Positions 1 through 64,000 of a stretch of DNA of 64,000 bases are shown here, piece after piece. The notes below the pieces were generated by a model. That model had not been told where the DNA came from, searched no databases, and saw only the letters and a list, made by a program, of their open reading frames with translations. Every line of letters starts with the position of its first letter. Position 1 is the stretch's first letter. The DNA is from Phycisphaerae bacterium (GTDB taxonomy: Bacteria > Planctomycetota > Phycisphaerae > SM23-33), in contig WRDM01000004.1 in assembly GCA_009783465.1 (NCBI GenBank), forward strand, positions 35,231 through 99,230. The letters are read 5' to 3'. The translations under genes were made by a program, and so were the position numbers.

Positions 1-3000
1 GTCACCGTCCCCTTCACCGCCCAGGGCGGAAACCAACCGATCATCCTCCATGCCGCCGGACTGGCCCGGCTGGCCTACTACCGCGCGATCCCCGAACAAT
101 ACGCCTTCCGCGCGGGAATCTACATCGACCGCGAATCCCTGCTCCGCCGCCGCGACGCGCAGGTCATCGTCCGACCGTCGCTCCAGATCGCCGGCACGCC
201 CGTCAGCGTCCACCTGCTCGAAAACGTCCACCTCGAAATCGCCACCACCGACCGCGAGGGCGTCCGCTCCGTCAAACGCGTCAACGACCTCACACTCTTC
301 GACGACAAGGAAACCGCCGTCTCCTTCCGCGTGCCCGACAACATCCTCGACGTCACCTGCACGTTGCGGGCCCAGATCAAAAGCATGGCCACCCGGCAAC
401 CCATCGACCTGACGGCCACGCAGAGTTTCCCGATCAATCAGATCGACACGACCGCCCACACGCAGGACCTGCACCTGATGCACGTCGACGGCGACTACAT
501 GATCGAACTGCTCGGAAAAACCGGCGAAATTCAGCCAAACCAGGCCGTCCGGGTGACGTTCAAACACCGCTTCTTCACGCAGACGATCCACGCGACGCTC
601 AAGACCGACGCCAACGGACGCATCCATCTCGGGAAACTGCCGCGGGTGGACCTCCTCCGCGCCGACGCGCCGCAGGGATTCCACCGCACCTGGACGCTGC
701 CTCGCGACCAGCGCGCGGGGCACGACGTCGTGCACGGTCAGTCGATGCACCGGGCGGAGCACGGTCAGGCGCTCGGCGTCGTCTTCGTCCCCTATCTCGG
801 CCAGGCCGACAAAGTAACGCCGGAGAATTTCTCGCTGCTGGAAACTCGCGGCGGAACGTTCGTCGTCGACCGGACCGCCGAACTCGCGCTGACCGGCGAC
901 GGCTACCTCACCACCGAAGGCCTGGCCGCGGGCGACTACAGCCTGCGACTCAAAGAAACAGGCCAGGAAATCACCATCCGCCTGGCCGCGGGCCCGGTCG
1001 TCGAAGGCTACGTCATGGGCGCCACCCGCAAACTGGAGTTCAACCGCCACGTCCCGCTGAACATCGTCGACGTCTCCGCCGACAACGACACCGTCACCAT
1101 CCAACTCGGCGGCGTGACCGAATTCACGCGAGTCCACCTCGTCGCCACACGGTATCAGCCGAACTTCTCCATCCTCGGCCACCTGTTCCTGCCCGTCGCG
1201 GGCCTCGACAGCGTGACCAGCGCCTACCCGCCGTCGCTCTACGTCAGCGGCCGCGATATCGGCGACGAATACCGCTACATCCTCGAACGAAAATCCGCCG
1301 CCAAATTCCCCGGCAACATGCTCGCCCGCCCAGGCCTGCTGCTCAATCCCTGGGCCATCCGAAAAACCGAAACCGGCACACAACAAGCCCACGCCGGCAG
1401 CGAGTACGAAATGCAGGGCGAGAACCTCGCGCGCGGAGCGGGCGGAAGGATGTTTAGCAGCAGCGCCGGCGGCCGCCCCGGAACCATCCCGCCGCACGGC
1501 GGCAATCTCGACTTCCTCTCGCAGACCTCCGCCGTACTGGCCAGCCTGACGCCCGACGAAAACGGCCTCGTCACCGTCAAGCGGGCCAACCTCGGTGCCC
1601 ATCAGCAGATCCACGTCCTCGCCGTCGACACCGAATCGTCCGTCTATCGCGAGTTGGCCCTGCCCGAGCAGAAAATGCCCTTCCTCGACCTCCGCCTCAT
1701 GAAGGAAGCGCTCCCCGCCGACAAACATTTCACCGAACGAAAACAGATCACCCCGCTACAGGCCGGCGGACAACTCGTCATCAACGACATCGGCGCCAGC
1801 CGAGTCGAAACCTTCGACTCCCTCGAATCCGTCTACCGGCTCTACTCCGCGCTCACCAACAACCCGACGCTCGCGGAGTTCAACTTCATCCTCGCCTGGC
1901 CGGGCCTGAACGACGAACAAAAACGCGAAAAATGGTCCCGATACGCCTGCCACGAACTGGCCTTCTTCCTCTACCACAAAGACCGCCCGTTCTTCGACAC
2001 GGTGATCCTGCCCTATCTCAAAAACAAAAAAGACAAAACCTTCATGGATCACTACCTGCTAGGCAACGACCAGCAGTTGAAAACATTCACCGACCCGTGG
2101 GCATACCGCCGACTCAACGCCGCCGAACGCGTCCTGCTCGCCCAACGACTCGCCGACGAATCCGCCCGGACCGCCCGGCACGTCGAGGACGTCTTCAATC
2201 TCACCCCGCCCAACGTCGAACGGTTCAACTTCCTCTACAACACCGCCCTGCTCTCAGGCGGACTCGACCGCGGCCCAAGGTTCGGCCTGCGTATACAAGA
2301 TGGCCAAAGCGCACGGGAACTCCGAACGAACCTCGAATACGCCGCCGCGGACGCGGACGGTGAGAGATCGTACGGGTACGATGCCGATGAGGATTCGCCC
2401 ATGCTCGACGCCTCCCAGGCCCCCGCGCCGATGATAGCGGAAAACGCCAAGAGCGCAGCCGCAACCCCACGCGCCGCCACAGCACAGGCGGACAAGGCCG
2501 ACCGGGCCGCCACAACGCTGCCAGGAACGACACTCCGTAGAACAGAACGACAACCAAACGATCTGATCGCCCGCGTCCCCAATTTCGCCGGCGCCGAACT
2601 CGAACTCGGGGAACGCGTGGAGGCCATGCGCCAACGTCGCGAAGCCACCCGGCAGTTCTATCGCAAACTCGAAGCCACCGAGGAACTCGTCGAAAACAAC
2701 TACTACCGCCTGCCCATCGGGCATCAAAACGAGTCCCTGATCCCGGTCAACGGATTCTGGCTGGATTACGCCAAGTATACCGATAGCAACGCCCGGCGGC
2801 TGGGCAGAGCGACCAACTTCCTCTCGCCAAACTTCATCCACGCCGCGAACACCTTCTCCGAAATGATGCTCGCCCTGGCCGTGCTCGACCTGCCCTTTGC
2901 CGCCGAAAAACACGACATGGCCATCGACGACGCAAAGCTCACCCTCAAGGCCGCCTCGCCGATGATCGTCTTCCACAAGGAAACCAAACCCGCCGCCGAC

Positions 3001-4785
3001 GGCCAGCGGGGAGCCATCCTCGTCGGGCAAAACTACTTCCGCCAGGACGACCGCCATCGCGACGAGGGCAACGAACGATTCGACAAATACGTCACCGACG
3101 AATTCCTCATCGGCGTCGTGTACGGCTGTCAGGTCGTCGTCACCAACCCCACCAGCACGCCGCGAAAACTCGACGTCCTCGTCCAGATCCCCCAGGGCGC
3201 CCTGCCGGTGGACAACACCCTCGCCACCAAGAGCATCCACGTCCAACTCGCGCCCTACGCGACGCAGACGCTCGAATACTTCTTCTATTGGCCAAAAACC
3301 GGCCAATTCACAGGCCTGCCCGTCCAGGTCAGCAAAGATGAACAACTCGTCGGCTTCGCCGAGCCGATGACGTTCAAGGTCGTCCGCGAACTGACGCAGA
3401 TCGACCGCACGAGTTGGGAATACGTCAGCCAGCACGGCTCCGGCGACGACGTGCTCGCGTTCCTCAAGGACAACAACGTCGAACGGCTGAACCTGTACCT
3501 CATCGCCTGGCGGATGGCCGACGCGAAATTCTTCGGCCAAACCCTCGCCCTGCTTCGCGACCGGCACATGTACGAAAACACGCTGTGGTCCTACGGCATC
3601 AAGCACAACGACGTGCCCGCCGTCCGCGAATTCCTGCTGCATCAAGACCACTTCGTCTATCAGTGTGGCCTGTGGCTGAGCAGCCCGTTGCTGAGCATCG
3701 ACCCCGTGACCCGGACGTGGTACCAGCACATGGAATACGCCCCGGTGGTCAACGCGCGGGCGCACCAGCTCGGCAAAACGCGAACCATCGTCAACGAACG
3801 GATTTTCCAGCAATATTCCGCCCTGCTGGAGGTGCTGAAATTCAAGCCCGCCCTCAACGACGAGGATCGATTGGCCGTCACGTACTACCTGCTGCTCCAG
3901 GACCGCGTGGAAGAAGGCTTGGCGTGTCTGAAATCGGTGGACGCAGCCAAGCTCGCCGAGCGGTTGCAGTACGATTACCTCCAGGCCTACGCGGGGTTCT
4001 ATACGGAAGATCTCGCCGCCAGCCGCGAGTTGACGACCGCGTACAAGGACTACCCGGTCGACCGCTGGCGGAAACTGTTCGAGGCCGTGGGTGTGCAACT
4101 GGACGAACTCGACGGCGCCGCCGCCGGTGTGGTGGATGAGCAGAGCCGCGACCAGGCAATGGGCAAACTCGCCGCCACCGAGCCGGGACTGGAATTCACC
4201 GTCGAGGGCGGCAAGGTGAAGATGACGTATCAGAACCTCGGCAACGCTTCCGTTCGCGTAAACTATTACCTGATGGACGTGGAACTGCTCTTCAGCAAGA
4301 ATCCGTTCGTCGAGCAAAGCGGCGCAACGAGCTTCGCGTATGTCCAGCCGAACGCGACGGCGGATCTGAAGTTGCCGGACTTCAAGGCCCATGTCGCCGA
4401 ACCCGCCGTCAAAACGTTCACGTTCGACCTGCCTAAAGAGATGGCCGGGCGTAACGTGATGATCGAAATCACCGCCGGGGCGGTCAAGCGACAGCAGGCG
4501 TACTACGCCAACACGATGGTCGTGACGATGCTCGAAAACTACGGCCAGGTGAAAGTCGCCGACGACAAAGGCAAGGCCCTGGCCAAAGCGTACGTGAAGG
4601 TCTACGCCCGCATGAAAACCGGCCAGGTGCGGTTCTACAAGGACGGCTACACCGACCTGCGAGGCCGCTTCGACTACGCCTCGCTCAACACCGACGACCT
4701 CGACAACGTCGAACGATTCTCCATCCTGGTCGTCAGCCCCGATAACGGCGCGCTCGTCCGCTCCGCCGCGCCGCCGAAACAATAG
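1..4785 (+). CDS. Large secreted/surface multidomain protein (beta-sandwich/macroglobulin-like), 5' end outside window
   Basis: Frame +1 is open from base 1 through the 1484-aa ORF to TAA at 4785; C-terminal carboxypeptidase-regulatory-like 'YGQVKVADDKGKALAKAYVKVYARMKTGQVRFYKDGYTDLRGRFDY'. Confidence 0.7.
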   Translation, partial: VTVPFTAQGGNQPIILHAAGLARLAYYRAIPEQYAFRAGIYIDRESLLRRRDAQVIVRPSLQIAGTPVSVHLLENVHLEIATTDREGVRSVKRVNDLTLFDDKETAVSFRVPDNILDVTCTLRAQIKSMATRQPIDLTATQSFPINQIDTTAHTQDLHLMHVDGDYMIELLGKTGEIQPNQAVRVTFKHRFFTQTIHATLKTDANGRIHLGKLPRVDLLRADAPQGFHRTWTLPRDQRAGHDVVHGQSMHRAEHGQALGVVFVPYLGQADKVTPENFSLLETRGGTFVVDRTAELALTGDGYLTTEGLAAGDYSLRLKETGQEITIRLAAGPVVEGYVMGATRKLEFNRHVPLNIVDVSADNDTVTIQLGGVTEFTRVHLVATRYQPNFSILGHLFLPVAGLDSVTSAYPPSLYVSGRDIGDEYRYILERKSAAKFPGNMLARPGLLLNPWAIRKTETGTQQAHAGSEYEMQGENLARGAGGRMFSSSAGGRPGTIPPHGGNLDFLSQTSAVLASLTPDENGLVTVKRANLGAHQQIHVLAVDTESSVYRELALPEQKMPFLDLRLMKEALPADKHFTERKQITPLQAGGQLVINDIGASRVETFDSLESVYRLYSALTNNPTLAEFNFILAWPGLNDEQKREKWSRYACHELAFFLYHKDRPFFDTVILPYLKNKKDKTFMDHYLLGNDQQLKTFTDPWAYRRLNAAERVLLAQRLADESARTARHVEDVFNLTPPNVERFNFLYNTALLSGGLDRGPRFGLRIQDGQSARELRTNLEYAAADADGERSYGYDADEDSPMLDASQAPAPMIAENAKSAAATPRAATAQADKADRAATTLPGTTLRRTERQPNDLIARVPNFAGAELELGERVEAMRQRREATRQFYRKLEATEELVENNYYRLPIGHQNESLIPVNGFWLDYAKYTDSNARRLGRATNFLSPNFIHAANTFSEMMLALAVLDLPFAAEKHDMAIDDAKLTLKAASPMIVFHKETKPAADGQRGAILVGQNYFRQDDRHRDEGNERFDKYVTDEFLIGVVYGCQVVVTNPTSTPRKLDVLVQIPQGALPVDNTLATKSIHVQLAPYATQTLEYFFYWPKTGQFTGLPVQVSKDEQLVGFAEPMTFKVVRELTQIDRTSWEYVSQHGSGDDVLAFLKDNNVERLNLYLIAWRMADAKFFGQTLALLRDRHMYENTLWSYGIKHNDVPAVREFLLHQDHFVYQCGLWLSSPLLSIDPVTRTWYQHMEYAPVVNARAHQLGKTRTIVNERIFQQYSALLEVLKFKPALNDEDRLAVTYYLLLQDRVEEGLACLKSVDAAKLAERLQYDYLQAYAGFYTEDLAASRELTTAYKDYPVDRWRKLFEAVGVQLDELDGAAAGVVDEQSRDQAMGKLAATEPGLEFTVEGGKVKMTYQNLGNASVRVNYYLMDVELLFSKNPFVEQSGATSFAYVQPNATADLKLPDFKAHVAEPAVKTFTFDLPKEMAGRNVMIEITAGAVKRQQAYYANTMVVTMLENYGQVKVADDKGKALAKAYVKVYARMKTGQVRFYKDGYTDLRGRFDYASLNTDDLDNVERFSILVVSPDNGALVRSAAPPKQ

Positions 4786-4807
4786 TTTCACAATAACGTT
4801 TTCATCG

Positions 4808-4890
4808 GCTTGCCGTTTTGTGCTGTAGAATGTCATGTACTGCAAAATGTTCTGTAGTTCATAACATCCGACAGCGCAAAACGGCAAACC
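4808..4890. repeat. Type A palindrome (A1)
   Basis: ggcttgccgttttgtgctgt / acagcgcaaaacggcaaacc. Confidence 0.9.
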
Positions 4891-4891
4891 A

Positions 4892-6004
4892 TTAATCCCC
4901 GCGGCAAAGATTCGCGGCGATTTCTTTCAACCGTTTTATCGAATGCGACAAGAACTGTTTGTACGCGGAACAAAAATAGTTATTCGATTTCCCAGCCCCG
5001 TCCACGATCCGATTGCGCCGACATCCGCCGCGGCATAATCGGAAAAACTCACACGCCTTGCACCGATCAGGCCACCCGCGCGACGCATCCACGAACCGCG
5101 CGGAATTCCCATGCAAACCAAGGATCCCATCCGTCAGAATCGAACCCAGGCGGCACTCATCCAAAACATAAAAATCACAGGGATACACCGAGCCATCCGC
5201 TTCGATCACATACTGATTCTGGCACGTCCCCCGCATATCGCACGATTCCGTCGCGACTCCCACCATGTGCGCCAGATAATTCTCGAACATTCGTATGTAC
5301 GGCTGCTGCTGTTTACACCAATCGTCATACCACAGATCGAACAGCTCGCGCAAAAACAGGCCATAATCTTCAGGCGTGAGCGAAAACGCTTGGCCGCCCG
5401 GTTCTTCTCCCAATGGATCAAGACACGGAATAAACTGTAGATAACGAAACCCGCGTTCTTTGTAAAAATGATATATACGGTTAATATCCCGCGCGGTTTG
5501 GCGATTGACCACTGTGAGAATGTTATAGTCAACGTTCAACCGGTCGAACAGCCCGGCCGTGGCCATCACCCGGCCAAACGTGCCCTCCCCTGCCACGTTT
5601 ACACGGTTGATATTATGATGTTCCTCCAACCCATCCAACGACAGGCCGACCAAAAACTTATGATTGGCGAAAAACGTCGCCCATGGTTCCGTAACCGCAT
5701 ACCCATTTGTCTGAATGGTGTTCTGAATCTGAACATCATGGACATTATATTGTTTCTGCAAGTGAATAACCGACTCGAAAAATTCCAGCCCCGCAAGCGT
5801 CGGTTCACCGCCCTGAAAACCGAACGTGCATTGGCCGTGGGCGAACGCGAGAACTTTTTCCGTCAGAACGTCCAGCGTTTCGTGGCTCATCACGCCGAAA
5901 CTCGCCTGGTCCCGCTTGGCCATCTCGTCGCAATAAAAACAATACCGGCACCGCAGATTGCACAGGCCGGAGGCGGGTTTGATTAATACGCTGATTGGAG
6001 GCAT
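4892..6004 (-). CDS. Anaerobic sulfatase-maturating enzyme-like radical SAM/SPASM protein
   Basis: CNLRCRYCFYC radical SAM motif, GGEPTL, C-terminal Cys-rich SPASM region (CDFYVLDECRLG...CKACEFFRLCRGGCRRNR). Confidence 0.88.
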   Translation of the reverse strand: MPPISVLIKPASGLCNLRCRYCFYCDEMAKRDQASFGVMSHETLDVLTEKVLAFAHGQCTFGFQGGEPTLAGLEFFESVIHLQKQYNVHDVQIQNTIQTNGYAVTEPWATFFANHKFLVGLSLDGLEEHHNINRVNVAGEGTFGRVMATAGLFDRLNVDYNILTVVNRQTARDINRIYHFYKERGFRYLQFIPCLDPLGEEPGGQAFSLTPEDYGLFLRELFDLWYDDWCKQQQPYIRMFENYLAHMVGVATESCDMRGTCQNQYVIEADGSVYPCDFYVLDECRLGSILTDGILGLHGNSARFVDASRGWPDRCKACEFFRLCRGGCRRNRIVDGAGKSNNYFCSAYKQFLSHSIKRLKEIAANLCRGD

Positions 6005-6030
6005 GATCGTCGCCCAATATATATACCTGT

Positions 6031-6150
6031 CCGACTTCGCGAAGACCGAGCGGGATTACGCGGATTAACGGATTAAGGATTTTTCGCTCTGTACGACAAT
6101 CCTTTTAATCCTTACATCCGTGTAATCCCGCTCGGTCTTCGCGAAGTCGG
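6031..6150. repeat. Type B palindrome (B1)
   Basis: 29-bp perfect arms ccgacttcgcgaagaccgagcgggattac / gtaatcccgctcggtcttcgcgaagtcgg. Confidence 0.97.
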
Positions 6151-6154
6151 ATCA

Positions 6155-6212
6155 TATAACGTTTTGCCTTACATAACATTCCACATCGCAAAACGGAAAG
6201 CCCTATCGACGA
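6155..6212. repeat. Partial type A element (A2), abutting B1
   Basis: ataacgttttgccttacataacattccacatcgcaaaacggaaagccc. Confidence 0.65.
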
Positions 6213-6220
6213 TCTGTCGC

Positions 6221-7174
6221 TTACAGTCCCGCCGCCTTGATGATGTCGGGGACGCAATGGTCCCAGCCGAGGGTCATCAGGTGGGCGCCCTGACACATGT
6301 CTTTCATTTCGCGGACCAGTTGGCCACAAATGTCGATGGAGATTTTCTGGCGGTCTTCCTTGGAGGCGTCGGTGAGTTTTTTGAGGATCCAGTCGGGCAC
6401 TTTCACACCGGGGACGGAGGTGTTCATGTATTTGCCCATGCCGGCGGTTTTGAGCTGCACGATACCCACGAGCACCGGCACGTTGATGCCGCGTTTGCGG
6501 ATTTCGGTCATGAATTTCTCGAACGCGGCGGGTTCGTAGACGGCCTGCGTCTGCACGTACTGGGCGCCGGCGGCGACTTTCATTTGCAGCTTGAGGATTT
6601 GCGGTTCGACTTCGTCGGCACAGGGCGTGACGCAGCAGCCTTTGAAGAATTTCGGCGAGCCTTCGAGGACGTTGGCGTTGCCCTTGGCGTCGAGGCCCAT
6701 GTCGCTGCCGTTTTCGAGCGTGGTCATGGCGCGAAGCAGGCCGACGCTGTCGAGGTCGAAGACGGGCTTGGCATCGGCGTGGTCGCCCATCGCGACGTGG
6801 TCGCCCGTCAGGGCCAGCACGTTGCGGATGCCCAGGCACCAGGCGGACAGCAAGTCGCTCTGGAGGGCAAGGCGGTTGCGGTCGCGCGTGACCATCTGGA
6901 AAATCGGTTCAATGCCGCGGTCGACGAGCATGTGGCTGATCGCCATCGAGCCGGTCCGCATGACGGCGGTTTGAATGTCCGTCACGTTCACCGCGACGAC
7001 GGTGTGTTTGAGGTATTCCTCGGCTTCGTGAAGGCATTTTTCGATACTCGTGCCCTTGGGCGGGCCGATCTCGCCGGAGACGACGAAATGGCCGGCCTGG
7101 AATTCGCGTTGCAGGCGGCTGACGGGTTCATTCGGATTCACAGGGGTATTTTCATTCAAGGCGGTTGTGGTCAT
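6221..7174 (-). CDS. metF: Methylenetetrahydrofolate reductase
   Basis: MTHFR family sequence (FVVSGEIGPPKG...NVTDIQTAVMR...ALTGDH...QTQAVYE...VLVGIVQLKTAGMGKYMN); start at MTTTALNENTP, ATGA overlap with the upstream gene. Confidence 0.87.
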   Translation of the reverse strand: MTTTALNENTPVNPNEPVSRLQREFQAGHFVVSGEIGPPKGTSIEKCLHEAEEYLKHTVVAVNVTDIQTAVMRTGSMAISHMLVDRGIEPIFQMVTRDRNRLALQSDLLSAWCLGIRNVLALTGDHVAMGDHADAKPVFDLDSVGLLRAMTTLENGSDMGLDAKGNANVLEGSPKFFKGCCVTPCADEVEPQILKLQMKVAAGAQYVQTQAVYEPAAFEKFMTEIRKRGINVPVLVGIVQLKTAGMGKYMNTSVPGVKVPDWILKKLTDASKEDRQKISIDICGQLVREMKDMCQGAHLMTLGWDHCVPDIIKAAGL

Positions 7175-7863
7175 TTGGAGAATTCCTCGGTTTCCATCAG
7201 TTCTTTGTGGGTCAATCGGCGGGCGCCTTTGCCGTTGCGGTCCTTGGACCACTTTTTGGCGGGGCGAACTTTGGTGTACAGTTCCAGTTTGCCGGCGGCT
7301 TGGAGCTTCTTGAAGATGAGATACCAGCCGCAATCCATGTCCTTGGACACTTCACATTTTCCGGTTTTGGTTCCGCCGCACGTGCCGTTGGTCAGGCCTT
7401 TGGAGCAGCGGACGATGGGGCAGATGCCGCCGGTTTCGGCGAGCAGGCAGTCGCCGCATCCGCCGCAGTATTCCTGCCAGACGCCCTTGGCGGTGCTGGC
7501 GTCGTAGGAAGTCGTGTTGAGGCCCGGCAGGACGGTCGCCTGAGGGGCCAGTTCGCTCATGAATCCCACGCCCACGCCGCAGGCGATGGAGAGCACGGCG
7601 TCGTACTGGTCGAGCGGTTTCTTCAACATCGCGGCGAATTCGCGGTCGCACTGACGGGTGATGCAGTCGACGTCGAACTGCACGTCGGCTCGTCCCGCCG
7701 CGGCGGCGGCAAGCTTCAGTTGGCTGGCGAGCAGGTCGGCCTGTTTCTCGCCGCCCGAGACGCACACCGTCACGCACCCGCCACAGGCCAACACCAGCAC
7801 CCGCTTGTACGGCGCCAGCATGGCGAGGATTTCTTCCATCGGTTTACGGTCTGCTACGATCAT
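7171..7863 (-). CDS. metV: MetV-like methylenetetrahydrofolate reductase partner (zinc/Fe-S protein)
   Basis: LACGGCVTVC near N-terminus, Cys-rich C-terminus CGGCGDCLLAETGGICPIVRCSKGLTNGTCGGTKTGKCEV...DC; ATGA overlap with metF. Confidence 0.8.
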   Translation of the reverse strand: MIVADRKPMEEILAMLAPYKRVLVLACGGCVTVCVSGGEKQADLLASQLKLAAAAAGRADVQFDVDCITRQCDREFAAMLKKPLDQYDAVLSIACGVGVGFMSELAPQATVLPGLNTTSYDASTAKGVWQEYCGGCGDCLLAETGGICPIVRCSKGLTNGTCGGTKTGKCEVSKDMDCGWYLIFKKLQAAGKLELYTKVRPAKKWSKDRNGKGARRLTHKELMETEEFSK

Positions 7864-8003
7864 TCTTTTCTCCTTCAGAACACACTGCCCCGCCGGTTTC
7901 ACGGCGTTAGACGACAATCAATATTTTGTTACAAGGAACCGTTTTCGTTGATTCGTTAACTCGTTGATTCGTTAATTGGTCAGTCGTTTTCCGAGTTAAC
8001 GTA

Positions 8004-10076
8004 TTAACGTATCAACGAATTCATACAGTCTCGTTCGGCCGCGACGACCACGGCGCGGTTGGCGGCGGTTCGGACGGCCAGTTGGGCCCTGTCGGGGTTG
8101 AGGCCGATTTCCTTGAGCATCGTGCGAACGCGCGTGACGTACGCGTGGGCCTTTCGCATCGTGGTCGGATAGCGGTCGGCGCCGGCCGGTTCGGTAACGA
8201 CGAGCACGCCGGTGGCGCCGGCTTCGATGGCGGCGAGAATCTCCGCCGGGCCAAGGCGACTGATGCTCGAGAGGTAGATTTCGGCCACGCCGGCGGGGGC
8301 GGGATCGGCCTTGCCGGTCCAACTGGCCGCGTCGGCGTGGAAACCGTTGATGAACGCGACGACTTTTTTTCCCGCGGGCAGTTTGCCGACGGCCGACTTG
8401 ACGCGGTCCCGCAGCGCGTGCGGTTCGTATCCCTTGGGCACGATGGCGTTGGCGGGGCAGGCGGCCATGCACAGGCCGCAGGCCTGGCACAAGGCCGAGT
8501 CGATGCGGGCAACGTCGGTGACCTTGGGGATGTCGAACGGGCAGACGCGGAAGCAGGTCTGGCAGGCGGCGCATTTATCGACGACGACTTCGGCGCCGCT
8601 GCCGCAGCTCATGCATCTCCGGGCCTCGGCCAGGGCGGTCGGCTCGGGGAACGTGTGTTCGAATTCGTTCCAATTTTTCGCCCGGACGTCGGCGGGTTCG
8701 GTGGGCGTGGGGTTGCGGTCGCAGCGGATGAGCTTGTCGGCGGTCTGGGCGTCGATCGTGCCGATGTAGGGCGGCGTCGCGTCGTTCAGGACGATCGGCT
8801 TGCCCGAAAGGAACATGTCGATGGCCTTGGCGGCGCGTTGGCCGCTGGCGCAGGCTTCGACGGCCGATCCGGGCGGCGTGACGATCTCGCCGGCGGCGAA
8901 AACGCCCGCAACGGCGGTCTCGTGCGTGGCCTTGTTGATGCCGAATAGCACGCGCCCGTTGGCGTCGGGTTTCACGTCGCAGCCGGCGAGGAAGCCCAAG
9001 TCCGGCATCTGCCCGATGGCGAGAATGACGGCGTCGCACGCGGCGACGGCCTGGTCGGCGTCGTCGTACGTCGGGCTGAATTTTTTCGCCTCGTCAAAGA
9101 CGCGCGTGACCTTGCGGTGCTTGAGGCCTGTGATTTTGCCACCCTTCACCACGATCTCGACGGGGCCTCGACGATGAATGAACGTCACGCCTTCGTCCTT
9201 GGCTTCGTGCTGTTCCCACCACCAGGCGGGCATTTCCTGCTCGTCTTCGAGCATCATCATCTGCACGCGGGCGCCGAGCCGAACGGCCGACCGGGCGGCG
9301 TCGACGGCGACGTTGCCGCCGCCGATCACCAGCACATTTTTGCCGATATCCAGCGGCTGATCGAACGCGACGGCTTCGAGGAATGTCAGCACAGGCAGCA
9401 CGCGCGGGTGATCCGCGCCGGGCAGCGGCAGCGTGCGGCTCTTGGCCAGGCCCGTCGTCACGAGCACGGCGGCGAACTGCTTTTGCAGGTCGGCGATCGT
9501 TTTATCCTTGCCGATCTCCACGCCGGTGACGATGGTCACGCCGTGCGCGGCGATCCAGTCGACGTCCTGCTTCACCACGTCGGCGGGCAGGCGATATTTC
9601 GGAATGGCCGTGCGGGGAATACCGCCGGCAACGGGGAATTTTTCAAACACGGTCGGGCGATAGCCCAGCTTGGCCAAATCCAATGCCGCCGCAAGCCCCG
9701 CGGGCCCCGCGCCGACGATCGCGACGGCGGCCTTGTTTTGCAGGATGGCCTTGTGAACCGGAGCGGAGGCCCCAAGCCCCTCGACCACGAACCGCTTGAC
9801 TTCGCGAATGGCGACGGCCCCTTCGACGTCGGCCCGGCGGCAGTTCTGCTCGCACGGGTGATGGCAGATTCGCCCGCAGATGCTCGCGAAGGGAATATCG
9901 CGGCGGATGATCTCGGCGGCGGCGACGAAATCGCCCGCCGCCGCGGCTTCGAGATACGCCCGCACGTCGGCATGCACGGGGCAGGCGTTCCGGCACGGCG
10001 CCCATTCGCGATCCAGCAACTCGGTCGTCCCAGTCAACTTCGCCATCGCGGCGGAGGTCAAATCAACATCCCGCAT
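8004..10076 (-). CDS. GltD/NfnB-like FAD-NAD(P) oxidoreductase fused to 4Fe-4S ferredoxin and a degenerate MvhD-like C-terminal domain
   Basis: N-terminal Fer4_20-type Cys cluster (CRNACPVHADVRAYL...CGRICHHPCEQNCRR), GAGPAGLAAALDLAKLGY, VIGGGNVAVDAARSA, two ferredoxin clusters (CAACQTCFRVCP, CQACGLCMAACP), then VVAFINGFHAD...GATGVLVV tail. Confidence 0.8.
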   Translation of the reverse strand: MRDVDLTSAAMAKLTGTTELLDREWAPCRNACPVHADVRAYLEAAAAGDFVAAAEIIRRDIPFASICGRICHHPCEQNCRRADVEGAVAIREVKRFVVEGLGASAPVHKAILQNKAAVAIVGAGPAGLAAALDLAKLGYRPTVFEKFPVAGGIPRTAIPKYRLPADVVKQDVDWIAAHGVTIVTGVEIGKDKTIADLQKQFAAVLVTTGLAKSRTLPLPGADHPRVLPVLTFLEAVAFDQPLDIGKNVLVIGGGNVAVDAARSAVRLGARVQMMMLEDEQEMPAWWWEQHEAKDEGVTFIHRRGPVEIVVKGGKITGLKHRKVTRVFDEAKKFSPTYDDADQAVAACDAVILAIGQMPDLGFLAGCDVKPDANGRVLFGINKATHETAVAGVFAAGEIVTPPGSAVEACASGQRAAKAIDMFLSGKPIVLNDATPPYIGTIDAQTADKLIRCDRNPTPTEPADVRAKNWNEFEHTFPEPTALAEARRCMSCGSGAEVVVDKCAACQTCFRVCPFDIPKVTDVARIDSALCQACGLCMAACPANAIVPKGYEPHALRDRVKSAVGKLPAGKKVVAFINGFHADAASWTGKADPAPAGVAEIYLSSISRLGPAEILAAIEAGATGVLVVTEPAGADRYPTTMRKAHAYVTRVRTMLKEIGLNPDRAQLAVRTAANRAVVVAAERDCMNSLIR

Positions 10077-10207
10077 GAAATTCTCCAAATCAAAACGATT
10101 ACCAAGCGGGGATTGTACACCACCGGCGGAGGAATTCAATGGCGGAAAACGCTGGGATGGCGAGGGTTCGCGTCACGTTTGTGGATGGACAACATCGAAA
10201 GCCCAAC

Positions 10208-10295
10208 CTGGCCACAGGCCCTGCCAGTTTGCGTTGCAAAACGGGCCTGGCGTCAAGAGCGTCCTACAACGCAAAATGGCAGGGCCTGTGGCCAG
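10208..10295. repeat. Type A palindrome (A3)
   Basis: ctggccacaggccctgccagtttgcgttg / caacgcaaaatggcagggcctgtggccag. Confidence 0.95.
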
Positions 10296-10337
10296 TCGCA
10301 CCGTCTATGCACATGACATATACCTGATGGCTTGTGG

Positions 10338-10946
10338 CTAGTGGCTTGTGGCGTTCTGCTGAGCGTACTCCTCGCTGACCCGCCAGCGCCAGACGTACCA
10401 CATTGCCGCCGCGATCATAATAACCCAGCCGGCGAAATAAATGCCGCTGGCGATGGTTTCGCAACTGTTGATGCAGCCGAGTTTGTTGAAGATGAACTGC
10501 CAGTCGTGCCGCCCGCCGCCGACCAGCGGCAGCGCACGGGCCTTCGCGTCGGCGGCGTAGCGGGCGACGTTCAAAAAATTCTCGCCAAGCCACAGCCCCG
10601 CCACCGCCACACCGGCCGTCTGGCGCCGCAGCCAGAAGTACACCCCGATTCCCAGCGGCACCATGCACTGGAGCAACGTCCCGCCCCACATTTGCAGGGT
10701 GTCGCCGAACGGCAGAAACACAATATGCCCGGCTTCGTGAATCGCCAGATTGACGTGATCGACAATAAACACAAACTGTTGTCGGGCCGTCAGAATCAAT
10801 AGCCAGAAAATCAGTGTGCCGATGGCAAAACCAATCATATGTCCGCGACTCACCACAAGCCAGCCGCCAGGAATCGCCGGCGCGGCGTTATAGGATGAAT
10901 ACGGCGACGATGAGTACTGTTGCGATGAGTTGTATTGAGGATCCAA
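10338..10946 (-). CDS. Membrane protein with HEAGH motif (M50-like or related)
   Basis: Several hydrophobic segments; 'NLAIHEAGHIVFLPFGDTLQMWGGTLLQ'. Confidence 0.55.
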   Translation of the reverse strand: MDPQYNSSQQYSSSPYSSYNAAPAIPGGWLVVSRGHMIGFAIGTLIFWLLILTARQQFVFIVDHVNLAIHEAGHIVFLPFGDTLQMWGGTLLQCMVPLGIGVYFWLRRQTAGVAVAGLWLGENFLNVARYAADAKARALPLVGGGRHDWQFIFNKLGCINSCETIASGIYFAGWVIMIAAAMWYVWRWRVSEEYAQQNATSH

Positions 10947-11037
10947 TGTCGCCCTCCTCGTATAACATCGGTGACTTGGGAGGACGACTTGATTTTCGCG
11001 AATTGTTTAACGGGAGTTGAAGAAATAGCTATGGATA

Positions 11038-11123
11038 TGGCTTGCCGGTTTGCGTTGTAAGACATTGTGAGCAATAAAACGTTCTGTCGTTCACAACGTC
11101 CTACAGCGCAAACCGGCAAACCA
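11038..11123. repeat. Type A palindrome (A4)
   Basis: tggcttgccggtttgcgttgt / acagcgcaaaccggcaaacca. Confidence 0.9.
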
Positions 11124-11157
11124 TATTTACATCAACTTTTTTTTCGCGAAAAAAGAT

Positions 11158-12321
11158 CTACGACAACAGTTCCTGGAACTCGCAGCCTTCGGATTCGGTT
11201 TCGTACAGGCCGACGATTTTTCGTTCGCGGATCGCGTTTTCCGGGCTGTCGCTGGCGTGGGCGCCGTTGCGCATCAGGTCCAGGCCGAAATCGCTGCGGA
11301 CCGTGCCCGGCTCGGCCTTGGTCGGATCCGTGCTGCCCAGGACTTTACGCACCTTGTCGATGGCGTTGGGGCCTTCGTACAGCAGGGCGAGGCACTTGGT
11401 TCGGCTGGCGGAGGCCTTCTCGGTTGGGTCAATGATGTCGTCGGGATTCACGCCCGTCATGTATTCGACGATTTTGTTGAATTCCGTGACGGCATTGCGT
11501 TCGGCCAGCCGGTCGGCGACGGCTTCGGCGTCGGGCATCGTGAACGGGAACGTGAACGCGTCGTGCAGCCGCTGGTACACTTCCTGCGTGACGTTGCCCT
11601 TGAGCTTGCGGACAAAAACGTCCTTCAGCGGTCCGTAGAACTGCTCGCCCATGGCCACGGTCATGTGGAAGAGTTTCGCGCCGACGATTCGCAGGCCTGT
11701 CCAACTGAACGCGTCGATGATGTTGCCGGGCCTTCGCGAGCGGCGTTCGAAGTTGTCCGGCTTGAGCATCACCAGCGACGTCTGCACGTCGGGCTGCTTG
11801 TACGCGATTCGGCCTTCGAGCACGCCGCCGTCGGTGCAGGCGTACTTGGCGAACAGTTTCAGGTGTTCGGCATTCATCGCCGCATCGGGGCAGGTCAGGA
11901 CGGCCGGCTCGAAGTAGCGGATGTTGCCCTTCTCGTCGCGGATGAAATCGCCGTAGGTGCCGCGGATCGTGTCGCCCACCGGCTGTTCGGTGAACGCGCC
12001 GATGACCTCGTCCTTGAGGTGCCGCACGGCATTGGGGCCTCGGAACAGCATGAACATGCACCGCGGCAGATAGCCCATCGGGTTGCTCTGACGGAGATTC
12101 AGGTCGACGTACTGCCGCCAGGCCTCCCGCAGCGTGGGGTCCATGTCCTTGGGCGCGAGGATTTCCTTGTAGGCGTCGAGGAAGGCGTCGCTGAAGACGA
12201 ACATGCGGACGGCAACCAGTTCCAGCCGGGCGTGCGCCAGCAGCCGCCCGATAATGCCGCCGGTGCGGCTCTTGTAGAGACTGTAGGGCGTAATCAACGC
12301 GTAAGCCAATTGCTCGACCAT
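11158..12321 (-). CDS. Nucleoside-diphosphate kinase domain protein (extended)
   Basis: LVMLKPDNFERR near the centre and C-terminal 'GPNAIDKVRKVLGSTDPTKAEPGTVRSDFGLDLMRNGAHASDSPENAIRE', which matches the NDK signature (NxxHGSDS-like). Confidence 0.82.
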   Translation of the reverse strand: MVEQLAYALITPYSLYKSRTGGIIGRLLAHARLELVAVRMFVFSDAFLDAYKEILAPKDMDPTLREAWRQYVDLNLRQSNPMGYLPRCMFMLFRGPNAVRHLKDEVIGAFTEQPVGDTIRGTYGDFIRDEKGNIRYFEPAVLTCPDAAMNAEHLKLFAKYACTDGGVLEGRIAYKQPDVQTSLVMLKPDNFERRSRRPGNIIDAFSWTGLRIVGAKLFHMTVAMGEQFYGPLKDVFVRKLKGNVTQEVYQRLHDAFTFPFTMPDAEAVADRLAERNAVTEFNKIVEYMTGVNPDDIIDPTEKASASRTKCLALLYEGPNAIDKVRKVLGSTDPTKAEPGTVRSDFGLDLMRNGAHASDSPENAIRERKIVGLYETESEGCEFQELLS

Positions 12322-12629
12322 GTCGCAAACTCCTGTGGATTAAGAAGCAGGAAAGCATAGCACGCCGCCATCGCGGCAGCAATACGGTTTTTCGCGAAAC
12401 GCGGGGGACGCATGGATGCACGGCGGTTTTTTGTCACACCCGCCTGGACCACCGCAGGCCTTTTCGGAGGCGATGATCAAAACCGCGATCGGTCTTGCCA
12501 CAGATAATTCCGGGCCCGCCATGCTGCTTCCGGGAAAAGCGGATCGTTATAATCGAGTCACAGACTGGCTGCGAGCCAATGGCGGACGATAGCAGGGTCT
12601 ACCCCGTCTCGTGACGTGAATGAACACCC

Positions 12630-12814
12630 GTCCGAGGGAACCATTCAGCCAGTAGCCAATAGCCAGTAGGTAAGGAAGAGCAAAGGCGAAACGACAAAGA
12701 GAGCGGGAATGGTTGTCCACGGGCGAAGAACGTTGATCGTGTGATGACCCATACGTTTTGCCATACCTATTGGCTACTGGCTATTGGCTACTGGCTGAAC
12801 GGCTCCCTCGGACC
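12630..12814. repeat. Type C palindrome (C1)
   Basis: gtccgagggaaccattcagccagtagccaatagccagtaggtaagg / ccatacctattggctactggctattggctactggctgaacggctccctcggac. Confidence 0.9.
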
Positions 12815-12856
12815 AATCGTTCGATCGCCCGTTTTTTATTTTTTCGTTCGACGAAT

Positions 12857-12885
12857 TTGCCCGCGGACGTTGTGTATCGTACTGT
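12857..12885 (+). promoter_or_regulatory. Candidate sigma70-like promoter for the ncRNA candidate
   Basis: TTGCCC, 17-bp spacer, TACTGT. Confidence 0.3.
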
Positions 12886-12891
12886 TCGTTT

Positions 12892-13134
12892 GCCACGCAG
12901 GAGTAGCACCGGCCTTCGCGGCGTGCGTCGTGTGTCGGCCAGGGAATCTGGCCGCGGGGTGGTTCACGGCGGCGTCGCTGGATGGGCGGGTGAGAGGCAC
13001 CGCGTGGCCGCTGGTCGGCCTGCTCGTCGGGCCGCCCAGCGGAATGCAACGACAACGACGCGGCCACGCGTCTTGCAATAACTGGTTCTCCTTTCGGTCT
13101 GGCCGGGCGACTCGGGGTCGCCCGGCCTTTTTTG
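12892..13134 (+). ncRNA. Candidate structured ncRNA or leader ending in a strong intrinsic terminator
   Basis: Successive hairpins GGCCAG-GGAAT-CTGGCC, CCGCTGG/CCAGCGG with inner CGGCC/GGCCG, GACGCG-GCCA-CGCGTC, then terminator GGCCGGGCGAC-TCGGG-GTCGCCCGGCC-TTTTTT; no convincing CDS. Confidence 0.35.
13101..13133 (+). terminator. Intrinsic terminator
   Basis: 11-bp perfect stem ggccgggcgac/gtcgcccggcc followed by TTTTTT. Confidence 0.8.
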
Positions 13135-13237
13135 TTGGGGGGCGTTTTCACCACAGAGACACCCTGCTTCGCTCTACGAGCTACGCAGGGCAAGAAGAGG
13201 ACTCGGTGAACAGGGCACTTGAAAAATCGTTTTTACC

Positions 13238-13322
13238 GGCTCGCCTTTTTGCGCCGTTGAATGTTGTGAACTACAAAACGCTTTTCCGCACACAACGCTC
13301 AACAACGCAAACAGGCTGAGCC
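13238..13322. repeat. Type A palindrome (A5)
   Basis: ggctcgcctttttgcgccgttg / caacaacgcaaacaggctgagcc. Confidence 0.85.
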
Positions 13323-13392
13323 ATCGCGAAAGTTTTTTCGAATTCCCGGTGCCCCTCTGTGTTTCTCTGTGTCTCTGTGGTAAAAAAAGCGT

Positions 13393-13770
13393 ATGGCTAC
13401 CCCCACGCTGGAATGTTTCGATAATCCGCACCCCGCCCGGGACTACGAGATTCTGCACGTCGCCCCGGAATTCACCTCCGTCTGCCCCAAGACCGGCCAG
13501 CCGGACTTCGGCACGATCGAAATCCTGTACGTCGCCGACCGGCGGTGCGTGGAACTCAAAAGCCTCAAGTTCTACCTGCAAAGCTTCCGCAACACGGGCG
13601 TGTTTTACGAGGACGTGGTCAACCGCATCCTGGACGATCTGGTGGCCGCGTTGTCGCCGCGGCACATGACCGTCACCGGCTCGTTCAGCCCGCGTGGCGG
13701 CATGCGAACGGTCGTCACGGCCCGCCACGCCGCTCCCGCCAAACGTGTAACCCGCCGAGGCCGCCCATGA
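13393..13770 (+). CDS. queF: NADPH-dependent 7-cyano-7-deazaguanine reductase
   Basis: [53 protein letters not shown] is the QueF signature. Confidence 0.93.
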
Positions 13771-14462
13771 AACCCGACTCGCGACGGTGGATCCGCCGGG
13801 CCGGCATTGCCCTGATCATCGCGCTGGCGGGCGTTGGCGTGTTTCTGCTGGCCACGGCGGACTGGGGCGCGACCAGCCAATGGTGTACCGTTACCGTGAG
13901 CGCCAGTTTCGACGGAACCGACATCTACCGCGGATGCCTCGTCGATGTACGTTTTACGGACAACACGGACTCAGGGGGAGGCCGTTCCGACGGCCCCAAC
14001 GTCGCTCAGAAAGGTCATGTGCCTCCACCCGGCAGGACACTGGTGCCTGTACGGCTGTCCGCCACCGTGCCCCGTTGGCAGGAATCACTCGCCCATGACG
14101 CGATTTCGCAGGCCCTGGCGGAAATCAGACGCCTGCTACAGGCCGCCAGTCCCGACGTGGCGGGGTCGGACATCCAGCGGCTCAATTCCGCCACGGCCGG
14201 CGAGCGTGTGCTGTTGTCCCCGGAAGCCGTCGAGATGCTGCGACTGGGCCTGAAAAATGATATCGAATCGGGCTTCGGCCTGCTCGAACTGGGCGATGAT
14301 TACGCCGTAAAAAATTACAACAGCCTGACGCTGGATTTGTCGCCCATCGCGCGTCGCTACGCCATCGACAAGGCCCTGGCCCGCATGGAATCGCACGGTG
14401 TCGCCGGCGGAAGGATCCAGATCGGCGACGACAGCAACACCTTCGGCCATGTGCCGCCGTGA
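13767..14462 (+). CDS. Hypothetical membrane-anchored protein
   Basis: ATGA overlap with queF; N-terminal TM helix ([19 protein letters not shown]). Confidence 0.6.
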
Positions 14463-14596
14463 CGTGCCTGACGCCACTGGTCGAGGTCGCGCACGCGGGC
14501 CTGCACGGCTTCGAACGACGCGCATAAGGGAACGTGCGAGCCGTTCGAAGCCGTCCTCGCGTAACGGTGTGCCTTCAGCCAGTGGCGTCAGGCACG
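14463..14596. repeat. Type E palindrome copy 1
   Basis: cgtgcctgacgccactgg / ccagtggcgtcaggcacg. Confidence 0.95.
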
Positions 14597-14707
14597 AGAA
14601 AAGAATTCTGCACCGCAACGCGAGACCGCGGAGGCCAATCGGTTGCTTTCGCCACGAAACCAACGATTCTCCTCGTCCGGGAAACTCAACCACACGCCCT
14701 TGTCGTC

Positions 14708-14742
14708 CCATACCTGTTGGCTACTGGCTATTGGCTACTGGC
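14708..14742 (+). repeat. Type C single arm (C2)
   Basis: ccatacctgttggctactggctattggctactggc. Confidence 0.8.
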
Positions 14743-14950
14743 TTGCTTCCCTCCGAACGAATGGCTCACCCACGCCACGAGAATTGAAACCCTTCGCGCG
14801 AAATTCTTTTCATTTGCCCCTCGACCGTGTACATTTACGGGATGGACCGATAGGTCGGCTCGATGCCCTGGGCCGTTGTGTACTCCTATCCTATTAGTAG
14901 CTCTGTGCCCGCCACACGTCTGCCGGCGGGCGGCAAGGAAACGCCATAAC

Positions 14951-16351
14951 ATGACGACAACACCCAATCCAGAATCCGCCAAAACCAAAGGCGACCCCGC
15001 CAAAGGCAAAGGCAAAGCGTTCTTCGACCGGGCCGACCAGGTCGCCGAAACCGGTAGCTGGGACTTCGCCATCGAACTCTACCTCGAAGGCATCCTGCGC
15101 GAACCCGACGCCCTCGACCGCGGCCACAAACCCCTCCGCGAAGCCGCCCTGCAACGCAAAATCAAAGGCGGCAAGCCGGCGGGATTCTTCGAAAAAAACA
15201 AATACAAAGCCGGCAAGGACGCCCTCAGCCAATTGGCCGCCGCCGAGTACCTTCTGAGCAAAGACCCCGGCAACGAACTCCACATGGAGCAGTTTTTCAA
15301 GGCCGCCAAGGCCTCCGAACTGCCCGACGTCACCAAGTGGATCCTCGACATGCTCGTGGAATCGCAGCGGCAAAAGCCCGCCAAGGGCCGAAACAAACGG
15401 CTGCTCCAGGAAGTCACCAAGGGCTTCGACGACCTCCAGGAATTCGACCAGGCCATCGTCGCCTGCGCGCTGCTGCTGGAAGTCGACCGCAACAACAACA
15501 CCATCCAGGAAGCACTCAAGGATCTCCAGACGCGGCGGACAATCCACAAGGGCGGCTACGGCGATAAAGGCACCGACTTCACCAAGGGCGTCAAAAATAT
15601 CCAGGATCAAAAAGACGCCTTCGAAAAAGACGAGCTGGTACAAAGCCAGGATTTCAAACTCCGCGAGATCGAGAAAAAACGCACGGAGTACCTCGAAACG
15701 CCCACCGTGCCCGGCAAAATCAACGCCTACGTCGACGCCCTGCTGGCCATGGCCGACGACGGCTACGAAAACGAAGCCGCCGACGTGCTGCTGAAGGCCC
15801 ATCGCGAGACGAACAGCTATCAGTACCGCATGCGCGTGGGCGAGATCCGCATCCGTCAGGCGGTGCGGCGGGTTCGCAAAGCCAAGGAGGCCGGCGACAA
15901 AGCCGTCATCACCGAGGCCATTCGGGCGCAGGTGCAACTGGAGCTGGAAGAATTCACCGAGCGGGCGGCGAATTATCCGACCGACCTGTCGATCAAGTAC
16001 GAACTGGGCCGGCGGCAGTACGCGCTGGGGCAGTACGACTCGGCGATCGGCTCGCTTCAGCAGGCCCGCCGCGACGCGAGGCACGCCGTCCGGGCGAACG
16101 TCATGCTGGCCAAGGCGTTCGAGAAAAAAGGCATGCACGACCGCGAAGCCGCCGACACGCTCGAAGAAACCCTCAAGGGACAACTCCTCGAAGACCAGGA
16201 AAAAGAAGTCCGCTACCTGCTCGGGCTGCTCTACATCAAAATGAACCAGCTCCAACAGGCCGAACAACACCTCAGCCGCGTCACGCAAATCGACTACAAC
16301 TACGAAGACGCCCGCACCCGGCTGGAACAAATCCGGGCGAAGATGGGATAG
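14951..16351 (+). CDS. TPR-repeat protein
   Basis: Helical repeat composition, terminal TPRs 'VRYLLGLLYIKMNQLQQAEQHLSRVTQIDYNYEDARTRLEQIRAKMG'. Confidence 0.75.
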   Translation: MTTTPNPESAKTKGDPAKGKGKAFFDRADQVAETGSWDFAIELYLEGILREPDALDRGHKPLREAALQRKIKGGKPAGFFEKNKYKAGKDALSQLAAAEYLLSKDPGNELHMEQFFKAAKASELPDVTKWILDMLVESQRQKPAKGRNKRLLQEVTKGFDDLQEFDQAIVACALLLEVDRNNNTIQEALKDLQTRRTIHKGGYGDKGTDFTKGVKNIQDQKDAFEKDELVQSQDFKLREIEKKRTEYLETPTVPGKINAYVDALLAMADDGYENEAADVLLKAHRETNSYQYRMRVGEIRIRQAVRRVRKAKEAGDKAVITEAIRAQVQLELEEFTERAANYPTDLSIKYELGRRQYALGQYDSAIGSLQQARRDARHAVRANVMLAKAFEKKGMHDREAADTLEETLKGQLLEDQEKEVRYLLGLLYIKMNQLQQAEQHLSRVTQIDYNYEDARTRLEQIRAKMG

Positions 16352-16366
16352 AGGCACGAGACGATC

Positions 16367-16657
16367 ATGCGACCCTCCGTTGCGTTGAACATGAAGCGAG
16401 ATGCGGTGCGTGAGGCGGCCAGCCGCTTCCGCACGGCCAATCCGCGCGTGTTCGGCTCGGTGCTGCACGGCGCCGACCGGGAAGGCGGCGACCTCGATCT
16501 GTTAGTCGATGCGCTGCCGGGCGCGACACTGTTCGACCTGGGAGGCCTACAAGATGAACTGGAATCATTACTGGGCGTCCGCGTCGACCTGCTGACCCCC
16601 GCCGACCTACCGCAAAAATTCCGGGCCAAAGTGCTCGCGGAGGCCCAGCCCATATGA
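16367..16657 (+). CDS. MntA-like minimal nucleotidyltransferase (antitoxin)
   Basis: VFGSVLHGADREGGDLDLLVD (GSx10DxD NTase motif); ATGA overlap with the HepT-like gene. Confidence 0.85.
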   Translation: MRPSVALNMKRDAVREAASRFRTANPRVFGSVLHGADREGGDLDLLVDALPGATLFDLGGLQDELESLLGVRVDLLTPADLPQKFRAKVLAEAQPI

Positions 16658-17016
16658 CCGAAAACCGCCTGGAAGATTATCTTGACCACATGCGACAGGC
16701 CGCGACGGACGTGTGTCGCTTCGTAGAAGGTATGAACAAGGATACCTTCCTTGACGACACGCGAACCCAGCGGGCCGTCATCATGTGCCTCGTCATCCTC
16801 GGCGAAGCCGCCACGAAAATCATCAATCACCACGCCGAATTCGTTGAAGCGCACCCCGACGTGCCGTGGCATAGCATGCGAGGCATGCGCAACCGCGTCG
16901 CCCACGGTTATTTCGACATCAACCTCGACGTGGTGTGGGATACCGTTCAAACGGCACTGCCCGCTCTGCTGAAACAACTTTCCGCATGCAGCGATGACGG
17001 TCCGCTGTTTCCATAA
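16654..17016 (+). CDS. HepT-like ribonuclease toxin (DUF86)
   Basis: RAVIMCLVILGEAA...PWHSMRGMRNRVAHGYFDIN (RxxxH catalytic motif). Confidence 0.88.
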   Translation: MTENRLEDYLDHMRQAATDVCRFVEGMNKDTFLDDTRTQRAVIMCLVILGEAATKIINHHAEFVEAHPDVPWHSMRGMRNRVAHGYFDINLDVVWDTVQTALPALLKQLSACSDDGPLFP

Positions 17017-17030
17017 TGAATGCCAAAAAC

Positions 17031-17062
17031 AACTTGACTTATTTGTCAAGTTTAACTAGAAT
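17031..17062 (+). promoter_or_regulatory. Promoter with operator-like palindrome upstream of the NTase/HTH operon
   Basis: TTGACT (17034-17039), 17-bp spacer, TAGAAT (17057-17062); palindrome AACTTGAC-TTATTT-GTCAAGTT (17031-17052) overlaps the -35. Confidence 0.65.
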
Positions 17063-17087
17063 GTCACATCGAGTGATGCGATAACGT

Positions 17088-17666
17088 ATGCGTACGATGA
17101 AAATCCCCGCGTTTACGAACGACGGCCTGTTGCCGCCTGGCGAGTACGAGGTGTCGTTCGAGGAACTCCGGAAATCCGTGCTGGTCCTCGGGCCAGGCGA
17201 CCTCGGGGAATTTTCGCTCTGGGGTTCCGAGTGGCGTCGGCTGCTGGTGAACAATCTGGAAATCCTGACCCGACAGCTTTGGCAGGTCGGCGTGCGCGAG
17301 GTTTTTGTGGACGGTTCGTTCGCGGAAGACAACAACCACCCCGGCGACATCGACGGGTATTTCGTGTGCGAACCTGGATCGTTACATGAGGACGGCCTTC
17401 AGAAACAATTGAACGCTCTTGATCCGTACAAAATCTGGGAATGGAACAGGGCTTCGAGGACATCGTATCCCGGCTACAAGAAACCCCAGTTGCCCATGTG
17501 GCACCGTTATCGTGTTGAACTGCACCCGTATGTGCCGGAATCAGGGCTTGACTGTGGAATCTATGACGGGAGCGGACGTCGATTGGAGTTTCCCTCTGCG
17601 TTTCGTCAATCGCGAGATGGAAAACCCAAGGGAATCATAAAACTTCGCTACGGAGGTGAGCCATGA
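17088..17666 (+). CDS. DUF6932-like nucleotidyltransferase-fold protein
   Basis: IPAFTNDGLLPPGEYEVSFEEL...VREVFVDGSFAEDNNHPGDIDGYF. Confidence 0.6.
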   Translation: MRTMKIPAFTNDGLLPPGEYEVSFEELRKSVLVLGPGDLGEFSLWGSEWRRLLVNNLEILTRQLWQVGVREVFVDGSFAEDNNHPGDIDGYFVCEPGSLHEDGLQKQLNALDPYKIWEWNRASRTSYPGYKKPQLPMWHRYRVELHPYVPESGLDCGIYDGSGRRLEFPSAFRQSRDGKPKGIIKLRYGGEP

Positions 17667-18181
17667 TTCACAATGAGACAGAATATCAGCAGGCTGTAGC
17701 CAATCTCGCCCAAAGCCGTGAATATTTCGCGCAGCAACGGGAACGATTGAAGAAGGAAGGTTTTCCCGACGAGGCCATCACAACACTCATTGACTCAGCG
17801 ATGCACTTTCATCTGAATTTACAGTGGGAAGTGGAACATTACGAGCGGATCATGCGAGGGGAGTTCCCGGAGTTGGAGAATCTGCATGGCCTTGGCTTTT
17901 TGCTCATCTCGTTGCGGATTGCTCAGGGGATTTCGCAACGGGAATTGGCCAAACGGTTGGATGTTCACGAGTCGCAGGTGTCGCGCGATGAGCGGAACGA
18001 GTATTTCGGGATCACCGTGGAGCGGGCCGCAAAAATTCTCGACGCCATGAATGTTCGGCTGAAAGTTGTCATGGAGAAGACGACACCTGTGGTTCCCGCA
18101 AAAAGAATTTCTTCACGGGTGCCGTCCGCTTCCGCCCATCGCCGCACGCGGCGACAAAACGGCCGCGCCGCGGCAGGATGA
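17663..18181 (+). CDS. XRE-family helix-turn-helix protein (putative antitoxin/regulator)
   Basis: LRIAQGISQRELAKRLDVHESQVSRDERNEYFGITVERAAKILDAM; ATGA overlaps with both neighbours. Confidence 0.75.
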   Translation: MIHNETEYQQAVANLAQSREYFAQQRERLKKEGFPDEAITTLIDSAMHFHLNLQWEVEHYERIMRGEFPELENLHGLGFLLISLRIAQGISQRELAKRLDVHESQVSRDERNEYFGITVERAAKILDAMNVRLKVVMEKTTPVVPAKRISSRVPSASAHRRTRRQNGRAAAG

Positions 18182-18825
18182 TTACACCCATGGCAAACGA
18201 GTGGTATAGAAAGACAACGTGGTCCGACGCCGACCGCGACGATTTCGAGGCGCATCTCAAACGCAGCCGCGGAGCCGCGAATAAATCGCTGTATCTGCTG
18301 ATCCAGGCCGAGCATCTTCAAGACGCCTCTCCGCCGTTATATCGCGAGGCGCTTGCCCTTCTTGAACGCGCGTTGACCGAATGGCGATATGATTCCCAAA
18401 GGGCCGTGGCGTTCCTTCGGAAGGCACAGTGCCTGCTGGAAACCGAAGGATTTGATGCCGCAATTCCTTTTTACAGGCAGTCGCTGGAATTTGAAAAACA
18501 GTATACAACGACCAGGACGATTGCCTGGCGGGAGTTTCCGTGGCAGATCGTGAAACATCGACGAACGGATCTTTACGAAGAGGCATTGAAGTGGCTGGAC
18601 ATCGAACGGGTTGCGTATCCAATCGATCGGTATTGCATGTCTACGGTCTGCGCTATCGTGTGGATGCACCAGGGAGATCCCGTCAACGCAAAAGCAGTCG
18701 CGGCCACGGCATTGAAGGCCGCGGAGATTGCATTTTCCGGTTTACGGTATCATCCGAACCACGGATTGGTTGGCGACATCGAGCCGTGGGCAAAGGCCGA
18801 GCTTGAACGCATCCTCTCCGCATAG
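18178..18825 (+). CDS. Hypothetical TPR-like protein
   Basis: ORF coupled to the HTH gene; helical repeats; likely start at MANEWYRKTTW (18190). Confidence 0.55.
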   Translation: MITPMANEWYRKTTWSDADRDDFEAHLKRSRGAANKSLYLLIQAEHLQDASPPLYREALALLERALTEWRYDSQRAVAFLRKAQCLLETEGFDAAIPFYRQSLEFEKQYTTTRTIAWREFPWQIVKHRRTDLYEEALKWLDIERVAYPIDRYCMSTVCAIVWMHQGDPVNAKAVAATALKAAEIAFSGLRYHPNHGLVGDIEPWAKAELERILSA

Positions 18826-18837
18826 TACAGTCGTGGC

Positions 18838-20898
18838 ATGCCCTTATTTCGCCCCCCAAAATATTGGCCGCACGTTGCCGCCACGGCGTTACTGGCGGTT
18901 TTCTGGGGGTTGTGTTATGGCAGTCTGTGGGACAAGAGTCCCATGTTTGACGAGCCGACGCATGTTGCCGGCGGGTATAGTTATTGGACCACCGGCGAGT
19001 TTCGGCTGCACACGGAGAACGGGTCGCTGCCGCAGCGGCTTGCGGGCGGGGCGTTGGTTGTGGGCGGCGTCGAGATGGACGTTCGGCGGTCGCCGGGCTG
19101 GCGGGAATCCAACGTGTACGAAGTCAGCCGGCAACTGCTCTACCGCAGCGGCCACGATCAGACGCACCTCATCCGCCTTGCCCGCGCGAGCATGACCACC
19201 GTCGCCGCCCTGCTTGGCCTGGCCGTGTACGTCCTGGCGCTGCGGCGATACGGGCATCGCGGCGCGTTGCTGAGTTTGGCCGCGTTTGCCTTCAGCCCGA
19301 CGTTCCTCGCGTACGGCGGGCTTGCCGTGTCGGACCTCACCGCGTCGCTGATGTTCCTGCTGGCCTCGGTGCTGACGTGGCAGGCGCTACGACGGGCGAC
19401 GTGGACGAGCGTGCTCTCGGCAGGCCTGGCGTGCGGCGGGCTGCTGCTGTCCAAATCCTCCGGGCCTGTGATCCTGGGCGTCATCGCCGTCATGCTCGTC
19501 GTACGGCTGATCAGCCGCGAGGGAATCACCTTCGCCGCGGGCCGGGCGTGGTCGGCGACGCTCCACTCGCGTCCGGGCCGACTGGCGGGCATGATCGCCG
19601 TCCTGTTCGTACAAGCCTTGCTGGCCGTCACGCTCGTGTGGGCGGCCTACGGATTCCGCTACGCCGCCATCCCCGCCCACAGCGGCCCCGGCGAACTCAT
19701 CGAGTCCTGGCAAAGCCTCTCGAAAAACGCGGGCCCCGCAGGCCGCTCGCTCCAACGCGCCGCCGAATACCAACTCCTGCCCGAAGCCTATCTCCACGGC
19801 CTCGCCTACACCATCGCCCACGCCGACAGCCGAATGGGCTTCATGACAGGCCAATACAGCGGCACCGGATGGCGATCCTACTTCCCCTTCTGTTTCGCCG
19901 TGAAAAACCCGTTGAGCTGGTTGGCGCTGCTGGCGACCGCGGCGGTGGCGGCGGTCGTCGCGTGGCGACGAAGCGACAAGCGACAAGTGACAAGCGACAA
20001 GAGCAGGAACGTCCTGTCTTCTACAACAACCGCTTCCCACGAGAGCGACGAAGTAAAACAAACGTCGCCTTCTCTTGTCACTAGTCGCTGGTCGCTTGTC
20101 GCGTCTTCCGTCTACGAAACCACGCCGCTGTGGGCGCTCGTTCTGATCTACGGTCTGACGGCCTGCCTCAGCCACATCAACATCGGGCATCGACACATTC
20201 TGCCGGTGTACGCGCCGCTGGCGGTGTTGATCGGGGCGGCTGCGACGATTCCCTGGCGGCGGTGGCGACTCCTGCCGCTGGCATTGGCTGCCCTGCTGGC
20301 GGCGGAGACGCTCTACTATTTTCCCCATTACGTGCCGTACATGAACCAGTTCGTCGGCGGGCCCGACAACGGCTGGCGGGTGCTGGGCGACAGCTCGCAG
20401 GAATGGGGCGGCGAATTGCCCGCCCTGAAACGATGGGTCGACGCCCGACGCGACCAACGCGGCGACGAGCCCATTTACTACTCGTATTTCGGCAGCGCCC
20501 TGCCGGCCTACTACGACATCGACGCCACGCAACTGTCCTCCTTCTACGACCTGCGAAGCCCGGACGACAAAGCCCTGGCCTCGCTGGGGCCTGGCACGTA
20601 CTGCATCAGCGCGTCGCAACTGATGCTCTGCCGCCCCTGGCCGATGGGGCCATGGAACGACGACTACGAGCGGGCGTACCAGCATCTGCGGTCGCTGGCC
20701 CTTCGCACCCGGAACGAACACCTGCGACACGACCGCCTGCGATTCGCACGCCTCTGCGCGTACCTGCGAACCCACAGCCAGCCCGTCGAAAAAATCAACT
20801 ACTCGTTCCTGGTCTTCGAAATCACGCCATCCCAACTCGACGCCGCCCTCGCAGGCCCCCCGCCGGAATTACGCCCGCGTGTGGACGCGGGGGAATAA
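18838..20898 (+). CDS. ArnT/PMT-like membrane glycosyltransferase, with an internal palindromic insertion
   Basis: N-terminal 'FDEPTHVAGGYSYWTTGEFRLHTENGSLPQRLAGG' typical of GT-C enzymes; multiple TM helices. Confidence 0.75.
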   Translation: MPLFRPPKYWPHVAATALLAVFWGLCYGSLWDKSPMFDEPTHVAGGYSYWTTGEFRLHTENGSLPQRLAGGALVVGGVEMDVRRSPGWRESNVYEVSRQLLYRSGHDQTHLIRLARASMTTVAALLGLAVYVLALRRYGHRGALLSLAAFAFSPTFLAYGGLAVSDLTASLMFLLASVLTWQALRRATWTSVLSAGLACGGLLLSKSSGPVILGVIAVMLVVRLISREGITFAAGRAWSATLHSRPGRLAGMIAVLFVQALLAVTLVWAAYGFRYAAIPAHSGPGELIESWQSLSKNAGPAGRSLQRAAEYQLLPEAYLHGLAYTIAHADSRMGFMTGQYSGTGWRSYFPFCFAVKNPLSWLALLATAAVAAVVAWRRSDKRQVTSDKSRNVLSSTTTASHESDEVKQTSPSLVTSRWSLVASSVYETTPLWALVLIYGLTACLSHINIGHRHILPVYAPLAVLIGAAATIPWRRWRLLPLALAALLAAETLYYFPHYVPYMNQFVGGPDNGWRVLGDSSQEWGGELPALKRWVDARRDQRGDEPIYYSYFGSALPAYYDIDATQLSSFYDLRSPDDKALASLGPGTYCISASQLMLCRPWPMGPWNDDYERAYQHLRSLALRTRNEHLRHDRLRFARLCAYLRTHSQPVEKINYSFLVFEITPSQLDAALAGPPPELRPRVDAGE
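19972..20102 (+). repeat. Type F palindrome inside a CDS
   Basis: Arms gcgacaagcgacaagtgacaagcgacaagag / ctcttgtcactagtcgctggtcgcttgtcgc, 27/31 complementary; ORF stays open (SDKRQVTSDKS...SLVTSRWSLVASS). Confidence 0.85.
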
Positions 20899-20916
20899 CC
20901 ACGGTAAAGTAATCTC

Positions 20917-22452
20917 ATGAACTATATTTCCACCCGAGGACGGATCCGACCGTGTGCGTTTCTCGATGCCGTGATGATGGGCCTGGCCGATGACGGCGGG
21001 CTTGTGATTCCCGAAGCCATTCCCGACGTGCGCGATCGCCTGACGGCATGGCGGGAGTTGTCCTACGCCGACCTGGCGCTCGAGATCATTTCGCTCTTCG
21101 CCACCGACGTGCCTCGCGAGGAGTTGCGGCCACTCATCGACAACGCATACGCTGCCGACCGCTGGCCTGGCGGCGTGGCGCCGACGGTGGCCGTCGGCGA
21201 CCTGCACGTGCTGGAACTCTGGCACGGCCCGACGCTGGCGTTCAAGGACGTCGCGCTGCAACTGCTGGGCAACCTCTTCGAATACGTGCTCGCCAGACGG
21301 CCTGGGGAGCGGCTCAACATCCTCGGCGCCACCAGCGGCGACACCGGCTCGGCCGCCATCGCCGGCGTGAGAGGCCGGGCGGGAATCGACATCTTCATGA
21401 TGCACCCGCGTGGCCGAACCAGCCCCATCCAGGCCCGCCAGATGACCACCGTGCTCGACGACAACGTCCACAACATCGCCATTCAGGGCGACTTCGACGA
21501 CTGTCAGCGGATCATGAAAACCCTGGCCGGCGATTTGGCATTCAAACGCCGCCACCGGGTCGGCGCGGTCAACAGCGTCAACTGGGCCCGCGTGCTGGCA
21601 CAGATCGTCTACTACTTCAAATCGGCGTTCGACGTGCAGTCACAACGTAGCACGGGCGTCCCGCCCGTGAGTCGCATGGGCGTCTCGCCCATGCAAAGCC
21701 AGCCAACAGACAAAACGCCCGCATCCCGGCAAAACCATCACGGGCAAGATGCCCGTGAGACTCACGGGCGGGACGCCCGTGCTACGGAGAAGACCGTCAC
21801 CTTCGCCGTGCCGACCGGCAATTTCGGCGACGTCCTCGCCGGCTGGTACGCGATGCAAATGGGCTGCCCCATCAGCAGGCTCATCCTCGCCACCAACGTC
21901 AACGACATCCTCGCGCGATTTTTCGCCACCGGAACATACAGCGCCGGCTCCGTCACGCCAACCTCTTCACCGTCGATGGATATCCAAGTCTCCAGCAACT
22001 TCGAACGATACCTCTACCACCGCGTCGGCGAAGACCCGGCCAGATTGACGACGTTAATGCAAAACTTCGCCGACAACGGCTCGCTGTGCGTGGCCTTGGA
22101 TCGCGACGGCGTGGTGGACCCACAACTCGCCGCCGGCTCCGCCGGCGAACAGGACGTGCTCGCCACCATCACCGACACCTGGCGGGATCACAAGTACCTG
22201 CTGGATCCGCACACCGCCGTCGGCGTCCACGTCGCCCGCCGCCTGCGACGCGACGGTGAAACGGTCGTCTGCCTGGCCACCGCGCACCCGGCCAAGTTCC
22301 CCGCCGCCATCGAGCAGGCCGTCGGCGAAAACCTCGCCCACCACGACCGCCTCGACGCCCTCGCAAACCTGCCCACACGCTGCGCCGACCTGCCAAACGA
22401 TCCACAGGCCGTGCGGATGTTCATCGAAACCACCTTGGAAAGGAAAACATAA
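20917..22452 (+). CDS. thrC: Threonine synthase with ~46-50 aa repeat-derived insertion
   Basis: MNYISTRGRIRPCAFLDAVMMGLADDGGLVIPE, HGPTLAFKDVALQLLG, LGATSGDTGSAAI, VNSVNWARVLAQIVYYF, FAVPTGNFGDVLAGWYAMQMG. Confidence 0.93.
   Translation: MNYISTRGRIRPCAFLDAVMMGLADDGGLVIPEAIPDVRDRLTAWRELSYADLALEIISLFATDVPREELRPLIDNAYAADRWPGGVAPTVAVGDLHVLELWHGPTLAFKDVALQLLGNLFEYVLARRPGERLNILGATSGDTGSAAIAGVRGRAGIDIFMMHPRGRTSPIQARQMTTVLDDNVHNIAIQGDFDDCQRIMKTLAGDLAFKRRHRVGAVNSVNWARVLAQIVYYFKSAFDVQSQRSTGVPPVSRMGVSPMQSQPTDKTPASRQNHHGQDARETHGRDARATEKTVTFAVPTGNFGDVLAGWYAMQMGCPISRLILATNVNDILARFFATGTYSAGSVTPTSSPSMDIQVSSNFERYLYHRVGEDPARLTTLMQNFADNGSLCVALDRDGVVDPQLAAGSAGEQDVLATITDTWRDHKYLLDPHTAVGVHVARRLRRDGETVVCLATAHPAKFPAAIEQAVGENLAHHDRLDALANLPTRCADLPNDPQAVRMFIETTLERKT
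21647..21785 (+). repeat. Type G palindrome (TGVPPV/HGRDARAT type) inside thrC
   Basis: Perfect 25-bp arms GTAGCACGGGCGTCCCGCCCGTGAG / CTCACGGGCGGGACGCCCGTGCTAC with inner hairpins; reads STGVPPVS...HGQDARETHGRDARAT. Confidence 0.95.
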
Positions 22453-23087
22453 TGAGCGCGATTCCCCCGGCACGCATGAATGAGTCCTGGCATCACGACA
22501 CCCAACCGATCCGGCCTCGCGCGATGTGGTATTGGATCGCCCTGGTAATGTTTCTCGGCGGCATCGCCATCCTCGTTTCGGGCGTGGCACAGTTTGTCCG
22601 TGTCCTGTCTCAGCCGCCGCTGGCGCGAATCGTCGTGCCCGGCTCGGCGACGGTGCAGCTCGACGCGCCCGGCGAGTATCTGCTCAGCTATTCATTGAGG
22701 GCCGCCACCGAAGGCGTGTCCTCCAATCAGCCGCCAAACACGCCGTCGATCCAAGCCTCCGTCACCGACCTGGCCACGAAGCAGCCCGTGACGCTGACCA
22801 ACAACAACTCGTTTTCGCTCACCAACTCGGACATGGCCGCCATCAGCGTATTCAGCTTCAACGTCAACACCCCAGGCCAATACCAGATCGACATCGCGTA
22901 CGCCGAAACCCCGCCAACCACGCCAACCGAAATCCTTGTCATGTCGCAGAATGTCTTCCAGACGATCATAACATTTTTCAAACACATGGGCCTCTCGCTC
23001 CTGCTGGGCCTGCTCGCCCTCATCATCTTCCTCGTCACCATCATCCGCCGCTCCAGCGCAAAACGCCGACGACTGGCGGGAGGCTGA
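22452..23087 (+). CDS. Two-TM membrane protein (paralogue 1)
   Basis: TAATG overlap with thrC; 'PPLARIVVPGSATVQLDAPGEYLLSY' shared with 23444-24100. Confidence 0.65.
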   Translation: MSAIPPARMNESWHHDTQPIRPRAMWYWIALVMFLGGIAILVSGVAQFVRVLSQPPLARIVVPGSATVQLDAPGEYLLSYSLRAATEGVSSNQPPNTPSIQASVTDLATKQPVTLTNNNSFSLTNSDMAAISVFSFNVNTPGQYQIDIAYAETPPTTPTEILVMSQNVFQTIITFFKHMGLSLLLGLLALIIFLVTIIRRSSAKRRRLAGG

Positions 23088-23202
23088 AAAACGTTCTCTA
23101 TATCCTCCGTAACAAACAAACGTGACGGAAGACGATTGAAACATCATCGGTGTGGCAACGAGTGGGTTGGCCTCCCCGGTCTCGTATGTGGAGTGCCGAC
23201 AC

Positions 23203-23261
23203 ACAGCCCCAACGGGGCGTCTGATATAGCCCAGGGTGAGCGGTACGCCGCGAACCCTGGG
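23203..23261 (+). repeat. Type H repeat copy 1
   Basis: cagccccaacggggcgtctgatatagcccagggtgagcggtacgccgcgaaccctggg; near-identical to 46633-46691 and the inverse of 46880-46936. Confidence 0.9.
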
Positions 23262-23443
23262 TTCAGGCGTTTCTTCGTTTATAATCGTTCGCACGCGCCA
23301 CGGGCTGGAGTCAAGCACGCATTGTGTACGACGTCCAACAACGCTCCGTTTCGAAAACGGGTGTCGTGGGCCGCCGTGTTCGTGCGATGGCGTGACTCCA
23401 GCCAAGGCGAGAACGAACGGTCATATGAGAACAAAAAGTAATA

Positions 23444-24100
23444 ATGAAAAACAAAATGTGTAATGTTACTCAAACACATGTGGCCAATTTTCGACCTCGC
23501 GCGACGGGATACTGGATCGCCGGCGTGATGTTACTCGTCGCCGCCGGCAGTGCCGCCTTTGGCTGGTGGCAGTACCATCGGTACGTGAATCGCCCGCCAC
23601 TGGCGCGAATCGTCGTGCCTGGCTCGGCGACGGTGCAACTCGACACGCCCGGCTACTATCGGATCGTTTGCGCGGATATTTTTGCATGCACCACCACGTA
23701 TCCCGATGGAACCGTCAGCCACAGGGATGGCCCCGCGGTGCCGGCGTTGCAGACCACCATCACCAACCTCGCCACGCAACAAGCCGTGCCGATGCACAAG
23801 GCCTCTTCGACGCAGTTCTTCGAGGCCGAACAGATCACGCATACCATGGAGGGCTTCGACATCGACACCCCCGGCCAGTACCAGATCGAGATCGCATACA
23901 AGTCGCCCCCACTGGACCCGCCCCTCGAACTGGCCCTCGTGCGACAACATTTCGATCAAGTGCACACGACGCTCCTGATTTCCCTCGGAATTGCGATGGT
24001 TCTGGGCCTGGTCGCCTTGATCATCGGCCTTGTCACGATCACCCGCCGCGTGAGTGCAAAACGCAGGCGACGGCTGGTATCCTCTATGCCTCTGTGGTAA
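23444..24100 (+). CDS. Two-TM membrane protein (paralogue 2)
   Basis: 'PPLARIVVPGSATVQLDTPGYYRIVC' nearly identical to paralogue 1. Confidence 0.65.
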   Translation: MKNKMCNVTQTHVANFRPRATGYWIAGVMLLVAAGSAAFGWWQYHRYVNRPPLARIVVPGSATVQLDTPGYYRIVCADIFACTTTYPDGTVSHRDGPAVPALQTTITNLATQQAVPMHKASSTQFFEAEQITHTMEGFDIDTPGQYQIEIAYKSPPLDPPLELALVRQHFDQVHTTLLISLGIAMVLGLVALIIGLVTITRRVSAKRRRRLVSSMPLW

Positions 24101-24125
24101 AAAGACGTTCGAAAGGAAGAAATTC

Positions 24126-25427
24126 ATGCCCATCACCGACCCACACGCCCTCGCCGCCACCGTTCGCAAGGCCGTGGCTGACGTTACCATTACCGATATT
24201 CACACGCACCTGTTCCCGCCATCGCATGGCGGGTTGCTGTTATGGGGCATTGACGAACTGTTGACGTATCACTACCTGCTGGCGGAGTTGTTTATCGCCA
24301 CCGGGCAGCCGCCCAAGGCGTTTTACGCGCTGCCGAAATCGCGGCAGGCGGAGATGGTGTGGGACGAAATGTTCCTGCGGCGAAGTCCCGTCACCGAGGC
24401 TGCCCGCGGCGTGTTGCAGGTGATTCAATCGCTTGGTCTGGACGCGGGCGAGCGCGATCTCGTGACGTTGCGAAAGGCCTTCGCGGGCCTGACCGCCAGG
24501 CCGGAGGAGTATCTCGAACGCGTCTTTACGCTGGCGGGGCTTGACTACGCCGTCATGACCAACGACCCGTTCGTGCCCGCCGAAGTCGACGCCTGGCTGG
24601 CCAATCGTCCCGTGCCCGAACGGCTCAAAACCGCCCTGCGAATCGACACGATGGTGACCAACTGGCCGGCCGCCGTGCTGAAAATGGCCGCCCAGGGACA
24701 CTCCAGCAGCGGCGGCGGCACCACGCAAACCGCACGAAAATTCCTCGCCGAGTGGGTCGCCCGCATCAAGCCGCTCTACCTGGCCGCCTCACTGCCCGAC
24801 AGCTTCCGTTACGACGGCGTCCGCGCCACCGATCCCAACGACGACAACCCCAGCAACCACGCCGCCGACCGCCGACACGTCTGCGAACCCTCCCGCGTCC
24901 TCGACGACGTCATCCTCCCCCTCGCCCGTGAAACGGGCCTGCCACTGGCGCTCATGATCGGCGTGCGCCGCCAGGTCAACTCCGAATTCGGCCTGGCCGG
25001 CGACGGCGTGGGCGCAACCCACGTCGCCTCCGTGGCCGCCCTGGCGGCGAAAAACCCCGACGTGAAATTCCTCATCACCACGCTCGCGCGCGGCGATCAG
25101 CACGAATTGGCCGTCACGGCGAGGAAATTCGCCAACCTGCACCTCTTCGGCTGCTGGTGGTTCTGCAACCAGAGCAGCATCATCCGCGAGATGACGACGC
25201 TCCGCGTGGAGCTGCTGGGCACCGCCTTCACCGCCAACCACAGCGACGCCCGCGTGCTGGACCAGCTCCTCTACAAGTGGCCAACCACGCGAAAAATCGT
25301 CGCCGACGTGCTGACGGAAAAATACGGCGAACTCTTCGCCACCGGCTGGCGACCGACCGAACAGGAAATCGCCACCGACATACGTCGCATCCTCGGCGGG
25401 TCGTTCGAGGCGTTCGTGGCGCGGTGA
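24126..25427 (+). CDS. Glucuronate isomerase-family/amidohydrolase-like protein
   Basis: ITDIHTHLFPPSHGGLLLWGIDELLTYHYL; UxaC-like C-terminus. Confidence 0.72.
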   Translation: MPITDPHALAATVRKAVADVTITDIHTHLFPPSHGGLLLWGIDELLTYHYLLAELFIATGQPPKAFYALPKSRQAEMVWDEMFLRRSPVTEAARGVLQVIQSLGLDAGERDLVTLRKAFAGLTARPEEYLERVFTLAGLDYAVMTNDPFVPAEVDAWLANRPVPERLKTALRIDTMVTNWPAAVLKMAAQGHSSSGGGTTQTARKFLAEWVARIKPLYLAASLPDSFRYDGVRATDPNDDNPSNHAADRRHVCEPSRVLDDVILPLARETGLPLALMIGVRRQVNSEFGLAGDGVGATHVASVAALAAKNPDVKFLITTLARGDQHELAVTARKFANLHLFGCWWFCNQSSIIREMTTLRVELLGTAFTANHSDARVLDQLLYKWPTTRKIVADVLTEKYGELFATGWRPTEQEIATDIRRILGGSFEAFVAR

Positions 25428-25448
25428 GCGGAAGAACGCAACGTATGA

Positions 25449-25916
25449 ATGGGAAACATGGAAAATAACGAAGATATCGTACGTGTAGGCAAGATCCCGT
25501 TCGATGAACACCTTTCTATCGGACAACTCAGAAAACTTGCGAAACAGTGGTTCAAGGAAAAATACAAGCACAACAATAAATTCGTCAACGAGGATACAGG
25601 ACAAACCATTGAGGTCAGCGGAAGCGGAATTGGACACACCATACGCGAGGCACAGGACGTACTCACTATCTACTCGCTTGATGTTCTTCCTGAGATGATT
25701 GCTCGGATGAAATGGAAAGGTTTTGAACAGCCCAAAGAGCGGAAGGACGGAAAGCCTAACCCTGAAAACTTTTTGGGGATCGAACGGTACGAAACCAGGG
25801 TACAGGTGCGAGGCAACACATATACGGCGTATTTTGTTGTAAAAGTCGAGGAAATAGGCGGAAAAAAGGTCGGAAAGATGGAAAGGCTCTACTACTACAA
25901 CCATCATATTAAGTAA
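25449..25916 (+). CDS. Phage-type BECR/LPD3-like nuclease-domain protein (tentative)
   Basis: 'FVNEDTGQTIEVSGSGIGHTIREA...LDVLPEMIARMKWKGFEQPKERKDGK...ETRVQVRGNTYTAYFVVK'; AT-richer than its neighbours. Confidence 0.45.
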   Translation: MGNMENNEDIVRVGKIPFDEHLSIGQLRKLAKQWFKEKYKHNNKFVNEDTGQTIEVSGSGIGHTIREAQDVLTIYSLDVLPEMIARMKWKGFEQPKERKDGKPNPENFLGIERYETRVQVRGNTYTAYFVVKVEEIGGKKVGKMERLYYYNHHIK

Positions 25917-26084
25917 GGGCTGGCAGAAGCATAGCTACCTGACTGGACGTCACCGTCCTATCGCGGGCAGGTCATCTGTCAACCCTTCTATAAGCATTAT
26001 CGGCTGCAACCCTGGAAAAATCAAGCATGGACGGCAATTTTTCCAAGGCAAACACATGCCCCGTGACGTGGGCGTATTTCCGCG

Positions 26085-26891
26085 TCATTTCCCCAGTTCT
26101 CTGCTTCTCGCGGCCGCGGCGCGGATGGCGGCAACCAGAATGGTTTTCGCGTTGGCGTGGTCGAGGGTTTCGATGGCGCGTTGGGTGGTGCCGTTTGGGC
26201 TGGTGACGTTGGCGCGGAGAGTTTGGGGCGGCGTGTCGTCAACGGCGAGCAGGGCGGCGGCGCCGGCGCAGGTTTGCACCGCCAGCGTGCGGGCGGTGGC
26301 GGGGTCGAGGCCCTCCGCCACGCCGGCGGCGATCATCGCTTCGGCGAGATAAAACACGTACGCCGGCCCGGAGCCGGAAACCGCCGTCACTCCGTCCATG
26401 GCGGATTCGTCGACGACGACGCATCGGCCCGCCGTCGCGAAGACCGCGCCCGTCCAGTCGAGGTCGGCCCGCGTCGCGCGCGGGCCCGCACACGCCGCCG
26501 ACATGCCCTGCCCCACCATCATCGGCGTGTTGGGCATCACGCGGACGATCCGCCCTCGCCCGCCGAGCAGTCTGTCGATCGCCGCCGTCGTGATGCCCGC
26601 GGCGATGCTGACGACCGTCGCGTCAGGTTTCACGACCTCCGCGACGGCAGGCAGCGCCGCCGGAATCACCTGCGGCTTGAGCGCCACCACCACGCGGCCG
26701 CACGACGCAGGCACCGCGTTGTCGGCCGTCGCGCGTACGCCCAGTTCGGCCAGCCGATCCCGCCGCGCCGGCGACAGGTCGCTGGCGACAATGCAATCGG
26801 CCGACAAAAACCCGCCGCGAATCACGCCGCGCACAATGGCCTCGGCCATGTTGCCTGCCCCGATGACGCCAAGTTCGTATCTCGTTTCCAT
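26085..26891 (-). CDS. proC: Pyrroline-5-carboxylate reductase
   Basis: GVIGAGNMAEAIVRG, VRVMPNTPMMVGQG, AVSGSGPAYVFYLAEAM. Confidence 0.93.
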   Translation of the reverse strand: METRYELGVIGAGNMAEAIVRGVIRGGFLSADCIVASDLSPARRDRLAELGVRATADNAVPASCGRVVVALKPQVIPAALPAVAEVVKPDATVVSIAAGITTAAIDRLLGGRGRIVRVMPNTPMMVGQGMSAACAGPRATRADLDWTGAVFATAGRCVVVDESAMDGVTAVSGSGPAYVFYLAEAMIAAGVAEGLDPATARTLAVQTCAGAAALLAVDDTPPQTLRANVTSPNGTTQRAIETLDHANAKTILVAAIRAAAARSRELGK

Positions 26892-27000
26892 GCCCACCAT
26901 GGTGCGGTATCGGCGACCGTTTGACAAGGGGAAACAGGAGTGCACCAGGGCGAACGTATATACACCCTTTTTTCGCACAGGACTTGTGTTTAGGCTTGAC

Positions 27001-27102
27001 TGGCCGCAGGCCCTGCCATCTTGCGTTGTCGAACGTGGTGCGCGACAAAACGTTTTGATTGTCACAACGATCGACAACGCAAAAATGGCAGGGCCTGCGC
27101 CA
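27001..27102. repeat. Type A palindrome (A6)
   Basis: tggccgcaggccctgccatcttgcgttgtc / gacaacgcaaaaatggcagggcctgcgcca. Confidence 0.9.
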
Positions 27103-27306
27103 GATCGGGCTATGCAACGATCTCCACCTGCAAACATGGGTACACCCGAATGGACGAATGGAAAGAAATGGAAAAATCGTTGGTCCGATTGGAAAAGCGA
27201 CGATAAAATACGGCAGTGACATCTTTCGCCGGTCTCGTGTCAACTCGCTGAAGGCGAAACGCGGAACACAATGTGTGCCATGCCTCTGTCGCGAAAGGAT
27301 GGATGT

Positions 27307-28275
<969 letters not shown>

Positions 28276-28303
28276 CGCGACGGGAGAACGCATGTCGTTC
28301 GTA

Positions 28304-28354
28304 AAAACACCGCGGGGCCGGTCATGTGACATGACCAGCCCCGCGCTCCTTTTT
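28304..28354. terminator. Bidirectional terminator between convergent genes
   Basis: gcggggccGGTCATGTGACATGACCagccccgc with T-tract on one side and A-tract on the other. Confidence 0.75.
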
Positions 28355-28404
28355 CAAACCGTTTTCAGACCGTTTCATCCACTCGCGTGGAAAACGCAGC
28401 CTTC

Positions 28405-29733
28405 TTACGCGCGGCGGCGACGCAGCAGCGCCAGGCCGCCCAGGGCCAGCAGGCTCATCGTCGCCGGCTCGGGAATGGCGGCTCCGAACAACTGGAACTC
28501 ATGAATCTCCCTGCCGCCGCCGCCATTAAAGCCCCAGACGCCCCACGATCCTTTTTCCTCATTCCACGTTGCTGCCGGGTCGGTCTCGCTTCGTTCCCAC
28601 CACGTCAACTCGGAGTCGTCCCAAGCCATGCGGAACATGTCGCCCGTGGCGGTCAGATCGAAGACAAGATATCCGGAGCTCCACACGTCGGTCGGGCCGA
28701 ACACGGTCGTCCAGGTCAGCCCGCCATCGTCGGAGACCTCAAACGTCAACCCCATGATCTTGGCGTTCTCGTTGTTCTCGTACTTCGACAGGGCCGCGCC
28801 GGTGAAGGTGTACGCCTGCGAGAACGTCCACTCCACCGTGCCAGCACCGCCCAGGCCAACACCTGCCGTCGTGCCATCATACAGGTTGGACGGATCGAAG
28901 GAGTCGCCGTTTACGATCCGCTGCCATTCGCGGATATCGTTATCGTTATCGTCCTGGCCAACCGTCACCCAATCGTACCTGTCCCGGATGGCGGTGACGC
29001 TCATCTTGCCCTTCTCTTCATAGAAAACACTGGTCGTCCCGTCGATGGCCAGGCTTTGCCCCTCGGCCAGGTACGCCCCGAAACCGGGCAGGTCGATCAG
29101 ACCATTGACCGACTGGCCGGAGGGTTTGAAGGTCAGGCTCGTCACGGAGGCATTGATCGAGTAGGAGTACGTGCCTGGATCGAGCCTCCAGTCAAACCCC
29201 CAATCGTCACCTACACCCGCTTGATCCAGATGCGTCTGATAGTCCTCGCCGTAGCGGCCTTGGTAGAGGATATTGTTATGATTGTTCCTGTCGATAATCA
29301 CCCAGTATGCATGGGCATCGCGAGTATCCGAGGCGAGGACGTTGCCGTCCTGATCGCAGATGTCCCACGAGGACGGCGTGTGGTTGTAGTCGCGCCACGT
29401 CACCGACAACGCGCCCAGCGTCATGGGCGTGCTGCCAAGAACAACCGTGGCTTCGATGCCGTGAGCGATCGTGCCGACCAGCTCTTCCCCGTCCCATATT
29501 TCCTCGTTCCAGCCAACCACGCCGCCATACAGCCCCGCGGCCGCGCCTTTGTACATCTGCGCAGTCGACAGGAGCCGCCCCTGGGGAGAATCCTGCACGT
29601 AATAATACGTCCCGTTGGCATTCCAACGCTCCAACAGGTTGACCTTCGTGGGGTCGGTAAATGTGGTGCCCGCCATCGCGGAACTCGTCATCAGCACAGC
29701 CACAGCCAACAGTAATGTCAGTGAAAAACGCAT
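28405..29733 (-). CDS. PEP-CTERM sorting-domain protein
   Basis: Signal peptide; C-terminus IPEPATMSLLALGGLALLRRRRA. Confidence 0.88.
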   Translation of the reverse strand: MRFSLTLLLAVAVLMTSSAMAGTTFTDPTKVNLLERWNANGTYYYVQDSPQGRLLSTAQMYKGAAAGLYGGVVGWNEEIWDGEELVGTIAHGIEATVVLGSTPMTLGALSVTWRDYNHTPSSWDICDQDGNVLASDTRDAHAYWVIIDRNNHNNILYQGRYGEDYQTHLDQAGVGDDWGFDWRLDPGTYSYSINASVTSLTFKPSGQSVNGLIDLPGFGAYLAEGQSLAIDGTTSVFYEEKGKMSVTAIRDRYDWVTVGQDDNDNDIREWQRIVNGDSFDPSNLYDGTTAGVGLGGAGTVEWTFSQAYTFTGAALSKYENNENAKIMGLTFEVSDDGGLTWTTVFGPTDVWSSGYLVFDLTATGDMFRMAWDDSELTWWERSETDPAATWNEEKGSWGVWGFNGGGGREIHEFQLFGAAIPEPATMSLLALGGLALLRRRRA

Positions 29734-29796
29734 GCCTGATCTCCTTAAATCAGATGGGTTGAAACAAATGACTCAAACCAAAAAATTGCCATGTTC

Positions 29797-30882
29797 TTAC
29801 GCGCGGCGACGACGCAGCAGCGTCAGGCCGCCCAACGCCAGCAGACTCATCGTCATCGGCTCGGGGATGGCCTTGCCGAAAAGCTGGAAGGACGTGATCT
29901 CGGACAGACCGATGATGCTGTCTTCCCATGTCAGACGCACCCACGACCCCGTGGCGGCCTCGGCGAACGACTTGTACTGGTTATTGAAACCCCAGTCAAA
30001 GGGAATTTCATCGCCTTCGTCGTCGACGCCAAGCGCGATCAGCGGCGTCCACGTCGCTCCCTCGTCGTCGGAGACCCACACCTGGGCGCCGAACAAGGCC
30101 CGCCCGGAATTGAACGCGTGGGTCAGCGAGCCGCCGTAGAACGTATAGGCCTGCGAGAAGTGCCACTCCGCGAAACCGCCGCCGCCTGGCGGATTGGCGT
30201 AATTCGCCCCGTTGCAGTCGGCCCATCTCCACGCGTTCGCGTAGCTGTCATCCGTCATGGTCAGCAGGCCGTTTTCTTCGTGGAAAATGTTGTACGTGCC
30301 GTCGATGGCCAATTGCTGGCCCTGGGCCAGGTAGACGCCGATGCCGTCCAGTTCAAAGAAGCCGTTCGATATCCCCGTCGGGAACTCGGTATAGTCGAAC
30401 GTAACGGTCATGGTGGTAATGGTGCGTTCCGATATGGCGTATCGGACCGCGCCCTCTCGGATCTCGCCCGGTACGGCGTCAGGGCAGGCGATGGGAGCGA
30501 CGGTCACGGGAGCGCCGCTGTCGAACGAGAACGTCACGCAATTCGCGTCCGCCGACGGCATGTGGGCGGGCCGGTAAAAACTGAGCGAAACCGCGTCAAT
30601 CGTGACCGGCGCCGCGAACGTATAGGTGGCCGTGATCAAGGAACCCTCGCCAACCGTCACCCGCCAGCCGGTGCCGTCGCTGGGGTACATCATGGCCTTT
30701 TGCAGGTCCTCGGGGCCGATGCGGCCGCCATTGTGACTGCCAATCGCGTCGATCATCCACGAACCGTCCGTCGTGGACCATCGCTGAAGCAGATTCACCT
30801 GTGTAGGATCGCTAAACGTGGTCCCCGCCAACGCGGAGGCCGTTATACAAACCGCGACAAAACAAATCACCGCAACGCGCAT
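29797..30882 (-). CDS. PEP-CTERM sorting-domain protein
   Basis: Signal peptide; C-terminus IPEPMTMSLLALGGLTLLRRRRA; shares 'GTTFSDPTQVNLLQRW' with its neighbour. Confidence 0.88.
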   Translation of the reverse strand: MRVAVICFVAVCITASALAGTTFSDPTQVNLLQRWSTTDGSWMIDAIGSHNGGRIGPEDLQKAMMYPSDGTGWRVTVGEGSLITATYTFAAPVTIDAVSLSFYRPAHMPSADANCVTFSFDSGAPVTVAPIACPDAVPGEIREGAVRYAISERTITTMTVTFDYTEFPTGISNGFFELDGIGVYLAQGQQLAIDGTYNIFHEENGLLTMTDDSYANAWRWADCNGANYANPPGGGGFAEWHFSQAYTFYGGSLTHAFNSGRALFGAQVWVSDDEGATWTPLIALGVDDEGDEIPFDWGFNNQYKSFAEAATGSWVRLTWEDSIIGLSEITSFQLFGKAIPEPMTMSLLALGGLTLLRRRRA

Positions 30883-31041
30883 CGGAACTCTCCTTCCAAG
30901 AGAAACATCTATGACAGGACGAAACCGTCTCCATCTCCAAGAGCGAGCCCTTGTATCGTACCGCGGATCCTGCCGCTGTCAAGGCCCGGCGTCGCGACAA
31001 AAAAAATTTGACGCGGGTTCCCGTTTTCCGCGCCTTACGCC

Positions 31042-31069
31042 TTGACATGCTCCTCTAACAAGGTATAGT
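31042..31069 (+). promoter_or_regulatory. Promoter of tRNA-Asp
   Basis: TTGACA, 16-bp spacer, TATAGT. Confidence 0.75.
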
Positions 31070-31124
31070 GTTTGACCTGTCGCAGCGCTGGAGTGGTCGG
31101 CGCTCCGATGGCCAGTGAAAATCT

Positions 31125-31198
<74 letters not shown>

Positions 31199-31202
31199 GT
31201 CA

Positions 31203-31238
31203 AAAAACCCCTGCAAAACGCAGGGGTTTTTATTTTTT
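31203..31238 (+). terminator. Intrinsic terminator after tRNA-Asp
   Basis: aaaaacccctgc-aaaac-gcaggggttttt followed by T-rich tract. Confidence 0.85.
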
Positions 31239-31293
31239 CATGGACATGCCTTCTTCCTTGGTTATAACAAATATATAACCAGGGAGAACACCG

Positions 31294-31731
31294 ATGGCCG
31301 ATCCATTGAAGAGACTTGCCGACCAGCGTGCGAAAGACTCGCGTGCGGTGGACGATCCGCTACAGGAACTTGCCGAAGACCGGGCGTCGTATCTGAAGGA
31401 AGTCAAAGCCGAGGCCCGGCGGGAGGCCGCCAGCCAGGAGGCGACCTGGCCCGCGCCGTCGCGACGATCTGCCAAGGCGAAACACCACGGCACGGGAAGC
31501 CTCCAGCCCTGTTTCGCCGAGTCGATGTGCACCGTGCTGATCGTCATCGTAATCGTCGCGGGCATCATCGGATGTGTCCTTGCCGCCTCCCTCTCATTGA
31601 TCGCACGGGATAGCACAGGACTGATCCTTGTCATACTGGGAATCGCCGTAACAGTCCTTCTCGAAGTGTTTTTTCTTGTCGCCTTGCAGTCGATCCTGCG
31701 CTATCTGCGAATCATCGCATCCAAACCGTAG
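31294..31731 (+). CDS. Hypothetical two-TM membrane protein
   Basis: Charged N-terminus, two C-terminal TM helices. Confidence 0.6.
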   Translation: MADPLKRLADQRAKDSRAVDDPLQELAEDRASYLKEVKAEARREAASQEATWPAPSRRSAKAKHHGTGSLQPCFAESMCTVLIVIVIVAGIIGCVLAASLSLIARDSTGLILVILGIAVTVLLEVFFLVALQSILRYLRIIASKP

Positions 31732-31785
31732 CACGGGTGTTCTTGCCGGGCCTTCCTGTTCAGGCGCCACTGGCCGTGAGGTTGT

Positions 31786-32568
31786 TTACACGCCAAACAC
31801 GCGTCGGGCGGTTTCTGTGGTTTGTCGTGCAAACTCTTCGGCGGGCACGTTGCGGAGGGCGGCCAGGAATTGGCCCACGTGGGCGACGTGGGCGGGTTCG
31901 TTGGTTTTTTGTTTTCGGACGGGTTCGGGGCTGAGATACGGGGCGTCAGTCTCGATCAGCAGTCGGCCTGTCGGCACAAGGCGGGCGGTTTCGTGCAACG
32001 CGGTACTTTTGGCGAAGGTGACGATGCCGCTGAAGCTGATCGTCGCGCCAAAATCGAGGGCGTCGGCAGTGTGTTCGGGCGGTTCGGTGAAGGAGTGAAA
32101 AATCACTCGCGTGCCATCGACGCGGCTGTCGCGGAGAATCGCCATCGTGTCGGCCCAGGCTTCGCGAGTGTGAACGACAACAGGTTTTCCCAGCCGAACG
32201 GCCAGGTCGAGCTGCGCGGCGAACGCCTGCTGTTGTGCCGGTCGCGGGGAGAAATCGTAGTGATAATCCAGCCCGATCTCACCGACGGCAATGTTTTTCG
32301 CGTCGCCAGCCAGCTCGCGCAGGCGGCGGTCCAGATCGGGCGGAGCGGACGCGGCGTCGTGCGGATGCACGCCCGCCGTCGCGTACACGTCGCCATGCCG
32401 ATGCGCCAACCCCAGCGCCGCCCGCGACTCATCCAGGTCGCCAGCCGCACAAACAAACGCCCCCACCCCCGCCGCCCGCGCCCGAACGAGCACGGCGGCC
32501 ACCTCCAGCAACAATCGCCCATGCGCCAAATGACAATGCGTGTCGATCCACATGAGGGTATGATACAA
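31786..32568 (-). CDS. TatD-family hydrolase
   Basis: IDTHCHLAH, AVGEIGLDYHYDFSP, VVVHTREAW, LLIETDAPYLSPEP. Confidence 0.93.
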   Translation of the reverse strand: MYHTLMWIDTHCHLAHGRLLLEVAAVLVRARAAGVGAFVCAAGDLDESRAALGLAHRHGDVYATAGVHPHDAASAPPDLDRRLRELAGDAKNIAVGEIGLDYHYDFSPRPAQQQAFAAQLDLAVRLGKPVVVHTREAWADTMAILRDSRVDGTRVIFHSFTEPPEHTADALDFGATISFSGIVTFAKSTALHETARLVPTGRLLIETDAPYLSPEPVRKQKTNEPAHVAHVGQFLAALRNVPAEEFARQTTETARRVFGV

Positions 32569-32664
32569 ATTTTATTGAGCATGAGGGCAACAAATCGCCG
32601 GCGGCTGCGTTTTGTATGGTAGGAATGTTTCTGGGAACTTTTTTTTAGTGGAGAGGAGTGCGAC

Positions 32665-32895
32665 ATGAAGAAGGTATTGGCCATTGTGTTGACGGCGGTT
32701 CTGGCGTTCGGGACCACCGCGGTCGTGTATGCCGGCGCCGGCTCCGCGGACGGCTCTGCCAAATCGGGCAAGAAGTTCGAGAAGAAGGGCGACGGTAAAA
32801 AGGACAAGGAAGGCAAGGGCAAGAAGGGCAAGGCGAAAGGTGACAAGAAAAAAGGCTGCTGCAAGGACGCCGCCCAAGCCGAGGCCACGGAGTAA
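32665..32895 (+). CDS. Small secreted lysine-rich low-complexity protein
   Basis: Signal peptide MKKVLAIVLTAVLAFGTTAVVYA then KKGDGKKDKEGKGKKGKAKGDKKKGCCKDA; good RBS (gagaggag). Confidence 0.65.
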   Translation: MKKVLAIVLTAVLAFGTTAVVYAGAGSADGSAKSGKKFEKKGDGKKDKEGKGKKGKAKGDKKKGCCKDAAQAEATE

Positions 32896-32925
32896 ACGCT
32901 CCGCGTTTCACCCATGCATCGTGAA

Positions 32926-32967
32926 GGCCCTGCCCTGCTGCGTTCTATCGCGCAACAGGGCAGGGTC
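32926..32967 (+). repeat. Short type A-related hairpin downstream of the Lys-rich gene
   Basis: ggccctgccctgctgcg / cgcgcaacagggcagggtc. Confidence 0.7.
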
Positions 32968-33016
32968 GTGTTTGTAATTGGCTGTGGGTGCACGTCATGT
33001 TTGTAGGTAGCCCCGT

Positions 33017-33119
33017 CTGGCCGCAGGCCCTGCCATGCTGCGTTGTAGATCGTTGTGACAGCGAAGCGTTCAGTCGTCCACACCGTCTTACAACGCAACA
33101 TGGCAGGGCCTGCGGCCAG
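33017..33119. repeat. Type A palindrome (A7)
   Basis: ctggccgcaggccctgccatgctgcgttgta / tacaacgcaacatggcagggcctgcggccag, 30/31 complementary. Confidence 0.95.
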
Positions 33120-33214
33120 TGGCGCCTGAACATGAATCCCGTGCGAAGAAGAGTGCGTCCATGCGTTCGCCCTGGGCTATTGGCTTGTCGCCCGGGTTGG
33201 CTGGTCATATAATC

Positions 33215-33751
33215 ATGGCCATGAGCAGGATGGCTTTCATGATGATCGGCGTGGCGGTGCTGACCCTGGCGGGGATTCTCGGCGGGTGCGGGCCTACGCC
33301 CAATGTGATCGACCCGTATATCCAGGGGCCTAAGGCGGCGCAGGGCAAGGTTCCCCGGCCTGTGGATCTGCTGCTGCCCCAGAAGATTCGCATTCATCCC
33401 TTCACGGCCTTGCGGACGCTGGAAGACCGCAACGTGATGGGCATCGAGGCCCGCATCGAGGCCCTCGACGCGTTCGGCGACCCGACGAAGGCCTTCGGCG
33501 ACGTCCGCTTCGAACTCTACGCCTATCGCGCCAACAGCCTCGAATCCAAGGGCGACCTGCTGAACGTCTGGTCGGTAAGCATCGCCGACGCCAACAACAA
33601 CCTGCTGCACTGGGATCGCGTCACGCGAGCGTACCTGTTCAAACTGGAACTGACGCAGCAGGCCGAGCCCGCCGACCGCTACGTGCTGGTGGCGATTTTC
33701 GACAGCCCGTACACGCAACGGCTGTTCGCCGAACACGTGATGATGCGATAG
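33215..33751 (+). CDS. Hypothetical lipoprotein
   Basis: Lipobox LAGILGGCGP. Confidence 0.6.
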   Translation: MAMSRMAFMMIGVAVLTLAGILGGCGPTPNVIDPYIQGPKAAQGKVPRPVDLLLPQKIRIHPFTALRTLEDRNVMGIEARIEALDAFGDPTKAFGDVRFELYAYRANSLESKGDLLNVWSVSIADANNNLLHWDRVTRAYLFKLELTQQAEPADRYVLVAIFDSPYTQRLFAEHVMMR

Positions 33752-33790
33752 CAACGGTGGCTCGTTAACGAATGACGAGAGGGAGTACCT

Positions 33791-34072
33791 ATGAAGATCA
33801 CAACGTTGTGCCTTGCCGCCGCCGTGTTGGCGGCGATGTTCCTGGGCGGCTGTGCGAAATTCACGCGGCAGAATTACGAGATGGTCCAGATCGGCGACGA
33901 CCGCGGCCATGTCGAGCACGTCCTCGGTAAGCCGGAATACCGCCACAGCTCGGTGTGGACCTACGTGCATCGCAGCCCGTATTACCAAGCCAAAATCCAC
34001 TTCGAAGACAACCAGGTCTCCCGCAAGGAGTGGTTCGACGCGAAAACCACATGGAATCCACCGGCGGAGTGA
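33791..34072 (+). CDS. Small lipoprotein, BamE/SmpA-like
   Basis: Lipobox FLGGCAK; 'YEMVQIGDDRGHVEHVLGKPEYR...WTYVH'. Confidence 0.6.
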   Translation: MKITTLCLAAAVLAAMFLGGCAKFTRQNYEMVQIGDDRGHVEHVLGKPEYRHSSVWTYVHRSPYYQAKIHFEDNQVSRKEWFDAKTTWNPPAE

Positions 34073-34082
34073 GAAGCAAAGA

Positions 34083-34183
34083 GGCTGTTAGACTATTAGG
34101 CTGTTAGGCGCGGGCTTATGAAACGTTTGGCCTAATGATGCATAAGCCTCTCCCTAACAGCCTAACAGCCTAACAGCCTGAAG
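34083..34183. repeat. Type I palindrome
   Basis: aggctgttagactattaggctgttagg / cctaacagcctaacagcctaacagcct. Confidence 0.9.
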
Positions 34184-34194
34184 ATGAGGTTCCC

Positions 34195-35256
34195 GTGACG
34201 TACCAGCCCAACAGCATTGTCGTTGGCGATTGCATCCAGGTGCTCCGGCAGGCCGCCGCCGAGGGACTGCGGGCGGACCTGGTATTCGCCGATCCGCCGT
34301 TTAACATCGGATACGTCTACGACGTCTACGAGGACGCCAAAGCCTACGACGAGTACTACGCGTGGACGCGCGACTGGATGGCCGCCTGCGCGGGCGTGCT
34401 CAAGCCGAACGGATCGTTCTGGATCGCCATCGGCGACGAATACGCCGCCGAGATCCGCATCCTCGGCCGACAGCTAGGCCTGACGCTGCGGAACTGGGTG
34501 ATCTGGCACTACACGTTCGGCCAGGCGACCAAACGAAAATTCGCCCGCTGCCACGCGCACCTGTTCTATTTCACCAAACACCCGAAGGAATTCACGTTCA
34601 ATGACATGGCCGTCCGCGTGCCGTCGGCACGCCAGATGAACTACGCCGACGCCCGCGCCAACCCCAACGGCAAAGTGCCCGACGACGTGTGGTCCATCAG
34701 CCGCGTCTGCGGCACATTCACCGAACGCGTCGAGTGGCACCCCTGCCAGATGCCCGAAAAAATCCTCGATCGCATCCTCCGCGCCAGCAGCAATGAAGGC
34801 GACCTCGTGATGGATCCATTTAATGGCTCGGGCACGACGGCCGCCGCGGCCGCCCGGCTGGGACGGCAGTACTTCACCGTCGACATCTCCGATACATACG
34901 TCGCCGAAAGCCACAAACGAATCGCCGACACGCTCGCGGGAAAAAGACCGTTGGTGGAACTCAGCGAAAATCCCCACAAAAAACGAAAAGTGAATACGCT
35001 CGAAGACAAACTCCGCCGCCAGGCGGAAGACGCCCGCGAAAAAGCACTCGCCCGAGCGGCCAAACGCGCCAAACCGCTGCAAATCCGCCGCAGCGTCCTC
35101 GACATACCCCCCACCGCCGCGACGACAACGGACGTCGCCACCAAACGCGTCGGCCGACCGCGAAAAAAACGACCGACGAATGACCCAACCGAATCCACGA
35201 CAACCGTCAAACCGCCGAAGACAGATGGACTAACACCGCATTCACTGTTCGATTGA
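34195..35256 (+). CDS. Orphan DNA methyltransferase (beta-class DPPF...FNGSGTT order), with C-terminal basic extension
   Basis: LVFADPPFNIGY, VMDPFNGSGTTAAAAARLGR; GTG start. Confidence 0.88.
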   Translation: MTYQPNSIVVGDCIQVLRQAAAEGLRADLVFADPPFNIGYVYDVYEDAKAYDEYYAWTRDWMAACAGVLKPNGSFWIAIGDEYAAEIRILGRQLGLTLRNWVIWHYTFGQATKRKFARCHAHLFYFTKHPKEFTFNDMAVRVPSARQMNYADARANPNGKVPDDVWSISRVCGTFTERVEWHPCQMPEKILDRILRASSNEGDLVMDPFNGSGTTAAAAARLGRQYFTVDISDTYVAESHKRIADTLAGKRPLVELSENPHKKRKVNTLEDKLRRQAEDAREKALARAAKRAKPLQIRRSVLDIPPTAATTTDVATKRVGRPRKKRPTNDPTESTTTVKPPKTDGLTPHSLFD

Positions 35257-35343
35257 CGGGGTCTTTCAATTCTCGCTCGAAACGAAGATTTCCATACCCG
35301 GGCGACTACCAGGGCCATCGCATCTAAAAAGGCCCATTTTTAG

Positions 35344-35435
35344 GCTGTAGGCTGTGGGCTGTAGGTTGATTTTCCTTTGCGAAACATCGGTCGCAGAGGC
35401 ATGTCTCCTACAGCCTACAGCCTTTTCGCGAAAAA
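35344..35435. repeat. Type J palindrome
   Basis: aggctgtaggctgtgggctgtagg / cctacagcctacagcct. Confidence 0.8.
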
Positions 35436-35469
35436 ACGCGGAAATTTCGATGCGATGGCCCTGGGGCAC

Positions 35470-36222
35470 CTACGCCTTCTGCGCTTCCTGGTCGAAGATG
35501 CGGGGCTTGCGCATCGGGAGGATGGCGCGGCGGCGTTTGCGGCGGCGGCCGGGTTGCGGAATGTCAGGCCTCGGGATACGCGTCGGGTGGTCGGCGACGA
35601 CCTGTAAGGCGTCGCTGACGGTCGGAGCGAACAGGTCGGCCTTGATTTCGTCCGCCAGGCCGTCGGCGCGGTTGAACACGCCGCCTGTCACCAGCACCTG
35701 CATGTCCGCGCAGACGCCGATCTCGCGAATCATCTCGATCAGCCGCTTGGTGTTCGGCACGCCGACCGGCTGTGTGCCGTAAACGCACAATACGTCAGGC
35801 CGAAGCTTGCCGACCAGCGTGAGCACTTCATCGTTCGGCACGCCGCTGCCGAGGAACCACACGCTCCAGCCCTGGGCTTCGAACAGGTCGGCGGTGATCT
35901 GGGCGCCAAGCTCTTCCGTCTCGCCGTCGCCGCAGGTGACGATCATCCGCTGCCCGGTCTTGGGCTCGCGGGCAAGATAACCCTGAAGCTGGTCGGCGAC
36001 CATGCGGTTGATCCGGGTGGCCATGTGCTCGACCGCCCGACTGATGTGGTTCTCACGATACAGCTTCTCGATCTGCTCCATCGCCGGCCAAATCACGTTT
36101 TTGAGCAGCTTGCACGCGGGATTGCCCCGGTCCTGGGCCGCCAACAGCATCTGGCGGGCCTCGAAACGCTTCCCGGCAAACAAATGCTCCATGTACTGTG
36201 TGAAGAGGTCGGCAATCGTCAT
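35470..36222 (-). CDS. Cobalamin-binding (B12-binding) domain protein
   Basis: N-terminal helical cap and 'TCGDGETEELGAQITADLFEAQGWSVWFLGSGVPNDEVLTLVGKLRPDVLCV'; RBS aagggagaa before ATG. Confidence 0.75.
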   Translation of the reverse strand: MTIADLFTQYMEHLFAGKRFEARQMLLAAQDRGNPACKLLKNVIWPAMEQIEKLYRENHISRAVEHMATRINRMVADQLQGYLAREPKTGQRMIVTCGDGETEELGAQITADLFEAQGWSVWFLGSGVPNDEVLTLVGKLRPDVLCVYGTQPVGVPNTKRLIEMIREIGVCADMQVLVTGGVFNRADGLADEIKADLFAPTVSDALQVVADHPTRIPRPDIPQPGRRRKRRRAILPMRKPRIFDQEAQKA

Positions 36223-36750
36223 ATCCTGTTCTCCCTTGGCCTTGGTTTTCATCACGTCGAGTACCTTTTCCTTTTCCTGCATGTCAGCTTTTTACCATTT
36301 TGCTAATTTAAACAGCTTTGGCAACACTGATAAATTCGGCAACGTCGGTGAAAAAACTTAAACAAAACAGGCAAGATAGATAATTTACACAGAGTAAAAG
36401 TATTACGGGGACGTGCATCCTACATGGGGCGTTCCGACGGGATGAAATGCATAATCATTTATAAAACACTGAGTTACACACAGAACGGCCCGATAGTTCC
36501 ACGATTACGCGAATGATTTCGAAAAATTCGCGAAATTCGCGGCCAAGATGTTCGACAGGCCGACGTCCCGCTCGGCACGATAAGGAGCAATTTCACCGCC
36601 GAGCGACGAAAACCGCTGGACACATCGCCGAAATCGACGTACAATGCACGCGCATTTCGATGGAGAGGTTCTATGACGTGGTTGTGTTGAGGGTACGTGT
36701 TTCGTTATGGTATGTTGTGTAATCGCGCATCAGGAAGCAAAGGAGACGAC

Positions 36751-37881
36751 ATGCGAAGTTTTTTGGTTATCACAGGATTATCGCTGGCGATGATCGCCGG
36801 CCAGGCACAGGCGGGCGTGGTGTATGCGAATAGTTCGGCGATCGACCTGATCCGCCTTCACGGCAACGACATCACCTCCTCCCAGGACCTCGCCGGGACG
36901 AACGTGGTGACTCGGCGTGCGGCGCATCCGTCGTACAACGCGGACACCCGCATCGGCTTTGCCAGCGGAGTGACAACCGAGGGCGTCTTCACAGGCACAT
37001 CGGCGTGGTGGGCGGTCGAATTCGCCGGCGGCGAATCGTACTGGGTGCAGGATTATTTCTTTTACACCCACACCATTCACACGAGCATTACCTATCGGGT
37101 GGAGACGTACGACACCGTTCTTGACGCCTGGGTGCCTCAAACCATCGGCCTTGCCGGTGCCGACGCCGACGGCTGGATCACGACGAATAACAATCCGCCG
37201 GTCCTTTCCGGCTCGTTCATCAACGCCGTGAACACCACCGCGGTGCGTCTCAATGTCGGTTCCGCCACCGGGTGGAACACCTTTATCATCGCCGCCGCGC
37301 GAGTCACGGGGCCAAACGACAACGTCGCGGTGAACCCCGCCATTTCGCTGGCCCAACCCGCCTGGAACGGTAACGCGCTGCCTACGTATACCGACAAAAA
37401 CAATGTCAACCCCGTCACGGCGGCTTACCTTACGGACAATTACACGCCCGAGCGCATGGCCGCCGGCCAAAGCTGGGGCATTCAGGTGTATCCCGACAAA
37501 GACAACGGCATCGCCGCCCAACTCACCGTGCCCCTGGCCGATCTCTACGCCGTCAACGCCGTCGCGCTGACCACCAGCGTTACGGATGCACGCAGGCCTG
37601 AGCATGTCGAAATCTGGTACTCGCCCGATGCCGCCGGCAACGTCTGGCTCCTGGCCACGACCGCAACGTTCGCCAGCAACACCACCGACCCCTACTACTA
37701 CATCGACCTGGGCAAGACCGTCGAGGCCCAGCGCATCCGATTCGACCTCCTCGACTCGCACAACAACAACAGTATCCTCATCGCCCAGCTCTACGTCTAC
37801 GGCAACGCGGTGCCCGAACCGGCGACGATGAGTCTGCTGGCGCTTGGCGGCCTGGCGCTGCTGCGCCGGCGGAAAGCGTAG
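36751..37881 (+). CDS. PEP-CTERM sorting-domain protein
   Basis: Signal peptide MRSFLVITGLSLAMIAGQAQAG; C-terminus VPEPATMSLLALGGLALLRRRKA; RBS aaaggag. Confidence 0.88.
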   Translation: MRSFLVITGLSLAMIAGQAQAGVVYANSSAIDLIRLHGNDITSSQDLAGTNVVTRRAAHPSYNADTRIGFASGVTTEGVFTGTSAWWAVEFAGGESYWVQDYFFYTHTIHTSITYRVETYDTVLDAWVPQTIGLAGADADGWITTNNNPPVLSGSFINAVNTTAVRLNVGSATGWNTFIIAAARVTGPNDNVAVNPAISLAQPAWNGNALPTYTDKNNVNPVTAAYLTDNYTPERMAAGQSWGIQVYPDKDNGIAAQLTVPLADLYAVNAVALTTSVTDARRPEHVEIWYSPDAAGNVWLLATTATFASNTTDPYYYIDLGKTVEAQRIRFDLLDSHNNNSILIAQLYVYGNAVPEPATMSLLALGGLALLRRRKA

Positions 37882-37904
37882 GAGTTACTGACCGGCAAAA
37901 ATCT

Positions 37905-37997
37905 GGCTTGCCTCTTTGCGTTGTCGGACGTTGTGAATAGCGAAGCGTTCGGGTATCACAACGTCTTACAGCGCAAAGAGGCAAGCCGTATTTTTTT
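37905..37997. repeat. Type A palindrome (A8), terminator-like
   Basis: ggcttgcctctttgcgttgt / acagcgcaaagaggcaagcc with core gacgttgtga...tcacaacgtc, followed by gtattttttt. Confidence 0.9.
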
Positions 37998-38028
37998 GTC
38001 AATCTGTTCATCCGAAGTCTGAGGTGTT

Positions 38029-38802
38029 ATGTCCGAACTACGATCGTTGAATCTGGCGGGAATCTGGGATTGTCACGCCCACACGGAGTTTGCATTTTGT
38101 GGCGACGGCACGTCGGCGGCGGGCGCGGCGGCGCGGGCGGCGGATCTGGGATTGGCGGGCGTCTGCCTGGTTGAGCACGCGCCGCAGTTGTATGTGGCCA
38201 GGGAGGATTTCTGGGCCGGGCGACACGTGTACGAGGCCGGTTCGTGGCGGCGAAATCCTGACCACCATCGCATGGCCGCGTATCGGCAGGCCGTTTCACC
38301 GCTGCGGTCGCCCCGCGTGAAGATCGGACTCGAGGTCGAACTCGATGCCGCCGGCGAACTGACGCTGCTGGATGAGGATCGCGGCTGGCCCGACTTGCTC
38401 GTCGGCGCGGTGCATTTTCTCCACGCCGACACGGCCACGCTCAGCGACGCCGACATCACCAGGCTGTTCCTGGACACGACGGAAAAACTCCTCGCCGCCG
38501 GCGTCGACATCCTCGCCCACCCGCTCCGCGCGATCGCCTGGGCCAAACGTCCCGTGCCCACGGACATCTACCCGCGGCTTGTCCACGGACTGGCCGCAGC
38601 CGGCACAGCGGCGGAGATCAACTATCACCACAACGCCCCCGACGCCGCCTTCTTCCGCCAATGCATCCACGCGGGCATAAAAATCGCCTTCGGCAGCGAC
38701 GCCCACACCCTACACGCCGTCGGCAACTTCAGCCAACACGTCGCGCTACTCCAAGAAGCCGCCGGCAGGGAAGATATCCTTGATCTACTCTGGCGGCCGT
38801 GA
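38029..38802 (+). CDS. PHP-domain phosphoesterase (histidinol-phosphatase-like)
   Basis: IWDCHAHTEFAFCGDGT, HLRAxxx-type PHP motifs, GSDAHTLHAVGNF. Confidence 0.8.
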   Translation: MSELRSLNLAGIWDCHAHTEFAFCGDGTSAAGAAARAADLGLAGVCLVEHAPQLYVAREDFWAGRHVYEAGSWRRNPDHHRMAAYRQAVSPLRSPRVKIGLEVELDAAGELTLLDEDRGWPDLLVGAVHFLHADTATLSDADITRLFLDTTEKLLAAGVDILAHPLRAIAWAKRPVPTDIYPRLVHGLAAAGTAAEINYHHNAPDAAFFRQCIHAGIKIAFGSDAHTLHAVGNFSQHVALLQEAAGREDILDLLWRP

Positions 38803-38846
38803 GGACGGCAGGTTTTAGAGCAATTCAGAAATGAGATATCACAACT

Positions 38847-38916
38847 CTTGCCGCGAATTTCGCGAATTACACGAATTTTCCAAGCGAATTCGCGTCATCG
38901 CGAAATTCGCGGCAAG
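38847..38916. repeat. Type K palindrome
   Basis: Perfect 19-bp arms cttgccgcgaatttcgcga / tcgcgaaattcgcggcaag. Confidence 0.9.
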
Positions 38917-38944
38917 AAAAAGTGACAGATCAATCATGGATTCT

Positions 38945-39379
38945 TCAAAGGCTGAAAATGAATCGTGCCACGACGGCCCACGCGCCGACCAGAATGGCCA
39001 GGATGCCGACTTTCGGCTGGGCGGCCACCAGTTTGACAAACGACGCTTCCGCCTTGGCCTTGACCTCCGGGGACGCCTTGGCCAGCAATCGCTTCGAGAT
39101 GATGCCCCATCCCAGCAGCGCCCCAGCCGCCACCGTGAGCACCGCGCACGCCAGCAGCGTCACCCACAACACCACGCCGCCCATGCCCGTACTCAACCAA
39201 CTCAGGGCACGAATGCTCATGATCACCACCCAGATGCCCCACAGGAACGCGCAGAAACCGATGGTTGCCTGGTACGGCTGAATTTTCTTCAGCTTTTCCA
39301 TCGCCTGGGGGCTTTTCTTCGCGATCATCCCGGGAACGCACAGCGCGCCAAGAACAATCAATAAAATCCCATACAACAT
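38945..39379 (-). CDS. Hypothetical four-TM membrane protein
   Basis: Hydrophobic segments MLYGILLIVLGALCVPG... Confidence 0.6.
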   Translation of the reverse strand: MLYGILLIVLGALCVPGMIAKKSPQAMEKLKKIQPYQATIGFCAFLWGIWVVIMSIRALSWLSTGMGGVVLWVTLLACAVLTVAAGALLGWGIISKRLLAKASPEVKAKAEASFVKLVAAQPKVGILAILVGAWAVVARFIFSL

Positions 39380-39505
39380 ATCTCTTACTCCCGTAAAAAA
39401 ACGGCTCTCTGCACCACCCGTGCACATACACGGTGTTTATCCATCAAGGCCGCGGGCGTCCCGCGCGGAAGCCATGTCGCCTCCGCGCGGGAACGGTCCG
39501 CCGCA

Positions 39506-40972
<1,467 letters not shown>

Positions 40973-41094
40973 TTCCGCAACCGATATGCGAAAAACCCAT
41001 GCCTGAACAAAACGATTTACGCCTGCATTCCGCGACTTGCGTTTCTATCAAACCATGACACGCGTAATCTGACAAGGTTTGTTTGGAAAATAAT

Positions 41095-42231
41095 TTACTT
41101 TCCCGCGTTGTACTCGTCAATTACTTGCGTCACCAGCCGGATGCGTTCGAGGTCGCCGGTGGCGGACATTTCGTCGCTGATGCCCAGGCAAAGGTTGGGC
41201 GCGAAGAGGTCGAGGATTTTTTTCACGCAGTCGATGAGCGTCTGCTCGGTGAAATGCGTGTCGAAAAACACGGCGGGGATGCCGTCGATCAGCACCATGT
41301 CGCCTAGGGCGGCCTTGGTTTCCTCGAGCGTCACGTCGCCCTGCGGGATGGGCGTGATGGCTTCGATGCCGTCCATGCCCGTGTCGCGCGCGTACTCCAG
41401 CAGGCCCTTGCAGTTGCCGTCCCAATGGGCGAAGACGAACTTGCCGGCCCGGTGCAGTTGTTCGCTGCGGCGTTGATAGACCGGCAAAATGTACCTGGCG
41501 AAGATCTCCGGCGAGGTCGTGCCCGAATGCAGGTTGTCGCCGAAATTCACGCGCAGGATCGGGCTGGCGTTGATCACGTCGATCAGCCGGCTTTGCGATT
41601 CCTCGAGGGCGTCGAAGTATTCCTCGCACACGGCCGGCCAATCCATCAGGGCGTAAATCGTGTTGGCGATGCCCATTTCTTCGAGATACAGTTTCGCCGT
41701 CGTCGTGCGCGGAATGCAGAAATTCACCGCCCCCAGGCCCTTCCATTCCTCGCATTCCTTCTCGTACATCGCCTGGTCCCAGACCCAGGTGCGGTGCCGT
41801 TCGCGCCACGCGGCCACGCGCATTTCTTCGGGCGACGCCACCGGCCATTTGATCGGTTCGTGCCACCAACTGTTCGGGCTGACGCGATACCGCGCGTACT
41901 GCCGCCCGACGGGCGTGTGAATCGTCACCTCGTACTCATTGGGCGCGAGGTCGTTTCGTTCGATCCGCACGCGCGGATCCTCGACGTTGCGAATCGCATA
42001 GCAGAAATCGTACACGCGGTTGGCACAGCCCAGGTCGCGATACAGGGCGGGGAGGCTCATGCCTTGATAGCGTTCGGGCATGGGGAACCATTGTTGTGGC
42101 GGCAGACGGTCGGTGTACCACGCCCCGATGCGAGGCTCCCAGATCACCTTCCCGCCACTGCGGCGAAACGGCACGTCCAGCGAGAGCTGCGTCAAGTCGA
42201 TATGGGCATGATCGGTCGGTCGGCCTGGCAT
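41095..42231 (-). CDS. Uroporphyrinogen decarboxylase-family protein
   Basis: 'FVFAHWDGNCKGLLEYARDTGMDGIEAITPIPQGDVTLEETKAALGD...LGISDEMSATGDLERIRLV'. Confidence 0.75.
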   Translation of the reverse strand: MPGRPTDHAHIDLTQLSLDVPFRRSGGKVIWEPRIGAWYTDRLPPQQWFPMPERYQGMSLPALYRDLGCANRVYDFCYAIRNVEDPRVRIERNDLAPNEYEVTIHTPVGRQYARYRVSPNSWWHEPIKWPVASPEEMRVAAWRERHRTWVWDQAMYEKECEEWKGLGAVNFCIPRTTTAKLYLEEMGIANTIYALMDWPAVCEEYFDALEESQSRLIDVINASPILRVNFGDNLHSGTTSPEIFARYILPVYQRRSEQLHRAGKFVFAHWDGNCKGLLEYARDTGMDGIEAITPIPQGDVTLEETKAALGDMVLIDGIPAVFFDTHFTEQTLIDCVKKILDLFAPNLCLGISDEMSATGDLERIRLVTQVIDEYNAGK

Positions 42232-42328
42232 TGTAAGTTCCTCATGTGACAAACGTTTCCGACAACCATACCGACTGCCAGCCGAAAGCCCAACAAAAAA
42301 GCGGCGGCAACATCGTTGCGGGGCTTTT

Positions 42329-42476
42329 CGATCTTTCGACTTCGTCAAGACCGAGCGGGATTACACGGATTAACGGATTTAAGGATTTTGCATACCGTGC
42401 GGAACGATAAATCCTTTAATCCTTCAATCCGTTAATCCGTGTAATCCCGCTCGGTCTTGACGAAGTCGAAAGATCG
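42329..42476. repeat. Type B palindrome (B2)
   Basis: 51-bp perfect arms cgatctttcgacttcgtcaagaccgagcgggattacacggattaacggatt and its reverse complement. Confidence 0.97.
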
Positions 42477-42797
42477 AAGACCTCGGTAATGTTGCCACAA
42501 TCCCCCAGCAAAAAAAGCGGCGGTCGTGTCGCGGGGGGGGACGACACGAACCGCCTTGGCATTCCAGTTGGCCGGGGGGGAACCAACCGGAAAGATTCCT
42601 TATCACTTTTCACGCATTCTCTGAGACCAGACCGATTCGCCTGATCCACGTAAATGGGATTATATGAGAAAAAATGGGATGATGCAATAGCATTTATACG
42701 TTTTTTTGCGAAAATTTTCACAGCTCGCGGATTTTCGTTAAAGAATCTTCTTGAAAAACGTGCGGAACGTCCGGTATGGACTTGGACAGGAGAGTTT

Positions 42798-43949
42798 ATG
42801 GCCATTACACAGACAGAGATGCGGCTGCTTCAGCGGGTTTTGGAGTCGCCCACGGTGCCGTTTCGTGAGGAGGCGGTTGCCGCGGTCGTGGCGGAATGGG
42901 CGGCCAGCCACGGCGTGGCGATTCGTCGCGACCGATGGGGAAACGTGGTGCTCGATTGGCCTGGCGAGAAGGCGGTGCCCTGCCGCGGAGTCGGCCGGCG
43001 GCGGTCGGCGGGTCGGACGGCGTGGTGTTTGGCGGCGCACATGGACCATCCCGGATTTGTGTTGCGTCGCATGAAGGATCGGACGGCATGGGCGGATTTT
43101 CTCGGCAGCGTGCGTCAGGAGTACTTCGTCGGCGGCCGCGTGGCGTTTTTCGGTGACGGCAAGCGGATTGGCCGGGGCGTCGTCACGAAGTGTTGGCCGG
43201 CTGAGGAAGGAAAATCCGAGGCGAAACCGGCCGAGTTTCCGCGGGTGGAGATCGCGTTGGCCGATGCGGCGGCGTTGCCGGTTGGCGCGATCGGCATGTG
43301 GGATTTTCCGGCGATGCGCGTTCGCGGGGAGACGCTCAGCAGCCGGGCATGCGACGATCTGGTCGGGTGCGCGGCGGTGATGTGCGCGATGGGCCGGATC
43401 GTGGCGTCGAGGCCCGCGCATCGCGTGCTGGCGGTGTTCGCGCGGGCGGAGGAGGTTGGATTTGTCGGCGCGATGGCGGCGTGCGAGGCGGGCACGATTC
43501 CGGAGGGATCGTTGGTGATTTCGGTGGAGACGTCGAAGGCGCAGCCGGCGGCAGCGTTGGGCGACGGCGCGGTCGTTCGGGTTGGCGACGCGTCGCGGAC
43601 GTTCGATCCGGCGGTGACGGCGATGATGTCCACGACGGCGGCGGCGCTGGCGAAGGAGGACGCCGAATTTCGCTACTCGCGACAGCTTATGCCCGGCGGC
43701 ACGTGCGAGGCCACCGCGTATCAGGCCTGGGGATTGCGAACCGGCGGGCTGTGCCTTCCGCTGGCGAATTACCACAACATGGGGCCGGCCCGACGCGTCG
43801 CGTCGGAGCGGATCAACCTGCGGGACTTCGATGCCGCCGTCAAACTCCTGACCGCCGTAGCCCAACAGCCGCCCGACACGTCGGCAAACGAAGCGCGACT
43901 CAAACAACGCCTCGACGCCCTCCTGGCCCGGCGACGACAATGGCTGTGA
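42798..43949 (+). CDS. M42-family aminopeptidase-like protein
   Basis: AAHMDHPGFVLRR...RACDDLVGCAAVM...FARAEEVGFVGAMAACEAG...PGGTCEATAYQAWG; RBS ggagag. Confidence 0.85.
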   Translation: MAITQTEMRLLQRVLESPTVPFREEAVAAVVAEWAASHGVAIRRDRWGNVVLDWPGEKAVPCRGVGRRRSAGRTAWCLAAHMDHPGFVLRRMKDRTAWADFLGSVRQEYFVGGRVAFFGDGKRIGRGVVTKCWPAEEGKSEAKPAEFPRVEIALADAAALPVGAIGMWDFPAMRVRGETLSSRACDDLVGCAAVMCAMGRIVASRPAHRVLAVFARAEEVGFVGAMAACEAGTIPEGSLVISVETSKAQPAAALGDGAVVRVGDASRTFDPAVTAMMSTTAAALAKEDAEFRYSRQLMPGGTCEATAYQAWGLRTGGLCLPLANYHNMGPARRVASERINLRDFDAAVKLLTAVAQQPPDTSANEARLKQRLDALLARRRQWL

Positions 43950-44027
43950 CGCGAATGATAACGCGGAGAGCGGCAAACACATGGGCATTACCCGGTTTTC
44001 CGCGCGACTTTCGTGCTCGGCACAACA

Positions 44028-44127
44028 GGCCGCAGGCCCTGCCAGTTTGCGTTGTAAGACGACGTGAGCGACGGAACGCTTCGGTTGTCACAACGATCGA
44101 CAACGCAAAATGGCAGGGCCTGCGGCC
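44028..44127. repeat. Type A palindrome (A9)
   Basis: ggccgcaggccctgccagtttgcgttgt / acaacgcaaaatggcagggcctgcggcc. Confidence 0.95.
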
Positions 44128-44177
44128 AGGTTTGGGCTACTCACAAGCATGACGTACGCCCGCCTGCTATACGCCGA

Positions 44178-46475
44178 TCATCGCCCCCGTGCCGGTGGAG
44201 TGGGCCTGGCCGGCGGCTGTCTGGAATCCGGTTCCTGCTCCGGCTTCTGCTCGGGTTTCTGGTCCGGTTTCGCTGGCGGCGGCGCTGGTTGTTTTTGGTC
44301 TGGCTTTGCCGGCGGTGGCGCCGGTTGCTTCTGGTCCGGCTTTGCCAGCGGCGGCGCCGGTTGTTTTTGGTCTGGCTTCGCTGGCGGCGGCATTGGCTGT
44401 TTCTGGTCCGGCTTTGCCGGCGGTGTTGGGCGGCTGCCTTGGCCGATGTTATCGGGCTTGAAGGCGGCCTGGCGGGCGCGGCAGTCGTCGATCATTCGCT
44501 GGGCGGCCTGGTCGCGGGGAACGAACGACAGCGCGATGGACGCCTGCCGCTGGGCCTCCTGGTAGTCCATGCGTTTGTACGCCGTCTGGGCCTTGGCCAT
44601 CGCGTCCTTGTATAGCTGCTGATTGCGTTGTTGCTGAGCGTCGGCGTTGCGATTTTTTCGTTCCTCCTCCAGCCTCGCGTTACACAACGAAATGCCCCGA
44701 AACGCCTCGGTGGTGGGCTGAAGTTTGTACGCGCTGCGATACGCGTCCAACGCCTGCTGCCAGCGTCGCCGCGCGAACTCATTCCGGGCCGTGTCCATCA
44801 GGCGATCGTATTGCTGGCGGTCGCGTTTGTACTGAGCGGCGGCAGCGGGATTCTGCAAATCCCGCCCGGTCCGTGCGAGCACGCGCTGCAACTCGGCGCG
44901 GTCGCCGATGCCGTCGTACCGCATCGTGCCAGTCTCCCGCCGGGCACGAAGATCGAGCATCCTCGCCTGCACCGTGAAAAATCCGCCCGACCGGCTGATG
45001 TTCACAAACACGACAAACTGCACGTCGTCCGCCAACGCGGCCAGCGACGACGCCGCCATGTCAGGCCGCAACGTGATCCGCCGACTCCGACAGTACGTCT
45101 CCAGTTGCCGCTGCGTCACGTATGCGTACCTGGCCGTGGAAAATCCGTTGAACACGGCGTCCATGCCCAGGCCGTCCGCCTGCCCGAACGCCACCACGGC
45201 CAGCCGCGGCTTCTGCAAACTCTGGCGACACTGATCCAGCCACGAGCGAACGTCGCGGTGGTCGCGAATCGCCAACGCCAGCCGGAAATTCTCCATCGCC
45301 GTGGCGTAATCGCGTGCATTCATCGCCCGCTGACCACGATCGACGTAAAAATCAAACCGTTCCGTCTCCCGCAGCCGTTCGTGACGCGCCAACTCGTCCA
45401 TCGCCACACGGTCGTTACGCCCACGGGCAGCCTCCTTCGCCGCCAGACGCGACGCCTTCTCGTACAACTCGCCGAACTCCGCCGCGTACGACGTGTCCGC
45501 GTACGCGGACATGCAATGCCTCGCCAGCCGGCTGGCTTCGGCATACTCGCCGTCGGCCAACATCGTTTTCACTTTCATCCACCACTCGTAGGCTTCGTGC
45601 TGCCGATGCCGCCACTGCGTCTCCAGAAAATACCGCTCCTGCTCCTGGTGCTCCTGCCAGACGGGCCACTCCTCGTCGTCCTGCGTGAGGCGTTGCTGTA
45701 TTTCCAGCAGAAAGGCGGCCTTTTCCTCGTCGGTCATCACGATCATGGCGGCCAGGTCGTCCAGCGCCCGCAACAGGTCACGGTCGGAGTCCATCGCGAC
45801 CTGCGCGGTCTGCACGATCTCGCCCGTGACGGCGTCCACCAGCCGGGCCGACAGCACCGACGGCTCGCCGTAAATCGCCGACCCCATCACGAGATAGCGA
45901 ATGCCCAGCAGCGACTGATCCAGGAGTTTCTCGGGATCGCCCACCAGCCCGGCGATGGTCAAGTCCTGCTCCTTGAGCAGTTCGGTCAGGCGGCTGCGCT
46001 CGACGAGCTGATAGCGTTCGCGGCTGAGCTTGGGCAGGAACATCTCGGCCAGGTCCTGCGAGGGGTTGTCGAGCTTCCACGGGCCGCTGACAGTGAAATC
46101 CGTGACGGCCAGCCGGGGCTTGACGGCCTTTTCGATGGCCTGCTGCAACCATTCGAAAATTTCGGGATCGTCGTTTTCCATGAGGGCGGCCTGGAAGGCG
46201 CGAACGGCGGTGTCGTAGTCGCCCTCCGTCATCGCCTGTTGGCCCCGCTGCACGTAGTCGGCGAACCGTTGGTCCGTGTCGGCGTCGTCATCGGCGTAAG
46301 CGAAATATGTTTCGTCGGGGGCGGCGTCGAGTATTTCGCCGTTTTCATCGTATAACGTGCCGTCTTTGTCGTACCAGATCCCCTGCGCATGCACGCTCGC
46401 GGTGCAAGCCGACATCGCCGCCACCAACGCCGCCACGGCCCACACGCCTATCGCCGAATGTTGTTTTGATGTCAT
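44178..46475 (-). CDS. CsgG-like/TPR secreted protein with C-terminal Pro/Lys/Gln repeats
   Basis: Signal peptide; 'KPRLAVTDFTVSGPW...FLPKLSRERYQLVERSRLTELLKEQDLTIAGLV'; (PPPAKPDQKQPA)n near the C-terminus. Confidence 0.7.
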   Translation of the reverse strand: MTSKQHSAIGVWAVAALVAAMSACTASVHAQGIWYDKDGTLYDENGEILDAAPDETYFAYADDDADTDQRFADYVQRGQQAMTEGDYDTAVRAFQAALMENDDPEIFEWLQQAIEKAVKPRLAVTDFTVSGPWKLDNPSQDLAEMFLPKLSRERYQLVERSRLTELLKEQDLTIAGLVGDPEKLLDQSLLGIRYLVMGSAIYGEPSVLSARLVDAVTGEIVQTAQVAMDSDRDLLRALDDLAAMIVMTDEEKAAFLLEIQQRLTQDDEEWPVWQEHQEQERYFLETQWRHRQHEAYEWWMKVKTMLADGEYAEASRLARHCMSAYADTSYAAEFGELYEKASRLAAKEAARGRNDRVAMDELARHERLRETERFDFYVDRGQRAMNARDYATAMENFRLALAIRDHRDVRSWLDQCRQSLQKPRLAVVAFGQADGLGMDAVFNGFSTARYAYVTQRQLETYCRSRRITLRPDMAASSLAALADDVQFVVFVNISRSGGFFTVQARMLDLRARRETGTMRYDGIGDRAELQRVLARTGRDLQNPAAAAQYKRDRQQYDRLMDTARNEFARRRWQQALDAYRSAYKLQPTTEAFRGISLCNARLEEERKNRNADAQQQRNQQLYKDAMAKAQTAYKRMDYQEAQRQASIALSFVPRDQAAQRMIDDCRARQAAFKPDNIGQGSRPTPPAKPDQKQPMPPPAKPDQKQPAPPLAKPDQKQPAPPPAKPDQKQPAPPPAKPDQKPEQKPEQEPDSRQPPARPTPPARGR

Positions 46476-46632
46476 CGTTTCACCTATATATGTGTAGACA
46501 TATTAATCGGTCGAAGGATAGGCGAGAGTCGATTTAAAAACGGAGCGACATTCGGAACATTAAAAAACTGTAGCCTCGCTGCATGGATACGAGCAGGCTG
46601 GCCTCCACAGTCTCATGTAGAAACGTCGGCAC

Positions 46633-46691
46633 GCAGCCCCAACGGGGCGTCTTAGGTAGCCCAGGGTGAGCGGTACGCCGCGAACCCTGGG
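46633..46691 (+). repeat. Type H repeat copy 2 (left outer arm of composite)
   Basis: cagccccaacggggcgtcttaggtagcccagggtgagcggtacgccgcgaaccctggg. Confidence 0.9.
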
Positions 46692-46716
46692 GAACAAAGC
46701 GGGTTTTCTTACCCTC

Positions 46717-46854
46717 ACCGTGCCTGACGCCACTGGCCGAGGTCGCTCACGCGGGCCTGTACGACTTCGAACGACGCGCACAAGGGAATGTGCGGGCCAT
46801 TCGATGCCGTCTTCACGCGACGATGCGTCCTCGGCCAGTGGCGTCAGGCACGGT
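46717..46854. repeat. Type E palindrome copy 2
   Basis: 26-bp perfect arms accgtgcctgacgccactggccgagg / cctcggccagtggcgtcaggcacggt. Confidence 0.95.
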
Positions 46855-46879
46855 GAATAAGCTCAGAAAAACACACGGT

Positions 46880-46936
46880 CCCAGGGTTCGCGGAGTACCG
46901 CTCACCCTGGGCTACCCAAGACGCCCCGTTGGGGCT
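46880..46936 (-). repeat. Type H repeat copy 3 (right outer arm of composite)
   Basis: cccagggttcgcggagtaccgctcaccctgggctacccaagacgccccgttggggct. Confidence 0.9.
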
Positions 46937-47089
46937 ACGTGCTGGCGCTTCAATACAAGACTGGGAAGGCCGCATTCTTCTTTTCAACGCCCCGCAACGC
47001 AAACAGGCCGAGCCATATCCGCGTCCATCCTTTCATCCTTTTATCCCCGCGAAAGAATTCGCGGAATTCGCGGCGAAATGGGGCGTTTT

Positions 47090-48112
47090 TCACGGATCCA
47101 GTTCGGCGGCGAGTTGTTGGGCAGGGAAGCGTTTGCCTTGTGTGATGCCTTGTTCGATCTGTTTCCAGTTTCGGACAGCCTGTACGTTGGGGGTGTCCGG
47201 AAGGCGGCGGAGCATGGCGGCGGCGATGCGGCGGCGTTTTTCGGCGTCGTCGCCCTGGCGGAGGTCGGGAATCACGTACGCCTGCATGTCGTTGGCGAGG
47301 TAGGCCAGACAGTCGCCCTCGCGGTCGCCCACGCCGATGACAATGCCCTCCCACCGCGTCATGAGTTCCCGCAGCCGCCGCGTCTTCACCTCGGCGGTGT
47401 CGCCCATCGCCTCCTTCGTGCGGACCGTCACGAGCACGCCGGGCGGAAACCGATGGGCCGTCAGCCAGTGCTTGCTCTTGCGCGTCAGGGCGTCGGGGCG
47501 CTGCGTGAGGTAAATGAGGCTGTAGCCGTCACGCTCGCTCAGCCGCCACAGGACGTCGCTGGCGTCGGCCATCGCGGGCGGCTCGCCGGTGACCACCTGG
47601 TACGCCCGGCCGTCGACAATCGTGTGATCGAGGTCCACGACGATGAACCGCTCGCCAGGCGGACGGACGGCAACCAGCATGTCGTAGCGGATTTGCAACA
47701 CGTCGCCGACGTCATCGGACATCCTGGCGGGCGTTTGAATGGGCGTGAGCGTGACGATCGTGTCGCCAGGCCGCGACGGCGCGGTATACGCCAACCGCGC
47801 GAAACCGTCCCTGTCCGTGACGGCCGTCCCAAGCCGCTGCGCCCCCGCGTCAAACGCCACAACGACATCGGCAATCCCCCGAAACGATTTGGGCTTCCGC
47901 AGCCGGGCGATCAACTCCACCGGCTCCCCCGGCATAGCGAGCACGTCCTGTCCATAAAACAACGCCCCCTGCTCCGCCGCCACCGCCCCGCCGCCACGAT
48001 ACGTGCCAATCATCGTCGTGGCTTTGCAGCCCGACAACAAAACGGCAGCGACTAGAACGGCAGCGACAAACGATAAATGATACGCGACCAGTGACAAGCC
48101 GTGGGACAACAT
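47090..48112 (-). CDS. HAD-like (LNS2/lipin-type) lipoprotein
   Basis: Lipobox AVLLSGCKAT; VVDLDHTIVDG, LIYLTQRPD, VIGVGDREGDCLAY. Confidence 0.72.
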   Translation of the reverse strand: MLSHGLSLVAYHLSFVAAVLVAAVLLSGCKATTMIGTYRGGGAVAAEQGALFYGQDVLAMPGEPVELIARLRKPKSFRGIADVVVAFDAGAQRLGTAVTDRDGFARLAYTAPSRPGDTIVTLTPIQTPARMSDDVGDVLQIRYDMLVAVRPPGERFIVVDLDHTIVDGRAYQVVTGEPPAMADASDVLWRLSERDGYSLIYLTQRPDALTRKSKHWLTAHRFPPGVLVTVRTKEAMGDTAEVKTRRLRELMTRWEGIVIGVGDREGDCLAYLANDMQAYVIPDLRQGDDAEKRRRIAAAMLRRLPDTPNVQAVRNWKQIEQGITQGKRFPAQQLAAELDP

Positions 48113-48234
48113 TTTTGCACTCGAACGCAAGATCATAATGTGCTTATATAATCGAAAACCGCTTGGTTTTCGCGTCAAAAAAACTTGTGACGCGGAGAAA
48201 ACGCATGTGCATTGTCAGGTTTTTCGCGTACCTT

Positions 48235-48283
48235 CGTGTTCAGGCGCAACTGGCCACAGGCCCTGCCAGTTACGCCTGAACAC
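48235..48283. repeat. Type A-related short palindrome (A10)
   Basis: cgtgttcaggcgcaactggc...gccagttacgcctgaacacg. Confidence 0.8.
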
Positions 48284-48393
48284 GAAACCCCTCGTCGCTC
48301 GTTACCCCTCCCTCGTCACTTTCGCCCCTTTTCCCTTGACCCGCCGCGACGTTCACGGTGAAGTGTGCGAACACAAAATTAAGGATATTACCC

Positions 48394-51300
48394 ATGCTGA
48401 CCAACGACTGGAAGACGCGGATCGAGCAGTGGCGGGCGGAGTTGAAGACGCAGTGTTTCACCGCCCTCGGACAGGTGGCGGTGCAGGGGTTCATGACGAT
48501 GGATCATCTGCCCTACGAGCAGGCGGTAAAGGGGAAATTCAACCCCATGCCCGTCGGCACGCCGTGGGGCCGCAAGTGGGAGTACGGCTGGTTCAAGTTC
48601 GATATCACGACGCCCAAGGCCGCCGCGGGCGGGCGGTTCACGCTCGAGTGCGACCCCGGCTACGAGGGCATCATTTTCGTGAACGGCGTGGTGGCGGGCG
48701 CGACGGACTGGGGGCGGCGGCATCTCACGCTGTCGCACAACGCCAAGCCCGGCGAAACATTCCGCATCCTGATCGAAGGCTACGCCGGCCACGGCGACAC
48801 GCCCTGCTGGAAAGGCCCGATCCCGCCAGGCCGAGTCGCCCTCCCCGAACCCCCCGCCGCCCAACGCACCATCGGAGCGATCTCCTTCGGCTGCTGGAAC
48901 GAGGAAATCTACCAACTCTCCATGGACGTTGACATCCTGCTGAGCCTGCGCGATCTGCTGCACGCCGACTCGCTGCGACTCCAGGAAGTCGACCTGGCCT
49001 TGCGCGAATTCACCACCCTCGTCGACTTCAGCCTGACGGGCGACGCGCTGGCCAAGTCCATCGCCGCCGGACGACGACGACTCGCCCAGGTCCTCAAATG
49101 CCGCAACGGCGACACCGCGCCGGAAATCTTCGCCGTCGGCCACGGCCATCTCGACGTCGCCTGGCTGTGGCCTCTCGAAGAGACCCAGCGCAAGGCCGCC
49201 CGCACGCTGTCCAACCAGATGGCCCTGGCGGACGAATATCCCAGCCACCGATTCATCAACAGCCAAGCGCACCTGTTCTGGATGGTCAAAAAACACTACC
49301 CCGAATTCTACAAACGCGTCGTCCAGGCGGTGAAAAAAGGCCACGTCATCGCCGACGGCGGCATGTGGGTCGAAGCCGACACCAACGTCGCCGGCGGCGA
49401 GGCGCTCATCCGCCAATTCCTCCACGGCAAACGATTTTTCCGCCAGGAATTCGGCGTCGACAGCCGGCTGATGTGGCTGCCCGACGTCTTCGGCTACAGC
49501 GGCGCGATGCCGCAGATCATGCGTGGCTGCGGGGTCGACTACTTCTCGACGGCGAAACTGACCTGGACCTACAACGGCGGCGAACCGTTCCCGCACAACA
49601 CGTTCACGTGGGAGGGCATCGACGGCAGCGAGATTCTCGTGCACCTGATCGCCAACGGGTACAACGCGCAGATGACGCCCTCGGACATCGGCGGGCGGTG
49701 GAACGCCCGCGTGCAGAAGGACGGCCTGCAGACGCAGTTGCACGCGTTCGGCTGGGGCGACGGCGGCGGCGGACCGACGCGGGATCACGTCGAGGGCGGA
49801 CTTCGGATGGCGGATCTCGAGGGCTGCCCGCGTGTGCGTTTCGCCTCGCCGGCGGCGTTTTTCCGCGATCTGGAACGTCGCGGCGTGCCGGCCAATCGCT
49901 ACGTCGGCGAGTTGTATTTCCAGTGCCATCGCGGCACGTACACGACGCAGGCGAAGACCAAAAAGGGCAACCGTTTCTGCGAGTTGGCGCTTCGCGAGGC
50001 GGAGATGTGGGCGTCGGCGGCGTTGGCGGTTGGCGCGAAAAAGTATGAGTTTCCCGAGGCCGTCATGGAGGAATTGTGGCGGGATCTGCTGCTGCATCAG
50101 TTCCATGACATTCTGCCGGGTTCGTCGATTCAGCGGGTGTACGAAGAGACGGAGCAGGCCCACGCGCGGATTCTCGGTGGCGCGGTCGCCGTTCGCGACA
50201 TCGCCACGTCGGCGGTGGTCGCAGGCGGGCGGACCAAGGCAGACGACGGCCTGACGGTATTCAACTCGCTGGGCTGGGAGCGTTCGGCGCTGGTGTCGAT
50301 CGGCCAATCGCGTGCCGCGACGTCGGCGGACGGCGAGTCGTTACCCACGCAGGCCGTCGACGGGCAGACGTTCGCGGAAGTCACCCTGCCCTCGTGCGGC
50401 TGGACGAGCGTGACGACCGCCACGAAGGCCTCCGCGACGGCAACGACAAAAGCAACCAACGTGAAGGCGACGACCCGCTCGCTGGAAAACGAACTCCTCC
50501 GCGTGACCTTCAACGACCGCGGCGAAATCGTGGGCCTCTTCGACAAGGAAACCGCCACCGAACTGGCCGCAGGCCCCTGCAACGCCATGCACCTCTACGG
50601 CGACGTGCCGGCCATGTTCGAAGCCTGGGACATCGACGCCACCTACACGCACTGCCCCGTCGAGCTGACCGAAAAGGCGACCATCGAGGTCCTCTCGCAA
50701 GGCGAACTGGCCGGCGTGCTGCGGATCCGCAGGCCCATCAACGACTCCGTCATGGAACAGGACGTCTGGCTGCGACGCGGCAGCCGGCGGATCGATTTCG
50801 TCACGCGGATCGACTGGGCCGAGCGGCAGAAACTGCTCAAGGTCAACTTCCCGGTGACCGTCCACGCCAACGAGGCAATTCACGAAATCCAGTTCGGCCA
50901 TCTGCGCAGGCCCAACCACCTGTCGCGACAGTTCGACCAGGACCGCTACGAGGTCTCCGCGCACAAGTGGACGGCCCTGGCGGAGGAAAACCGCGGCTGT
51001 GCGGTCCTCAACGACTGCAAATACGGCGTGAACGTGCTGGGCAACAGTATCAACCTGACGCTGTTGCGTTCGACGCTCTTCCCCGACCCGCAGGCCGACC
51101 AGGGACGGCAGGAATTCACGTACGCGTTCTACGCATGGAACGGCCCGCTGACAACGAGCGGCCTGGTGCGGCAAGGCTACGAACTCAACGTCCATCCGAC
51201 CACACAGCGTGGCAACGGAGGCACGGCCAGCCTGTTCCGCGTGGACGATCCAAGCATCGTGATCGACACGGTAAAACCGGCAGAAGACGGCAGCGGCGAC

Positions 51301-51489
51301 CTCGTCGTGCGACTGTACGAATCCCTCCGCAGCCGGACGAAGACGGTGCTGCACGTGCCGCCGGTAATCAGTTCCGCCCAGCAGACCGACATGCTGGAAA
51401 CCCCGCAACGAAAACTCGCGATCCGCGACGGAAAAATCAGCCTGGAATTCCGACCGTTCGAGATCAAGACGGTGCGGCTGACGAGGTAG
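48394..51489 (+). CDS. Glycoside hydrolase family 38 alpha-mannosidase
   Basis: VGHGHLDVAWLWPLEETQRKAARTL, MWVEADTNVAGGEALIRQFLHGKRFF, LPDVFGYSGAMPQIM. Confidence 0.93.
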   Translation: MLTNDWKTRIEQWRAELKTQCFTALGQVAVQGFMTMDHLPYEQAVKGKFNPMPVGTPWGRKWEYGWFKFDITTPKAAAGGRFTLECDPGYEGIIFVNGVVAGATDWGRRHLTLSHNAKPGETFRILIEGYAGHGDTPCWKGPIPPGRVALPEPPAAQRTIGAISFGCWNEEIYQLSMDVDILLSLRDLLHADSLRLQEVDLALREFTTLVDFSLTGDALAKSIAAGRRRLAQVLKCRNGDTAPEIFAVGHGHLDVAWLWPLEETQRKAARTLSNQMALADEYPSHRFINSQAHLFWMVKKHYPEFYKRVVQAVKKGHVIADGGMWVEADTNVAGGEALIRQFLHGKRFFRQEFGVDSRLMWLPDVFGYSGAMPQIMRGCGVDYFSTAKLTWTYNGGEPFPHNTFTWEGIDGSEILVHLIANGYNAQMTPSDIGGRWNARVQKDGLQTQLHAFGWGDGGGGPTRDHVEGGLRMADLEGCPRVRFASPAAFFRDLERRGVPANRYVGELYFQCHRGTYTTQAKTKKGNRFCELALREAEMWASAALAVGAKKYEFPEAVMEELWRDLLLHQFHDILPGSSIQRVYEETEQAHARILGGAVAVRDIATSAVVAGGRTKADDGLTVFNSLGWERSALVSIGQSRAATSADGESLPTQAVDGQTFAEVTLPSCGWTSVTTATKASATATTKATNVKATTRSLENELLRVTFNDRGEIVGLFDKETATELAAGPCNAMHLYGDVPAMFEAWDIDATYTHCPVELTEKATIEVLSQGELAGVLRIRRPINDSVMEQDVWLRRGSRRIDFVTRIDWAERQKLLKVNFPVTVHANEAIHEIQFGHLRRPNHLSRQFDQDRYEVSAHKWTALAEENRGCAVLNDCKYGVNVLGNSINLTLLRSTLFPDPQADQGRQEFTYAFYAWNGPLTTSGLVRQGYELNVHPTTQRGNGGTASLFRVDDPSIVIDTVKPAEDGSGDLVVRLYESLRSRTKTVLHVPPVISSAQQTDMLETPQRKLAIRDGKISLEFRPFEIKTVRLTR

Positions 51490-51553
51490 CGGAAAAGCGT
51501 TCGCCGCGAATTCTTTTCGCGGGGATTATGGGCATAAAGGATGAAAACATGAA

Positions 51554-51584
51554 AAGAGGCGTTCGGTTGCAACGAACGCCTCTT
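51554..51584. terminator. Hairpin downstream of GH38
   Basis: aagaggcgttcg / cgaacgcctctt, 12-bp perfect stem. Confidence 0.5.
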
Positions 51585-51615
51585 CTCGTATTCTCAAGGA
51601 AAGAAATAGTATCCC

Positions 51616-52293
51616 ATGAAATGCTACTGTTATGAAACCGAAACAGAATTTATCTATTGCGTGGAAGGCGCGGAGGGGAAAATATACGAAAATCTTCAAG
51701 CCGATAGATACTGGACGAAAACCGACGACGATAAATTCATCAAAATTTATTCTATGAATACCGGCTGGAACGACGCATGGTATACGGTTCCGGGATATAA
51801 AGAAGCCGTCATGGCCAATTTCGCTCGGCTAGGGCAGTCCTGGCTTGAAGGAGTATTCGACTGGGAAAAAGTCTTGCTGTTGCTTGCCCAAACGTTTACG
51901 AAGAATGGAATCGAATGGTACATATTCGGAAGTGTCAGTGAAGCCGTGCTTGGCGTTGACATTAATCCGCATGACATTGACATCGTTGTCCATACAAGAG
52001 ATTTTTATATAGTAAAAGATTTATTCCGCGAATGTACTGTTGAGCCGCTGGGGGACAATAAAGGCAGTTGGCTCATACGATTCTTTGGAAAATTGTGCAT
52101 TGAGGGGGCTTCGATTGATATAGCGGCGGATGATAAACTGAATTTGGAAAATCGTCAACGTCCTTATGAAAAAGCTTCATGGAATGGCTACGACGTATCT
52201 ATCGAACCTTTACAAGCTCGGTATGAGGTTGAGATACAGCGTGGCAGAAAAGATAGAATAAAAGCGATCGAAGCATACATGAACAAATCATAA
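51616..52293 (+). CDS. AT-rich nucleotidyltransferase-fold-like protein
   Basis: 'IEWYIFGSVSEAVLGVDINPHDIDIVVHTRDF' GSx..DxD-type motif; AT-richer than its neighbours. Confidence 0.55.
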   Translation: MKCYCYETETEFIYCVEGAEGKIYENLQADRYWTKTDDDKFIKIYSMNTGWNDAWYTVPGYKEAVMANFARLGQSWLEGVFDWEKVLLLLAQTFTKNGIEWYIFGSVSEAVLGVDINPHDIDIVVHTRDFYIVKDLFRECTVEPLGDNKGSWLIRFFGKLCIEGASIDIAADDKLNLENRQRPYEKASWNGYDVSIEPLQARYEVEIQRGRKDRIKAIEAYMNKS

Positions 52294-52312
52294 TTGCTTT
52301 TGTCGACGTATA

Positions 52313-52382
52313 AGGCGAAACGGATACCGAAGTATCCGTTTCGCCTTATACAACATCCTGCAGCGCAAACAGGTAGAGCCAC
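52313..52382. repeat. Hairpin plus partial type A right arm (A11)
   Basis: aaggcgaaacggata-ccgaag-tatccgtttcgcctt then tacaacatcctgcagcgcaaacaggtagagcca. Confidence 0.6.
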
Positions 52383-52384
52383 AT

Positions 52385-54682
52385 TTACGCAATTCGTATG
52401 GTGTGAATCTCGTGTTTATGCAGCGTCGTTTTGTAACAACTGATTTCCACCGGTTCACCGAGCGGGCGTTCCAGTAAATCGCAGACCGTTACCTGACAAT
52501 CGCGGCCGAGATCGACCGTCACGGGCGAATCCTGGCCCGCGATTTCCTGAACGCGCAACACCCACCCCCTGCCGTCCTGGGCGGGTTTCCATGCGGTGGC
52601 GATCGCGTTGCCTTCGACGGCCAACGGCACCGCCAGCGGGGCGGGAAGGTTGTACGCGTAGCCGGCGCGCGTGAGGTCCGGCTCGCTCACGCCGTCGGTG
52701 TACGGCCAAATGCTGTACTCGAACTCGTGCCTCCCCGTGTCGCGCCAGCCGTCGATCGCGTAGGGCTCGATGCCCAGCGGGTAGGAACAGAACGGCATCT
52801 CCGGGCTTCGCAGCAGCGAGAAATCCCACCGCCCCGGCGACCAGCGGAAGCACGGCAACCCCTTGTTCAGAATCGCCACGCCGCGCGACGCGTCGATCCG
52901 CTTGCGAACCCAGTGCAGGGCGGGGAATTCCATCGTGTTGCTCTTCCAGTCGCTGTAGTCCAGCCGCGATTCGTCGTACGTGCGGTCGATGAAGCCGAAA
53001 GGCACCTCCCACGTCGCGGTGGGGTCGGAGCTTCGCACAGGCACCAGCACGCGAAGCCGCTTGCTGTGCGTGTCCCAGTCGACGGTCGTGTGAAAATCCA
53101 GCCGCCGGCCGTCGGCGCTGAGGCAGGCCGTCACGGTCCATTTGAGCTTCTTGATCCGCGGATCGTTGCCCCGGTATTGGCCGATCCATCGGATGGCCGA
53201 TTCGGCGACGTCGACGGCGGCGTTGGCATCCGCCAGCGCCACGCTGGAATAGTCGTACTGCACGGAAGCGTGCGGCGATTTCCGCGTGCCCCACGCGTCG
53301 CCCCAGTCGTCCTCGACGACCAGTTCACCCACACGAAACGGCCTGTCCGCGTACACCGCGCGCGGCGAGGCCCCGAAGAGATCCTGCCCGTTCACCAGCA
53401 GCCTGGCGATGCCGTGCAGGTCGTACTGCACTTCGAGAGGCCCCATCTGCATCATGCCCTCGGCGGAGCGGCATTTGGCGAATGCGTGTTTGGGCCTGAC
53501 CGCCGGCGCGACGCCGTACGACCGCGTGACAGCCTGCGCGGCGTCGAGCATGTCCATCAATTCGTCGTTGGCGTCGTCGATGTGCGTGCCGGTGATCGCG
53601 TCGTGAAACTGATTGAACAACACGTTCCGCCAGGCGTCGTCGATTTTTTTCGGCGGGGCCTTGGGCTTACCCTTCCGCCACGATGTCGTCGCCAGCGACG
53701 CCTCCACCGCCAGCAGTTCATACGCGATCTGCTTGGTCCGCTGCTTGTTGCGGATGTACGTGACGTAACAGCCGGGCATGCCGGGATTGAGGTCGTCGGG
53801 CGTCGTCGGCAGCGGCTGGGCGTCGAGATCCATCAGGTCCAACAGCTCGGTGTAATTGCCCATGCGGATTTCGCACTGGCCCGCGTACCTGGCCGCCGCC
53901 TGGCGGATGATGTCGAGGTACTTCTGATTGGGCCTCTGCTCCTCGCACGAGAGCATGACGATGGCCCACGGCTCGGGCTTGGCGACGGACCGGTCGATCA
54001 TCTCCGCCAGCGGGGCCGTCAGCGGAACGTCCGCCCAGATCATGCCGCTCTTGCCGCACTGCGTGCAGCCATGGCCTTTGCAGCGGGTGCAGGGCACGTG
54101 CTTCATGTATTCGCCGGCGTTTTCGCGCGGGCCGTGATCCAGCACGGGGATGCTCGTGCCGTCGATGCCCAGCCAGGCCTGTCCGGCGGGCACCTGCCGG
54201 TACGACAGATACGCCGCCGCCCGACAGCCGCACAGGCGAAGAATCTGCGGCGTGTTGGGCCCGTTGCCGAACGCGTCGGCCACCCAGCCGATTTGCAGAC
54301 TCGAATTGTCCGCGCCGGCGATCTCCTCGTACATCGGCCAGGCGAGCAGATAATTCCGCACCAGCCCCTCCGCCGCGGGCATGTTCGTGTCGCTGATCGT
54401 CTCGCCGCAACACACCATGTTGAAGTTGCCGCTCCGCGCGTGCTCCATCACCGCCGCCCGCGACGCACGGTTCCGCCGCAAAAACGTCCGCCAGACGGCC
54501 ACCTGGCCCTCAGCAAACGTATATCCCTCCCCCGCCAACTCCAGCCACTTGTGAATAATCGCCGCCTCCACCTCCGTGTAAGGCCTCATCACCACGCCGC
54601 CGATCTCCACCGCCCGATCAAACGCGCGACGCCACACCGGATCCATGTGATAATGCGGAACCACCAACACCAACTTGGCCAT
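52385..54682 (-). CDS. GH38-like alpha-mannosidase family protein
   Basis: VVPHYHMDPVWRRAF, GETISDTNMPAAEGLVRNYLLA, GWVADAFGNGPNTPQILRLCG, LFNQFHDAITGTHID. Confidence 0.85.
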   Translation of the reverse strand: MAKLVLVVPHYHMDPVWRRAFDRAVEIGGVVMRPYTEVEAAIIHKWLELAGEGYTFAEGQVAVWRTFLRRNRASRAAVMEHARSGNFNMVCCGETISDTNMPAAEGLVRNYLLAWPMYEEIAGADNSSLQIGWVADAFGNGPNTPQILRLCGCRAAAYLSYRQVPAGQAWLGIDGTSIPVLDHGPRENAGEYMKHVPCTRCKGHGCTQCGKSGMIWADVPLTAPLAEMIDRSVAKPEPWAIVMLSCEEQRPNQKYLDIIRQAAARYAGQCEIRMGNYTELLDLMDLDAQPLPTTPDDLNPGMPGCYVTYIRNKQRTKQIAYELLAVEASLATTSWRKGKPKAPPKKIDDAWRNVLFNQFHDAITGTHIDDANDELMDMLDAAQAVTRSYGVAPAVRPKHAFAKCRSAEGMMQMGPLEVQYDLHGIARLLVNGQDLFGASPRAVYADRPFRVGELVVEDDWGDAWGTRKSPHASVQYDYSSVALADANAAVDVAESAIRWIGQYRGNDPRIKKLKWTVTACLSADGRRLDFHTTVDWDTHSKRLRVLVPVRSSDPTATWEVPFGFIDRTYDESRLDYSDWKSNTMEFPALHWVRKRIDASRGVAILNKGLPCFRWSPGRWDFSLLRSPEMPFCSYPLGIEPYAIDGWRDTGRHEFEYSIWPYTDGVSEPDLTRAGYAYNLPAPLAVPLAVEGNAIATAWKPAQDGRGWVLRVQEIAGQDSPVTVDLGRDCQVTVCDLLERPLGEPVEISCYKTTLHKHEIHTIRIA

Positions 54683-54857
54683 GGCATTTCCTTTCGTCAT
54701 CCATTCGTCACCAAAGGATAGCCTCGCCGGGCACCAGCGACAAGTGGCAAGTCCCTGGCGTTTCTTCGCTTCCCTCTTGTATTACGGCGCGAGATGGCTA
54801 TGCTGTGGGGCAGTTGTGGGTTTTCTAACTTTTTTCATCTCATGGGAGAACGTGGAC

Positions 54858-55367
54858 ATGACAAACGCAGGTGAGTCGAGCGGTACGCCGTTGCGGGCGA
54901 CGCCCAGCAAGGACCCGGCGGTACGGATGCTGATCGTGGCCGCCATGGCGCTGGGCTTCGGGCTGTGGTGCATCTATCACGCGGCCTTCGATCCCAGTCC
55001 CGAGAGCCAAAAGTATCGCGAGCTCGCGCCCGACGCGGACATCAACGCCATGGCGACCTACTATTTCAATCTCGCCGGCGCGTTTATTCTGCCGCTGGTG
55101 GGCGTGGTGTTCCTGGCCTTGAGCATCCGTCAGGGGCGGCGCAAGTTGAGCATGGACGAGGCCGGCATCCACGCGGACTCGACGACGGTCGCCTGGTCGG
55201 ACATCAAGGAAGTCGACGCGAAAGAGTTCAAGCAGAAGGACATTCTTCGCGTGATTCACGGCAACGGCGCCCTCAAGCTCGACGGCTATCTCTGGCAGAA
55301 ATCGGACTTCCAGAAACTCGTCGCCTACCTCGAACAGCACGTGCCCGCGGAGAAGATTACACGGTAG
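54858..55367 (+). CDS. Hypothetical two-TM membrane protein
   Basis: Two TM helices and PH-like C-terminal 'MDEAGIHADSTTVAWSDIKEVDAKEF'. Confidence 0.6.
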   Translation: MTNAGESSGTPLRATPSKDPAVRMLIVAAMALGFGLWCIYHAAFDPSPESQKYRELAPDADINAMATYYFNLAGAFILPLVGVVFLALSIRQGRRKLSMDEAGIHADSTTVAWSDIKEVDAKEFKQKDILRVIHGNGALKLDGYLWQKSDFQKLVAYLEQHVPAEKITR

Positions 55368-55396
55368 GCGATCCAGCCGCCCAATATGAGCCTGTT

Positions 55397-55518
55397 CGCC
55401 TTCGCGAAGACCCAGCGGGTTACGCGGAGTAACGGATGATTGGATTGCCGTGCTGGAACGATAAATTTTCCTTAAAATCCTTTAATCCGTGTAATCCCGC
55501 TCGGTCTTCGCGAAGGCG
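55397..55518. repeat. Type B palindrome (B3)
   Basis: cgccttcgcgaagacccagcgggttac / gtaatcccgctcggtcttcgcgaaggcg. Confidence 0.9.
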
Positions 55519-55551
55519 GTTGATGTAACGCGTAGCGTCTGGAGGCGACAT

Positions 55552-56664
55552 ATGAACAGCACGGAACGACTGCTCGCCTGCCTGCACGGCGAGGTGCCCG
55601 ATCGTGTGCCGATCAGCACGTACGAACTGGCCGGATACAATCCCGATAATTTCGAAAACAAGGATCCCAGCTACGCGGAGTTGATGGCGTTCATCCGCGA
55701 GCACGCCGACTGTATTTATATGACCGGTGTCGGCGTGCCCAATACGCGGAGCGACGCCTGCTCGTGGGAGACGCTCGAACAATACGACGACGGCGACCAG
55801 CACGTCACGCGACGCGTCCTGCACGCGCCCGGCGGCGACCTCACGCTCACCACCAGCCGCAGCGACGACGTCATGACCACCTGGACGCGAGAGCACCTCT
55901 GCAAAAATCTCGACGATTTGCAGGTTTACCTCGACATCCCGTGGGAGCCAGGCGAGGCCGATTTCTCACAGCTCAACGTGGCATGGCAGCGGCTCGAGGG
56001 CCGTCACGGGCTGCCGATGCTCGACATGGGCGACCCGCTGTGCGAAGTCGCAGCCATGTTTTCGATGGAGGATTTCGTCGTGCTGGCGATGACGGAAACC
56101 GACGCCTTCGTCGCAGCCATGGATCGGCTGCACGAAAAATACGTCGAAGTGCTCCGCCGCACGCTGGCCGGGCCTGTGAAGAATTGCCTCTTCCGCATTT
56201 ACGGCCCGGAGTACGCGACGCCGCCGTTCCTGCCGCCGGAACTGTTCGCGAAATTCGTCACGCGCTACGACCGCGTGTACTGCCGCATGATGCGCGAAGC
56301 GGGCGTCTTCCCGCGAATCCACAGCCACGGAAAAATCGGCCGCGTGGTGGAGGAAATCCGAAAAATCGACCCCGTCGCCATCGACCCCGTCGAGCCGCCC
56401 CCCGACGGCGACATCACCATCGCGCAGCTCAAACGGCAACTGCCCGAACTGGTCCTCTGCGGCGGGCTGGAACTCAAGCACATCGAGGCCGCCGACGCGA
56501 CATTCATCGACGCCCTCGTGCGCGACCTCATCGCCCAGGGCAAACCCGGCGGACGCTACATCATCCTCCCGACGGCCGCCCCCATCAACATCCCCCTCCG
56601 CCAGAAAACCGCGGCCAACTACCGCCAATTCATCGAAACGGCCCTGGAGGCGGGACGATATTGA
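55552..56664 (+). CDS. Uroporphyrinogen decarboxylase-family protein
   Basis: MNSTERLLACLHGEVPDRVPIS...PRIHSHGKIGRVVEEI...GGLELKHIE. Confidence 0.85.
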   Translation: MNSTERLLACLHGEVPDRVPISTYELAGYNPDNFENKDPSYAELMAFIREHADCIYMTGVGVPNTRSDACSWETLEQYDDGDQHVTRRVLHAPGGDLTLTTSRSDDVMTTWTREHLCKNLDDLQVYLDIPWEPGEADFSQLNVAWQRLEGRHGLPMLDMGDPLCEVAAMFSMEDFVVLAMTETDAFVAAMDRLHEKYVEVLRRTLAGPVKNCLFRIYGPEYATPPFLPPELFAKFVTRYDRVYCRMMREAGVFPRIHSHGKIGRVVEEIRKIDPVAIDPVEPPPDGDITIAQLKRQLPELVLCGGLELKHIEAADATFIDALVRDLIAQGKPGGRYIILPTAAPINIPLRQKTAANYRQFIETALEAGRY

Positions 56665-56883
56665 GGATCCGTTCTACGCACGGCACGAACGGGAAAACTC
56701 GAAACTCGAAGCACGACAGCCGTTACCCCACGGCGCCCTCATGATCGGCCACCCCGCCGAACACTACCACCGCATCCCACCCCGCAAACCAGCAGACGTG
56801 CGGTGCCTTGTTTTTTTTCGCTGTCGGCTCTATGGTATCCCTGCGCACGATAAGAACCGCCGTGGGCGCGGAAGGAGCCAGTC

Positions 56884-57492
56884 ATGACGATGTCGGAGAA
56901 AGAGAAGTCGCACGCCGAAATGTTGTATCAGCCCAACGATCCCGAACTGTGCGCGGACCGCGACGTCACGCAGCGGAAGCTGTATGACTACAATCGCATG
57001 CACCCGCTGGACCGCGAGGCCCGGCGGGCGGCGATTCGCGAAATTTTCGGGGCCGTCGGCGAGAACAGTCTTGTCGAACAGCCGTTGTTTTGTACCTACG
57101 GTTACAACACGCGGGTCGGGAAAAACTTTTTCCTCAACGTCAATTGCAAGATCATGGACAGCGGCAAGGTGACGATCGGCGACAACGTGTTCATCGCGCC
57201 CAACGTCTGCATCGTGACGGAAGAACACGCGATGGACGTTGAGCAGCGGCTGGCGGGGCTGGAGTACACGCACCCAGTGACGATCGGCGACAACGTGTGG
57301 ATTTGCACCGGCGCGATCATCCTGCCGGGTGTAACCATCGGCGAGGGCAGCGTCATCGGTGCCGGCGCCGTCGTTTCGAAGGACATCCCCGCCCACAGCC
57401 TCGCCGTCGGCGTGCCCGCCAAAGTCATCCGCACGTTGAGGCACGCGGCCAAGGAAACGTGGAGCCCTGAAAACGTTCCCGGAGGCAAATAG
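56884..57492 (+). CDS. Sugar O-acetyltransferase (Maa/LacA-type, left-handed beta helix)
   Basis: FCTYGYNTRVGKNFFLNVNCKIMDSGKVTIGDNVFIAPNVCI...ILPGVTIGEGSVIGAGAVVSKDIPAHSLAVGVPAKVIR. Confidence 0.93.
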   Translation: MTMSEKEKSHAEMLYQPNDPELCADRDVTQRKLYDYNRMHPLDREARRAAIREIFGAVGENSLVEQPLFCTYGYNTRVGKNFFLNVNCKIMDSGKVTIGDNVFIAPNVCIVTEEHAMDVEQRLAGLEYTHPVTIGDNVWICTGAIILPGVTIGEGSVIGAGAVVSKDIPAHSLAVGVPAKVIRTLRHAAKETWSPENVPGGK

Positions 57493-57566
57493 TCGCCCCC
57501 AGTCCAGTGAAAACAGAGAAATCGAAGCCCAATTCGTGCTGAAACAATCGTGGTACACCTGTGTTT

Positions 57567-58214
57567 TCAGGAATCGACCGATGGGACAGACGCTGGATTA
57601 TGAATGTGAATGGACAGAGATTCCTTTTTCTCTTTACTGTTCAGTCTGGCCTGTTGTTGTAGATATAGCATGGCTACTTTTCGACGCCCCTCGTCGTTGA
57701 GCTTATTCAACTCGGCCCGTTCGACAGGTTTGTCTTCCGCTTCCTCAATCAAGAACGCCACGATCCGATCCGCTTCCTCTTGCGTAACACTGTCGGACGG
57801 ATCGTCTTCGCGATTATCCTCAATGCTTCTGCCAACCCACGTTTCCTCGGAATCGAGATTGTGATCATGGCCTTGATCGTGATCGTGACCGCTCTGGTCT
57901 TTTTGACCCATCCAATCTTTCAGCAATGGCGAATCATTGATGGCTCTGCTGATGGTCGAAGGTGCGCAGCCTACATGTGCAGCCAGTTTGCGCAGCGACG
58001 AGAACGACTTGCCGTTTGCGCGGATACGGAGAAGGCGATCCTGCACATCGCGCCAGTTCGCTTCGACCGCGCCGTCCTTGGGTGACCGGCTTTGTTTCGA
58101 CTGGCCGATCGGCGATAAATCGTTTTTGCCGGGACGATCACTTTTGTAAGCGCCACCTTCTATCAGCCAGGCAGGCAGAACCGGTGCCTCGCCAGGCGGA
58201 GCGGCCAACGACAA
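57567..58214 (-). CDS. Hypothetical HTH-containing protein
   Basis: 'SFSSLRKLAAHVGCAPSTISRAINDSPLLKDWMGQ' HTH-like. Confidence 0.5.
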   Translation of the reverse strand: MSLAAPPGEAPVLPAWLIEGGAYKSDRPGKNDLSPIGQSKQSRSPKDGAVEANWRDVQDRLLRIRANGKSFSSLRKLAAHVGCAPSTISRAINDSPLLKDWMGQKDQSGHDHDQGHDHNLDSEETWVGRSIEDNREDDPSDSVTQEEADRIVAFLIEEAEDKPVERAELNKLNDEGRRKVAMLYLQQQARLNSKEKKESLSIHIHNPASVPSVDS

Positions 58215-58821
58215 AACCCACAGCTACGCGGTGGGCACCAGCGGCGACTGCAACGCGCTGGGTCGGCTGATGCGTCGCGAAGCGTGCAAACTCAAATTCG
58301 ACCAGGCCAACCATCTCTACGCCGTCACCGACGGTGCCGAATGGATCGCAAGACAGTACGCCAAACAACTGCCGCTGGAACTACACGTTCTGGACTACTA
58401 CCACCTGCAGAACCATGTGATCGCCGCCGCCCAGGCCCTCTACGGCGAAGGCACAAAACAGTCCATCGCGTGGCGGGAAGACATGATGGGCTATGTGTGG
58501 AACCGGGGCTCGCTGGTGATGCTCGACCACCTGGGCCATTACCTGCAACGCCACCGCGAGGGTCCCAAACATGAAGCCCTCCTCTCGTTACGTGACTACG
58601 TGGCCAAACGGGTGAATATGACCGACTACCCCTCGTACCGCCAGATCGGCTACGACTGCGGCTCGGGCCCGACGGAATCGTTCTGCGGCACCCTGACCCG
58701 CCGCCTCAAAGGCCGCGGCATGCACTGGGACAAGGATAATGCCGAAGCCATCATGGCCTTGGGCAGCCTCTACTACTCCAACCTGTGGAACCACTACTGG
58801 AAAAAACAACGAGCCGCCTAA
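58201..58821 (+). pseudogene. 5'-truncated ISKra4-like transposase remnant
   Basis: YAVTDGAEWIARQYAKQLPLELHVLDYYHLQNHV ... GSGPTESFCGTLTRRLKGRGMHWDKDNAEAIMALGSLYYSNLWNHYW; N-terminal half absent. Confidence 0.75.
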
Positions 58822-58908
58822 CCCAATGCCAGAAAAGAAGGTCACTCACGTTTTCACCGACCCTCCGGTTTTTCTGTACTTTTCGGGGGGTTATGGTAAA
58901 ACCCCTGT

Positions 58909-60243
58909 GTGTTAAACAGTGAATCTCCAACCGTGACGACGACTTCCGCACCGCGTGGCCGAGTGGCTGCGTGGGTGCGGTTTGTTTTGGACAACTCCCT
59001 GCTCCTGCTGGCTGGGGCGGTGGCGGCGATGGTGTGGGCGAATCTTTCGCCGGCCAGTTATGCCGCGATGTTGCATGCGCCGCTGTTGGCGAATCCGTAT
59101 TTTGGCGTGGCGGTGGACGGCGCGGTGGTGTCAAGTGCGGCCGCCGATGGCGTGGTGTCGGGCGTGGTGACGGTGGGCGGTGGTGGGAAAATCATCGACC
59201 TGCACTATCTCGTCAACGACATTTTCATGGCCTTGTTTTTCGCCCTGGCAGGTCGGGAGGTTTGGCACGCGTTGTTGCCGGGCGGGCCGTTGAGTCGCGC
59301 GAAGCAGGCGGCGACGCCGATGTTGTGTGCTGTCGGGGGCATGATTGGCCCTATCGGGCTATATCTTACCGGGGTGACGGCATTCGGCCGGTGGGACGAC
59401 CTCGCGCGAGGCTGGGCGGTGCCGACGGCGACGGACATCGCCTTCAGCTATTTCGTCGCACGGCTGATTTTCGGCAAAGGCCACGCGGCCGTCGCGTTTT
59501 TGCTGCTATTGGCCATCGTGGATGACGCGCTGGGGTTGATGATCCTGGCGATTTTCTACCCGCAGGGCGAGGTCGCACCGGCCTGGCTGCTGCTAAGTGT
59601 CGCCGCGGTCGGCGTGTGTGTGCTGTTGTACACGTTGCGGCGGCGACATTTCCTGTGGTTCCTGCTGCTAGCGGGGCCGCTGTCGTGGACGGGGTTCGCG
59701 TGGGCGGGGCTGCACCCCGCGCTGGGCCTGCTGCCGATCGTCCCCATGCTGCCGCACGCGCACCTGCACACATGGCGGGCGGGCTGGAATTTCGTCACGC
59801 CCCGCGATGCCGAAAAGTTTGAAGTTTGGATGAAGCCGCCCGTCGAAATCATCCTCTGCCTCTTCGGCCTGCTCAACGCCGGCGTGCTGCTGACGGGCCC
59901 GGCGGGGCACGACCTCACCGCCGCGGGGCTGGTATTCGGTGGCCTGGTGGTGGGCAAACCGCTGGGCATCTTCCTCACGGCCCTGCTGGCAACAAAACTG
60001 GGCCTTGGCCTGGCCGCGGGCCTGCGACGGCGGGACCTGCTGGTCGTCGGCTGCGTAGCCGGCATCGGATTCACCGTCGCCATCTTCGTCGCAACCGTCG
60101 CCTTCCCCTACACGACAGACGCCAGCAAAGCCCTCCAATCCGCCGCCAAACTCGGCGCCCTGGCCTCCTTCGCGTCGGCGCTGGTCGCCTGGCTGGTCGC
60201 CCGCATCGTCGGCGTAAAACGACACGACGAGGCCACACGGTAG
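58909..60243 (+). CDS. nhaA: Na+/H+ antiporter NhaA
   Basis: LVNDIFMALFFALAGREV, GWAVPTATDIAFSYFVARLIFG, LLLLAIVDDALGLMILAIFY. Confidence 0.95.
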   Translation: MLNSESPTVTTTSAPRGRVAAWVRFVLDNSLLLLAGAVAAMVWANLSPASYAAMLHAPLLANPYFGVAVDGAVVSSAAADGVVSGVVTVGGGGKIIDLHYLVNDIFMALFFALAGREVWHALLPGGPLSRAKQAATPMLCAVGGMIGPIGLYLTGVTAFGRWDDLARGWAVPTATDIAFSYFVARLIFGKGHAAVAFLLLLAIVDDALGLMILAIFYPQGEVAPAWLLLSVAAVGVCVLLYTLRRRHFLWFLLLAGPLSWTGFAWAGLHPALGLLPIVPMLPHAHLHTWRAGWNFVTPRDAEKFEVWMKPPVEIILCLFGLLNAGVLLTGPAGHDLTAAGLVFGGLVVGKPLGIFLTALLATKLGLGLAAGLRRRDLLVVGCVAGIGFTVAIFVATVAFPYTTDASKALQSAAKLGALASFASALVAWLVARIVGVKRHDEATR

Positions 60244-60268
60244 TGGAGAGGCGTTTCGCAAAGGCTTC

Positions 60269-60308
60269 TCTCGAACCCACGACCTACGCATTAAAAGTGC
60301 GTTGCCCA
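60269..60308 (-). other. Partial tRNA-Lys(TTT) sequence; probable att-site scar
   Basis: Reverse complement GATGGGCAACGCACTTTTAATGCGTAGGTCGTGGGTTCGAGA: anticodon arm ACGCA-CTTTTAA-TGCGT, variable loop AGGTC, T-stem GTGGG and T-loop, but no 3' T-stem/acceptor and no intact D arm. Confidence 0.75.
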
Positions 60309-60636
60309 TCACACGCAGATACAGAAAAATCAAAAACTTGCGCCCCAACAACTGAACCACTCACCGAAAAACTCACCGCCAGCGAAAAAACCGCCGAAAA
60401 ACAGGGCGAAAAACTGGTCGAAAACCTCACGGAAAAGCTCCTCGAAAAGTTCACCGAATCGCTCATCGAAAAACTCACCATCACCGAGCCACTCACCGCA
60501 CTACTGACCGCTTGGACAAACCCAACCACCCCAATCGACCCCAATCTCGCCACCATACTGACAACCTGGCCAACCCTACCCGACCCCATCAAAACCGCCA
60601 TCGCCACCATCGCCCAAACAACCCCCACCACACCGA

Positions 60637-63576
60637 CTACCTCACCCCCTGCCGCCGATTGACCAATGTGCGGAGGATGGTGTCCAGAACGGTATCGAGA
60701 TTTTTGGCAACATCCTGAGCGAGGAAGCGGAGGACGAAGTAGTGGTTTTCTTGGAGTAATGCGTCTTTGCGGCGGTCACGGCGGTAGGCGGCGGGGTCGT
60801 TCAGGTGTTGGTCGCCATCGAGTTCGATAGCGAAGCGGGCCACGGGGCACAACAGATCGACTTCCATTTTGCCCCAGCCGTCGAAGGCGATGGGCAGTTC
60901 GGCGTTCAGGTGGAACAGGCCCGCTGTTTGCGGCAGGGTCGCCAACCGGCGGTATAAAAACGCCTCCGTTGCGCTGCGGGCGCGAGTCACCTCGACCGCT
61001 TCGCGGTCTCCCAAAACCGCATCAACGTTCGTCACAATTGTTTCTGGCCTGGCGGCGTGGACGAACAGGTTGGCCAGGGGCGAATCCACGCCGTCGCAGA
61101 TGAGGCGGCGGACGCTGGCGGCGTAGTCTTGTTTCCATTGTGGATCGACCGGTAACGGGACATCGGCGGGCCAGCCGGGGACGGCGCTGGCGGGGAGGTG
61201 AATGCTGTAGCCGATGGCGTCATAGCCGCGACACCGCCGGTCGAACATTCGCGAGAGCATGGGCACGTTGAGGTCGGCGTAATCATAAATGCGAACCTCC
61301 CGCTTGCGGTCGTGCAGCCGGTGCAGTCGGCCCGCGTATTGGGCGACGGTGCCGCGCCAGGAGATCGGCAGCGTCAAAAACAGCGTGTCCAATCGGGCAT
61401 CATCAAACCCTTCGCCGATGTACCGCCCCGTCGCCAGCAACACGCGAGGTTCGTCGGCGGGAATCGACGCCAGCTGGGCGGACAGGGCGGCCAATTGTTT
61501 TTTGCCCATGCCGCCGCGCAGGACAATCACATGTTGAACCTCCGGTGTTAGCCGCTCGGCCAGCCGCTCCAGATGATCGGTGCGTTCCGTGAGCACGACC
61601 GGCGAGCGGCCTTCACGAACGGCCTGCACGACATCCTGACAAATCATGCCGTTGCGAACGTTGTCGGCAATCAGATCGCCGTACAAATCCTGGAACTGCA
61701 CGCGGACATCCGGGGCCGCCTCCGTTCGCGGGAAGAAGCCCGTCGGACGGACGAAAACCGAATGGGCAAAGGGCCGGGCGAGGGCCTGGGCTTTGGCGTC
61801 AACGCGATGTCGCACCGGCCCGCACTGCATGAAGATAATCGGGTGATGGCCGTCCTTGCGGGCCACGGTGGCGGACAGGCCCGTGACGTATTTCGCCTTC
61901 GCGCGGCGTGCGACCTGTTCGAAACTCTGGGCCGACAGATGGTGGCACTCGTCAACGATGAGTTGGCCATACTCGCCGACTCGATCGTCCACGACGCCTT
62001 TGCGAACCAAACTTTGAATGACGGCGACGTCCAGCGAGCCAGTCGATTTCTTCCGGCCGCCGCCGATTCGGCCAACGGCGTTTGGATGCAAATTCAGAAA
62101 TGTCGCCAAGCGCTCTGCCCATTGTTCCAACAGTTGTCGGCGGTGCACGAGAACCAATGTGTTGACGCGGCGCTGCGCGATCAGCCATGCCGCCAGGACC
62201 GTTTTGCCGAACGCCGTCGTCGCCGACAGGACGCCCGTGTCGTGCGCCAGCATCGCTTCGGCGACGGGTTGTTGTTCAGGCCGTAATTCGCCGTGGAAGG
62301 TCACATCCAACGGCTGGCCCTGGCAACGTTCATCGCGAAGGGTGTGTCCAATTCGCAGGCCGTCCAGCAATTCCCGCACGTCGTCCAGACACCCGCGAGG
62401 CAGGCCTATGTGTTTGGGAAAATCTTCCGCACAGGCGATGACACGAGGCTTGTCGTATGTGGGCAGCCGCATCGCCTGGGCCTTGTAAAACTCGGGATTC
62501 TGAAACGCCGCCAGCCGCGTCAACCGATTGCGAAGCGGCGCGGATAAGTCAGCCTTGGCGATGTAAATTTGATCGCCCAACACCAGTTCCAGACTTTCCG
62601 GCAGCGGCCCGGCGACGGGCGGCTCCGCGTGTCGCCGCGACGGTGGCGTCGTCCAAGGCATGCCTTCGTCCTCGTCATCTTCCGGTAGTGACAGCCGCAC
62701 TCCCACAACCCGTCCCTTGCCTTCCGCCGCACGGACGACCTCCTCCGCCCGCGCCCTGCTGATCTTTTCAATCGCCGCCAGGAATGCCCATTGGTCGGAA
62801 TAGGGTGTAAAATCGGCGGCCATATCTACAAAAACACTGTTCCCAAACTCGCGAGGCCCTTTCTGCAATGGCAACGCGATCAAATTCCCGAACCCGCCTC
62901 TGGGCAGCGTGTCTTGATTGGGAAAGAACCGATCATACGAATCCAACCCAACATCAGGCCGCCGCTCCATCGTCTCAGTCAACAAGTGCGCCCCAAGTTT
63001 CCGCGCCAACACGGCGGGGATTGCCTGCTCAAAAAACATCCACACATGCCCGCCGTTCCCGCTACGCGACCGTTCCACCACAGCCGGCATCTCCGCCTGC
63101 CGACACGTCTCCAGAAACGCGGCCACATCCTCCCGCCAATTCGTTTTGTCAAAATCCGCCGCCAGAAAACAGCATGTCTCGTCCAGCAGCATCGGATAAA
63201 CACCCATGACGAAATCCCGTCCAAAACCATCGCAACCGGACAAGTGCCATCGAATCACATCATCCGTAACCGCCAAAAACCGCCGATTCACACATTCCGC
63301 ACACTTAACCGCCCGCTTGTCACACACCCCGCGAACCCACTCATTCCCACACGCCGGCGCATAACCACACTTCCCAGTTTTCCGACTCTCAAACCGCCGC
63401 GGCCACACATCCTCCCGCCCACGAAACAACGACCGAAACAACGCAATCTTCATTTCCGGCGCAGAATGGTGATTCACCCCGGCGAAACGGTGATCCACGG
63501 CAGCAGTTGGCCCGCCCAGAGGCCATTGCTCACCATCCAAAGGCGCGTTCGAGAGGTTATTGTCAGATCGTTCCAT
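60637..63576 (-). CDS. TOTE-type conflict protein: AEP-primase-like + SF2 helicase + DUF559-like endonuclease
   Basis: CFLAADFDKTNW...GGHVWMFFE (primase-like), SATTAFGKTVLAAWL / IVDECHHLS / QYAGRLHR (helicase), C-terminal KMEVDLLCPVARFAIELDGDQHLNDPAAYRRDRRKDALLQENHYFVLRFLAQDV. Confidence 0.85.
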   Translation of the reverse strand: MERSDNNLSNAPLDGEQWPLGGPTAAVDHRFAGVNHHSAPEMKIALFRSLFRGREDVWPRRFESRKTGKCGYAPACGNEWVRGVCDKRAVKCAECVNRRFLAVTDDVIRWHLSGCDGFGRDFVMGVYPMLLDETCCFLAADFDKTNWREDVAAFLETCRQAEMPAVVERSRSGNGGHVWMFFEQAIPAVLARKLGAHLLTETMERRPDVGLDSYDRFFPNQDTLPRGGFGNLIALPLQKGPREFGNSVFVDMAADFTPYSDQWAFLAAIEKISRARAEEVVRAAEGKGRVVGVRLSLPEDDEDEGMPWTTPPSRRHAEPPVAGPLPESLELVLGDQIYIAKADLSAPLRNRLTRLAAFQNPEFYKAQAMRLPTYDKPRVIACAEDFPKHIGLPRGCLDDVRELLDGLRIGHTLRDERCQGQPLDVTFHGELRPEQQPVAEAMLAHDTGVLSATTAFGKTVLAAWLIAQRRVNTLVLVHRRQLLEQWAERLATFLNLHPNAVGRIGGGRKKSTGSLDVAVIQSLVRKGVVDDRVGEYGQLIVDECHHLSAQSFEQVARRAKAKYVTGLSATVARKDGHHPIIFMQCGPVRHRVDAKAQALARPFAHSVFVRPTGFFPRTEAAPDVRVQFQDLYGDLIADNVRNGMICQDVVQAVREGRSPVVLTERTDHLERLAERLTPEVQHVIVLRGGMGKKQLAALSAQLASIPADEPRVLLATGRYIGEGFDDARLDTLFLTLPISWRGTVAQYAGRLHRLHDRKREVRIYDYADLNVPMLSRMFDRRCRGYDAIGYSIHLPASAVPGWPADVPLPVDPQWKQDYAASVRRLICDGVDSPLANLFVHAARPETIVTNVDAVLGDREAVEVTRARSATEAFLYRRLATLPQTAGLFHLNAELPIAFDGWGKMEVDLLCPVARFAIELDGDQHLNDPAAYRRDRRKDALLQENHYFVLRFLAQDVAKNLDTVLDTILRTLVNRRQGVR

Positions 63577-63665
63577 ACGGAGATTCTGTTCGGATTCCAG
63601 TTCGAAATAATACTGCGAAATCAGGTACACGTCACGTTGTTATCGAATCTGACCCCCGACATTTC

Positions 63666-64000
63666 CATGAAAGTTTCGATGCCGGCTTGGTGCCCGATGC
63701 CGATCTGAGCGACCTCGACGAAGCCGCCATTGCCGATTACCGCCAGACCCGGGCCGAAGCCAACCCGATCGCCGAAGAGTTGCGATGGCCCGACCTCGAA
63801 CTGTTGCAGTCGTTGAAGGCGGTGCGTCGCGACCCGGCAGGGAATTGGAAACCCACGGTCGCTGGCATGTTATTGTTCGGAAAATCGGTGGCCTTGCGAC
63901 GCACGTTTCCGATGACGCGCGTGGATTACATCCGCGTCCCAGGCAGGGAGTGGATACCGCATCCAGAACGCCGTTTCGATACGGTCGAACTGCGAGCCCC
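63666..64000 (+). CDS. AlbA_2-type ATP-binding protein, N-terminus apparently missing, 3' end beyond window
   Basis: HESFDAGLVPDADLSDLDEAAIADYRQTRAEANPIAEELRWPDLELLQSLKAVRRDPAGNWKPTVAGMLLFGKSVALRRTFPMTRVDYIRV. Confidence 0.65.

What the first reader, a model, noticed from the sequence alone, without database searches (positions are those of the whole stretch)
19972..20102. Second CDS-internal palindrome, a different family, in a membrane glycosyltransferase
A 131-nt type F palindrome (27/31 arm pairing) lies inside the 686-aa GT-C-like gene and is translated as SDKRQVTSDKS...SLVTSRWSLVASS between TM segments. A second in-frame event by an unrelated repeat within 1.7 kb of the thrC event suggests tolerance of in-frame insertions is general in this genome.
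Basis: partly seen in the sequence, partly recalled or inferred. Interest (0 to 1): 0.75.

Follow-up and report, generated by a model that had tools for sequence, protein, structure and literature searches.

The report
Repeat palindrome inserted within glycosyltransferase gene
A 132-base hairpin-forming repeat, one of about two dozen copies that otherwise sit between genes in this bacterium, has landed inside a membrane-enzyme gene without breaking its reading frame and is predicted to be translated as a 44-residue loop; this is a real but exceptional event, and of a kind already known from other bacteria.

Summary
In detail: a 132-nt imperfect palindrome (19972-20103; 27/31 arm pairing; folding z about -6 to -7) lies in frame inside the 686-aa GT-C-like ORF. 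It is a copy of a dispersed repeat (type F). I found 24 canonical copies in the 2.48-Mb, 70%-complete assembly and almost nothing like it in 198 other genomes of the class. Its arms are tandem heptamers (GYGACAA, up to 4 per arm) around an asymmetric core. Orthologues from other genera have a loop of about 15-21 residues where this protein has 49, so a shorter ancestral loop is supported; no same-genus empty site is available. Tolerance belongs to the other family: the thrC palindrome is REP/REPIN-like and CDS-internal in 16 of 22 sampled loci, with a RAYT-like transposase bracketed by such repeats in frame inside valS. Best explanation: a chance in-frame landing of a non-autonomous mobile palindrome in a permissive, probably cytosolic loop; its mobilising enzyme was not found. 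In-frame palindromes are known (Rickettsia RPEs, intragenic REPs); heptamer-built inverted arms appear undescribed in the papers I could search.

The parts
19972..20103 (+). Type F palindromic element, 132 nt, in frame, encodes aa 379-422
   Evidence: (102 bits to model R1)
19972..20003 (+). Left arm: four tandem heptamers (GCGACAA GCGACAA GTGACAA GCGACAA) plus GAG
   Evidence: period-7 arrays absent from Markov sequences
20072..20103 (+). Right arm: inverted heptamers (CTCTTGTCACTAGTCGCTGGTCGCTTGTCGCG)
20004..20071 (+). Asymmetric core shared by the family (CAGGAACGTCCTGTCTTC ... ACGTCGCCTT)
   Evidence: Alignments of 22-26 copies
18838..20898 (+). Host gene: 686-aa multispanning GT-C-like (PMT/PMT_2 superfamily) protein

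Best explanation
The feature is one copy of a lineage-restricted, non-autonomous interspersed palindromic element ('type F', mostly about 110-132 nt, tandem-heptamer arms around an asymmetric core). Shown here: it is multicopy, strongly hairpin-forming, found in either orientation, without evident target-site duplication, and almost always in intergenic DNA. Inferred: it spreads by copying through a single-stranded or hairpin intermediate, moved in trans by an enzyme not recognised in the assembly. One copy landed in the gene for a GT-C-like membrane protein, between two TM segments. It has 4+4 heptamers and 132 nt = 44 codons, and the frame it is read in has no stop, so the protein gained a hydrophilic 44-residue segment (net about 30 residues against orthologues). 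The loop is probably cytosolic and away from the presumed periplasmic active site, so the insert was tolerated. No function of the peptide or the hairpin is implied.
For: Copies: 22 canonical copies aligned (mean column identity 74%), two more (C25:17909 and the short C35:6395); 63 model hits counting both strands of each palindrome and partial relatives. Shorter loop in relatives: HSPs of same-family genomes break at query aa ~378-387 and resume at 415-423 with only about 3-16 residues between in the subject; in the alignment the loop is 49 aa here and about 15-21 in most orthologues, while the flanking TM segments align. Reading frame: 45 of 138 frames of 23 copies are stop-free, so about 11% of random landings would be frame-compatible; no special adaptation is needed. 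No TSD beyond 0-1 nt. Under-representation in CDS: 1 of 24 internal. Hydropathy places the insert between TM-like segments 352-370 and 431-449; counting back from the C-terminal domain makes the loop cytosolic if that domain is periplasmic, as in GT-C enzymes (plus general knowledge).
Against: No same-genus genome is held, so the exact empty site was not seen; the nearest orthologues are only about 33-37% identical. If the 132 nt are taken out the loop would be about 14 residues shorter than in most orthologues, so either some loop was lost with the insertion or the ancestral loop was short. No mobilising enzyme was found: the two Y1 transposases in the assembly are associated with other palindrome families. 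The variable position of the heptamer arm that RNAalifold pairs shows mismatches rather than compensation, so selection on the hairpin is not shown.
Confidence: 0.82

Rival explanations
1. Protein-coding palindrome in the Rickettsia RPE sense: type F is adapted to be read in frame and has spread in proteins, as RPEs have.
For: In-frame, no stops, hydrophilic charged peptide in a loop, size like RPEs of about 150 bp (PMC10969869). Four more copies supply the C-terminal residues or stop of a gene.
Against: Only 1 of 24 copies is CDS-internal; copy lengths are not biased to multiples of three (5 of 23) and only a third of frames are open. The thrC-type family, not F, behaves like RPEs (elements often 135 or 162 nt, 16 of 22 loci internal).
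Confidence: 0.06
2. The hairpin acts on its own host gene as an intragenic RNA regulator (attenuates expression of the GT-C gene or the downstream thrC, or stabilises the mRNA).
For: Very stable predicted RNA hairpin, -61 kcal/mol. thrC starts 18 nt after the GT-C stop, so a shared transcript is likely. REP-like hairpins are thought to act post-transcriptionally (PMC3733652).
Against: Ribosomes translating the ORF would unfold it; the site is not kept in other genera; no compensatory changes in the arm heptamers.
Confidence: 0.07
3. Not an insertion: a native variable linker that grew by heptamer slippage.
For: Arms are tandem heptamers, which can expand by slippage; loop length varies among orthologues.
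Against: The asymmetric core (about 70 nt) is shared with intergenic copies elsewhere in the genome; tblastn matches the insert to C3:76748-76891 at 65% aa identity over 48 aa, in DNA that is not a GT-C gene.
Confidence: 0.03
4. Assembly artefact or pseudogene.
For: Draft assembly, 70 contigs, 69.6% complete.
Against: The ORF is intact on both sides with coding signal, orthologues align to both halves in the same frame, and copies differ too much (about 74% column identity) to be confused in assembly.
Confidence: 0.02

Closest known systems
Rickettsia palindromic elements (RPE; Ogata et al. 2000, reviewed in PMC10969869)
   Same: Roughly 110-150-bp imperfect palindromes, several families per genome, dispersed, found in frame inside a gene and predicted to be translated as an extra segment.
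   Different: RPEs of some families are often in ORFs; type F is nearly always intergenic. Different taxon, and the arms here are tandem heptamers.
Intragenic GTAG/CGTC REPs and REPINs moved by RAYT (PMC3733652; PMC3116915)
   Same: Palindromic, multicopy, mostly intergenic, some in frame in genes; such repeats are reported in Planctomycetes and Verrucomicrobia too (PMC3733652).
   Different: Type F has no GTAG/CGTC-tagged 20-40-nt hairpin unit, is longer, and has no RAYT flanked by type F in the assembly. The thrC element of this genome (GTAG-tagged hairpins) fits this class much better.
ERIC, Correia, BOX and other bacterial MITE-like elements (PMC10969869)
   Same: Short non-autonomous hairpin elements in intergenic DNA, occasionally fused into ORFs.
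   Different: No target-site duplication and no parent IS detected; heptamer arrays as arms.
Tandem heptamer repeats: TAACTGA of Beggiatoaceae and Cyanobacteria (PMC4679880)
   Same: Heptamer units, two to six copies, mostly intergenic.
   Different: Those are direct repeats (one inverted case reported); here canonical elements have a heptamer array in each arm, inverted, around a shared core.

Membership tests
Rickettsia palindromic element (RPE) type coding palindrome | Multicopy palindrome of about 100-150 nt with strong hairpin | tested here: met
Rickettsia palindromic element (RPE) type coding palindrome | Frequent in-frame insertion in unrelated protein genes | tested here: not met
   1 of 24 canonical copies internal
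Rickettsia palindromic element (RPE) type coding palindrome | Sequence homology to RPE families | not tested
   RPE sequences were not fetched
GTAG/CGTC REP-REPIN | 20-40-nt hairpin tagged with GTAG or CGTC at one end | tested here: not met
   Copies end in AGYGACAA / TTGTCRCT heptamers without such a tag
GTAG/CGTC REP-REPIN | Associated Y1/HuH transposase (RAYT) flanked by the repeat | tested here: inconclusive
   Two PF01797 genes: one sits in valS between REP-type peptides, the other between CCCCGAAGGGG-type repeats. A single type F half-arm lies about 200 nt from the latter. Some 30% of the genome is missing.
MITE with parent IS | Terminal inverted repeats | tested here: met
   Heptamer arms
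MITE with parent IS | Target-site duplication | tested here: not met
   0-1 nt at 23 copies; copy ends are uncertain by a heptamer or so, so a short TSD could be missed
MITE with parent IS | Autonomous relative with the same ends | tested here: inconclusive
   None noticed around the copies fetched, but no systematic transposase search beyond PF01797 was made and the genome is incomplete
Tandem heptamer repeats (TAACTGA type) | Arrays of direct heptamers only | tested here: not met
   Arrays occur as inverted pairs around a core
GT-C glycosyltransferase (host gene) | Match to a GT-C Pfam family over its curated cut-off | tested here: not met
   PMT 22.1 bits (cut-off 22.7), PMT_2 22.6 (cut-off 26.1)
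GT-C glycosyltransferase (host gene) | Multispanning membrane protein with long first loop bearing an acidic motif | tested here: inconclusive
   About 10 TM-like segments and FDEPTH at the start of an 80-residue loop; not compared with a solved structure

The most novel reading that the evidence does not exclude
Heptamer-armed palindromes are an unrecognised, cross-phylum class of bacterial mobile element: different families and species use different heptamers (GYGACAA, GCCACWA, GGGACTA, AGGAGAC) but keep the design of up to about four inverted heptamers per arm around a core, with arms renewed by slippage or copying inside the hairpin, and moved by a common, still unknown enzyme.
Probability: 0.3. 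Interest if true: 0.65.

Novelty: new variant of a known kind. Interest (0 to 1): 0.4.

Why it matters
In one genome, one palindrome family (REP/REPIN-like, thrC) readily lives inside genes, while another of similar size (type F) is nearly excluded from them, so in-gene tolerance looks like a property of the repeat family and not of the genome. That gives a natural paired comparison for testing what lets a mobile hairpin become protein sequence. The heptamer-built arms also raise a concrete question about how such arms are made and kept.

Tried and rejected
(1) RAYT as mover of type F: the Y1 transposase at C23:13455-14003 has a type F half-arm nearby, but its immediate inverted flanks are CCCCGAAGGGG-type repeats; rejected as proof. 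(2) Second CDS-internal type F copy: tblastn suggested C3:76748 in a 592-aa open frame; gene calls put it between two minus-strand genes, so that frame is read as a shadow ORF. (3) Same-genus orthologue in genome contigs: none found. (4) Type F pattern in viral contigs: the server gave no answer. (5) RNA-structure conservation: consensus structure has 15 pairs, one with a compensatory change, covariation term -0.23; no support for a selected RNA. (6) Single hits of the loose F regex inside CDS are taken as 12-mer chance matches, since they have no second arm.

Full report
What is there. The palindrome is real and very slightly longer than stated: 19972-20103, 132 nt, 27 of 31 arm bases paired (19973-20003 with 20072-20102; read; one search gives 41-nt arms at 83%). 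It folds far better than shuffles (z -7.2 RNA, -6.3 DNA). The arms are tandem heptamers: GCGACAA GCGACAA GTGACAA GCGACAA on the left and their inverted counterparts on the right. The ORF 18838-20898 (686 aa) is open through it, and the element is exactly 44 codons, aa 379-422.

A dispersed family. A 15-mer of the arm with one mismatch has 98 hits in the genome and none for the reversed control. I fetched the copies, oriented and aligned them. They share an asymmetric core of about 70 nt (GAGMAGGAAAATCTTGTCTTTCAAAACG ... GCGAGAACG ... GCCTTCTC) with one to four heptamers per arm. A covariance model from 22 copies finds those, one further copy with changed heptamers in both arms (C25:17909, GTGACGA/GTGATGA), one short copy (C35:6395) and partial or more distant relatives. 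That makes 24 canonical copies. In 198 other genomes of the class only three give weak matches, so the family is restricted to this lineage as far as the sample shows.

Where copies sit. With a simple codon-usage gene caller trained on this genome (coding fraction about 0.79), 19 of 24 are intergenic, 4 overlap the 3' end of a gene, and 1, the copy in question, is wholly inside a CDS. Under random placement the chance of at most one internal copy is 5e-15 at that coding fraction and 1e-8 at 0.6. Insertions into genes are therefore purged or avoided.

The host gene and the shorter loop. Relatives in other genera of the same family align on both sides of the insert and break across it. In the alignment the loop between the two TM segments is 49 residues here and about 15-21 in most orthologues. 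Two limits: identity is only about 35%, and no same-genus genome is held (none found in genome contigs either). Removing the 132 nt would leave a loop shorter than in most orthologues, so the event may have replaced a few residues.

Why it was tolerated. About one third of frames in the copies are stop-free (45 of 138), so about one in nine random landings would be frame-compatible. This copy needs no special adaptation. The insert falls between TM-like segments 352-370 and 431-449. If the C-terminal domain is periplasmic, as in GT-C enzymes, this loop is cytosolic (inference), away from the active site.

Is tolerance general? Not for type F, and not for three other palindrome families in 445 kb (0 of 32, 12 and 13 internal). 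It is common for the thrC family. That element (21646-21786) contains GTAG-tagged hairpins (GTAGCACGGGCGTCCCGCCCGTG). Using its translation as query, 16 of 22 distinct loci are CDS-internal with positive coding signal on both sides, many with elements of 135 or 162 nt, multiples of three (the query biases this sample). In a sample not chosen for it, 4 of 9 are internal. Fisher tests of F against these two samples give P = 1e-6 and 0.013. Intragenic REPs and the RPEs of Rickettsia are published precedents (PMC3733652; PMC10969869).

Movement. No target-site duplication is seen. The assembly has two PF01797 (Y1/HuH) genes. One lies in frame in valS, bracketed by thrC-type REP peptides; the other is bracketed by inverted CCCCGAAGGGG-type repeats. 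Neither is tied to type F. I infer mobilisation in trans by an enzyme in the missing 30% of the genome, unrecognised, or since lost; this step is not shown.

Heptamer arms. Period 7 is the peak among tandem arrays in this genome (116 arrays and 31 inverted pairs in the fetched loci, which are biased to F; 6 arrays in the window against 0 in Markov sequences). Other genomes have the same design with other units: GGGACTA in G160, AGGAGAC in G181. Two Pyrinomonadaceae contigs carry GTGACAA-armed elements of similar size with a second, inner heptamer pair, though they were found by a pattern containing one arm. Of five other class members sampled at arbitrary places, two show some period-7 arrays (one with an inverted pair) and three show none. 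I found no paper describing inverted heptamer arms; the nearest is TAACTGA direct repeats (PMC4679880). The search was limited to open papers.

Verdict. A real, in-frame, single exceptional insertion of a mainly intergenic mobile palindrome; a known kind of event with an unusual element architecture.

Noticed in passing
L128:2-2827 (-) (own genome contig C1): valS encodes valyl-tRNA synthetase with a complete Y1/HuH RAYT-like protein (aa ~216-461, motif NHVHVVIHP) in frame, bracketed by REP-type peptides, at a point where T. thermophilus ValRS has 5 residues (between 204 and 210); a second in-frame palindrome lies at aa ~655-706. It is the only valS match listed for the assembly.
   Followed up: partly
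L224 (G038), L225 (G006), L226 (G005), L227 (G010): The RAYT-in-valS arrangement recurs: same site in G006 (same family) and G038 (other family), RAYT part about 54% identical while the ValRS part is about 70%; in G005 a RAYT sits at a different place, near the C-terminus of the same valS ORF; G010 has valS without it. A recurrent or retained in-frame transposase in an essential gene deserves its own study.
   Followed up: partly
21646-21786: The thrC palindrome contains GTAG-tagged hairpins and is CDS-internal in most sampled copies, often 135 or 162 nt long: an RPE-like coding palindrome of the same kind that brackets the RAYT in valS.
   Followed up: partly
L127:3456-4004 (-) with flanks about 3320-3400 and 3990-4100: Second Y1 transposase of the genome (C23), flanked by inverted copies of the AGCCCCGAAGGGG..GGTAGCCCAGGGTGAGC repeat that is also in the window at 23197 and 46627.
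   Followed up: partly
12630-12813, 10324-10355, 14714-14745, 34082-34179, 35338-35369: Further heptamer or octamer arrays, some as inverted pairs (AGCCAGT/AGCCAAT, TAACAGCC, TAGGCTG), i.e. probable other heptamer-armed palindromes in the window.
   Followed up: no
L058:4011-4243: A type F element (C17:25210-25442) contains another heptamer palindrome (ACAGCCT-type units) inside it: a nested insertion.
   Followed up: no
L176:7005-7160 and L187:1592-1746: Pyrinomonadaceae contigs with F-like outer heptamer arms and a different inner heptamer pair (ATCGTGA).
   Followed up: partly
L046:4903-4986 (C8:35702-35785): REP-type palindrome in frame in an 802-aa ORF that reads like an RNase II/R family protein (motif recalled, not tested).
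   Followed up: no

Follow-up and report, generated by a model that had tools for sequence, protein, structure and literature searches.

A tRNA-Lys(TTT) fragment joined to an orphan integrase tail in a Phycisphaerae genome: a probable scar of an element with attP inside its integrase gene

Only a few mobile elements are described to carry an att site within the gene of their own integrase, and a review counts them as very few (PMC4701971). In the Myxococcus phage Mx8, attP lies within the coding sequence of intP, and integration exchanges the C-terminal 112 residues for 13, which leaves an integrase that is less active or altered in its specificity (PMC4701971, PMC6070905). In streptococcal ICEs that insert into rumA by means of a serine integrase, the att site is also within the integrase gene and the C-termini differ between integrated and excised form (PMC4701971). 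Archaeal SSV-type integrases are split upon integration in such a way that Int(N) is parted from the catalytic Int(C), and disruption of the own gene by an integrase was reviewed as exclusively archaeal (PMC8371274). Finally, tRNA islands of the Islander type, 2-200 kb long, are delimited by an intact tRNA or tmRNA gene and a displaced fragment of it, with crossover centred on the anticodon; an integrase gene reading through attP is an exception there, known from Mx8 and SSV (PMC4383910).

Here we analyse a stretch of 64,000 nucleotides from a Phycisphaerae bacterium (the window), in which a broken tRNA-Lys(TTT) adjoins an orphan C-terminal tail of an integrase. Very probably, the fragment and the tail together represent an eroded, attL-like end, on the tail side, of an element whose attP was situated inside its own tyrosine-integrase gene. 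Such elements would resemble Mx8 in having attP in the coding sequence of a tyrosine integrase, the C-terminus of which is replaced upon integration. Unlike Mx8, which is one phage, they are many, use many tRNA targets throughout the phylum and are characterized by a conserved tail domain and in-frame arm-like repeats. With the SSV-type suicidal integrases they would share an att core of tRNA origin inside a gene that is split by integration, whereas the catalytic domain stays whole here and the C-terminal tail alone is lost. As in Islander-type islands, one end is formed by an intact tRNA or tmRNA and the opposite end by a displaced fragment; in contrast to these, the integrase reading through attP appears to be the rule among paired tail-bearing elements. 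The rumA ICEs are comparable in the att site inside the integrase gene and in the form-dependent C-terminus; they employ a serine recombinase and a protein-gene target, whereas tyrosine recombinases and tRNA or tmRNA targets are found here. Neither the tail nor its distribution over a bacterial phylum is described in the open-licence literature that we searched. While attP within an integrase gene is as such known from Mx8, its phylum-wide embedding there together with a conserved tail is new.

The broken tRNA and its neighbourhood

Features of the locus are listed in Table 1.

Table 1. Annotated features around the tRNA fragment (coordinates of the window)
Feature	Position	Strand	Remarks
nhaA	58909..60243	+	Pfam PF06965; chromosomal flank; ends 26 nt before the fragment
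Broken tRNA-Lys(TTT), putative att core	60269..60308	-	D-stem 3' edge, anticodon arm, variable loop, T-stem 5' strand, T-loop
Orphan integrase C-terminal tail	60309..60662	+	117 aa and stop; continues in an open frame from the antisense tRNA core; lacks a good own start codon
CTTGC motif	60337..60341	+	+28 after the core; recurs in paired elements
Putative arm-type direct repeat CTCACCGAAAAACTCACCG	60351..60385	+	52 and 64 nt after the core
Conserved tail domain LAxxxxxWPxLPxxIKxxI	60528..60626	+	profile A1, E 5.2e-14
TOTE-type primase-helicase-DUF559 gene	60637..63630	-	PF22548, PF04851, PF04480; first gene on the element side
ORF running off the contig end beside the TOTE gene	63507-64000		no Pfam match

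A preceding sequence-only reading had presented the minus strand as tRNA-Lys arms broken off at both ends. Its quoted sequence was reproduced when we re-read 60308-60269, and the assignment is correct: positions 60270-60304 (minus strand) are identical in 35 of 35 nucleotides to positions 61 to 27 of a complete tRNA-Lys(TTT), located at 5956-6031 of a phage-like IMG/VR contig (L046). In relatives the block is found with 1-3 mismatches in 35 bp in 17 genomes, always inside complete tRNA-Lys(TTT) genes, and a reversed pattern used as control gave zero matches. The 5' side of the tRNA is lost within the D arm and the 3' side directly past the T-loop. Both flanks are of non-tRNA character; GAAGC on the left of the T-loop is not the T-stem partner of GTGGG, and the sequence on the right of the D stem does not continue the tRNA either. 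The T-stem 3' strand and the acceptor are missing and neither end of the tRNA is present, whereas an end is kept in most tail loci of relatives. This lowers the reading of the locus as an intact attL, not its reading as an att relic. As expected of a partial tRNA, the fragment was not scored as tRNA by ARAGORN and Rfam.

In the own genome assembly, which is 70% complete, the block proved to be unique. The intact tRNA-Lys(TTT), which the same reading had suggested looking for, is absent from the 25 tRNA matches of this assembly, Lys(CTT) being among them. An exact search with 34 bp gave no match in GTDB contigs.

Another explanation of such a remnant would be an ordinary pseudogene, that is, a tRNA-Lys beside nhaA that was disrupted by a deletion or by IS activity, independently of any integrative element. 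The loss of both tRNA ends, the lack of another tRNA-Lys(TTT) in the assembly and transposase-like remnants close by (58150-58818, by eye) are in favour of it. We nevertheless regard it as quite improbable, since a tail with arm-like repeats begins exactly at the edge of the core, as it does in dozens of att-core loci, and since the nhaA neighbourhoods of relatives are devoid of tRNA-Lys. Two facing ORFs at 57567-58821, beside nhaA, resemble transposase-related remnants (one with a weak HTH match), and they are a sign of rearrangement. Synteny of nhaA, suggested earlier as a check, was compared in relatives. Two relatives have neither a tRNA nor a tail adjoining nhaA, and this absence of an ancestral tRNA neighbour has to be counted against the attL-like end that we favour; across relatives, the synteny is too sporadic to define an ancestral site.

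On the other side, the TOTE gene (AEP primase, helicase, DUF559) shares approximately 25 bp of its 3' end with the tail ORF, which is encoded on the opposite strand. The adjacency of the TOTE gene could speak for a functional small RNA or a tRNA decoy, for example one linked to the TOTE conflict gene. We find this hardly credible: folding gave the fragment z values of -0.09 to -0.59 and hence no excess of RNA structure, and the TOTE genes of relatives have no tail or Lys core alongside. For the latter reason, TOTE was also rejected as a constant partner of the tail.

An orphan integrase tail and its repeats

The strongest evidence for an integration scar is the tail with arm-like repeats that adjoins the fragment, which was overlooked by the sequence-only reading. 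The plus-strand frame that runs antisense through the fragment continues to 60662 with the peptide ...LEPTTYALKVRCPSHADTEKSKTCAPTTEPLTEKLT...NLATILTTWPTLPDPIKTAIATIAQTT...; it is open throughout, and the conserved tail domain follows the core in frame. The window tail matches no Pfam family, and its profile gave no convincing match among solved structures. Homologues of its C-terminal part occur at seven places of the own genome and in 39 of 150 relatives; profile A1, applied to a sample of 392 genomes from across the phylum, has matches in 99. Most of these matches are short ORFs, many of them in frame out of a tRNA fragment. A tRNA-like fragment lies within 260 nt upstream of 45 of the 74 distinct tails, as compared to one of 168 control windows taken at these loci, and these fragments mostly span from one tRNA end to the anticodon arm. 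No tRNA fragment was recognisable by search at the other 29 tails, including, by eye, four of the other six tails of the own genome, which we count against our explanation. The mismatch rates of the tail domain at codon positions 1, 2 and 3 are 0.39, 0.24 and 0.60, and the domain thus varies as a translated protein would.

The six further orphan tails of the own genome are situated on contigs C27, C3, C6 and C12 (L077, L078, L080 and L081), C5 (L082) and C14 (L079) of G000. The four without a visible tRNA fragment are close copies with LTVKLT repeats, and their shared part starts near ATCCGAAAT.

A further feature by which we define the family of tail-bearing elements is direct repeats approximately 50-75 nt past the core. 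In the window, CTCACC repeats begin +52 and +64 nt from the core and further imperfect copies are present at 60453-60517. Repetitive peptides near the cores (for example LTEKLT, LGALLGAF, CLPECLPD, AYKPAYK) are encoded by such direct DNA repeats. In 12 of 16 pairs, the best block that the integrase side of an element has in common with its tail side scores higher than at least 29 of 30 comparisons between different elements; all 30 are beaten in 11 of the 16, and in G025 one of the 30 reaches the score. The shared blocks mostly lie 120-155 bp ahead of the core and 46-78 bp past it, and the window repeats keep the same distance from the core as the repeats common to both att sides in paired elements. 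By their position, the repeats look like arm-type sites of attP to which the integrase might bind. In 7 of 16 pairs, a CTTRC motif is located between +28 and +35. Searched with the pattern of arm repeats, viral contigs and relatives provided no integrase partner.

Elements with both ends in relatives

Twenty-two elements with both ends were found in relatives, in which a tyrosine integrase reads into an intact tRNA or tmRNA and the same core with a tail is present at the opposite end. The set comprises 16 tails with an integrase ORF downstream and six elements in well-assembled genomes, some on a single contig; the integrase ORFs belong to PF00589 in those of the first 16 pairs that were tested. 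The elements are 4.5-33 kb long. Twenty of the 22 have a recognisable intact tRNA at the end that carries the integrase (Lys-CTT, Lys-TTT, Ala, Gly, Arg, Cys, Glu, Leu, Ser, Thr), and the core of the remaining two resembles, by eye, the 3' end of tmRNA. A complete tRNA was recognised at the tail end in 2 of 22 only. One further candidate (G067C76) was rejected as a pair, its sole shared block being an arm-like repeat.

If the two ends are rejoined across the core, integrase ORF and tail are in the same frame and the joined ORF is open into the tail in 21 of 22 elements, when about one in three would be expected per pair; the single exception is G057C4, both ends of which were found out of frame. 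This one open frame of integrase, core and tail, the arrangement of Mx8, argues that attP is within the integrase gene. In the integrated form, a new C-terminus of 1 to about 250 residues replaces 52-104 residues. The catalytic domain is not cut from the N-terminal part as in SSV-type splitting: in G098, PF00589 covers residues 195-363 of 484, wholly in the integrase-side part. The rejoined ORF is known from reconstruction, except for one decayed copy (G109, L064), in which the integrase end, a tRNA-Lys(CTT) core and the tail are still contiguous. That contig was considered as a circle and rejected, having no terminal overlap. A different arrangement is seen in G027 (L066, contig G027:C13), whose integrase has the tail and no internal core, with a tRNA-Leu about 217 nt downstream; in this arrangement, an enzyme of this kind would not swap its C-terminus. 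Comparison of the G098 integrase with plasmid, phage and viral collections retrieved distant recombinases only, or nothing.

One of the paired elements (G105) is inserted in tRNA-Lys(TTT), the target of the window, and we infer that the window copy originated from tRNA-Lys(TTT) by the route of the relatives' elements. The earlier proposals that the tRNA remnant is an att-type integration scar and that an element boundary lies between nhaA and the TOTE gene both gain from these data: an integrase-derived tail lies on the right of the fragment, and its pattern recurs with both ends in the 22 elements. The integrase sought near the scar turned up in these relatives and not in the window, where no integrase, second core or intact tRNA-Lys(TTT) was seen up to the contig end, a lack that counts against our explanation of this copy. 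The integrase end of this element is out of sight because the contig stops at window position 64000. On a 3,080-bp contig of the same genome (G000:C66; L139, L103) there is an integrase similar to the G098 enzyme, cut off by the contig end ahead of its att region; to name it the partner of the window scar would be speculation.

A fresh attL should keep the 3' end of the tRNA, and the lack of this outer end counts against an attL in its original state; it implies that the window copy is eroded or rearranged. Another origin has to be weighed at this point. A relic in attP form (integrase, core and tail) could have been moved in by some other recombination and then have lost its integrase half by deletion, with no attL ever made here. 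The tRNA block short at both sides, nhaA not being a normal neighbour of a tRNA and the decayed G109 copy, which keeps all three parts side by side, would agree with this. In that case, the tRNA 3' end would be expected in the attP core, as it is in G109, and no integrase sequence or integrase-side arm repeats are present between nhaA and the core. Because attL orphans are also far commoner, we consider such a relic unlikely and retain the eroded tail-side end as the better explanation.

A possible model and its consequences

We propose the following course of events. In the excised circle, a single frame would contain the catalytic domain, arm repeats, the tRNA-derived core, arm repeats again and the conserved C-terminal tail. 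Crossover would take place in the anticodon region of the host tRNA, and the integrase-side half-core would be rejoined to the host tRNA. At the integrase end, the tRNA would then be whole and the integrase would have acquired a new C-terminus, and at the opposite end the old tRNA stump would be stranded beside the orphan tail. The swap of the tail presumably lowers or redirects the activity of the integrase and, by analogy with Mx8, may give integration its direction. As for the more general proposal, that integrases across the phylum use their own gene as attP and that removal of the tail upon insertion is a switch between integrating and resident state, leaving tail-tRNA scars behind, we are evenly divided.

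The arrangement deserves attention for several reasons. Firstly, it recurs through a bacterial phylum at many tRNA targets, with a conserved tail that would be swapped off, and it suggests a testable way in which integration could be made directional. Secondly, it would explain why integrase genes end in tRNA-derived peptides. Thirdly, the tail can serve as a sequence tag for ends and relics of elements in fragmented metagenome assemblies. For five tails in well-assembled genomes, no recognisable integrase was present in the 18-39 kb examined downstream, so that scars like that of the window may be common.

Cargo was examined in two paired elements and looks like defence-type genes in both. 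The element of G098 (L092) contains an HKD/Snf2 helicase and a type IIG restriction-methylation enzyme, and that of G104 (L083) a SoFic-like Fic protein beside a helicase-like protein, with a weak match to type III restriction. The tail tag should therefore help to find defence cargo. The TOTE gene of the window, by its position, is probably cargo of the element as well, and it would fit with the genes of these two elements.

Further, several tails are located within about 30 kb of one contig in G006:C134 (L106, L126) and in G120:C10 (L100), which suggests stacked or successive insertions.
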